Shown: piece by piece, positions 1 through 37,265 of the stretch
Layout of the letters: each line of letters begins with the position of its first letter
How positions within the stretch are numbered: the stretch's first letter is position 1
Source: Eubacteriales bacterium
GTDB lineage: Bacteria; Bacillota; JASUSC01
Assembly (NCBI GenBank): GCA_030446285.1
Contig: JASUSC010000009.1
Span: 1-37,265, forward strand
Reading direction: 5' to 3'
DNA: 37,265 nucleotides
Notes under the pieces: model-generated
The model's database searches: none
What the model was told of the DNA's origin: nothing
Seen by the model: only the letters and a program-made list of their open reading frames with translations
Translations under genes and position numbers: made by a program

Positions 1-98
1 AAATTCTTTCTGATTCAATTTTACAACAAAAATGTTCCTTTTTGTATGTTTTTCTCACAAAAAAAGACTGCCGACAGATACTTTGTCGACAATCTGGA

Positions 99-135
99 GG
101 CTGCTGACAAGGATCAGCAGCCTTTTGCTTTTTTT
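99..135 (+). terminator. Intrinsic terminator of an upstream gene
   Basis: A perfect 9-bp stem (GGCTGCTGA at 99-107 with TCAGCAGCC at 114-122, 6-nt loop) is followed by a T-rich tract (TTTTGCTTTTTTT). It faces + and so ends a transcript whose gene lies left of the window. A second small stem (CGACA...TGTCG, about 71-89) sits just before it. Nothing convincing as a gene is seen between here and 403. Confidence 0.8.
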
Positions 136-402
136 CCTTTTTTCTGGTTTTTTTGGCCGCCGCGGATCTGTTTTAAATAAGCAGCCAGCATTTTCTTTTC
201 CTCGGCAACCTGCTTTTTCCAGGCCAGAAAGGACAAGGGTTTTTCCTCCTTCCGGAAAACTTTCCGGTAATATGTATAACCCCCCGGAGGTGTTTTTAAA
301 ACCAGACGACGGAATTTTTTACAAAACAAGTTGAGCGGTGGAAGGAAAAAGGCGGAAAATGTCGTATTTGGTAAAACGGAAACTTTTGCCGGGGGTGGTG
401 AA

Positions 403-987
403 ATGCCCGTTTTAACTCGCAGGCAGAAAATAATTGCCGGGGTAGCAGGGGTACTGCTGCTTTTGACTGCGGCTATCGCGGTGGTAACCGCCGACAGGGG
501 CAGGGAAGAGATAAAGTTGCAGCCGGCAGCGGAAGCAGCCGGAACACCGGCAAAAGCGAAAGAAGAAGATATATATGTCCATGCCGCTGGGAAGGTCAAA
601 AATCCCGGTCTGTACCGGCTACCGGCGGGGAGCAGGGTCAACGATTTGATTGAAAAAGCGGGCGGGCTTTTGCCGGAGGCCGATGCCAACGCTGTGAATC
701 TGGCAGCGCGGCTGAACGACGGCGAGAAAGTCTATTTTCCAGCTGTAGGTGAAGCGTCGCCGGGCGGGAGTGGAGGCGGAGGAGGGGATGCGGGGCTGGT
801 GAACATCAACACCGCCGATGCTGCCCGCCTTGACACACTTCCCGGTATCGGTCCTTCTCTAGCCGCCCGCATAGTGGAGTACCGCCGTGTCCACGGCCCT
901 TTTCGCCGCAAAGAAGACCTGAAAAACGTACCGGGCATCGGTGAGAAAAAATACCAGGACATAAAAGACTTAATTACGGTGCAGTGA
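403..987 (+). CDS. comEA: ComEA competence DNA receptor
   Basis: Membrane-anchored double-stranded DNA receptor of the competence machinery, acting on the outer face of the cytoplasmic membrane and feeding DNA to ComEC. The 194-residue product has an N-terminal membrane segment (about 9-29), an SLBB domain (about 57-113, with VHAAGKVKNPGLYRLPAG), a glycine-rich linker (about 118-128) and a C-terminal helix-hairpin-helix DNA-binding domain (about 131-193, with NINTADA and two PGIG turns). The frame is open back to a TTG at 331, but the ATG at 403 has a GGGGGTGG ribosome site and puts the membrane helix at the usual place. It ends 3 nt before comEC, so the two are surely co-transcribed. No clear promoter was found upstream. 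Confidence 0.93.
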   Translation: MPVLTRRQKIIAGVAGVLLLLTAAIAVVTADRGREEIKLQPAAEAAGTPAKAKEEDIYVHAAGKVKNPGLYRLPAGSRVNDLIEKAGGLLPEADANAVNLAARLNDGEKVYFPAVGEASPGGSGGGGGDAGLVNINTADAARLDTLPGIGPSLAARIVEYRRVHGPFRRKEDLKNVPGIGEKKYQDIKDLITVQ

Positions 988-990
988 GCG

Positions 991-3378
991 ATGAAGAACC
1001 TGGTTTTACCTTGGATAGCTTTGGCCTTGGCAGGGGGCTTGGTGGTGGCGGACTTTTTTCCCTGGCCCTGGTTGCTCTTGGTTTTTTCTTTCACCGGGGC
1101 AGCTGGCGCTGTTTTTTTTCTCGGGAGTAGGAAAAAGCTCTTCTGGCCGCTGCTCCTTCTTTTTTTCTTTACCGGTGCAGCCCGGGGTGCAGCGGCTAAA
1201 CATCTCTTTCAACCTTTGCCTGCGGCTTGGGACGGACGGGAAATAGAAATTGCCGGAAGAGTGGCCGATTCTCCTGTTCCGACCGAAAGGGGATGGCGGT
1301 TTTTGCTCCGGGAAGAGGGAACGCGCCGCCTTTTCATGGTTTATCTGCCCCTTCCAGAAGGAGAAAAAAGCAGTGTGGCGGCCCCGCCGCCGGTGGAGTA
1401 CGGTACTCGTCTCTGGGTGCGGGGAGAAGGGAGGGTTCCGCCGCAGGCTTTAAACCCCGGCCAGTTCGATTACCGGCGCTACCTGTACCGGCACGGTGTA
1501 AGTGCCCTCCTTTTTGCCCAAGAAGTGGAAAAAGATGGGCAGGAACGATCGATCCTGACATTTATCCACCGCCTGCGGCGGCGCTTCCTCGCCCTGCTTG
1601 CCGCAGGGCTGGGGCAGGAGGAAGGCAGTCTCCTCCAGGGAATAGTGTGGGGGGCAGAGGAAGATATCCCCGCTGAGGTGACGAAAATTTTCCGGGAGAC
1701 GGGGGTGGTCCACATCCTCTCGGTCTCCGGCTTGCACGTGGGAATGGTGGCGGCCCTCCTGACCTATTTGACAGCCGGTATAAACCGGAGAGGAGTTGCT
1801 TTTTGCCTCACCGCAGGCGGCGTCCTTTTTTACGTTCTTCTGGTCGGGCTGGAACCTCCTGTGATCCGGTCGGCGGTGATGTTCCTGTTTTACCTTCTAG
1901 CCCGCTATTTGCGCCGGCCGGCGGCCTGGCCCCAGGCCCTGGCCCTGGCAGTAATTGTTATCCTCCTGGGGAGTCCAGCAGCCGTGTGGGAAGCGGGTTT
2001 TCAGTTTTCGGTGGCGGCCACCGCTGCCATCCTTTTTTTCCTGCCGCTGGGAGAGCGATTAGGAGAGAAGGGGGCAGAGGCTCTTTCCCGCTTGCGCTTT
2101 CCTCCTGGAGAAAGTTTGCTGAAAAAATTTGTTGCTGTGGTAGGCGTGTCCCTGGCTGCTCAATTGGGAACCCTTCCTCTCTCCGCTTACCACTTTTCCC
2201 AGTTTCCTCTTCTCTCCCTTCCGGCCAATTTGGTGGCCGTTCCCCTTACCGCCCTTCTCCTTTATGCCGGCCTCCTCAAGAGCCTGCTGGGCTTTTTTTC
2301 TCCTGGACTGGCCGGTTTTCTCAACCCGGTTCTTGCCGTTTTAAGCCGTCTGTTTTTAAAGTCAATGGAGCTTTTTGCCGGGCCGGGCGGACAGCTTTAC
2401 TTGCACCTGCCGGCGGCAGTGGTGGGGCTGATTTACGGAGGGGTATTTCTTCTTCTCCATTTTGCTTCACCTCCGGGCAAGCGGCGGTTGAAGGTACTCC
2501 TCTGGTGGCACCGGCGTTTTTGGGAAAGACGGTGGTACCGGTTGGTTGCGGGAACTTTGACTCTACTCATAGCGGCAGGGTTGTTTTTTTCCTTTTTAAC
2601 CTGGGGACGAAAAGAACTTGAGGTCAATTTTCTTGCGGTGGGAGAGGGGGACGCCGCGGTTATTTTCACCCCCGCCGGCAGGGTGATTGTGGTGGATGCC
2701 GGCCCGGAAGGTGCCGGCAGGCGGGTCGTGGCTCCTTTTCTAAAAAGAAAAGGAAAAAAAACCATCGACCTGCTGATCATTACCCATCCCCACCAGGACC
2801 ACTACGGCGGGGTGGCAGAGCTGGCCGAGGATTTTTATCTCCAGGCGGTAGTGGCGCCGGCGGAGGGAGAAGGGTTGTACCGGCAGCTACGGGAAAACTT
2901 GCGGCGGCAGGGTATTTCCTTTTATCTTCCCCGGGAGGGGACGGTCCTGATTTCCGGGGAGGAATTAAAGCTTGAGGTATTGGCGTACCGGGAAAAGGGA
3001 AACAATACCAACGACAGTTCAATTGTGATAAAATTAACCTGTGGCCATACTGCCTTTTTCCTCCCCGGGGATTTGGAGAAGGCGGGCCAGGAGGAGCTTC
3101 TCGCCCGCTTTCGGGGAGAGGAGAGAAAACTTGTGACCACGGTGTTGAAAGCACCCCATCACGGTGGTGAATCGGCCTTTCTACCGGCCTTGCTGCTCAC
3201 GGTGAAACCGCAGGCGATAGTGATTCCGGTGGGGCCCAACGAATTCGGCCATCCTTCGCCTGCTCTGCTTGATTTCTGCCGGCAGCAGGGGATAGCTGTT
3301 TTTCGTACGGATGAGAAAGGAGCCGTTACCTGCCGCAGCAATGGGGAAAGAGTCAGCATCAGCACCTGGTGTAAGTGA
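991..3378 (+). CDS. comEC: ComEC/Rec2 DNA uptake channel
   Basis: Polytopic membrane protein that carries single-stranded DNA across the cytoplasmic membrane during transformation. The 795-residue length is typical of the full three-domain family form. An N-terminal pair of membrane segments leads to a soluble OB-like region, then the Competence domain (helices about 200-500, with the SVSGLHVG motif), then a C-terminal metallo-beta-lactamase-like domain holding THPHQDHYGG (His599, His601, Asp603, His604) and a later APHHGG. These metal-ligand motifs look intact, so the nuclease-like domain may be active. It starts 3 nt after comEA and is followed 12 nt later by holA. Confidence 0.95.
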   Translation: MKNLVLPWIALALAGGLVVADFFPWPWLLLVFSFTGAAGAVFFLGSRKKLFWPLLLLFFFTGAARGAAAKHLFQPLPAAWDGREIEIAGRVADSPVPTERGWRFLLREEGTRRLFMVYLPLPEGEKSSVAAPPPVEYGTRLWVRGEGRVPPQALNPGQFDYRRYLYRHGVSALLFAQEVEKDGQERSILTFIHRLRRRFLALLAAGLGQEEGSLLQGIVWGAEEDIPAEVTKIFRETGVVHILSVSGLHVGMVAALLTYLTAGINRRGVAFCLTAGGVLFYVLLVGLEPPVIRSAVMFLFYLLARYLRRPAAWPQALALAVIVILLGSPAAVWEAGFQFSVAATAAILFFLPLGERLGEKGAEALSRLRFPPGESLLKKFVAVVGVSLAAQLGTLPLSAYHFSQFPLLSLPANLVAVPLTALLLYAGLLKSLLGFFSPGLAGFLNPVLAVLSRLFLKSMELFAGPGGQLYLHLPAAVVGLIYGGVFLLLHFASPPGKRRLKVLLWWHRRFWERRWYRLVAGTLTLLIAAGLFFSFLTWGRKELEVNFLAVGEGDAAVIFTPAGRVIVVDAGPEGAGRRVVAPFLKRKGKKTIDLLIITHPHQDHYGGVAELAEDFYLQAVVAPAEGEGLYRQLRENLRRQGISFYLPREGTVLISGEELKLEVLAYREKGNNTNDSSIVIKLTCGHTAFFLPGDLEKAGQEELLARFRGEERKLVTTVLKAPHHGGESAFLPALLLTVKPQAIVIPVGPNEFGHPSPALLDFCRQQGIAVFRTDEKGAVTCRSNGERVSISTWCK

Positions 3379-3390
3379 GAGGGTGAGTTT

Positions 3391-4389
3391 ATGCTTTTCG
3401 CAGGGAGAGACGATGGTAGGCCGGCAAATTTACCTCCCTTTTGCCTTTTTACCGGAACGGAAAAATTGCTCATCGAAGAAGCTCTCGCGGAAATGGAGGA
3501 GACAATTCCCGCCGAGCTGCGGGATTTCAACGTCGAAGTCCTTGACGGCCGCCAGGCATCAGCAGCGCGGGTGGTGGAGGCGGCCCGGCAGATGCCGGTT
3601 TTTGCCTCCCACCGGCTGGTGATCGTTAAGGACGCTCCCTATTTCAAGGGTACTTTGGCTGCAGAAGAGGAGAAGACCCTCACTGCTTATTTTCAGAATC
3701 CGGCGCCGGACACGGTACTGATTTTTGTGGCTAACGAAATAGACCGCCGCAAAGCCCTGGTTAAACTGCTGGCCAGCCGGGGAGAAGTGAGGGAATTTAA
3801 ACCCCTTACCGGCAAAGAACTGGACCGCTGGGTGGAAAAGCGGGCCGAAAAGAAGGGATTTTCTCTGACTGCCGGGGCTTTACGGGAGCTGATTTTGCGG
3901 GTGGGTTCGGATCTTACCGCCCTGGAGGCGGAACTGGAAAAATTGAGCCTGTATGTGCATCCCCGGACCACGGCGGATGAGGATGACGTCCGGGCAGTGG
4001 TTTCCAGGACCCTGGAAGGGCGCATTTTTGACCTTATCGATGCGGTGGCAGCCGGGAAAACGGCTTTGGCCCTGGAACTCCTCCGGGATCTTCTCCTTAC
4101 CGGTGAAGCTCCCGTGAAAATTCACTATATGCTGGCCCGGCAGGTGCGCATTCTTCTCAAAGCGGTTTTACTCCGGGAGAAAGGTCTGCCGGAAAACGAA
4201 ATCATTTCAGCCCTGGATATGCATCCCTACGCTGCTCGGAAAACGGTGCAGCAGAGCCGGCGTTTTCAGCGACAGCAACTCTTGAAAGCGATGCTCCTCC
4301 TCTTCCGCATCGACCAGGCGATAAAATTAGGAGAGGGCGAGCCTGCCTGGCAACTGGAAAAGGCTGTGGTAAGGCTGAGTCAGCTTTAA
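3391..4389 (+). CDS. holA: DNA polymerase III delta subunit (HolA)
   Basis: Clamp-loader delta subunit that opens the beta sliding clamp. The 332-residue protein is the usual length and shows family features: N-terminal 'FLFTGTEKLLIEEAL' type opening, the segment 'FVANEIDRRKALVKLL', 'GSDLTALEAELEKL' and a helical C-terminal collar region ending in 'LFRIDQAIKLGEGEP'. Like other delta subunits it has no complete P-loop. The comEA-comEC-holA order is common in Firmicutes, which supports the call. Start ATG lies 12 nt after comEC, with GAGGGTGAG upstream. Confidence 0.93.
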   Translation: MLFAGRDDGRPANLPPFCLFTGTEKLLIEEALAEMEETIPAELRDFNVEVLDGRQASAARVVEAARQMPVFASHRLVIVKDAPYFKGTLAAEEEKTLTAYFQNPAPDTVLIFVANEIDRRKALVKLLASRGEVREFKPLTGKELDRWVEKRAEKKGFSLTAGALRELILRVGSDLTALEAELEKLSLYVHPRTTADEDDVRAVVSRTLEGRIFDLIDAVAAGKTALALELLRDLLLTGEAPVKIHYMLARQVRILLKAVLLREKGLPENEIISALDMHPYAARKTVQQSRRFQRQQLLKAMLLLFRIDQAIKLGEGEPAWQLEKAVVRLSQL

Positions 4390-4422
4390 GCCAATTTTTT
4401 TGGAGAAATTTGGCGGGCGCTA

Positions 4423-4451
4423 TTGACAGGGGGAGAAAAAAGGAATAAAAT
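4423..4451 (+). promoter_or_regulatory. Sigma-A promoter for cysK
   Basis: TTGACA (4423-4428), 17-nt spacer, TAAAAT (4446-4451), 48 nt ahead of the cysK start. The -35 box is perfect. No T-box or S-box leader fits in the short leader, so regulation is not evident from sequence. Confidence 0.75.
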
Positions 4452-4499
4452 TTAATAAAAACATAGCGGAATAGTAGGGATTAAGAAAGGGTGGGAAGA

Positions 4500-5429
4500 A
4501 TGGCACGGATTTACAACAACATCACCGAACTCATCGGGGGCACGCCGCTGGTAAAACTGCAGCGGGTTACAGCAGGGCTGAAAGCGGAAGTAGTGGCCAA
4601 GGTGGAATACTTTAACCCCGGCGGCAGCGTCAAAGACCGGATAGGGCTGGCCATGATTGAGGCGGCTGAGGAGCAAGGGCTTATTGACAAAGATACGGTG
4701 ATCATTGAGCCCACCAGCGGCAATACCGGCATCGCTCTGGCCATGGTTTGCGCGGCAAAGGGATACCGCCTGATTCTGACCATGCCGGACACTATGAGCA
4801 TAGAACGCCGCAACATCCTGCGTGCTTTCGGCGCCGAACTGGTCCTCACCCCGGGTGCAGAGGGAATGAGGGGGGCAGTGCAAAAGGCGGAAGAGTTGGC
4901 CAAGCAGTTTCCGCGGGCTTTTATTCCCCAGCAGTTTAACAACCCGGCCAACCCCGCCGTTCACCGGCGCACCACCGCGGAGGAAATCTGGCGTGACACC
5001 GACGGGAAGGTGGATATAGTCGTCGGCGGTGTGGGTACCGGTGGGACTGTTACCGGCATTGCGGAAGTGATTAAAGAGCGGAAAAAGGACTTCAAAGTAG
5101 TGGCGGTAGAACCTTCTGATTCCCCCGTTCTTTCCGGCGGTAAACCCGGACCCCACAAAATTCAGGGAATTGGCGCCGGTTTTATTCCCCAGGTTCTGCG
5201 GATGGACCTCCTGGACGAGATTATTCGAGTTACGGCCGAAGACGCTTTCCAGACGGCGCGGCGCTTGGCCCGGGAAGAGGGCCTGCTGGTGGGTATTTCT
5301 GCCGGGGCGGCGGCTTGGGCAGCTCTTCAGGTGGCGGCGCGGCCGGAGAACGAGGGGAAACTCATCGTGGTTATCCTGCCCGACACCGGCGAACGGTATC
5401 TTTCAACTCAGCTCTTCCAGAATCTGTAA
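4500..5429 (+). CDS. cysK: Cysteine synthase (O-acetylserine sulfhydrylase)
   Basis: Pyridoxal-phosphate enzyme making cysteine from O-acetylserine and sulfide in the cytoplasm. The 309-residue protein has the PLP lysine in NPGGSVKDR (Lys45), the substrate loop PTSGNTG, the phosphate-binding loop [10 protein letters not shown], and GISAGAA near the C-terminus. The CysK-type segment [13 protein letters not shown] favours CysK over cystathionine beta-synthase or threonine synthase relatives. A GTG at 4491 is in frame, but the ATG at 4500 has better spacing from the AAGAAAGGGTGG ribosome site and gives the usual N-terminus ([13 protein letters not shown]). It is a single-gene transcript, with its own promoter and a strong terminator. 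Confidence 0.94.
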
Positions 5430-5436
5430 TAAACAA

Positions 5437-5460
5437 CCTGCCCGCAAGGGCGGGTTTTTT
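5437..5460 (+). terminator. Intrinsic terminator of cysK
   Basis: Stem CCTGCCC (5437-5443) with GGGCGGG (5448-5454), GCAA tetraloop, then a T6 tract, starting 7 nt after the cysK stop. Confidence 0.85.
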
Positions 5461-5515
5461 CTTTTCCTTCGGATAAGATAAGAAACTGGTAAAAGTGGGG
5501 GAAGATATTTTAAAA

Positions 5516-5544
5516 TTGAATTAGGAGGTAAACTGTGCTACAAT
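5516..5544 (+). promoter_or_regulatory. Sigma-A promoter for ftsH-ndk
   Basis: TTGAAT (5516-5521), 17-nt spacer, TACAAT (5539-5544), about 45 nt before the ftsH start. It lies after the cysK terminator, so ftsH starts a new transcript. Confidence 0.7.
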
Positions 5545-5589
5545 CATAAGATATGAGCAGGGTTTCATGAGATGGGAGGAGTGAATTTT

Positions 5590-7467
5590 TTGAGCCGCCT
5601 GCTGAAAAATTTCACCATATACTTACTCGTTGTGGTTCTCATCGTAGCCGCCATCAACTACATGTCCCCCCGGGAGGAAGCCCCTCTAAAGCTGGATTAC
5701 TACGACTTTTACCAGCGGGTTCTCAAGGGAGAAGTGAAAGAAGTTGTCATTTCCAACGACGAAGCCACCAGCCATATTACCGGTAAACTGGCCAATGGCA
5801 GAGCTTTCTCGGTGGAAGCGGTTCCGCTGGAGACCATCAATTTGACCAAAGTCCTGCTGGAGAAGAAAATACCTTACAAATACTCCCAGCCAACCCGGCC
5901 GCCCTGGTGGACCAGCTGGTTCTTTAACCTACTGCCGGTGCTGCTGCTGGTAGGTCTCCTCTTTTTCTTCTTCCAGCAGACCCAGGGCGGGGGCAACAAA
6001 GTGATGAGCTTTGGGAAGAGCCGGGCCCGCATGGTGGTTGACGAGAAGAAGAAGGTAACTTTTGACGACGTGGCCGGGGCAGATGAGGCTAAAGAAGAGC
6101 TTCAGGAAGTGGTTGAGTTTTTGAAAAATCCGCGCAAGTTTAACGAATTAGGGGCCCGCATCCCCAAGGGTGTTCTCCTTTACGGACCGCCGGGAACGGG
6201 TAAAACTCTGCTGGCCCGGGCGGTGGCCGGAGAAGCCGGAGTGCCCTTCTTCAGCATCAGCGGCTCCGACTTCGTGGAGATGTTTGTTGGTGTCGGTGCT
6301 TCCCGGGTACGGGATCTCTTTGACCAGGCTAAGAAAAACGCCCCCTGTATTGTGTTTATCGACGAAATTGACGCTGTAGGACGGCAACGAGGAGCCGGTT
6401 TGGGCGGCGGTCACGATGAGCGGGAGCAAACCTTAAACCAATTGTTGGTAGAAATGGATGGTTTTAGCCCCAACGAGGGGATAATAATCATTGCCGCTAC
6501 CAACCGGCCCGACATTCTCGACCCGGCTTTACTGCGTCCGGGACGTTTCGACCGCCAGATTGTGGTGGACGTTCCCGATATTAAGGGGCGGGAGGAAATT
6601 CTCAAGGTTCACGTCCGGGGCAAACCGCTGGCTCCCGATGTGGACCTGAAGGTGCTGGCCCGCCGTACGCCCGGCTTTACGGGAGCCGACCTGGCCAACA
6701 TGGTCAACGAGGCGGCCCTGCTGGCAGCCCGCCGGGGAAAAAAGGTAATTACCATGAAAGAGATGGAAGATGCCATCGAGCGAGTAATCGCCGGCCCGGA
6801 GAAAAAGTCCAAAGTCATCAGTAAGAAGGAGAAAAAATTAGTGGCTTACCACGAGGCCGGTCATGCTTTGGTGAGCACTCTCATACCCGAAGCCGACCCG
6901 CTCCACAAAGTTTCCATCATTCCCCGCGGCCGGGCAGGAGGATATACCCTGCTTCTGCCCAAAGAAGACCGCTACTACATGACCAAATCCCACCTGATGA
7001 ACGAAATTACCATTCTGCTGGGTGGCCGAGTGGCTGAAGAACTGGTTTTTAAAGATGTCAGCACTGGAGCCCAGAACGACCTGGAACGGGCTACGTCCAT
7101 CGCCCGCAAAATGGTGATGGAGTACGGAATGAGCGAAGAGCTAGGTCCCATGACCCTAGGACACCGCAGCGATACGCCTTTCCTGGGACGGGAGCTGACC
7201 CGGGACCGCAATTACAGCGAAGAAGTAGCCTATGCCATTGACAAAGAAGTGCGCCACATTATCGATACTGCTTATGAACGGGCCAAGGAACTACTCCAGC
7301 AGAATATGGATAAGCTCCACCTGATTGCCAAAACCCTGATGGAAAAGGAAACTTTAGAAGCGGAAGAGTTCAAGCGGCTGATCGAAACCGGCAGTTTGAA
7401 CGGCGGCGGTGGCAAAAAAGAGGAGCAGAATAAAGAGGAGCAGAATAAAAACGAACACAAAGAATAA
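5590..7467 (+). CDS. ftsH: ATP-dependent zinc metalloprotease FtsH
   Basis: Membrane-anchored hexameric AAA+ protease that degrades misfolded membrane proteins and short-lived regulators. About 625 residues: two membrane helices flank a small extracytoplasmic domain (roughly 6-25 and 108-128), followed by the AAA module with Walker A GPPGTGKT (199-206), Walker [12 protein letters not shown], the second region of homology ([19 protein letters not shown]) and the zinc site HEAGH (421-425). The tail is a charged repeat ([12 protein letters not shown]). In-frame ATG 5572 and GTG 5581 also exist, but GGGAGGAG at 5574-5581 is correctly spaced only for the TTG at 5590. ndk follows 13 nt downstream. 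Confidence 0.95.
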
Positions 7468-7480
7468 AGGAGGATGATTC

Positions 7481-7930
7481 ATGGAAAGGACTTTTGTCAT
7501 GATCAAACCCGACGGGGTGCAGCGGGGACTGGTGGGGGAGATTATCCGTCGATACGAGCAGAAGGGATTTAAAATAGTGGCTATGAAGCTCATGCAGGTT
7601 ACCCGGGAACTGGCGGAAAAACACTATGCCGAGCACAAAGGCAAGCCCTTTTTTGAGGGTCTGGTCTCTTACATCACTTCCGGTCCGGTGGTGGCCATGG
7701 TTTTAGAGGGCAGGGGAGTAATTGCTGCGGTACGGGCTATGAACGGTGCCACCAACCCAGCCCAGGCAGCTCCTGGCACCATCCGTGGTGACCTGGCCAT
7801 TGAAGTAGGCCGCAACGTAGTTCACGGTTCCGATTCTCCCGAATCGGCCGAGCGGGAGATTGCCATTTACTTCCGGGAAGAGGAACTGTGCTCCTACAAG
7901 AAAATCGATGAAGAATGGCTGTACGAGTAA
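7481..7930 (+). CDS. ndk: Nucleoside diphosphate kinase
   Basis: Transfers the gamma-phosphate between nucleoside triphosphates and diphosphates through a phosphohistidine. The 149-residue protein has the family opening [20 protein letters not shown], the [10 protein letters not shown] segment and the active-site histidine in NVVHGSDS (His115). The ATG is preceded by AAAGGAGG. It is 13 nt from ftsH and probably shares its transcript; a strong terminator follows. Confidence 0.96.
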
Positions 7931-7935
7931 AAGGG

Positions 7936-7965
7936 GGCAAGCCCGCGGGGCTTGCCTTTGTTTTC
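7936..7965 (+). terminator. Intrinsic terminator after ndk
   Basis: Perfect 9-bp stem GGCAAGCCC (7936-7944) with GGGCTTGCC (7948-7956), 3-nt loop, then TTTGTTTTC. It lies between ndk and the next gene, which has no visible promoter of its own and may depend on read-through. Confidence 0.85.
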
Positions 7966-7980
7966 AGGAGGCGGGGCCAA

Positions 7981-8511
7981 ATGGCGGCGGAAGTGAGAAA
8001 GAAGACCCGGAAAGGGGAGCCCCCAAAAAAAGAGGACCGCAAAGACAAGAAAAAATCCGGTCGCTATCTACTCGCTTTTCTTTTGGCCGTGGTGGTTGCT
8101 ATTGCCGGCGGGCGTTACTTGGTGAGCGATTACTTAAAACCCCAGGCTGTAAATAAAGAGCCGGAGAAGAAAGTAAACCGTCACCGGCAGATAAAGGCGG
8201 AAACGGTAACGAAAATCGAAGTGATCACCACCGATGGGAAACACCTCATTTTTGACCGGGAAGAAGAGATCAAGACCATTGTAGAAGCTTACAATCTTAC
8301 CGAAGCGTACGAGCTGGAAAAACATTCTTTGCAATCCGACCCAACAACGGTAATGATGATAACTTTTAAAGGTGGTCAGGCGTATGTGGCCCCTGCTGGC
8401 GGTGATTATGTAACCGTGCAGTATCAGGCGGGAAGGGAAAACATTCAGTACCGTGCCTACAACCCTTCCCTGGTAAGGTTTTTTGCCAACATAAATGAAA
8501 AGAGCCCATAA
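7981..8511 (+). CDS. Small single-pass membrane protein, unknown function
   Basis: Not recognised. The 176-residue product has a very basic N-terminal tail (about 1-28, rich in Lys/Arg), one membrane helix (about 29-46, LLAFLLAVVVAIAGG) and an outward-facing domain of about 125 residues. The outer domain reads as alternating strands (ITTDGKHLIFDREEEIKTI; MMITFKGGQAYVAPAGGDYVTVQYQ) with no cysteines or catalytic motif. The frame is open from 7915, overlapping ndk, but the ATG at 7981 with CAGGAGGCGGGG upstream is the likely start. It could be a conserved anchor or adaptor protein; no function is claimed. Confidence 0.75.
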   Translation: MAAEVRKKTRKGEPPKKEDRKDKKKSGRYLLAFLLAVVVAIAGGRYLVSDYLKPQAVNKEPEKKVNRHRQIKAETVTKIEVITTDGKHLIFDREEEIKTIVEAYNLTEAYELEKHSLQSDPTTVMMITFKGGQAYVAPAGGDYVTVQYQAGRENIQYRAYNPSLVRFFANINEKSP

Positions 8512-8514
8512 CAA

Positions 8515-8914
8515 CCTACCGCCGGCTGCCGACGATCTCTGTTGAGCCTGCCGCGATCCTTTTGACCGCGACAGACCCACACAAAACCGCCGACAACCTT
8601 TGTCAGACCACTGCAGATCTCTACAGAGCCTCTTGCAACCTTTCGGCTGCAAGAGACCCTTCCTTCCGCCTTTCCCAAAGAGAAGAGAAAAGAGAAGAAG
8701 ATTTCAACACCTGCAGTGATCGTGGCCCGACCGCTGCCGATACCTCCCGAGCCCGACATGACCGGAAGGCCATGCCGGACCCGTACGGCACCAACAGCGA
8801 TCTGCGCTCCGGCTGAACAGGAGCTCGCCGGATAAACCTTAAAACCCCTGTTCAACCTTTGCCCGACCGCTGCCGACCCTTGATAAGAGCCGGCAGCGAT
8901 CTTCGCTCGGCTGT
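8515..8914. repeat. Cluster of diverged, hairpin-rich intergenic repeats
   Basis: No credible gene is seen between 8512 and 9035. Instead a motif family recurs. GCCCGACCGCTGCCGA is identical at 8725-8740 and 8861-8876. A longer copy beginning CAACCTTTG and ending CTGC[A/C]GA is at 8594-8617 and 8853-8876, with four differences in 24. CAGCGATCT...GCTC..GGCTG occurs at 8795-8815 and 8894-8913, forming AGCGA/TCGCT hairpins. A further hairpin CTCTTGCA/TGCAAGAG lies at 8630-8655. Spacing is irregular, which excludes a CRISPR. It could be a diverged tandem array or a structured RNA; strand and function are unknown. Confidence 0.6.
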
Positions 8915-9035
8915 TATGGACCCTTGGCATTATCTATTGTGCTCCTTTGTCTTTTCTTCATACTGAAGAAAGAGCGGTAAATAATGGATAAAAAATGGTA
9001 AAATAATACTGACACAACCCGGACAGGAGGGAGCT

Positions 9036-9767
9036 ATGGACGAGGTTAAACTTTCCCCCCGGCTGCAGGCGGTGGCAGCCTTTATCCCGCGGGGTGCAGT
9101 AGTAGCCGATATTGGCACCGACCACGCTCTGTTGCCTCTTTACCTGGTCCAGGAAGGAATTGCTCGCCGGGTTATTGCCACTGAAGCCTATTCCGGGCCC
9201 TGGCAGCGGGCGGTAGAAAACATTGCCAAGGCCGGATTGAGCGAAAAAATAGAGCTGCGTCAGGGGGATGGGTTGGCCCCCCTTGCGCCGGGGGAGGCGG
9301 AAGTAGCAGTACTGGCCGGTATGGGCGGGGCGACCATCCGGGATATTCTCGCAGCGTGGCCACAGGTTGCTGCCAGTTTTGTTCGTCTGGTGCTCCAGCC
9401 CATGACGGCGGCAGGGAAGCTGCGTTGCTGGCTGGTGAGGACAGGCTGGAGGATTGCCGCGGAGGACCTGGTACCGGAAGGACGCCGTCTCTACCAGGTG
9501 GTGGTGGCCGAACGGGGTGAAGAAGAAGAGACAGACCTCCTGGCTGTTGCCGTCGGCCCCCGTCTCCTGGCAGCACGTCACCCCCTGCTGACCCGGTACC
9601 TGCGGGAACTGCTCCGGCGGGAAGAAGAAGTGATCCGGGGCATGCTTAAGGCCCGGGAGAAAAGGCCGGAGATAGGAGAGGAACTAAAGCTGCGGGAAGA
9701 GCGACGGCGCTGGTTGGAAGAGAAGCTGGCAAAATTGGCAGAGGAGGAGAAGGAGAATGAAGGTTAA
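9036..9767 (+). CDS. trmK: tRNA (adenine22-N1)-methyltransferase TrmK
   Basis: SAM-dependent methyltransferase of the COG2384/TrmK family, modifying A22 in the D-loop of tRNAs. The 243-residue protein opens with LSPRLQAVAAFIPRGAVVADIGTDHALLPLYL, which holds the SAM-binding loop, followed by IATEAYSGPWQRAVENI and the family motif LAGMGGATIRDIL. The C-terminal part is a charged coiled coil (about 185-240), as in known members. The start has GGACAGGAGGGAG upstream. It overlaps the next gene by 11 nt, and trmK next to a Nif3-like gene is a widespread Firmicutes pair. Confidence 0.92.
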   Translation: MDEVKLSPRLQAVAAFIPRGAVVADIGTDHALLPLYLVQEGIARRVIATEAYSGPWQRAVENIAKAGLSEKIELRQGDGLAPLAPGEAEVAVLAGMGGATIRDILAAWPQVAASFVRLVLQPMTAAGKLRCWLVRTGWRIAAEDLVPEGRRLYQVVVAERGEEEETDLLAVAVGPRLLAARHPLLTRYLRELLRREEEVIRGMLKAREKRPEIGEELKLREERRRWLEEKLAKLAEEEKENEG

Positions 9768-10875
9768 GGTAAAGGATATCGTGGCAGCAATAGAAGAGTG
9801 GGCGCCGCGGGATTTTGCTGAGGAATGGGACAATCCGGGACTGCAGATCGGCGATCCGGAACAGGAAGTTAGCCGGGTGGTGGTGGCCTTAGATGTGGAC
9901 GACCGGGTGGTGGAAGCGGCGGAAAAAAGAGGGGCAGAACTCATTGTCAGCCATCATCCCCTCCTTTACCGGGAGCTGAAAAACCTGGCCGGAGGTACGC
10001 CCTTAAACCGCCTTTTACTTCGCCTGGCCCGGGCGGGGATAGTGGTCTATTCTGCTCACACCAATTTGGACAGCTGCCCGGGTGGGATCAACGATGAGCT
10101 GGCCCGCCTGCTTGGTCTGGAACAGGTGAGTGTTCTTCACCCGGTAAAGAGAAGGAGCTACTATAAAATAGTGGTTTTCGTTCCCCGGGACCACGCGGAA
10201 AAAGTGCGGGAAGCGATGTGTCGGACTGGGGCTGGCTACATTGGCAACTATTCCGACTGCACCTTCCGTACCCCCGGGATTGGCACTTTCCGCCCCCTGC
10301 CTGGGACCAACCCCTACCTAGGTCAGCAGGGGAAACTGGAAGAAGTGGAGGAGGTCCGACTGGAAACGGTGGTGCCGGCACCCTTGGTGGACGAAGTGGT
10401 GGCGGCCATGCTTGCAGCCCACCCCTACGAAGAGGTGGCCTATGACCTGTACCGGGTGGAGCAGGTGGCGCCAGGGGCAGGTTTAGGCCGGGTTGGCCTT
10501 CTGCCGGAGCCTCTTCCTTTAGGCGATTTGGCCAGAAAGGTGAAAGAAACATTAAAGGTAGAGAGCCTGCGGGTAGGAGGTGACCTCGCCAAACCGGTTC
10601 AGAAAATAGCCCTGTGCGGTGGCGGCGGAATGGCCCTTCTCCCCCGCGTACTTGCCGTGAAGGCTGATGTTTTTATCACCTCTGACATCAAGTACCACGA
10701 AGCCCGGGATGCTGAGGCAGCAGGACTGGCTTTTATCGATGCCGGCCACTGGGAGACGGAACGGATTATCGTTCCCCGAATGGCGGAGTATCTCCGGCAG
10801 CAGGCGGCGGCCAGAGGCTGGGAATTAGAGGTAGCGGTGGAAGAAGGCCGGGGGATTCCCTACCGGGCCTGGTAA
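9757..10875 (+). CDS. Nif3-like dinuclear metal-centre protein (YqfO type)
   Basis: Member of the Nif3/GTP cyclohydrolase 1 type 2 family, whose biochemical role is unsettled; some members are annotated as metal chaperone or hydrolase. The 372 residues match the long form: an N-terminal Nif3 half with the metal motif SHHPLLYREL (His66, His67), an inserted PII/CutA-like domain (about 130-235, VFVPRDHAEKVREAM... to ...HPYEEVAYDLY), and a C-terminal half ending with FIDAGHWETE, which supplies the second set of metal ligands. All expected ligands look intact. It is translationally coupled to trmK and 19 nt ahead of the zinc-ribbon gene. Confidence 0.9.
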   Translation: MKVKVKDIVAAIEEWAPRDFAEEWDNPGLQIGDPEQEVSRVVVALDVDDRVVEAAEKRGAELIVSHHPLLYRELKNLAGGTPLNRLLLRLARAGIVVYSAHTNLDSCPGGINDELARLLGLEQVSVLHPVKRRSYYKIVVFVPRDHAEKVREAMCRTGAGYIGNYSDCTFRTPGIGTFRPLPGTNPYLGQQGKLEEVEEVRLETVVPAPLVDEVVAAMLAAHPYEEVAYDLYRVEQVAPGAGLGRVGLLPEPLPLGDLARKVKETLKVESLRVGGDLAKPVQKIALCGGGGMALLPRVLAVKADVFITSDIKYHEARDAEAAGLAFIDAGHWETERIIVPRMAEYLRQQAAARGWELEVAVEEGRGIPYRAW

Positions 10876-10894
10876 ATGAGAAAAGAGGGAGATA

Positions 10895-11629
10895 ATGCGT
10901 GAATGGATTCTTCTGTGGCAGTGGCAGGAAATGGCTAAGAGAAAAGAAGAACTGAATAACAGTCTGCGCTACCTGCCGGAACTGGCGGAGATCAAAAAAA
11001 TTAAAAGGGAGAGCGAGAAAGTCCAGATGGCTCTAGCACAAGCAGAAGAAGAACTGGAACGGCTGCAGCAGGAAATGGAACAGGTAAGCGAGGAAATCGA
11101 AGGAATGGCGCAGCGGGTGAAGCGAGTAGAAGCGGAACTCTACAGCAACAGGGCTCGGCCCGGCCGGGAACTCAAGAGTTTGCAGCAGAGCGTAACTGAC
11201 TTGAAGCGGAAGCAAAGGGTCATGGAGGAGAAGTGGTATGGCCTTCTGGAAAGGCGGGAGGAGGTAGGAGAACGGCACCGGCAACTGACAGAGCAGATGG
11301 CTCGCTTGAAAGCCGACGGACGCAGGCTGTACGAAAACTGGCGGCGCCGGCGGGCGGAGGTGGAAGAAGAAATCAAGCAACTGGAGGAGCAAATGGCCAG
11401 CATTGACGTTTTTCTTGACCCCCGTATTCGTGCCCTGTACGAAGAAATGCGCGCCTTTCTGGGACCGGATGTGGTGGTGCGGCTGAAAGGCGGTGTTTGC
11501 TCCGGGTGTCATACTGCTCAACCGGTGGATGTGGTACGAGAACTGGCGGCGGGGCAGGTGGTGCGGTGTGAGCGATGCGGGCGTGTGCTGATACCGCCGG
11601 AAGAGGAGGAAAACCGTTATCTGCACTGA
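10895..11629 (+). CDS. Coiled-coil protein with C-terminal C4 zinc ribbon
   Basis: Belongs to the C4-type zinc-ribbon family (DUF164-like). The 244 residues form a long antiparallel coiled coil (about 10-180, heptads rich in Glu/Lys/Leu) and a short zinc ribbon with CSGCH and CERCGRVLIP spaced about 30 residues apart. Family members are thought to bind nucleic acid or protein partners, but function is not established. It is the third gene of the trmK transcript. The start ATG follows AGAGGGAGA. The rnpB promoter begins 40 nt downstream. Confidence 0.85.
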   Translation: MREWILLWQWQEMAKRKEELNNSLRYLPELAEIKKIKRESEKVQMALAQAEEELERLQQEMEQVSEEIEGMAQRVKRVEAELYSNRARPGRELKSLQQSVTDLKRKQRVMEEKWYGLLERREEVGERHRQLTEQMARLKADGRRLYENWRRRRAEVEEEIKQLEEQMASIDVFLDPRIRALYEEMRAFLGPDVVVRLKGGVCSGCHTAQPVDVVRELAAGQVVRCERCGRVLIPPEEEENRYLH

Positions 11630-11669
11630 CCTGTTTCCGGGTGCCGGAGGACGTTTCCTTTATTTTCCT

Positions 11670-11698
11670 TTGACAAACGGGTATTTTTCTGTTACAAT
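11670..11698 (+). promoter_or_regulatory. Sigma-A promoter for rnpB
   Basis: Perfect TTGACA (11670-11675), 17-nt spacer, TACAAT (11693-11698). The predicted transcript start is about 15 nt before the mature RNase P RNA 5' end. Confidence 0.85.
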
Positions 11699-11720
11699 AG
11701 GCTTCCCAATATGAAATAAT

Positions 11721-12078
11721 GGCTGAGCGGGCTGGACGGTCGCGGGTCCCGGAATGGGGCCTGAGGAAAGTCCGAGCTCCACAGGGCAGGGTGCTGGGTA
11801 ACACCCAGTGGGGGCGACCCCAAGGAAAGTGCCACAGAAATGCAGACCGCCGGCCCGGCCTGGTGCCGGGTCTGGCAAGGGTGGAACGGTGAGGTAAGAG
11901 CTCACCAGCGGCAGAGCGATCTGCCGGCTAGGTAAACCCCACCTGGAGCAAGACCGAATAGGGGAGCAATGGAGTGGCCCGCTCCGCTCCCGGGTAAGGT
12001 CGCTAGAGGTGTCAGGCAACTGGCACCCCAGAGAGATGACCGTCCTCGACAGAACTCGGCTTACAGGCCCGGTCAGCC
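11721..12078 (+). ncRNA. rnpB: RNase P RNA (bacterial class A)
   Basis: Catalytic RNA that matures tRNA 5' ends. The universal blocks are present in order: GAGGAAAGTCCGAGCTCC (about 11762), ACAGAAATGCAGACCGCC, AACGGTGAGGTAAGAGCTCACC, AGACCGAATAGGGG and CAGAACTCGGCTTACAGGCC. The P1 helix pairs GGCTGAGCGGGC (from 11721) with GCCCGGTCAGCC (to 12078). The class-A layout rather than the Bacillus B type fits a clostridial lineage outside Bacilli. It has its own promoter and terminator. Ends are set by P1 pairing and may be off by a few nt. Confidence 0.95.
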
Positions 12079-12092
12079 ATAGGGATATAAAT

Positions 12093-12120
12093 CCTCCCGC
12101 AAAAAGGGAGGGTTTTTATT
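12093..12120 (+). terminator. Intrinsic terminator of rnpB
   Basis: Stem CCTCCC (12093-12098) with GGGAGG (12106-12111), loop GCAAAAA, then GTTTTTATTTTT. Confidence 0.85.
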
Positions 12121-12159
12121 TTTCCGGCTGCAAAAAAGTCCTAGTTGATTATTGTCACA

Positions 12160-12187
12160 TTGGAGAGAAGAAGGGGTGTGGTATAAT
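12160..12187 (+). promoter_or_regulatory. Promoter for the moxR-VWA operon
   Basis: TTGGAG (12160-12165), 16-nt spacer, perfect TATAAT (12182-12187) with an extended -10 TG at 12179-12180. It lies 36 nt before the MoxR start. Confidence 0.7.
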
Positions 12188-12222
12188 TGGATTAGCCAAA
12201 GGGACAGACAGGGAGTGAAAAA

Positions 12223-13131
12223 ATGACGCTTACACTGGCCGATCTTACCATACCGAAATTGCAGGAGGCCATGAACCGGGTCGGCTACATTGCCTCCCAG
12301 GAGACGGTTGTCACCCTCTACCTTGCCCTGCGTTTAGGCAAACCGCTCCTTCTGGAAGGGCCGCCCGGAGTGGGCAAAACGGAGATAGCCAAGGTCCTAA
12401 GTGAAGTTTTCGGAGCCGAATTGATCCGGTTGCAGTGCTACGAGGGGCTGGACGAGACCAAGGCTCTTTATGAATGGAACTATCAACGACAGCTCATTCG
12501 TATCCAGTTGGCCAAGGCTGTGGAGGGGCAAACGATCACGGAAGAGGATATTTTTTCCGAGGAGTACCTCCTGGAAAGACCGCTGCTGCGGGCCATCCGT
12601 CAGCAAGGGCCGGCAGTTCTTCTCATTGACGAAGTGGATAAGACAGACGAGGAGTTTGAAGCTTTTCTTTTTGAACTTCTCTCCGAATTCCAGGTTACGG
12701 TGCCAGAACTGGGGACCATCAAAGCCACCCACATTCCCATGGTGGTTTTGACCAGCAACGGCGAGCGGGAACTGTCCGACGGCTTAAAACGCCGCTGCCT
12801 GTACCTGTATCTGGACTATCCTGATGTGGCCACGGAAATTCGGATTATCCAGGCCCGGGTGCCCGGTGTGGGGGAGCGACTCACCCGGGAAGTGGCCCGG
12901 GTGGTGGCTCACCTGCGACAGCATCTGGACCTCAACAAGAAACCTTCTATTGCCGAAACTTTGGACTGGGTGCGGGCTCTGATTGCTCTCAATGCCGACC
13001 GGCTTACCCCGGAACTCATTCAGCACACTCTTAACGTCATTCTCAAACACAAGGACGACATCAATACTGTCCTGGAGTTTTTGGGCACGGAAGGGCTTTT
13101 CCGGGTGGCTCAGGAGGAAAAGGGCCGGTAA
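12223..13131 (+). CDS. MoxR-family AAA+ ATPase
   Basis: AAA+ ATPase of the MoxR group, which works as a chaperone-like remodeller, usually with a VWA-domain partner. The 302-residue protein has Walker A GPPGVGKTE (about residues 46-54), Walker B AVLLIDEVDK, sensor-1 VVLTSNGERELSDGLKRRC and a helical lid domain at the end. The start ATG follows CAGGGAG. The next gene, 22 nt downstream, encodes the VWA partner. The client enzyme or cofactor system cannot be told from the neighbourhood, since no CO dehydrogenase or other metalloenzyme gene is adjacent. Confidence 0.9.
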   Translation: MTLTLADLTIPKLQEAMNRVGYIASQETVVTLYLALRLGKPLLLEGPPGVGKTEIAKVLSEVFGAELIRLQCYEGLDETKALYEWNYQRQLIRIQLAKAVEGQTITEEDIFSEEYLLERPLLRAIRQQGPAVLLIDEVDKTDEEFEAFLFELLSEFQVTVPELGTIKATHIPMVVLTSNGERELSDGLKRRCLYLYLDYPDVATEIRIIQARVPGVGERLTREVARVVAHLRQHLDLNKKPSIAETLDWVRALIALNADRLTPELIQHTLNVILKHKDDINTVLEFLGTEGLFRVAQEEKGR

Positions 13132-13153
13132 TTAACTACGGGAAGGTGAAAAC

Positions 13154-14650
13154 GTGGGCCAGCATCACCACCCCATCCCTCCCCGCCCCGACCGGAAAGA
13201 AATAGAAGAAGCCTTTGCCGCTGCTGAACTGGCGCCGCAGGCCCAGGCTATTCTTAATTCCCTGGAAAAAGGGGAAAAGTTGCCTGAGCTAATTGAGATT
13301 AATGTAGTCAGGTTTATTCACCTGTTGCGCCACTTGGGACTTCGTATCAGTTCGGCCGAACTTTTGGATGCTTTGCGGGGCTTGGAACTGGTAGGGCTTG
13401 AAGATCCCCAGACGGTAGCAGCGGCTCTTGCCGCCACGTTGGTGAAGAACCAACAGGAGCAGAAGATATTCCAGCGGGCTTTTCGCGTCTTTTTTGCTCC
13501 GCCGGAAGAGAGAGAAGCCCGGGAAGTGAGGAAGCAGGAGCGAAAGGAGATAGAAGAAGGCTATATAAGAGAAGCGGAGGAGGATTTAATCTACCGTTGG
13601 TACGAACCGGGACCGGAGGGGAGGAGCGGGGAGGAAAAAATTGACCTCAGCCGGGAAGAAAAGATAATTTACGGCAAATTACCTGAGGACAAGAAAAGGC
13701 GGATTAAAGAACTCCTGAGCAAACCCATCCAGCGCAATCCTATTAACGATCCCCGGCCGGTAATTGAAGGTCTTATCCGTAGCACCTTGAACTATTGGAA
13801 GCATTACCTGCGCCACATGGACCTTCTCGACGCGCCGGTGGAGGCTACTCCTACCGGCGATGAAGAGATAGACACCATGCTGGTGGAGATTGTGGAAGAT
13901 TTGCAGGGAGAAGAAGATCTGCTCTACCAGGACCTGCAGAAAATTGCCGATCAAGACCTGGAGAAAGCAGGCAAGATCGTTGACCGGCTGGCCCGGCAAT
14001 TGGCTGCCCGCATGTCGCGACGTTTTCGTCAGAGCAAAAAAAGGAAGCGGCTGGACATGCGGCGGACCATCCGCCAGAACATCAGCTACGGAGGTTCTCT
14101 GTACCGGCTGAGATTTAAAGTTCGCCGGGTGGAGAAACCGAAAATTGTCCTTATTGCCGACGTTTCCGGTTCCATGGCCAAATACTGCCGTTTTACCCTA
14201 CAGTTCATCTACGGGCTGGCTACGGCCATAGAGGGGATTGAGGTTTTTGTCTTCTCTGACGATCTGGAACACATCACCTGCCATTTTGACCAGGGATGCG
14301 ATTTTGCCGCTACCATGAGCAACGTCATCAACCAGAGCAAAACCTGGGGCAAAAGCACCGACCTGGCCCTGGCGTTAGAAAAGGTCCTCCGCCATTACCG
14401 TTACCTCTTTGACCGACGCACGTACGTAATTATCCTTAGCGATACACGCACGGTAGCACCGGAGAAAGCGGCTAAGTACTTAGCTGACCTCAAAGGGCGG
14501 GTGCGCAGCGTTATTTGGCTGAATACTCTCCCAAAAAGGGAGTGGCAGGAAGTAAAACAGGTAAACCTTTTCCGCCGCTACAGCAAAATGTGCGAGGCCA
14601 ATACTTTGTCCCAACTGGAGCGGGCGCTGCGTACTCAACTAAAGGGTTAG
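13154..14650 (+). CDS. VWA domain protein, CoxE-like, partner of MoxR
   Basis: 498-residue cytoplasmic protein of the VWA/CoxE-like type that pairs with MoxR ATPases. The N-terminal two thirds are charged and helical (about 1-320, many Glu/Arg runs). The C-terminal VWA domain begins at IVLIADVSGSMAKYC, where Asp336, Ser338 and Ser340 form a complete MIDAS DxSxS site, and continues with TDLALALEKVL and IILSDTRT. No signal peptide or membrane segment is seen. The GTG start at 13154 is preceded by GGAAGGTGA. In analogous pairs the VWA protein links the ATPase to its target; the target here is unknown. Confidence 0.85.
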   Translation: MGQHHHPIPPRPDRKEIEEAFAAAELAPQAQAILNSLEKGEKLPELIEINVVRFIHLLRHLGLRISSAELLDALRGLELVGLEDPQTVAAALAATLVKNQQEQKIFQRAFRVFFAPPEEREAREVRKQERKEIEEGYIREAEEDLIYRWYEPGPEGRSGEEKIDLSREEKIIYGKLPEDKKRRIKELLSKPIQRNPINDPRPVIEGLIRSTLNYWKHYLRHMDLLDAPVEATPTGDEEIDTMLVEIVEDLQGEEDLLYQDLQKIADQDLEKAGKIVDRLARQLAARMSRRFRQSKKRKRLDMRRTIRQNISYGGSLYRLRFKVRRVEKPKIVLIADVSGSMAKYCRFTLQFIYGLATAIEGIEVFVFSDDLEHITCHFDQGCDFAATMSNVINQSKTWGKSTDLALALEKVLRHYRYLFDRRTYVIILSDTRTVAPEKAAKYLADLKGRVRSVIWLNTLPKREWQEVKQVNLFRRYSKMCEANTLSQLERALRTQLKG

Positions 14651-14653
14651 GTA

Positions 14654-14685
14654 AGGGAGGCTGTATGGGTCTCCCTCCTTTCCTT
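14654..14685 (+). terminator. Weak terminator after the VWA gene
   Basis: Stem AGGGAG (14654-14659) with CTCCCT (14671-14676), an 11-nt loop, then CCTTTCCTTATATT. The T tract is imperfect. The rest of the gap before the next gene holds only its AGGAGGTGA ribosome site. Confidence 0.45.
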
Positions 14686-14779
14686 ATATTAGAAGTATTT
14701 ATCCGCTCAGGAGAAGGAATGGGAAGGGTTGCGTCGAAAATGATGAGGGGGGTTTTTATTAAACAGGAGGTGACCTGCG

Positions 14780-15373
14780 GTGAAAAAAAGGGTTTTCATC
14801 GCTATAGATGTACCGGAGGAAATCAGAGACTGGTTAGAGGAATGGCAGGAGGAACTGCGCCGGGCGGGGATCACCGCCAAGTGGGTAGAAAGGGAGAACT
14901 TCCATATTACCCTTAAGTTTTTAGGCGAGGTAGAAGTCGGCAAATTAGGGAACATTCGCGAAAGGCTGCGCCGGGTCGCCCGCCAGCATCATCCTTTCAG
15001 CTTGCGCTTAAAAGATGTGGGTGTTTTTCCGCCGGGCGGTGTTCCCCAAATCGTCTGGATGGGGGTTACGGGGGACATGCCTTCCTTGTTGCTGCTGCAC
15101 CGCCAGGTGGAAGATCAGATGGCCGAGTGCGGTTTTCCTCATGACCGCCGCAAGTTTCACGCTCACCTCACCTTAGGCCGCCTGAAAAATCACCCTGCTC
15201 CGCAAGAAGAGGAGTTCTGGGCCCAGTTCCGGGGCATTTCTGCTCCTCTGGATGTGGAAGAATTTCTTCTCATGGAAAGCGTCCTTACTCCTCAGGGACC
15301 GATCTACCACGTAATCGAACGGTTTAGCCTCGGCAAACAGGGAAAGGCGGGGCTGGCCAACAGCGGGGTTTAA
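14780..15373 (+). CDS. thpR: RNA 2',3'-cyclic phosphodiesterase (ThpR)
   Basis: 2H phosphoesterase that opens 2',3'-cyclic phosphates on RNA; family members were first described as 2'-5' RNA ligases. The 197-residue protein carries both HxT motifs, HITLKFLGE (His42, Thr44) and HAHLTLGR (His129, Thr131), and the family ending 'FLLMESVLTPQGPIYHVIERF'. The GTG start is well supported by AGGAGGTGA 8-10 nt upstream. dgt follows 33 nt downstream. Confidence 0.92.
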   Translation: MKKRVFIAIDVPEEIRDWLEEWQEELRRAGITAKWVERENFHITLKFLGEVEVGKLGNIRERLRRVARQHHPFSLRLKDVGVFPPGGVPQIVWMGVTGDMPSLLLLHRQVEDQMAECGFPHDRRKFHAHLTLGRLKNHPAPQEEEFWAQFRGISAPLDVEEFLLMESVLTPQGPIYHVIERFSLGKQGKAGLANSGV

Positions 15374-15406
15374 CCATGCAGCCGGGGCTTTCTGAGGGGT
15401 GAAAAA

Positions 15407-16396
15407 GTGCTTATCCGCGAACGCACGGAGGAGTTAGAACTTAAAGAACTGTCCCCGTATGCGGCGAAAAGCCGTTTCACCCGGGGAAGGTTAGTGCCCG
15501 AAGAGGAATGCGAGGTGCGCACCGCCTTTCAGCGGGACCGGGACAGAATTATTCACTCCAAGAGTTTTCGCCGCTTAAAACACAAAACCCAAGTCTTTAT
15601 CGCGCCGGAAGGGGACCACTACCGGACCCGCCTTACCCACACCTTAGAAGTGGCTCAGATAGCCCGCACCATTGCCAAGGCCCTGCGGCTTAACGAAGAC
15701 CTGACCGAAGCCATCGCCTTAGGCCACGACCTGGGCCATACTCCTTTCGGCCATGCCGGGGAAGAGGCCCTGGACGAAGTGCTGAGAAAATACGGCCTGC
15801 GGTTCCGCCACAACGAACAGAGCCTGAGGATTGTGGATGAACTGGAAAAGATGAACCTCACTTTTGAAGTCCGGGACGGCATTCTTAACCACACCGGACC
15901 CAACAAACCTGTTACCTTGGAAGGCCAGATTGTAAAAATAGCTGACCGCATTGCCTATATCAATCACGATATTGACGACGCCATTAGAGGTGGTATAATA
16001 AGTATTTGCGACCTTCCTTCCGATTGTCTCCAGGTTTTAGGTTACACTCACAAAGAACGGATCAACACCATGGTGCTGGACATGATCCGCAACAGTTGGG
16101 AGAAAGACACCATTGCCATGAGTCCGGAAGTGCAAAAGGCCATGGACAAGCTGCGTTCCTTTCTTTTCCAGCATGTCTACATAGGTTCACGGGCAAAGAA
16201 AGAAGAAGACAAAGCCAAGCACGTCATTAAACAACTCTTCCGCTTTTTCGTGGAGAATCCGGAAAAAATTCCCAGTTACATGCTCGGTACCAACCCGGCG
16301 CGGGCAGCGGCTGATTACGTAGCCGGGATGACAGATCGTTATGCTATCAAAGTATACGAAGAAAACTTTTTGCCGGCTCCCTGGGAGGAGTTTTGA
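15407..16396 (+). CDS. dgt: Deoxyguanosinetriphosphate triphosphohydrolase-like protein
   Basis: HD-domain dNTPase of the short (dgt type 2) family; members split dNTPs into nucleoside and triphosphate, though substrate range varies. The 329 residues include [10 protein letters not shown] (His78), [14 protein letters not shown] (His107, Asp108) and INHDIDDA (Asp188), the full HD metal set. The start GTG follows GAGGGGTGA. dgt immediately upstream of dnaG and the sigma factor gene is a typical clostridial order and supports the call. Substrate specificity is inferred only. Confidence 0.9.
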
Positions 16397-16519
16397 AAAA
16401 ATTAAAGCCGGGAAAAAATAGAATGTTAAAAATTTGTTAATTTTCGCGCCGAGGAAGGAAAAGAAAACTTTTTGGCGAACATATAATTACTATTCGGTTG
16501 AGGGTACAGGGTGATTTTT

Positions 16520-18361
16520 TTGAGTGGCCGCATCCCGGCAGATTTCGTCGATGAAGTACGCCAGGCCAATGACATCGTTCAGGTGATTTCCGAATACGTT
16601 CCTTTAAAAAAGAGCGGGCGTAATTTTGTCGGTCTCTGTCCCTTTCATCCGGAGAAAACTCCCTCTTTTACCGTCAGCCCCGAAAAGCAGATCTTTTACT
16701 GTTTCGGCTGCCATGAGGGAGGAGACGTGTTCTCCTTCCTCATGAAAAGGGAGGGGTTATCCTTTTGGGATGCCCTAACCTCCCTGGCCCGGCGAGTAGG
16801 GCTGGAAGTGCCTGCTACTCCGGGCCGGGACGGACGCTCCCGTTGGCAGGAGCGGGCCTATGAAATTAACGCTGCTGCGCGGGACTTTTTCCACAATTAT
16901 CTGCGGCAACCCGCGGGGCAGGCAGGGAGGGAATACTTTTTCCGGCGGGAGCTTACGGAAGAAGACTTAGAGAAGTTTTACTTAGGTTTTGCCCCTGCCG
17001 CCTGGGACGAACTGACCCGCTACATGACAAAGAAAGGTTTTCGCGAAGACGAATTGGTGCGGGTCGGGCTGGCGGTGGCTGGGAAAAAAGGAAGTTGTTA
17101 CGACCGCTTTCGCAACCGGGTGATTTTCCCGATAACCAACCATCGCGGCCAGGTGGCCGGCTTCGGCGGCCGGGTCCTGGACGATTCCCTGCCCAAATAT
17201 CTCAACTCACCTGAGAGCGACATCTTCAACAAAGGCCAATTGCTCTACGGTCTTTCCTTGGCGGCTCGGGACATCCGCCAGAAGGACGAGGTTATTTTAG
17301 TGGAAGGGTACATGGATGTAATAAGGGCCCATAAGCACGGTTTTACTAACACCGTGGCGCCTTTGGGAACGGCCCTCACCCGGGAGCAGGTGCGGCTCAT
17401 TACCCGCTACACTTACAACGTGGTCATGGCCTTTGACGCCGATACAGCGGGTCAGGCCGCGACCTTGCGCGGGCTGGATTTACTTCAGGAAGCGGGGTGC
17501 CGGGTGCGGGTGGTAACCGTGCCGGCCGGGAAGGACCCGGATGAGTTTCTCCAGAAGGAAGGCGGAGAAGCCTTTGCCCGGCTTCTCCAGCAGGCAGAGC
17601 CCCTTCTCCACTACCGGATCCGTCAGGCTGGTCAGGGTATAACCCCGGTTACGGTTGAGGATAAGTTGAAAATCCTCCACCGGGTGTTGCCAGCCCTGGT
17701 CATGCTGGAGAGTGAAATTCAGCTCAGCGAAGCCATCTACACAGCAGCGGATTTGATCGGCCTCACCCCGGAAGCGGTGAGGTCAGAAGTGGAGAAATTC
17801 CTACAAAACAAACGAAAAAGATGGATTGTCAGGGATAATTTGGCGCAAACAAGGAATAATAGAATAATGCCTGATTTGTACCCCACAGGGGCTATCGGCG
17901 AAAAGAAAAAGCCTGCCGGCCAGCCGGCCGGCGGACGGCAAAAGGCGGAACGGGAGTTGCTGACCTTGCTGCTAAATTATCCTGACTACCTTCCTCAGAC
18001 CCTTTCCCGGCTGGAAGCATATCCTTTTACTGATCCGCTGGCGGCAAAACTGTGGGAAGAGTTAAGGAAAGATACAACCGGGGAGAATCTAGTGGAAAGA
18101 CTTGTCGATCATTTTCGCGCGGATGAGGAAATATTACAGTTTATCAGCAGGTCAGCAATGACGCCGGTAGAGGAAAAAAAGGCGCCTGTGCTGTGGCGGG
18201 GTTACGTGGAGAGACTGCTTTCTGAAGAACGGAAAGCCAGGCTAGCCCAACTGCTCCAGGAGATAAAGGCAGCGGAGCAGGCCGGCAACTGGGAGAAAAT
18301 GCAGGAACTCCTCCTCCAGTACCGAACCTTGCTGCAGCAGGAAAGAAGTGGGGAAAATTGA
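16520..18361 (+). CDS. dnaG: DNA primase
   Basis: Makes RNA primers for replication. About 613 residues with an N-terminal CHCC zinc domain (Cys40, His43, Cys61, Cys64, in CPFHPEKTPSF and YCFGCHEGG), the catalytic core with a TOPRIM fold (VILVEGYMDVI and AFDADTAGQAA) and a C-terminal helical domain for binding DnaB. A GTG at 16511 is in frame, but AGGGTGAT at 16507-16514 sits at the right distance from the TTG at 16520, giving MSGRIPADFVDEV, the normal family start. A TATAAT at 16482-16487 may be its -10 box; no good -35 box is seen. The sigma gene follows 75 nt later. Confidence 0.95.
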   Translation: MSGRIPADFVDEVRQANDIVQVISEYVPLKKSGRNFVGLCPFHPEKTPSFTVSPEKQIFYCFGCHEGGDVFSFLMKREGLSFWDALTSLARRVGLEVPATPGRDGRSRWQERAYEINAAARDFFHNYLRQPAGQAGREYFFRRELTEEDLEKFYLGFAPAAWDELTRYMTKKGFREDELVRVGLAVAGKKGSCYDRFRNRVIFPITNHRGQVAGFGGRVLDDSLPKYLNSPESDIFNKGQLLYGLSLAARDIRQKDEVILVEGYMDVIRAHKHGFTNTVAPLGTALTREQVRLITRYTYNVVMAFDADTAGQAATLRGLDLLQEAGCRVRVVTVPAGKDPDEFLQKEGGEAFARLLQQAEPLLHYRIRQAGQGITPVTVEDKLKILHRVLPALVMLESEIQLSEAIYTAADLIGLTPEAVRSEVEKFLQNKRKRWIVRDNLAQTRNNRIMPDLYPTGAIGEKKKPAGQPAGGRQKAERELLTLLLNYPDYLPQTLSRLEAYPFTDPLAAKLWEELRKDTTGENLVERLVDHFRADEEILQFISRSAMTPVEEKKAPVLWRGYVERLLSEERKARLAQLLQEIKAAEQAGNWEKMQELLLQYRTLLQQERSGEN

Positions 18362-18436
18362 AGTTAAACTATTATTCGTTAAACACCGATATTTTAATTA
18401 AGCAAGTGATTACTGGCGAGGAAGGGGGGGATAAGT

Positions 18437-19546
18437 ATGGCCGAGAACATTTATGAGTTAGACGGGGTCCGGGAACTGCTGGAGAAGGGGAAGAAGAAAG
18501 GAGTCCTTACTTACGACGAAGTGGCCAATATGCTGCAGGGTCTAGACCTGACCGCCGAGCAGATTGACGATATTTATCTAAAACTGGCCAGCATGGGAGT
18601 AGATGTGGTACCGGAAGTGGCCGACCTTGAACCCGTAGAGGATCAGATAGTGGAATCCATTGGCGAAGGTATGGAAGAAGAAATTGACCTGGACGATCTG
18701 TCTATGCCGGAAGGAATCGGCATAGACGACCCCGTCCGTATGTATTTAAAAGAAATCGGCCGCATTCCCCTACTCACCCCTGAAGAGGAGATAGAGCTGG
18801 CCAAGAGAATGGAACAGGGTGACGAAGAAGCAAAACGGCGCTTGGTGGAAGCTAACCTCCGTCTGGTAGTAAGTATAGCCAAGCGGTATGTTGGTCGGGG
18901 ACTCCTCTTCCTGGACCTGATCCAGGAAGGTAACCTGGGCCTGATTAAGGCCGTAGAAAAATTTGATTACAGGAAAGGGTATAAATTTAGCACCTACGCC
19001 ACCTGGTGGATCAGGCAGGCTATTACCCGGGCCATCGCCGACCAGGCGAGAACCATTCGCATCCCCGTCCACATGGTTGAAACCATCAACAAATTGGTCC
19101 GGGTGTCGCGCCAGCTCCTCCAGGAGTTGGGGCGGGAGCCTACTCCCGAGGAAATTGCCAAAGAGATGGGAGTGCCGGAAGAACGGGTGCGGGAGATTTT
19201 GCGGATAGCCCAGGAGCCCGTGTCTTTGGAGACGCCCATCGGGGAAGAGGAAGACTCCCATCTGGGGGACTTTATCGAGGACGAAGATGCTCCTGCTCCG
19301 CCGGAGGCTGCTTCCTACACCCTCCTGCGGGAGCAACTGGAAGAAGTGCTGGATACCCTGACGCCCCGGGAGGAGCAGGTTTTGCGGCTGCGCTTTGGGC
19401 TTGATGACGGTCATTCCCGCACGCTGGAGGAAGTGGGGCAGCGCTTTGGGGTGACCAGAGAACGAATCAGGCAGATCGAGGCCAAAGCATTGCGCAAACT
19501 GAGACATCCCAGCCGCAGCAAGAAACTAAAAGATTTTCTGGAATAA
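18437..19546 (+). CDS. rpoD: Primary sigma factor SigA/RpoD
   Basis: Housekeeping sigma-70 factor. 369 residues, the short Firmicutes form with a reduced region 1.1. Region 1.2 starts at [18 protein letters not shown], region 2 has [36 protein letters not shown] and [16 protein letters not shown], region 3 has [15 protein letters not shown], and region 4 holds the -35-reading helix [20 protein letters not shown]. The ATG has AAGGGGGG upstream. The dgt-dnaG-rpoD order matches the macromolecular synthesis operon. Promoters called elsewhere in the window match the consensus expected for this protein. Confidence 0.97.
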
Positions 19547-19565
19547 ATTAAAGGTGGTTCCGCTA

Positions 19566-19594
19566 TTGACGACCGGGGTAATTTGCGGTATAAT
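19566..19594 (+). promoter_or_regulatory. Promoter of the four-tRNA operon
   Basis: TTGACG (19566-19571), 17-nt spacer, TATAAT (19589-19594), 16 nt ahead of tRNA-Asn. Confidence 0.8.
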
Positions 19595-19610
19595 GTTTTG
19601 TGCCTGGTGG

Positions 19611-19685
19611 TCCTCGGTAGCTCAATGGTGGAGCAACCGGCTGTTAACCGGTAGGTTGCAGGTTCGAGTCCTGCCCGAGGAGCCA
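19611..19685 (+). tRNA. tRNA-Asn (GTT)
   Basis: Cloverleaf with acceptor TCCTCGG/CCGAGGA, anticodon stem ACCGG/CCGGT, loop CTGTTAA with anticodon GTT at 19643-19645, T-loop TTCGAGT and an encoded CCA. First of four clustered tRNAs. Confidence 0.97.
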
Positions 19686-19693
19686 TTCTTTAC

Positions 19694-19769
19694 GGGCCTA
19701 TAGCTCAGCTGGTAGAGCAACCGGCTCATAACCGGTTGGTCCCTGGTTCGAATCCAGGTGGGCCCACCA
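19694..19769 (+). tRNA. tRNA-Met (CAT), elongator type
   Basis: Acceptor GGGCCTA/TGGGCCC, anticodon loop CTCATAA with CAT at 19727-19729, CCA encoded. The fully paired first acceptor base pair excludes initiator tRNA. Elongator Met is more likely than the lysidine-modified Ile2 type, but sequence alone does not settle it. Confidence 0.88.
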
Positions 19770-19775
19770 TCTCGA

Positions 19776-19851
19776 GGCCCCATGGTCAAGAGGCCTAAGA
19801 CACCGCCCTTTCACGGCGGTAACCCGGGTTCGAATCCCGGTGGGGTCACCA
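19776..19851 (+). tRNA. tRNA-Glu (TTC)
   Basis: Acceptor GGCCCCA/TGGGGTC, anticodon stem CCGCC/GGCGG, loop CTTTCAC with anticodon TTC at 19810-19812, T-loop TTCGAAT, CCA encoded. Confidence 0.96.
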
Positions 19852-19852
19852 C

Positions 19853-19928
19853 GGGCGATTAGCTCAGTTGGGAGAGCGCTTCCTTCACACGGAAGAGGTC
19901 GGCAGTTCGATCCTGTCATCGCCCACCA
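19853..19928 (+). tRNA. tRNA-Val (CAC)
   Basis: Acceptor GGGCGAT/ATCGCCC, anticodon stem CTTCC/GGAAG, loop TTCACAC with anticodon CAC at 19886-19888, CCA encoded. It starts one nt after tRNA-Glu. Confidence 0.95.
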
Positions 19929-19937
19929 TTGCCAACA

Positions 19938-19962
19938 AACCGCCGTCAGGGCGGTTTTTTTA
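19938..19962 (+). terminator. Intrinsic terminator of the tRNA operon
   Basis: Stem ACCGCC (19939-19944) with GGCGGT (19950-19955), 5-nt loop, then T7. It precedes rnhA by 27 nt, so rnhA may be fed by read-through. Confidence 0.85.
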
Positions 19963-19988
19963 ATATTTGCAGGGTGGTTCTACGACAA

Positions 19989-20486
19989 ATGGAAGGGAAA
20001 AACAAAGAAAAAGAATGGGTAGAAATATATACCGACGGGGCCTGCAGTGGAAATCCAGGCCCCGGTGGTTACGGTGTTATTCTCAAAGTCGGTCCCCATG
20101 AAAAAGAACTTTCTGGCGGTTATCGTTTAACCACCAACAACCGCATGGAGATTATGGCGGCCATCAAGGGTCTTGAGGCTTTGAAGCGCCCATGCCGGGT
20201 GCGCTTGTACAGCGACAGCGAATACTTAGTAAATGCCATGAAAAAAGGCTGGGTGTACCGTTGGCAGGCTCAAAACTGGCAGAAAAGCAACAAAGAGAAG
20301 GCAAAAAACAGAGATCTATGGGAGCGATTATTGGAGCTGGCCAAACAGCACGAGATCGAGTGGCACTGGGTGCGTGGCCATGCCGACAACCCCTACAACG
20401 CCCGCTGTGACCGGTTAGCGGTGGCGGCCAGCAAAAGGGAAAATCTGGAAATAGACGAGGGATTTGAGAAGGGAGAGTTTAACTGA
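19989..20486 (+). CDS. rnhA: Ribonuclease HI
   Basis: Cleaves RNA in RNA-DNA hybrids. 165 residues with the full DEDD catalytic set: Asp16 in [14 protein letters not shown], Glu54 in [10 protein letters not shown], Asp76 in YSDSEYLV and Asp141 in NARCDRLA, plus the WVRGHADNP segment with the assisting histidine. The frame is open from 19929, inside the terminator, but the ATG at 19989 with AGGGTGG upstream gives the usual N-terminus. It is convergent with fixX, overlapping it by 8 nt. Confidence 0.95.
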
Positions 20487-20805
20487 GAGGACGATGGATT
20501 ACTCCGTATCCGCCTCGGGGATGCCGCCAAAGGATGTTGTTGTGGGGGCACAGTAGGGTGCAGGCGTAGCACTCTAAGCAACGGGTATAATCTACGACTA
20601 TTCGCCGGCCATTCCAATGGAAGACCCCGCCCGGGCAGATGAAGGTACACGGCTGAGTACGGCATCTTTCCCGGCAGGGAAGGGGAGTGCGGACAGCGAT
20701 GTGGGAGACCGCATCGGGGCGAATTTCGGCCGGGATGATTACCGCGGAAGCTACGGGTGTCGGGTTTTTTCTGTGCCCTTTGCTGAGAAGATATTTAGAG
20801 GCCAT
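20479..20805 (-). CDS. fixX: FixX-like ferredoxin
   Basis: Small ferredoxin partner of the FixABCX electron-transfer flavoprotein system, carrying electrons from the FixC quinone oxidoreductase. 108 residues. A first cysteine group ([15 protein letters not shown]) and a second ([12 protein letters not shown]) give enough ligands for one or two clusters, and the end [18 protein letters not shown] matches the family signature. The reading frame is intact, but its partner fixC just upstream is broken and fixA/fixB are absent from the window. It starts directly after the fixC stop. It may be non-functional in practice. Confidence 0.82.
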
Positions 20806-21489
20806 TTAGAATACCCCCCAGTAGCGGAGAGCGCTGTAAGCGTCCCGCAGGGTTTTTAAGGGAAGCTGACGGGCCAGTAATTCGGTGATAATATCCCTCG
20901 TTTTTTCTTCTTCGGTCCGCATGTCCTGGGTAAAAACCTGGTAGGCGGCTTCGTTAAAGGTTTTGCTTATGATAAGGTCGGCGTCTGGGTTTTGATGAAA
21001 ATAGTTCAGGGTGTTGCGATCCCGTAAAGCCGGCTGCCGTCATCCAGGATGACTCCGCTGGCAGTTTTTGCGGTGAGGTCTGTGCGGCGATAGATGAGTT
21101 CCCGAACGGTAGCCTCGGTAAATAGACGGGCGCCGGCCTGGACGGCTTTGGCGGCTAAGTAGGGGTCAAAGCGGGCTCGGTCGGCGGTGAAGCTGTTGTA
21201 GGGCGGGTGGGCGAAGCGTTGTCCCGTAAAGCCCATTTCTACAGCGGAGTCGGTGTCGGTGAAAAACACTTTTTCGGTTACCACTGGACGTTCCACCGGC
21301 GCTTCTTTCCAGAAAGCAGGGAAAACCTTTTTGGTGGGAATACGGTAGATGGAGCCGCCAAACATGTTTTTGCTGCCGGGAAAAGGACCCCGCTCGAGGA
21401 GGGCGGTTTTAATCCCGTTTTTAGCCAAAGTGTAAGCGACAGCGGAACCTGCCGGACCGGCTCCCCACTACGATGGCGTCAAAGTGCAT
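20806..21489 (-). pseudogene. fixC: fixC remnant (electron-transfer flavoprotein-quinone oxidoreductase), frameshifted and internally deleted
   Basis: The N-terminus reads MHFDAIVVG and then runs out of frame because of an extra G in GGGG within the FAD-binding GAGPAGSA motif (near 21465). The next frame resumes with AYTLAKNGIKTALLERG and continues through FixC-like sequence (GSKNMFGG, FTADRARFDPYLA) to about 21030. There it joins out of frame to a C-terminal piece (NYFHQNPDADLIISKTF to ALRYWGVF). About 200 residues of the expected 430 are missing, so this is not just a sequencing slip. The start has AAAGGGG upstream. The gene is divergent from mobA. Confidence 0.85.
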
Positions 21490-21503
21490 AGCTTTCCCCT
21501 TTG

Positions 21504-21533
21504 TTGATGCTGATAGGAGTACCACGGTATTAA
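21504..21533 (+). promoter_or_regulatory. Candidate promoter for mobA-fdhD-mobB
   Basis: TTGATG (21504-21509), 18-nt spacer, TATTAA (21528-21533), 90 nt ahead of mobA. Moderate match only. No Crp/Fnr-type palindrome (TGTGA-N6-TCACA or TTGAT-N4-ATCAA) was seen close by. Confidence 0.4.
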
Positions 21534-21539
21534 TTTCTG

Positions 21540-21580
21540 CTGCCTTTTTCCCCTTTATGCCCGGGTTGGGCAAAAGGCAG
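21540..21580 (+). promoter_or_regulatory. Long hairpin in the mobA leader
   Basis: Perfect 9-bp inverted repeat CTGCCTTTT (21540-21548) and AAAAGGCAG (21572-21580) enclosing a second small stem GCCC/GGGC (21559-21571). It lies 43 nt upstream of the mobA start, in the region shared with divergent fixC. It does not show the Moco riboswitch consensus. It may be an RNA element or a protein operator. Confidence 0.4.
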
Positions 21581-21622
21581 GAGACAAATAAAAGAAGAAA
21601 AATTTTGTAGGAGAGTAAAATT

Positions 21623-22249
21623 ATGCAGATAAGCGGAGTTATCCTGGCCGGCGGTAAAAGCCGGCGGATGCAGGTAAACAAAGCCTTTCTTGCGGAAGCC
21701 AGCCGGCCGTTAATCGAAATAATCAGGGAAAAGGTAGCAGCGGTAGCCGCTGAGGTAATAATTGTTACCAACGACCCTACTGCCTACTTGGAAGTTGCTG
21801 CCGATCAGATAGTTACGGACCTGATTCCCCGGCGGGGCCCTCTTGGCGGCATCCATGCCGGGGTGGAAGCGGCTTCTTTTTCCGCGATATTTGTTACTGC
21901 TTGTGATATGCCCTTCATTACACCCAGTTTGATTAACCTCCTTTGCCAGAAGATGGAGGAAACAGAGGCCGAGGCAGTAGTACCTTTCTGGCAGGAAAAG
22001 TGGCAGCCCTTATGTGCCCTTTACCATAAGAGCTGCCTGCCGGCGGTGGAGAGGTGCCTAAAAGAAGCACGCTTGAAGGTTACCTCTTTTTACCCGTCCA
22101 TCCGGGTCCAGCCCCTTACTGAGGATGAAATAGCTACAGTCGGCGATCCGCAGCGCCTTTTTTTTAACGTCAATAGGCCGGAGGACTGGGAACTGGCCCG
22201 CCGCTGGCTCAGGGATGAGGCAATCCGGCCTGGGAAAGGGGAAGAATAG
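21623..22249 (+). CDS. mobA: Molybdenum cofactor guanylyltransferase MobA
   Basis: Attaches GMP to molybdopterin to form the guanine dinucleotide cofactor used by DMSO reductase-family enzymes such as formate dehydrogenase. 208 residues with the nucleotide-binding opening LAGGKSRRMQVNKAFL, then DLIPRRGPLGGIHAG, TACDMPFITP and a C-terminal FNVNRPEDWELA. In the usual GGxSxRMGxxKA motif the glycine after RM is glutamine here, a notable variation. The ATG has GTAGGAGAG upstream. It is 2 nt from fdhD, so it starts a tightly packed operon. Confidence 0.92.
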   Translation: MQISGVILAGGKSRRMQVNKAFLAEASRPLIEIIREKVAAVAAEVIIVTNDPTAYLEVAADQIVTDLIPRRGPLGGIHAGVEAASFSAIFVTACDMPFITPSLINLLCQKMEETEAEAVVPFWQEKWQPLCALYHKSCLPAVERCLKEARLKVTSFYPSIRVQPLTEDEIATVGDPQRLFFNVNRPEDWELARRWLRDEAIRPGKGEE

Positions 22250-22251
22250 TC

Positions 22252-23046
22252 ATGGAAGAAGTAACCCGCCGCGTGACCATCTGGCAGGAGCGGGAGGGTG
22301 AGAGACGGGAACTGGAAGACACAGTGGTGGTGGAAGCCCCCCTGACCGTTTTTTTCAACGAGCGGGAAGTTGTGACCCTCCTCTGTACCCCCCGCCATCT
22401 GGATGAGCTGGCGGTAGGATTCCTCCTTTCGGAGGGCTTTCTTAAAGAAAGGACCCGCCTGGAAAAAGTAGAAGTAGATGGGGAAGAAGGTAGAGCGGTG
22501 ATTTGCTACCGGGGGGATAGCCCTGTAGCTCGGGAGACCTTTCTCAAACGGGTGATAACCACCGGTTGCGGCCGCGGTACGTCTTTCTATCACCTTACCG
22601 ACGCTTTTATCCGCCCGGTCAACGAAACGAGGGTAACGGTGGACGGTGCCACCATCCTCCGGCTGATGCGGGAAGCCCAGAAGGCTTCTGAACTTTTTCT
22701 GACCACAGGCGGCGTTCACAGCGCTTTTTTGGCCAATGAAAAGGGGATCATCCTCCTCAGGGAGGATATCGGGCGGCACAACGCCCTGGATAAGATTATC
22801 GGCCACTGCTTTCTGCACGGGATATCAACGGCAGATAAAATGCTGCTAACTACGGGGCGCCTTACCTCCGAAATAATTCTCAAGGCGGCACGGCTGGGTA
22901 TACCGGTAGTGATTTCTCGGTCGGCGCCCACGGCCATGGCCGTTGAACTGGGAGGGCGGCTGGGGATTACTCTTATCGGTTTTGTTCGCGGCAGCCGCTT
23001 CAATATTTACACCCACCCCTTCCGGGTAGAGGGAGGCCAAAGATGA
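22252..23046 (+). CDS. fdhD: Formate dehydrogenase accessory sulfurtransferase FdhD
   Basis: Passes sulfur from a cysteine desulfurase to the molybdenum cofactor of formate dehydrogenase, needed for its activity. 264 residues with LDELAVGFLLSEGF, the cysteine loop TTGCGRGTSFY, TTGGVHSAFL, EDIGRHNALDKIIG and LTTGRLTSEI, all family hallmarks. Only one cysteine remains in the loop where some members have CxxC. It overlaps mobB by 4 nt (ATGA). Its presence implies a molybdenum or tungsten formate dehydrogenase elsewhere in the genome. Confidence 0.94.
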   Translation: MEEVTRRVTIWQEREGERRELEDTVVVEAPLTVFFNEREVVTLLCTPRHLDELAVGFLLSEGFLKERTRLEKVEVDGEEGRAVICYRGDSPVARETFLKRVITTGCGRGTSFYHLTDAFIRPVNETRVTVDGATILRLMREAQKASELFLTTGGVHSAFLANEKGIILLREDIGRHNALDKIIGHCFLHGISTADKMLLTTGRLTSEIILKAARLGIPVVISRSAPTAMAVELGGRLGITLIGFVRGSRFNIYTHPFRVEGGQR

Positions 23047-23546
23047 GGGTACCGGTTGTATCAATTGTCAGCCAAAAAGCGAAAAGCGGGAAAACCACCC
23101 TGATTGAGAAGCTCGTTCACATTTTTAAATCGCGCAACTTGCGGGTGGCGGTGGTGAAGCACACCGACCACGAATTTGAGATCGACGTTCCCGGCCGGGA
23201 TACCTGGCGTCACGACCGGGCCGGAGCCGATGTGGTGGTAATCGCCGGTCCGCACCGGGTAGCGGTCCTGGAAAAGGTTAAGCAGGAGAAGAAGGTAGAA
23301 GAAATTTTAGAGCAAATCCCGCCAGTAGATATAGTGCTGGTCGAAGGGTACAAAAGGGGCCCTTATCCCAAAATTCAGCTAATGACGGCGGAGGAAGCGG
23401 AGAAAAAGGACCTGATCATTTCTCCCGCCGAACTGATTGCTGTAGTCTGTGACCGACGGCTTTCCGATCTGCCCGTTCCCTGTTTTACTTTTAACGAAGC
23501 CCGACGGATAGCCGATTTTCTCCAGGAGAAATTCTTGGCCCGGTAA
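23043..23546 (+). CDS. mobB: Molybdopterin-guanine dinucleotide biosynthesis adaptor MobB
   Basis: GTP-binding partner of MobA. 167 residues with a P-loop (VSQKAKSGKTTLIEKL), the family segment VVKHTDHEFEIDVPGRDTW and HDRAGAD, and the Walker B-like DIVLVEGYKRGPYPKIQ. The start codon overlaps the fdhD stop. Together mobA, fdhD and mobB form a dedicated formate dehydrogenase cofactor operon. Confidence 0.93.
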   Translation: MRVPVVSIVSQKAKSGKTTLIEKLVHIFKSRNLRVAVVKHTDHEFEIDVPGRDTWRHDRAGADVVVIAGPHRVAVLEKVKQEKKVEEILEQIPPVDIVLVEGYKRGPYPKIQLMTAEEAEKKDLIISPAELIAVVCDRRLSDLPVPCFTFNEARRIADFLQEKFLAR

Positions 23547-23559
23547 GGTGGAGACGGTC

Positions 23560-24249
23560 ATGCAGGCAGGCGACAGCAGCGTTGGCATTTTAAAAAAAGT
23601 TCCCCTTTTTGCGGAACTGGATGAGAACGAACTAGAGCGGCTGGCTGCCCTCGTAGTTTTCCGCGATTACCCGAAGAGCGCTTTTATTTTTATGGAAGGT
23701 GATCCCGGAGAAGCCCTCTTCTTCATCAAAAGAGGGAAAGTGAAAATTTACAAAACCACGGCCGAGGGGCGGGAACAGATCCTCCACTTTCTCAAAGAAG
23801 GAGACATCTTTGCCGAAGTGGTTCTTTTCGACGGGGGCCCTTACCCGGCTACGGCGGAAGTTATGGAAGCTTCCACCATTGGCATGCTGCGCAACGCCGA
23901 TGTGGAAGATCTCATCCGGCGGGAGCCGGGGATAGCCATCAAGATTCTCCACGTAATGAGCCGGCGCCTGCGGGAAGCCCAAGCCCACATCCGTGATATA
24001 GCGCTGCGGGATATGTACGGCCGGGTGGCCAGCGTTCTTTACCGGCTCTGTCAGGAACACGGTACTCCCTGCCGGGAAGGGGTGAGAATCGACCTGGGCA
24101 TCAGCCGGCAAGAACTGGCCGGCATGGTAGGCACCACCCGGGAGACGGTCACCCGCATCCTGAGCGAATTCAAACGGATGGGAATCCTGCATTTGGAGCG
24201 CCGGGGCATAATCATCCGCGATGAAAAGAAGCTGAAGGGCTTGCTGTAG
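23560..24249 (+). CDS. Crp/Fnr-family transcription regulator
   Basis: 229-residue regulator with an N-terminal cyclic-nucleotide-binding-like beta barrel (about 10-125, FAELDENELERLAAL, FIFMEGDPGEALFFIKRG) and a C-terminal winged helix (about 150-220) whose recognition region is ISRQELAGMVGTTRETVTRIL. The N-terminal FNR cysteine cluster is absent, so it is not a classical oxygen-sensing FNR. The cAMP-contact residues are not obvious either. A GTG at 23548 is in frame, but GGTGGAG at 23547-23553 suits the ATG at 23560. It follows mobB closely and may regulate the operon or formate metabolism; the ligand is unknown. Confidence 0.88.
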   Translation: MQAGDSSVGILKKVPLFAELDENELERLAALVVFRDYPKSAFIFMEGDPGEALFFIKRGKVKIYKTTAEGREQILHFLKEGDIFAEVVLFDGGPYPATAEVMEASTIGMLRNADVEDLIRREPGIAIKILHVMSRRLREAQAHIRDIALRDMYGRVASVLYRLCQEHGTPCREGVRIDLGISRQELAGMVGTTRETVTRILSEFKRMGILHLERRGIIIRDEKKLKGLL

Positions 24250-24290
24250 AAATGCAACGAAATTCTTTGTAAAATGATGTAAAAACTGTC

Positions 24291-24319
24291 TTGTCTCCGC
24301 CTTTTGTTTGTGATACAAT
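24291..24319 (+). promoter_or_regulatory. Promoter of the riboswitch transcript
   Basis: TTGTCT (24291-24296), 17-nt spacer, TACAAT (24314-24319) with an extended -10 TG at 24311-24312. It starts a leader of about 280 nt before the aminomutase gene. Confidence 0.75.
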
Positions 24320-24346
24320 TGCTGTGCCAGCCAAAACTGAATACAA

Positions 24347-24490
24347 CACGCTGAATTCGTAAGAAGCGGAGGACCCACTTTTTTCTGGGGTGAATCCGGC
24401 CGAGACCGCGTTAAGCGGGGAGGTGCGGTAGGGTTACCCTTTCGACCCGAACCCGTCAGCTAACTTCGCAAGCGTGGAAAGGGCAGGGTA
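24347..24490 (+). promoter_or_regulatory. Cyclic-di-AMP riboswitch (ydaO/yuaA type)
   Basis: Leader aptamer that senses c-di-AMP. Conserved blocks appear in order: GCGGAGGACCCA (about 24366), TTTTTTCTGGGGTGAATCC, GGTAGGGTTACCC (about 24427), then CCCGAACCCGTCAGCTAAC (about 24446). P1 closes with CACGC (24347-24351) and GCGTG (24472-24476). The block order and the GTCAGCTAAC core match the ydaO-yuaA family (Rfam RF00379). A promoter lies upstream and an intrinsic terminator downstream, just ahead of the ribosome site, so the expected mode is transcription shut-off when c-di-AMP is bound. Confidence 0.88.
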
Positions 24491-24562
24491 GCTCCTGGGG
24501 GAAGCTATCTCTGGGGTAGTTTTCCGTCCCGTTGGGCATACCAGGACTTTTGGTTTCCGAAA

Positions 24563-24590
24563 AAACTCCGGTTCTGCCGGAGTTTTTTTA
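24563..24590 (+). terminator. Riboswitch expression-platform terminator
   Basis: Stem ACTCCGG (24565-24571) with CCGGAGT (24577-24583), loop TTCTG, flanking A/T pairs, then T6. It ends 5 nt before the AGGAGGTG ribosome site of the aminomutase gene, as expected for a transcription-attenuating riboswitch. Confidence 0.88.
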
Positions 24591-24604
24591 TGAGAGGAGG
24601 TGTT

Positions 24605-26002
24605 ATGACAATGACGCTCAAAAAGCTTCTCCGCAAAGGTCGCGGTACTGGTCACGAAGAACCGCCGAAATATACCGAGCTGGAAAAAAGAAAAATCGCC
24701 CTGCAAAGGGCTGAACAACTGAAACGCCGGATAACTGAGTATCTGGAAGCTTCCAAACACATTCCTACCGGTATGTCCTGCCGGGAGAAAATTGAGGCCC
24801 AGAAAAAGAAAATCCTGGCCCTTTTTGGCGCTACGGAACAGGATTGGCAGGACTGGAAATGGCACATGCGCCATCGCATCACCGATGCTGCTACCTTGGC
24901 TAAAATACTCCCTCTTTCCCCGGAAGAGATAGAAGAGATTGAGCGGGTGGGGAAGAGGTATCGCTGGGCTATTTCGCCCTACTATGCCAGTCTGCTGACT
25001 CCCGGTGACAAAAACTGCCCCATTCGTCTCCAGTCCGTTCCCGATCCCAGGGAGCTGGAAGACGAGGTCGGGGAAGAAGATCCCATGGGTGAGGCTTTCA
25101 CCTCGCCGGCTCCGGCGATAACCCGCCGTTATCCGGACCGGCTCATCATCAACGTTACCAACCAGTGCGCCATGTACTGCCGTCACTGCCAGCGCCGGCG
25201 CAACATTGGCGAGGTGGACAGGCACACGCCGCTGGCCGACATCGAGGCAGCCCTGGATTACATCCGTCACCACGAGGAGATCAGGGACGTGCTGATAACC
25301 GGCGGCGATGCCTTGATGTTGAGCGACAGCTTCTTAGACTGGATTCTCACCGAACTGGATAAAATCCCCCATGTGGAGATAAAACGGATCGGGACGCGGG
25401 TACCTGTTACTCTACCCATGCGCATTACCGACAACCTCTGCGCCGTTCTGGAAAAACACCCGCCCATTTACATCAACACCCAGTTCAACCATCCCAAAGA
25501 GGTAACGGCGGAGGCGAAAGCTGCCTGCGACCGGCTTGTCCGGGCTGGTGTAGTTTTAGGCAATCAGGCGGTTCTCCTCAAAGGAGTCAACAACGATCCC
25601 CACGTAATGAAGAAACTCAACCACGAACTGTTAAAGATCAGGGTGAGACCGTACTACATCTTCCACGCCAAAAACGTCAAGGGTACTACCCACTTTGTCA
25701 CCACTATCGACGAAGGCTTAGAGATTATGGAGAAACTGCGGGGCTACACTTCCGGTTTAGCTGTTCCCACCTACATTCTCAACGCACCCGGCGGTCTGGG
25801 CAAAACCCCCCTCTTCCCGCCTTACGTTATCTCCCGTGGCCCGGACAGCATCACTATTCGCACGTGGGAGAACCGGATTATTCAGTATCCCAACGGCTTG
25901 CCTGCTGATCGGCGGAAATTCCCGGTGCGCTATTTGCGCAAGCTTTGCTTCCCTGAAAAATGTGAATATCGTAACTGTAGTTGCCCTGACGAACAGGAAT
26001 GA
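24605..26002 (+). CDS. Glutamate 2,3-aminomutase (radical SAM, KamA family)
   Basis: Radical-SAM, PLP-dependent aminomutase. 465 residues with the cluster motif CxxxCxxC at Cys188, Cys192, Cys195 (NQCAMYCRHCQRRR), the LITGGDAL segment, and the PLP lysine in NAPGGLGKTP (Lys400). Lysine 2,3-aminomutase binds substrate with two aspartates (Asp293 and Asp330 in the clostridial enzyme). Here those positions are Lys356 (FHAKNVKG) and Asn393 (ILNAPGG), with the same 37-residue gap; Lys/Asn is the signature reported for glutamate 2,3-aminomutase. The product beta-glutamate is a known compatible solute. No ablB-type acetyltransferase is adjacent. Start: AGGAGGTG precedes ATG 24605; ATG 24611 is an alternative. 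The gene sits behind the c-di-AMP riboswitch. Confidence 0.85.
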   Translation: MTMTLKKLLRKGRGTGHEEPPKYTELEKRKIALQRAEQLKRRITEYLEASKHIPTGMSCREKIEAQKKKILALFGATEQDWQDWKWHMRHRITDAATLAKILPLSPEEIEEIERVGKRYRWAISPYYASLLTPGDKNCPIRLQSVPDPRELEDEVGEEDPMGEAFTSPAPAITRRYPDRLIINVTNQCAMYCRHCQRRRNIGEVDRHTPLADIEAALDYIRHHEEIRDVLITGGDALMLSDSFLDWILTELDKIPHVEIKRIGTRVPVTLPMRITDNLCAVLEKHPPIYINTQFNHPKEVTAEAKAACDRLVRAGVVLGNQAVLLKGVNNDPHVMKKLNHELLKIRVRPYYIFHAKNVKGTTHFVTTIDEGLEIMEKLRGYTSGLAVPTYILNAPGGLGKTPLFPPYVISRGPDSITIRTWENRIIQYPNGLPADRRKFPVRYLRKLCFPEKCEYRNCSCPDEQE

Positions 26003-26638
26003 TATTTTCCTCCCAGTGCCAACCTTCTTCTTTCATTTCCTGGAGCAGACGGAGGGAGTCGAAGTGTCCCGGGTCGGCTATTACCAGCTTACTCCCCGGT
26101 GCCAGGGAGGAGGCAAAAATTTTCTTCAGATAGGGGAAAGTGGCGGGAAGGTAAAGAAAATCCGACCCGATGAGGAGATAAAATTGCTCGTGGATGGGAA
26201 AGTTGCGCCAGTCGGCTACTACGTGCCGTACGGGAGAGAGGTTGTTGAAGTGGGCGCTCTGTCGGGCTAACCGGACGGCCTCTTCCACATAATCAATCTG
26301 CACCACTTCCCGGGCGTCGGCCATGGCGGCCACCAGAGCGGGAAGGTCCAGAGCGGCTCCCAGTTCTAGAACTGTCTTCCCCTCGAGAAGAGGGGAATTT
26401 ATTTATCCAGCGGGCCAGGGCCAAAGCAGCCGGCCACACGTCTACCCACACCGGCGTTTCTTCTTGATAGAGGGAATCCATGTAAGTTTCGTCCGGCGTT
26501 GTCTACCACCGTAAACCGCGCCGGCCAGCCCAGAACATCGATTTCGATCACCCGGGTTTGCAGCAAGTTTCCACTTCCGGCGAAAGATTCTTCCAGGTAT
26601 TTGTCGAGATTATAGCAGAGGGAGCGTAGGGGCGGCAA
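25878..26638 (-). pseudogene. Class I SAM-dependent methyltransferase, two frameshifts
   Basis: Three reading frames together encode one Methyltransf_16-like protein. Frame 1 from about 26638 reads LCYNLDKYLEESF to FTVVDNA. Frame 2 has DETYMDSLYQEETPVWVDVWPAA. Frame 3 has LLEGKTVLELGAALDLPALV, the SAM-binding region, and continues through VVQIDYVEEAVRLA and LIGSDFLYLPATFPYL. Each break (near 26495 and 26400) looks like a single-base insertion. The last frame runs about 125 nt into the 3' end of the aminomutase gene on the other strand, so the original stop may be lost. Target substrate is unknown. It is either a recent pseudogene or a victim of consensus errors. Confidence 0.75.
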
Positions 26639-26712
26639 AAAAAAGAGAGGTCTACCTCTTTTCCGGCCGACATAAAAATTAGGTAACAGAAGCTGGTGGC
26701 GGAGGGGGTAAA

Positions 26713-26976
26713 ATGCGGCTCAGCGAACTGATGGGAAAAGAAGTCGTCAACCTGCACAACGGCAGCCGGTTAGGAGTGGCGGGAGACTCCGACTTGCTGG
26801 TGGACCCGGTAACGGGTCAGATTCAGTCTCTTATCATGCCTGCCCGAACCACTCCTTTCAACTTTTGGACGGAAAAACCGGCCCTGGTTATTCCCTGGTC
26901 GGCGGTGAAAAAGGTGGGCAGTGAGCTGATTATCGTCGATTTAGACGGCACCAGTGGCGACCTGCGCCGTTTCTGA
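26713..26976 (+). CDS. PRC-barrel protein, YlmC/YmxH family
   Basis: 87-residue small beta-barrel protein. It begins MRLSELMGKEVVNLHNGSRLG and contains DLLVDPVTGQIQSLIMP and IPWSAVKKVGSELIIVDL, the pattern of the YlmC/YmxH group, which is widespread in spore-forming Firmicutes and annotated as sporulation-related. Molecular role is not established. The ATG is preceded by GGCGGAGGGGG. It lies alone, divergent from the broken methyltransferase and upstream of tRNA-Ala. Confidence 0.85.
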   Translation: MRLSELMGKEVVNLHNGSRLGVAGDSDLLVDPVTGQIQSLIMPARTTPFNFWTEKPALVIPWSAVKKVGSELIIVDLDGTSGDLRRF

Positions 26977-26995
26977 GGCTTGCTTCGGACCCCTA

Positions 26996-27024
26996 TTGAC
27001 AAACGGGGGTCTATGTTTTAAAAT
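26996..27024 (+). promoter_or_regulatory. Promoter of tRNA-Ala
   Basis: Perfect TTGACA (26996-27001), 17-nt spacer, TAAAAT (27019-27024). A TATAAT at 27026 is too far from the -35 box. Confidence 0.8.
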
Positions 27025-27051
27025 TTATAATGCACTCTTCGGAAAGGGCGT

Positions 27052-27127
27052 GGGGATATAGCTCAGCTGGGAGAGCGCTTGGTTCGCATTCAAGAGGCCG
27101 GGGGTTCGAGTCCCCCTATCTCCACCA
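27052..27127 (+). tRNA. tRNA-Ala (CGC)
   Basis: Acceptor GGGGATA/TATCTCC, anticodon stem CTTGG/TCAAG (one G-T pair), loop TTCGCAT with anticodon CGC at 27085-27087, CCA encoded. An integrase gene ends 114 nt away and points at it, so its 3' part is a likely former attachment site. Confidence 0.95.
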
Positions 27128-27137
27128 TGAAAACGTT

Positions 27138-27180
27138 ACAGCGGCAAGGGTTTGCGCCCAAGCCGCTGTTTTTGTTTTTA
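27138..27180 (+). terminator. Terminator of tRNA-Ala
   Basis: 8-bp stem ACAGCGGC (27138-27145) with GCCGCTGT (27162-27169), inner GGG/CCC pairing, then a tract of Ts broken by one G. Confidence 0.8.
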
Positions 27181-27196
27181 TGGTTCGCAGGCGGAT

Positions 27197-27236
27197 TGCA
27201 AACATTTTGCAAACATGCAAACAACACTGCGAACAT
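27197..27236. repeat. TGCAAACA direct repeats between tRNA-Ala and the integrase
   Basis: TGCAAACAT at 27197-27205, again at 27208-27216, TGCAAACAA at 27216-27224 and a variant TGCGAACAT at 27228-27236. The 11-, 8- and 12-nt spacing and the position beside a tyrosine integrase suggest arm-type or core integrase binding sites. This is inference only. Confidence 0.5.
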
Positions 27237-27240
27237 AGGC

Positions 27241-28358
27241 CTACTTTTCTTTTTTCATCAACTGGTCGAAAACTGCCGCCCTGTCCTGCATCTCGGGTAA
27301 AACATGGCTGTAAATGTCCTGCGTGAAACTTGTCGTCGAGTGTCCGAGCCGTTCGGCAATCACCTTCACCGGTACGCCTTCCCGGAGCAGGAGGGTAGCG
27401 TGAGTATGCCGCAGATCGTGAAACCGGATCGGCGGCAGCCCGAAGTGGGCCAGCAGTCTTCTGAACGCCCGGTTCAGCCAGTCAGGATTGAAGGGACGAC
27501 CATCCTCCCAGCCACACACGAACCCGCCGTCGCTGTACGCCGGACCGAGTTTCAGCTTCAGTTCAAGCTGTTGCCGGAGGTGCCTTTTCAGTTCCTCCAG
27601 CACAGTCTGGGGGAGCTTCACCATTCTTTCGCTTTTCTTTGTTTTCACCGGGCGGAGGCGGAGTTCCCCTTCTTCGTAGTCGAGAGAGTTTTTGATATGT
27701 AGGGTACCAGTTTCGAAACTCACGTCCTGCTACCGGAGACCGCACACTTCGCCGCAACCGGAGACCGCCAGTGGCGGCGAGAAGAACAGGGATAAAAAGT
27801 TTTGTTTCCCGGCATCCGTCGAGCAGGAGGCCGACTTCTTCAGGCGACAGCCCCTGCGGTTCGAATCGGTTTTTCGCCGGCGGGTCTACTGCGTCAGCAG
27901 GATTTCTCGGGATGAGTTGCCATTTCACGGCGTGGCCGAGTGTTTCCTTCAGGACAGCGTAATGGTAGCGGACCGAAGTAGCGGAAAAGTCGCTTTTCGC
28001 CAGCTCTGAAACGAACCGCTGGGCGTGGAGCGGACGGAGCTTCGAGAGCAGGACGTTTCCGAGGATTTCCCGGATCTTTTTTCCGGCCCAGACATACGCC
28101 TGGTAAGTGGAAGATCGCACCCGTTGCGAAGCATATTCGCTCAACTAGCGGTCGAAAAATTCGGCGACGGTCATATCTGCTGGCTCTATAAATTCTCCTG
28201 TCTGCACTTGCCGGATAGCTTCTGCCAGCGCCGCTTCCGCTTCTTTCTTCGTCCGGAACCAGGAAAGCCACTTTTGTTTGCGTTTTCCTGTCACTGGATC
28301 ACGTCCAAGATCGAAAACTACGCTACTTGTTTCCTCGCTTCCGCACCTGACCACGCAC
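27241..28358 (-). pseudogene. int: Tyrosine recombinase/integrase, degraded
   Basis: Phage or integrative-element integrase. The order of parts is normal: AP2-like N-terminus (QVRKRGNK, FDLGRDPVTGKRKQKW), SAM-like core-binding domain (AYVWAGKKIREILGN) and catalytic domain with the LAATGGLR arginine, HDLRHTHATLLL, ERLGHSTTSFTQDIYSHV and the tyrosine in DIYSH. It is broken by frameshifts near 27755 and 28320 and by in-frame TAG codons at 28323-28325, 28145-28147 and 27730-27732, each where tryptophan is expected (RGNKW, FFDRW, GLRWQDV). The likely GTG start at 28358 follows GATGAGG. It ends toward tRNA-Ala, as integrases using a tRNA target often do. Confidence 0.88.
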
Positions 28359-28364
28359 TTTTCC

Positions 28365-28958
28365 TCATCCCCTTCCTTTTTCTAACAACACGATCGAGGC
28401 GACGACTGTGCCGAGGATTTCAACTTCGTTCCGTCTCTTTTGCTGCGGGCTCAAAAAGCAGGTTCGCAGGGACCAGCAGTATCCTCCTGCTGGCAGCAGA
28501 AATCTTTCTTAATTTTTGCGTCCCGACCGCAGGCGACGGGAGCAATGTCGCCTTCTTCTGCTTGTCCACGCCGGACGAGAGCATACCCACCGGCGACGAA
28601 ATGAGCAGCCGCCATGCTGTCGTCCTGAACTGGGAAAAGAAAAAGCGTCCCTTCTTCTAATTTTTTATTTTCTTCGGATTAGCAAAAACCGGATAATGAA
28701 CATAGGGAAAAAAACGGCCTGACACTGTCGGCCAGAGGGGTGGCAGTTCTTTTTCTGCCGACGAGAAAAGGTCGTTGCACCCGACGCCAAGAGCTTTCAC
28801 CAGCCGCCGGATCGTCTCTTCGTCGGGGAAGCGGGTTCCGCTTTCGTACTTGGCAATCGCACTGCGGGACACCCCGGCTAATTGAGCCAGTTCGCCCTGG
28901 GTGATTTTTCTTCTTTTTCACAGCTCCCGCAGTTTTTCAGCAAAACCTACTTATTCAC
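28365..28958 (-). pseudogene. HTH-S24 (CI/LexA-like) repressor, degraded
   Basis: Remnant of a lysogeny-type repressor. The N-terminal HTH reads, after an early frame loss, FAEKLREL-stop-KRRKITQGELAQLAG, then VSRSAIAKYESGTRFPDEE; the stop is TGA at 28918-28920, probably from CGA. The C-terminal half has S24 peptidase features: QDDSM (nucleophile serine), GYALVRRGQAEEGDIAPV, and in another frame EVEILGTVVASIVLLEK. At least three frame changes are needed. Its stop codon lies just ahead of the integrase ribosome site, so the two were one transcript. It is divergent from the small HTH genes. Confidence 0.8.
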
Positions 28959-29320
28959 TCCCTTATGATATCTATTCGGTTCCACAGTGGCAAAGTTTCT
29001 TTGAAAAATTTTTTCGAATTCAGTTTACCAATAGCAGCAAATTCGTTATGTATTTAGGAGTTAGGAGAGAGATGAAGAGGAGGAAAATTTTTCAAAATGA
29101 TTTCCAAACTGCTTTGCCAACCAAAAAAATGCGCAATAGCACAAGTAGAAAAAATACAATTTGGAACCTGTAAAAAGAAAGCCGAAAACAGAACGGCTAA
29201 ACCAATTTAATCGTTTTGTTCACGAAGGAGGAGGGGGAGTTTAAAAACAGTCATGTATTTATTCCTGCCTCCTTCTTTTTATCTTTAAAAAACACAGTGA
29301 AGCAAAAGAGGGTGTTCCCT
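28959..29320. other. AT-rich divergent control region
   Basis: No gene is seen. This lies between the repressor remnant (-) and the small HTH gene (+), so it should have held the divergent promoters and operators. A CAAAG-TTT-CTTTG inverted repeat is at 28991-29003, and a TACAAT box at 29155-29160 lacks a good -35 partner. Base composition is clearly more AT-rich than the core genome to the left. Confidence 0.5.
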
Positions 29321-29575
29321 ATGTTTGAGAAAGAAGACCGTGAACTGCCTGCCATCCTGAAGGTTGCCGACATTAAAAAACTTCTTCGGTGCAGTACAGG
29401 CAAGGCGTACGAGATTGTTGCCATTGCTGAGAGAACGGGTGTATTTCTTGTCGTTCGGGTTGGGAAAAGCTATCGTGTACCGAGGAACCCGTTCCTGGCG
29501 TGGTTGGCAATGCCGAAGAAAAGCGAAAGCGAAAAAGTGAAAGAAGGAAAGGAGTGGGAATGGTTGGCGAACTAA
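29321..29575 (+). CDS. Small HTH protein, excisionase-like
   Basis: 84 residues. The middle part (LPAILKVADIKKLLRCSTGKAYEIV...VVRVGKSYRVPRNPFLAWL) fits a MerR/excisionase-type winged helix (HTH_17-like), followed by a charged tail (about 63-84). The frame is open from 29216, but the ATG at 29321 with AGAGGGTG upstream matches the domain start. The position opposite a repressor and near an integrase fits a directionality factor or early regulator. It overlaps the next gene by 16 nt. It appears intact. Confidence 0.7.
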   Translation: MFEKEDRELPAILKVADIKKLLRCSTGKAYEIVAIAERTGVFLVVRVGKSYRVPRNPFLAWLAMPKKSESEKVKEGKEWEWLAN

Positions 29576-29739
29576 GGAGGAAACATTCGCCGGAGAAAGC
29601 TGCCCAACTGTTGGGGGTTTCCCGTGGTTTTCTCTACTACCACTTCGGGTGGACCATGGACAAAGTGGGGTATATATTTAGGAAGTACGGGAAAGCGCTG
29701 GGCGAAATAGTGCAGGAGTACGCCGGAGATAACGGCTGA
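29560..29739 (+). CDS. Small HTH protein, unknown
   Basis: 59 residues with a helix-turn-helix-like segment SPEKAAQLLGVSRGFLYYHFGW, then a short helical tail. The ATG at 29560 has AAAGGAGTGGGA upstream. It overlaps the end of the excisionase-like gene and is likely translated with it. No family is recognised. It could be an element regulator. Confidence 0.6.
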   Translation: MVGELRRKHSPEKAAQLLGVSRGFLYYHFGWTMDKVGYIFRKYGKALGEIVQEYAGDNG

Positions 29740-30703
29740 ACGGGGGCTGGCTGAAACGACGCTATAAATTCATTTGCGCAGAAGGTGGAATTTGGTGCGG
29801 AATAAGTGAAGTGTTAGAAAGCTATGCTCTTCAACCATTTTGCTTTTCTTTTTTCCTGGTGTGGCGATAGGTGTCATCGGAACGGTTGGTAAAAGGTTGC
29901 TACTCTTTAAGGTTTTAACAATATGTCGTTATCTACCCTGTGGAGAGGGGTAGTAGAAACTTCTTGCAGCTGGAAGGAATTGCATTTTCAATGTCGAATT
30001 TTGTAAAAGGGCTTTTGTGGCAAAAGTAGAGAAAATTTTAAAAACAGAAAATCTCAAATTAGGTTGGACAGGGCTGAGAGAAAGAAGGGAGTCGGGAGGT
30101 TAATGGGGCGCGGGTCGCTGGCTTAATTCTGATTTGGCAGGTAAGAATTAGCAGATACTTTCTGCTGTGTTGGATTGGTGTTTTTCCGAATTTGCTGTTT
30201 CAAACCTTGTTCTAAAAAATCAAAAAGGGTGCTGTTGTAACAGCCTTTGTCCCTTCAAACTGATTGCTACCTCCTGCGTTGTTTAGACATTCGGTGGATT
30301 CTGTGTTCGTCACAGCGATTGTGTCCAAATCACTACCAACCAAAAAGAATTAGATAAAGCCAGCTGTAACATCAAAATATTCCAACGAGTATTAAAAATT
30401 TTCCGGAGGGCAAAATGACCTCCGGTGTAGCCTTGGTACCTCTCGCCTTCATTTTTATTCTTCCTGCCGGTAGGCGCAGAAGATTTCGCTGTCTCACAGG
30501 GTGTAATTTAAGAGCCAGCAGGAGGCAGTAAATGCCGGGTACGTGCTGTGCAAGGTGTGTAAACCTTAATACCTTCCCGGATGGCTATTGCTCCGGCAAT
30601 TTGCAGGCGAGAAACCTGTCTAGGATAAGGGAGGTGGAATACTTACCAAACGGCTTTCCCTGGATTCCTGGACTTTTACCCATTTTTCAGGGAGGGATAA
30701 CTT
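29740..30703. other. Gene-empty stretch
   Basis: About 960 nt without a convincing gene in any frame. Small structures are visible: GCTGTT-GT-AACAGC at 30231-30244, followed on the - strand by T-rich sequence like a - strand terminator, and CCGGAGG (30403-30409) with CCTCCGG (30419-30425). An open frame at 30532-30813 has no ribosome site or protein-like composition and runs into the lipoprotein gene, so it is not called. Confidence 0.6.
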
Positions 30704-31222
30704 ATGAGACGTTTGTGCATCGTTTTTGCTACTCTGATTTTGGTTACGGCTTTGTTCCTTGCTGGTTGCGGTTCTCAAGAAAAGAACCAATCAACCCCAA
30801 AATCACCAGTTAGCACCAAGAAGTTGCCGGCTAATGCCGAAGAAGTCGTCAAAGCTCTAAAAGAAAGCGGACTTCCCATTGGCAAAGTCATGGTGTTTAC
30901 AGCAGAAAATGACCCCAATTCTCTTTTAGGAAGACCCGGGCAGTATACGAGTAAAGTTAACTTTGTTGACACCAGGATTAACGAGCCAGTTTCGGACAAA
31001 GACATTTCGGTAGAGAATGGCGGTTCGGTAGAGTTCTTTGCAAACAAAGAGGATGCGAAAAAAAGGTATGAGTATGTATCCGCTATTGCCAAGTCTGGCC
31101 CGCCAATGTTTGTTGAATACGACTACCTTGTGGACAAGGTTCTACTGCGAGTTTCTGGAAAACTTACACCCCAGCAAGCTGCGGAATATGAAGCAAAACT
31201 AAAAGAAATTATGATGAAATAA
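30704..31222 (+). CDS. Lipoprotein of unknown function
   Basis: 172 residues with a lipoprotein signal peptide: MRRLCIVF..., a hydrophobic core, and the lipobox LFLAGC, with Cys at about residue 22. A Lys/Ser/Pro-rich spacer follows, then a globular domain with VVKALKESGLPIGKVMVFTA, LGRPGQYTSKVNFVDTR, GGSVEFFANKEDAKKRYEYV and LTPQQAAEYEAKLKEIM. Hypothetical lipoproteins of this layout occur in Firmicutes, but no function is known to me. The ATG has CAGGGAGGG upstream. The frame is intact and protein-like, in contrast to its decayed surroundings. Confidence 0.82.
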   Translation: MRRLCIVFATLILVTALFLAGCGSQEKNQSTPKSPVSTKKLPANAEEVVKALKESGLPIGKVMVFTAENDPNSLLGRPGQYTSKVNFVDTRINEPVSDKDISVENGGSVEFFANKEDAKKRYEYVSAIAKSGPPMFVEYDYLVDKVLLRVSGKLTPQQAAEYEAKLKEIMMK

Positions 31223-31590
31223 ACATTGTGACAGTAAAGCGAAAGGGGATGTAGGCGGCGCTCTTCTCCATACTAAAGGTAGAGTTTCCGCGCCGCCGGA
31301 TTCTGATGAAGTTTGGGCAGCAATGGGCAGTCTGGATAACAGCGAATGGTGTAGGGCTGGCAACCTTTTTTGATTGAGTGGCAGAGTTGAGGCAAAACGT
31401 GAGCATAGGTGCTTAAAAAAACCTGTCTCTTGAGGTGGTTGTTACTCTGGGTCCTTGCTGGGCTGCCACCTCTTAGTAAATTCTGGCCTTTTGTTTTCGG
31501 AAACCTGAATTCGGTTTGATAGTATTTTTCCTGCTTACTGGTTTTCTTATACAATTATGTTAAAGTGTTCTTAGAAACGAGGCGGCAGAA
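31223..31590. other. Intergenic stretch with a long GC-rich inverted repeat
   Basis: No gene is called. GGCGGCGC (31254-31261) pairs perfectly with GCGCCGCC (31290-31297), with CTCT/AGAG pairing inside. No T tract follows on either strand, so it is not an ordinary terminator. A TACAAT at 31550-31555 could be the -10 box of the next gene, but no -35 box was found. Confidence 0.5.
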
Positions 31591-32142
31591 ATGGGCATAA
31601 GCGAGAGTAAGCTTATAGCGGACAGGGCAAACACTCAGAAAAGCACTGGCCCGAGGACGCCTGAGGGCAAAGCCAGGGTGAGGCTTAACGCCTTGGAGCA
31701 TGGCATCTTGGCCAGCGAAGTGCTAATTCAGGCGGGGGAAGGGGATGAAGAGGCCGAGGTCTTCGAGGCTGTTTTGGCTGAACCCAAGGACGACCTGGCT
31801 CCGGCCGGGGCTTTGGAGGAGCTGCTGGTGGGAAAGCTGGCTGTCATTGTCTGGCAGTGGCGGAGGGTGCTGCGGTACGAGCTCGGGGCCATGCGGGAGC
31901 AGACCGGCGAGGCTGTGGCCGTCTGGCGCAGAGAGCAACACACGGCCTACCTGCGGGCCAAGGCCATGCGGGAAGAATATCCGAGCTGCCACCGGAACGA
32001 TCCCTCCTTGAAGGAGTGGAAACACACTGAAGACCTGAAGGGGGAGCGGAAGGACGGTCGGAAAAGGGCTGAGGCCCTGGCAGAGGCCGACCCCCTTGTG
32101 GGTTCTGGCCGAGGCTTGCGAGAGAGGCTGAACGTCAAGTGA
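31591..32142 (+). CDS. Conserved hypothetical protein with STGPRTPEGKA N-terminus
   Basis: 183 residues. The N-terminal motif ANTQKSTGPRTPEGKAR followed by LNALEHGILASEVLI is a recurrent signature of an uncharacterised bacterial family. Then comes a helical region (ALEELLVGKLAVIVWQWRRVLRYELGAM) and a charged tail. No catalytic residues, membrane helix or signal are seen. In my knowledge such genes are often found near mobile DNA, as here. The ATG follows GAGGCGG. The tail (about 150-183) may have been altered by the decayed transposase region that begins downstream. Confidence 0.7.
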   Translation: MGISESKLIADRANTQKSTGPRTPEGKARVRLNALEHGILASEVLIQAGEGDEEAEVFEAVLAEPKDDLAPAGALEELLVGKLAVIVWQWRRVLRYELGAMREQTGEAVAVWRREQHTAYLRAKAMREEYPSCHRNDPSLKEWKHTEDLKGERKDGRKRAEALAEADPLVGSGRGLRERLNVK

Positions 32143-32291
32143 CTTTTGGGGCTGAAGGGCGCCGAGGAGGGGTACGACTTTGATCTGGGACCTATGCCAA
32201 ACTCCGTGCTAACCACCAGAAAAGCAGCCACCCAGTGGCGAATAAATAAAGAGAACTGGAAACTTTGCCAGCTTGGTGGTGGTTCAAGGAG

Positions 32292-32880
32292 ATGGTGGGA
32301 TACAAACTAACAGGGCGCAAGATGTTCTATGTGTTCAACTTGGACGAACGCGTCCCCCAGGACCACATTCTGAAGAGGATAAGCAAGGTGGTGGACTCGA
32401 GCTTCATTCTTGCGACCTTGTGCGTCCCTACTACAGCCACACGGGAGCGCCTTCGATCGACCCTGTCGTGATCTTCAAGATGGTCCTGCTCGGCTATCTC
32501 TCCGGGATAACGAGTGAACGCAAGTGGGTTCTTGAACTGCTGCCTTAATTCAGCCTTCATCTGGTTCCGGGGGCGTGCCTAGACGAGATGCCTCCAAACC
32601 ACAGTATCCTCTCCAAGACAAAGGGCGCGCGATGGTGTGCGAAGCCTACGAGCAGTTCTTCGCAAAGAGGCGGGCCTTGTGAAAGGCAACACAAGGTCTA
32701 CTTAGACGCCATCTTTCTCGAGGCCAACGCTTCTTTGGACTCTCTTAAAGGAGTGCGGCATGGTCCAGACGTTCAAGTACACACCGGAGCAATACCTCCA
32801 TCAAGATTCGCGTTTGAGTTTGGTGCTCTGGCATCCGAAATTTATAGACTTTTGGCAACAGGCCCTTGTTGATTATTAAC
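32292..32880 (+). pseudogene. IS1182-like transposase fragment
   Basis: The N-terminal part of a DDE transposase is spread over three frames: FYVFNLDERVPQDHILKRISKVVD, then VRPYYSHTGAPSIDPVVIFKMVLLGYLSGITSERKW, then MPPNHSILSKTK, with EAYEQFFAK, YLDAIFLEANASLDSL and QTFKYTPEQYLH. At least three frameshifts are needed and the C-terminal catalytic half is absent. The order and spacing match the IS1182 group N-terminus. No terminal inverted repeats were identified. Confidence 0.75.
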
Positions 32881-32913
32881 ATCATCCATGTTCTTTGTGG
32901 GGGGAATAGGAGG

Positions 32914-33978
32914 TTGCAGTGGTTTTACGACGACACAGGCTACTACAGCTATGTGCTCCTTAACGCAGGCGAGGTTCAGTTTAAAAAAGTGCAGGAAATC
33001 CTCAAGAGAGAAGGGCTCCAGGTATTGCTGGCTGGCAGGAGTTACCGCCCGGCCAGCAATGGCCGCCAGTACCAGTGGTACATACGGGTTGCGGATGAGA
33101 GTGGGAGGCACCCCCGGCCCGACAGGATAGCGAGGGCTCTTGCTGCTTGCGAAGCTCAGGAAGAGGACATAAGGAAGCTGCAAGCCGAATTAAGTGCGGT
33201 AGAGCGCCGTCTAAATGCTGCAGAGCACCGCTATCAGGCTACCAAAGAGCGGCTGGAATGTGTGCTGCGCCAGTACCAAGAGCTACAGAAAACCTATAAC
33301 GAGACCCGCCGGGAACTGCAAGAGTGCCGGGAAAGAGCAGGCCTCCTCGAGTCGCAGCTGAGGCAGATTCGAGAGTCAGGGCTGAAACCCGAGGAAATAG
33401 CCAAGATACGCGAGGAGTATGAGGGGATTGTCCGAGATCGCCAGAGATTGGCGGAGAAACTGGCAAAAACGGAGAATGAACTGAATTCACTGTTGAGTGA
33501 ATATGACAGGGAAGTCCAGGAGCGTGATCGAAAGATTGTTGCCCTGGAAGAGAGGTGTGCTGACCTCCAAGGGCAGGTCGATGAACTGGCCGCGGAGAAT
33601 GCTCGGCTTGCCACTGAAAAAGAGAAAATGGAAGCTGTGCTGGAGACTAGGAGGAAGGGGAAACCTTTGAAAGACCTGTTCTGCCGAATGTTTGAAGTTT
33701 TCTTGCCTAATGTCTGCTTCCTTAGGGGCTCGCTGGACACACTCTGGCATGAAGTGCCCGACCCCGTTGACGCGGTGCGGGTGCTAACTACGCTGGACCA
33801 GTTAAAGGGCAAGCGGGTAAGGAGCACGGAAGAAACTGGTAAGTGGTTGGAAAGGCGCTTCCAGGGAGATTGGCGTCTTTACTATAAACGGTGTGATGAT
33901 GGGCGCTATAAGGTCCTGATATCACATAAGAAGACTCAAGATACGGACATAGAGTGGCTGAAGAGCGTGGACTGCTGA
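32914..33978 (+). CDS. Coiled-coil protein with possible RelE-like C-terminal domain
   Basis: Not a recognised named family. About 354 residues: an N-terminal globular part (about 1-75, YVLLNAGEVQFKKVQEILKREGLQVLLAG, GRQYQWYIRVA), a long coiled coil (about 90-265, near-continuous heptads), and a C-terminal domain (about 270-354) ending GDWRLYYKRCDDGRYKVLIS-HKKTQDTDIEWLK, which resembles the strand pattern of RelE/ParE-type folds. The frame opens at TTG 32866. TTG 32914 is chosen for the GGGGGG 10-15 nt upstream, and GTG 32953 is possible. The 5' end abuts the transposase fragment, so the protein may have lost its original start. Confidence 0.65.
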   Translation: MQWFYDDTGYYSYVLLNAGEVQFKKVQEILKREGLQVLLAGRSYRPASNGRQYQWYIRVADESGRHPRPDRIARALAACEAQEEDIRKLQAELSAVERRLNAAEHRYQATKERLECVLRQYQELQKTYNETRRELQECRERAGLLESQLRQIRESGLKPEEIAKIREEYEGIVRDRQRLAEKLAKTENELNSLLSEYDREVQERDRKIVALEERCADLQGQVDELAAENARLATEKEKMEAVLETRRKGKPLKDLFCRMFEVFLPNVCFLRGSLDTLWHEVPDPVDAVRVLTTLDQLKGKRVRSTEETGKWLERRFQGDWRLYYKRCDDGRYKVLISHKKTQDTDIEWLKSVDC

Positions 33979-34209
33979 GGCGAGGACTTCAAGCCAGCAG
34001 AACCAACCCTTTCTGATATCTGCCCGATACGCCCGAGACCCTGCAGCCTCTCAGGGCAGATGGTGTTCTGGTTCCGATACTGCATAAACATTGCTTTGCC
34101 TAGACGTAGGCAGTCGTTTTGCCATCTTCGTTGGTGGCCTTCGATTGCTCCTGCGGTTTGGCTGACACAACTGGCCACCCCATGGCTCTCTTGCTTCGGT
34201 TTCCAGCAC

Positions 34210-34471
34210 TTACGCGTCATCTATATCCGCCTGCAACTCGTCGAATAGCTCCTCTATCTCCCAGTTCTCCACTGTCTCTCCGAGATCAACTACCCTTGTG
34301 AGTGCCTTCCGGCCACCAAACCCGCCGCCGGCGGCTGTCGCGCAGCTCGCATAGGCCGTAGTCCCCAGGTCTGATGTCTTCGTAGTCTTCTTGCGGAGTG
34401 GCCGCCGGGAGCAGACGAATTTCTAACTTAGCGGCCAAGACGCCTCTTTCTCGTCTAGTGTACGATGCCAA
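34210..34471 (-). pseudogene. Unrecognised gene fragment, frameshifted
   Basis: Two adjoining frames on the - strand read like protein: LAAKLEIRLLPAATPQEDY...IRPGDYGLCELRD, then FGGRKALTRVVDLGETVENW and EIEELFDELQADIDDA before a TAA at 34210-34212. The break is near 34320. No family is recognised. Its 5' end runs antisense into the IS701-like fragment, so the true start is lost. Nothing is seen from 33979 to 34209. Confidence 0.4.
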
Positions 34472-34560
34472 GAGCCGCTGGTGGACGGAGCAGAATTACC
34501 GCCAGCTTGAAAACGAACTGGGCCTTAACCATTATGAAGGGTGCACCTGCTAGGGATGGC
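34432..34560 (+). pseudogene. IS701-like transposase C-terminal fragment
   Basis: The + strand reads SRLVYDAKSRWWTEQ-NYRQLENELGLNHYEG, then an in-frame TAG, then GWHHDVTL. This matches the conserved C-terminal region of IS701/DDE transposases (typically WRIEQDYRQLK-ELGLDHFEGRSWRGWHHH). Only about 40 residues remain. An IS110-like fragment begins 15 nt further on, on the opposite strand. Confidence 0.65.
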
Positions 34561-34574
34561 ATCATGATGTAACT

Positions 34575-35463
34575 TTAAGCTACCACCTGCGATTCCAAAG
34601 TTACCCGATAGCCAAGTTCTGCCATGCGGCGCAGGTGATGCTTAATTAACCGCTGAGGATTAGGCTGGTCGAAAAAGTTAGGCCCCAGTTCCCGGTAAGT
34701 GCTCCCTTTAGCCAGTAAATGGTAAGCTATAACCAATATGCTGTGCGCTACAGCTACTAGTACCTGTTTCCTGCCCCGCCGTGCAGCTAAACGACGATAT
34801 TGGGCAGCAAGATATGTCCCTTTTGACTGCGATGCGGTCCAAGCTACCTCCACCGGGGCTTCGCGCACCCAAGGGTTGCCCTTTCGAGTACGCTCCGTCA
34901 TACCTTTACCGGCACTCTCGTTGTTCCCCGGACAGACACCTGTCCAAGAAGCTATGTGCTTGTGAGAAAGGAAAACGCTCATGTCGATGCCGCCTACAAC
35001 TATACTCGTCCATGTACCATGTTTCTTTACTCCGGGAATGGTCATCACCTGCCCCAGCTTCTTCGCGAAAGGGCGCATCCGCTCCTCAATTTCGGCCTCC
35101 ACGCGAGCAATGGCTTGCCCCAGAAACTCAATGTGTGCCGAGTGCTCCTGGAGCAGGAAGCGATGATGAGGTCCCCCTACACCGGCCAGCGCTTTTTCCA
35201 CCTTGCCTATCTTGGGGTGTAGCGAGCCTCTGGGCCAGCTCCGCCAGAGCATAAGGGTCGCTTGTGTCCTGGGCCAGCGCGCTGAGGGTGGCTTGCCCGG
35301 AAGTACCCTTAATGTCGCTGGCCCAGGAGGTAAATTTGGTGTTGACGTCTTCTAAAACCTTCTGGATGCGATTGATGACGTGAGTTTTCTCCCCGCCAAG
35401 CACGCTTACTCGCCCCTTCCCGTGAGATGGTTTGTGAGCCGTCCCAGGCCGCCGCTGAAGCAC
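34575..35463 (-). pseudogene. IS110-family transposase, 5'-truncated and frameshifted
   Basis: The C-terminal Transposase_20 half is well kept: QVMTIPGVKKHGTWTSIVV, HIASWTGVCPGNNESAGK, RTRKGNPWVREAPVEVAW, RRGRKQVLVAVAHSILVIAYHLL. It ends at 34575. Upstream in another frame (break near 35230) is the linker region KTHVINRIQKVLEDVNTKF and TLSALAQDTSDPYALAEL. The N-terminal RuvC-like DEDD domain (about 150 residues) is not found. IS110 elements encode a bridge RNA next to the transposase; no intact copy can be claimed here. Confidence 0.82.
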
Positions 35464-36221
35464 AAAAGTTCTGCCCAGCGTGCTCCCGCAAGACTGGGTA
35501 ACACTCCGTGGTTGCTGGCGCAGTGGCCAGCTTAATACTCAAAACCGGACTTTTTCGTACCAAGAGTTGACGAGCTTTTTGGGACGGCTCAAAGATAGTG
35601 TAGCAACAATTTTCATACCCCGGTGGTGGTGTGAGTGCCATGTCCTAATCGGGCCGCCGCACGTGGCGGGTCGGCGGCCTCCGCGGCGGGTCGGCAGGGC
35701 GGCTAACGCGTCGTTTAGGCCAAAGGGTCCGGGGAGTGTGCGGCTGCGTTATTCGCAAAGGCAGCGGAACGACTGAAACCTGCTCGGGTGACCATGGTGG
35801 AGCCGGCGATGCTCTGCCAGCGGCTTTCGCGCCGCCAGAGGGTTTAAACATGGTATGGTGTCTCATTAAAGCCCAAAGGGATTCTGTCTATCCAAATTTA
35901 CAGAGTTGCCTTTAAAAGTCGAAAACTGGCTGTTAATGGAGGAAATTCACTGTTAGTGTAGATAGTATAGTTATTATGTGGATGGCCTGTAAAGTTTTGC
36001 AACCATGGCATGATGGATAACGACGCAGACTTAGCCTTTGATTAGGAGAGTTTTCAAAATGCGCGTTCTTCCTGTTAAGAAGCATCACCAAATCAGAAAC
36101 GGTTAACGAAGTTATAAAAAATATTTGGTGTCTAGATTTTACCAATTGGAAGCCTGGAGGAAGCCAGATTTTCAGGGTGCGGTTTGTTTGACATACCCAA
36201 GTGAGGAGGGGGAGAGCTTAA
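35464..36221. other. Intergenic stretch with a GC-rich palindromic block
   Basis: No supported gene. At 35650-35710 a very GC-rich stretch repeats GGCGGGTCGGC units, with inverted copies of GGCCGCC type around them, and can fold into strong stems. The rest (35860-36200) is AT-rich. A TTGACA at 36188-36193 has no matching -10 box. Confidence 0.5.
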
Positions 36222-36880
36222 TTGGGTAATATCGGATTTGTTTGAAGATAATCGAGAAAGAATTGGGCAGTGGATAGATGAGAATCTATTTCCAGAAGTC
36301 ATACTCTATCCTTCAAAGAAAGAGGATGAATGGATACAGGAAGACGGGCCAGAACCCGCCTCCAGTTCGTGGTACTGCGCCACTGTGTACCAACTTTCGG
36401 CAGGCGGGAAACTTTCGGACATAATCGCACTCACTAAAGAAAAAATAGCCAGAGTGGCGGAACATCCGAAAGAACAGACGGTAACCCTGCCGGACGGCAG
36501 ACAGATAGCCCTAAAACCGTTTAGAGGTACACATCATTCCAGTTTACTTCGCCGAAGACGGCGGAATAGTAGACAGCTACATGGAAGCAGCTTATTTTGT
36601 GCCCACAGAATACCTGGAAAACTAGACGGAAGAAGCTGGCGTATGGCAGACCCCGGTTTCCTTCAAGTCGGCGAACACCGGCCGGTGGGTTTCGAGCTAT
36701 CTGGACGTGGTGGAGGACACGCTGGAAGAAGCCTTCAAAAAGGCGTACTGTATAATAAAAACTGCGCCTCCTGTAAAACACAGAAACGCGAACAACGTTT
36801 GCCTGCAGTTGTACAAAAAATTTGTTCTACCGGGAGAACCGGCCAGAAAATCCGGTAATTCCAGCAAAAACACAAGAAAA
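36222..36880 (+). pseudogene. Broken hypothetical gene upstream of mazEF remnant
   Basis: Protein-like sequence in two frames. The first (about 36238-36525) reads RERIGQWIDENLFPEV, WYCATVYQLSAGGKLSDI and EQTVTLPDGRQIALKPF. After a shift near 36530 the second reads IIPVYFAEDGGIVDSYMEAA and YFVPTEYLEN, then TAG (36623-36625), then VWQTPVSFKSANTGRW and YLDVVEDTLEEAFKKAY. A likely original start is TTG 36222, behind GGAGGGGGAGAG, with another shift soon after. The family is not recognised. The second frame stays open into the antitoxin gene. Confidence 0.5.
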
Positions 36881-36892
36881 GAGGTGAAAATT

Positions 36893-37042
36893 ATGAATTC
36901 AAAACTTATAGAACAAGCAGAAAGAAACGAACTTGAAGCACAACTAAAAGAAGGTTACCTTGAACTTGTAGAAATACACCAGAAAGAAGCTGAGTTCTTC
37001 TTCCCTGCCCAGTATGAGGTGGTGCAGGAAAAAGGAGATTAA
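36893..37042 (+). CDS. MazE-type antitoxin remnant (toxin-binding tail)
   Basis: 49 residues with a good ribosome site (GAGGTG) 6-7 nt before the ATG. The sequence EAQLKEGYLELVEIHQKEAEFFFPAQYE resembles the C-terminal toxin-wrapping part of MazE/EndoAI antitoxins. The N-terminal ribbon-helix-helix DNA-binding half seen in that family is absent, so this is probably a truncated antitoxin. It directly precedes the mazF remnant with a 5-nt overlap, the normal mazEF order. Confidence 0.6.
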   Translation: MNSKLIEQAERNELEAQLKEGYLELVEIHQKEAEFFFPAQYEVVQEKGD

Positions 37043-37165
37043 GCGTGGAGACATTTTTCTCCTAGATTTCGATCCTGCAAGGGAAAGTGAGCAAGTTTCC
37101 GTCCTGCCTTGGTCATTCAAAATAACGTGGGCAACAAATGCGGGTCCGTCAAGTTTTTTATGTAA
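37038..37165 (+). pseudogene. mazF toxin remnant, frameshifted
   Basis: The MazF/PemK opening KRGDIFLLDFDPARESEQ is in one frame. After a shift near 37095, the next frame has RPALVIQNNVGNKCG and stops at 37163-37165. These two motifs are the conserved first third of MazF endoribonuclease. No standard start codon lies in frame (ATT at 37038), and the remaining two thirds are missing or unrecognisable up to the window end, so it cannot be an active toxin. Confidence 0.75.
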
Positions 37166-37265
37166 ACCCCAATTGATAACCGACTCATAGATGACGCTCT
37201 ATTTTCTCTCTCCGAACAATATGATTAGCTGAGTAAGTATCGGGCCCCAGTTCTTAACCCTGGTA

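Follow-up and report, generated by a model that had tools for sequence, protein, structure and literature searches.

A rare coiled-coil protein family with a predicted RelE-like C-terminal fold, encoded beside zorA in distant relatives and alone among transposon remnants in one bacterial contig

RelE-like folds have been reported as parts of larger defence proteins. In PMC11229360, Cami1 is described as an effector of type III CRISPR systems that has a CARF domain, responds to cA4 signalling and carries a RelE fold. The RTL domain of the CoCoNuT protein CnuH is presented in PMC11090510 as RelE-like on structural grounds, no sequence similarity being present and its activity being left open, and ArmD of the ARMADA II system has an N-terminal RelE-like domain according to the excerpted text of PMC12458937. 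The Zorya systems are built, as far as the available sections of PMC11890865 and PMC8565338 describe them, from ZorABCD in type I, with ZorE in type II and ZorF and ZorG in type III, and the same sections propose that ZorAB forms a membrane proton channel helped by ZorC and ZorD, by ZorE or by ZorF and ZorG. Effectors with a RelE fold are already known from defence settings, whereas the family described here, its architecture of an ACT-like domain and a coil, and its place at zorA appear to be new. Among the papers listed in searches of the open-licence literature, none was seen to report an accessory gene at zorA that is divergent or codes for a RelE fold, and the words RelE, Zorya and ZorA are absent from the available text of a BREX survey (PMC12839542).

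The gene considered here lies in a stretch of 37,265 nucleotides (the window, that is, the whole stretch of DNA analysed; Table 1) and belongs to a rare and undescribed three-part family, in which a predicted ACT-like domain, a coiled coil and a C-terminal domain with a predicted RelE-like fold follow one another.

Table 1. Features of the gene and of its surroundings, in window coordinates
Feature	Position	Strand	Remark
tRNA-Ala (cgc) bordering the element	27052..27127	+
Tyrosine integrase, split across two frames	27241..28144	-	profile match
DUF772 transposase fragment, upstream of the gene	32273..32548	+
Gene: ACT-like domain, coiled coil and RelE-like C-domain	32914..33978	+	354 codons, probable TTG start
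N-terminal domain, ACT-like/ferredoxin-like	32914..33162	+	model, beta-beta-alpha-beta-beta-alpha, pLDDT 93.7, pTM 0.83
Coiled coil, about 171 residues	33166..33678	+	heptad periodicity
C-domain, RelE-like topology	33661..33975	+	model, pLDDT 86.5, pTM 0.80; RelE-like core about 33703-33975
Arg 72 of the C-domain model	33874..33876	+	invariant in 9/9 aligned members
Ser-His-Lys 88-90, end of last strand	33922..33930	+	Lys in 9/9, Ser in 8/9, His in 7/9 members
Small acidic protein remnant, frameshifted	34219..34390	-	related stretches flank the G294 homologue on both sides
IS110-family transposase remnant, downstream of the gene	34575..35252	-	only the Transposase_20 part matched

The stop codon of the frame occupies 33976-33978 and its longest open reading begins at TTG 32866. 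We favour TTG 32914 as the start, since the relative found in genome G294 (locus L033) has a GTG at the equivalent place (LQWFYDDTGY in the window, VDWYYDDSGY in G294); this start is likely, though unproven because an AGGAGG abuts the TTG with zero spacer and because the G294 frame is also open farther upstream of the aligned GTG. The longest stop-free run in 32001-36500, of 376 codons, is the gene's own frame, and in 300 first-order Markov randomisations of the same segment, used as a chance control, the longest run had a mean of 165 and a maximum of 340 codons. As the two proteins align over 348 codons at 43% identity, we could confirm that the window frame is a real gene, homology being a stronger proof than run length. 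Differences from G294 at the three codon positions (0.42/0.37/0.60) are greatest at third positions, which fits past purifying selection on the gene.

The surroundings carry a tRNA-Ala gene and a split tyrosine integrase (27052-28144 together), so the region resembles a decayed integrative element, and the gene looks as if it sits in a degraded, tRNA-Ala-linked one; no att direct repeat was seen in 27040-37265 and the far end of this tRNA-targeting remnant was not found on the window contig. An earlier note, made from this DNA alone, had described an open frame of about 354 residues surviving between broken transposases, with some 175 residues of coiled coil: the frame is uninterrupted, transposase remnants do flank it on both sides, and the coil was recovered at residues 85-255. 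Its further argument, that survival among pseudogenes suggests selection, holds weakly, for the past alone: no relative close enough was found to reveal selection on the window gene after the decay of the element. Pfam, NCBIfam and PHROGs were all without a match for another frame of this region, of 183 residues (31591-32142, opening RANTQKSTGPRTPEGKARVRLNALEHG), whose start resembles, by eye, that of a protein encoded downstream of zorD in locus L056, inside 17954-19468.

Models of the two terminal domains were built from nine-row alignments. For the N-terminal domain the best structural match is an aspartokinase (5yei_F, Z 7.7, rmsd 2.3, 68 aligned) and the top-ranking rows are of the ACT or ferredoxin-like type, including the ACT-like GL3; all have Z below 8, for which reason the ACT-like reading is suggestive only. 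CARF is absent among the structural matches listed, an absence that excludes nothing. The coil has a hydrophobic periodicity of 3.5 residues that was equalled by one of 2000 shuffles. For the full-length sequence, the matches in Pfam, PHROGs, NCBIfam and PADLOC are to coiled-coil families and nothing more specific; homology with SMC, Rad50 and JetC was rejected despite low E-values, as these matches fall mainly within the coil.

The C-domain model runs (alpha)-beta-alpha-alpha-beta-beta-beta-alpha, with a short first beta strand. Using VIA-align, we obtained 199 chains with Z >= 2; each of the 50 that were listed is a toxin of the RelE/ParE/YoeB/YafQ/HigB type or Cami1, including some titled only "toxin" or "hypothetical" that we take to be RelE-type toxins. 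The best match is HigB2 (5ja9_D, Z 8.6, rmsd 2.6, 87 aligned), a score that barely exceeds the range of 7-8 typical of this tool for models without a clear match, and Foldseek, whose best E is 0.05, placed Cami1 in its first row. Sequence comparison gave no such likeness: no Pfam RelE/ParE match for nine family members at E<=10, no NCBIfam RelE/ParE match for the window C-domain, nothing credible in a PDB sequence search with the C-domain and its profile, and hhalign probabilities of 0.1% against 6 YoeB frames (6/7 loci tried, of 9 fetched) and 0.2% against 21 ParE frames (21/25 loci, of 37 matches), a negative outcome. Because Foldseek is weak, Pfam is without a RelE/ParE match and hhalign is negative, we speak of a predicted RelE-like fold and not of a proven member of the RelE/ParE superfamily.

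Eight positions are invariant in the nine C-domains aligned (Pro16, Ser24, Leu42, Leu45, Arg72, Tyr74, Val85 and Lys90). By eye, Arg 72 matches the Arg position of the motif R[LI][IV]Y, present in 6/6 YoeB frames. The most divergent member, that of G412 (L054), keeps the Arg, Tyr and Lys and has lost the Ser, the His and the QxxDIxWL motif. The earlier note had guessed at a RelE/ParE fold from a strand-rich, basic C-terminus and had proposed two computational checks. Structure prediction with fold search returned a RelE topology, with strands in the model, while the HMM search against RelE/ParE families found no match in nine members, so that the guess stands for the predicted fold and fails for sequence profiles; the basic character is only mild (pI 8.7 in the window) and is not kept in the slightly acidic G294 counterpart (pI 6.5).

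The family is present in one other genome of the window's phylum, G294, and in alphaproteobacteria, whose members have, relative to the window protein, an additional N-terminal segment and a shorter coil. When 398 genomes of the window's phylum were searched with the C-domain, G294 came up at E 7e-34. Searching by pattern with the single window protein, we found nothing in a collection of 84,980 species, and a plasmid search gave one useful match, in Azospirillum oryzae (E 0.02), the other rows shown being at E 0.7 or weaker. A three-row C-domain alignment returned five loci from the same collection and yielded the members of A. tabaci, an Afipia bin, an alphaproteobacterial bin and A. oryzae COC8, to which profile searches then added G451, G558, G611 and the remote G412. 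We infer that G451, G412, G446, G459 and G463 are alphaproteobacterial. Matches numbered 6/145 among relatives of A. tabaci at 1e-5, centre included (one a fragment and one false), 3/289 in the class of the Afipia bin at 1e-4, centre included, and 1/397 around G294 at 1e-3, namely G294 itself.

No relatives were found in viral contigs and phage records, the phage matches having been dismissed (the 20 listed of 114 cover the coil alone). Further matches, nine besides the window (best E 3e-4), all lie in the coil, and separately twelve more genomes matched with a best E of 0.001. Several candidates were dropped: G137 (L013), by eye a RecD-like helicase; G452 (L048), by eye a transposase; G441, a fragment of 27 residues; and three weak A. 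brasilense matches, of which the one inspected adjoins hipA. The frame of G218 (E 0.009) has internal stops.

The gene is divergent from an adjacent zorA in seven of seven genomes, alphaproteobacterial or related to A. tabaci, that have a copy in a readable context (G398-G401, G451, G558 and G611). Six of these copies are intact; the seventh, in G451, carries a frameshift, as does its zorA. The G412 member is part of the C-domain alignment and was excluded from this count because its frame starts at base 89 of the contig (L054). The ZorA1 profile matches in all seven gene-bearing genomes; L037, the one locus scanned with all of the ZorA1, B1, C1 and D1 profiles, matches every one of them, and in L032, L036, L038, L055 and L056 those of the four Zor profiles that were scanned matched, the remainder being read by eye. 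Counting the KACC 14407 plasmid as a second A. oryzae record, gene and zorA are separated by 2-54 bp in six of eight records and overlap, by longest start, in the other two (up to 38 bp).

Gene and ZorA have diverged together: across six loci their pairwise identities correlate with r 0.99, which the true labelling alone of 720 attains, a comparison made with no control gene and which may partly mirror species relatedness. For ZorB the value is r 0.95 (4/720 labellings); G451 was omitted from this analysis because it is frameshifted. Scanning 78 genomes with ZorA1 gave 22 rows, reduced to 12 loci, seven with the gene and five without, after removal of six short MotA-like frames (302-334 codons, L068-L073), a 170-codon fragment (L079) and second pieces of counted frames (L076-L078). 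The five long ZorA loci without the gene (one in G446, two in G459 and two in G463, three genomes whose selection did not depend on the gene) lack it within about 1.2-1.4 kb upstream, their sole weak match being in a coil (L074, E 0.96). G446 serves as the one clear type I control, since only its locus has a ZorB-like frame next to zorA (by eye). The gene is an optional companion of ZorA loci, and no frequency can be read from the seven positives because these genomes were included for carrying it.

Neither the window genome (G000, 82% complete) nor G294 has a ZorA1 match at E<=1e-20; the Zorya link was therefore seen only in the alphaproteobacterial relatives, and the window copy is an orphan. 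As its distant relatives adjoin a Zorya gene, the protein resembles an undescribed defence-linked protein, which lends independent support to the defence protein listed among the options of the earlier note. Overall, that note is partly supported: its intuition on the fold appears good and a putative defence role comes through the relatives.

Three further observations concern these loci. In A. oryzae (L032, L039) the gene lies between zorA and genes for BrxHI, BrxD and a PglZ-domain protein, in a composite BREX-Zorya locus. At ZorA loci of G459 and G463 it is a different small gene that is divergent from zorA (L059 542-1120 and L064 2870-3475), with a length by longest start of 192 codons in the one and 201 in the other; divergent companions of zorA may thus be a recurrent feature. 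In the Afipia locus (L038, 10428-19604), a serine recombinase, a ParB/methyltransferase-type gene and phage-like genes were seen by eye beside the Zorya cassette, which suggests a mobile defence island.

The reading that we prefer, tentatively and at somewhat less than even chances, is that the window protein belongs, as an orphan, to a rare family of signal-gated RNase effectors which, like Cami1, target translation, and which in alphaproteobacteria form an optional arm of type I Zorya. The N-terminal part would be a small sensor or dimerisation domain, and the effector would be kept inactive until a signal arrives at this domain or at the coil. Once released, the RelE-fold domain would act at the ribosome and translation would stop, as with Cami1 in type III CRISPR. 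For members linked to Zorya, the trigger would come from the ZorAB complex, beside which the protein would be a second, optional arm in alphaproteobacteria; in the window genome the partners would have been lost or never present, leaving the gene alone amid transposon remnants. A more general statement, that some Zorya systems carry a RelE-like coiled-coil effector stopping translation once ZorAB senses infection and that the module also travels free of Zorya in mobile elements of another phylum, is one we consider rather unlikely.

The chief rival, itself on the unlikely side, is that the RelE-like domain has no catalytic activity and is instead a module binding the ribosome, RNA or a protein, the whole being an adaptor or regulator that would, for example, tune ZorAB or the expression of zor genes from the divergent promoter region. 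A divergent position is a usual place for regulators, and the short distances to zorA given above agree with this, as do the want of any sequence match to active RelE families and the fact that catalytic residues of the C-domain are not established; however, the members scanned matched no DNA-binding family, and the invariant polar residues sit on the last strands of the C-domain model, where RelE toxins carry theirs.

A different function is conceivable in the window's phylum, where the protein could be the toxin of a toxin-antitoxin pair that stabilises mobile elements, being neutralised by a small acidic neighbour; we regard this as improbable. Two small acidic stretches (pI about 4) flank the G294 homologue, one of them sharing its open frame just upstream, the window gene has a broken relative of them next to it, and both contigs have an integrase (by profile in the window; by eye, about 3 kb off, in G294). 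Against this, nothing related to the acidic protein was noticed when the alphaproteobacterial loci were read by eye, and the window has an open toxin-like frame next to an acidic gene that is broken, a state that an active toxin should not tolerate. By eye, no adjacent antitoxin gene was recognised in the alphaproteobacterial loci. In the window, an open gene beside a broken acidic one better fits a quiet protein, signal-dependent or inactive, than a free toxin. The plasmid search with the small acidic protein was without match. In G294 the homologue and the acidic stretches adjoin a gene for a membrane-type protein (L033, 8394-9833), in which Pfam weakly matches a glycine zipper and reading by eye points to a possible stretch of restriction-endonuclease type.

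Least probable of all is an ordinary coiled-coil structural protein in which the RelE topology is a chance likeness of a small alpha/beta domain: the Foldseek E-values are weak and sequence matches are to generic coiled coils only, but the 50 VIA-align entries listed are RelE-type toxins or Cami1, the polar residues are conserved and the relatives are linked to a defence gene.

If the effector reading is true, the linked RelE-fold protein would add to Zorya an arm for shutting down translation, comparable to the CARF-RelE proteins of CRISPR, and would allow one to test by what means a sensor in the membrane sets off a toxin directed at the ribosome in the cytoplasm. The family would also gain a name, the profile libraries searched recognising only its coiled coil.

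Compared with the described systems, the window protein shares with Cami1 a plan in which a sensor-type part at the N-terminus is linked to a RelE fold at the C-terminus (8phb, Z 6.9, 86 aligned) and, in its relatives, a defence context, while Cami1, in the part of its description available, has CARF and cA4 where the window protein has a predicted ACT-like domain and a long coil. With CnuH and ArmD, as far as the available sections present them, it has in common a RelE-fold domain within a defence protein, detected in CnuH likewise by structure only; those are helicase proteins, whereas the window protein is a coiled coil without helicase. The toxins HigB2, YoeB, YafQ and RelE resemble it in the predicted fold of the C-domain and, by eye, in an invariant Arg in the matching strand, and differ in that the window family has extra domains, is without sequence-profile similarity to them and has no canonical antitoxin recognised. 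By contrast with the ZorABCD set of type I Zorya, in which the available part of PMC11890865 does not name it, the gene is optional and the window genome is without a ZorA1 match, yet the alphaproteobacterial members of the family directly adjoin zorA, in divergent orientation.
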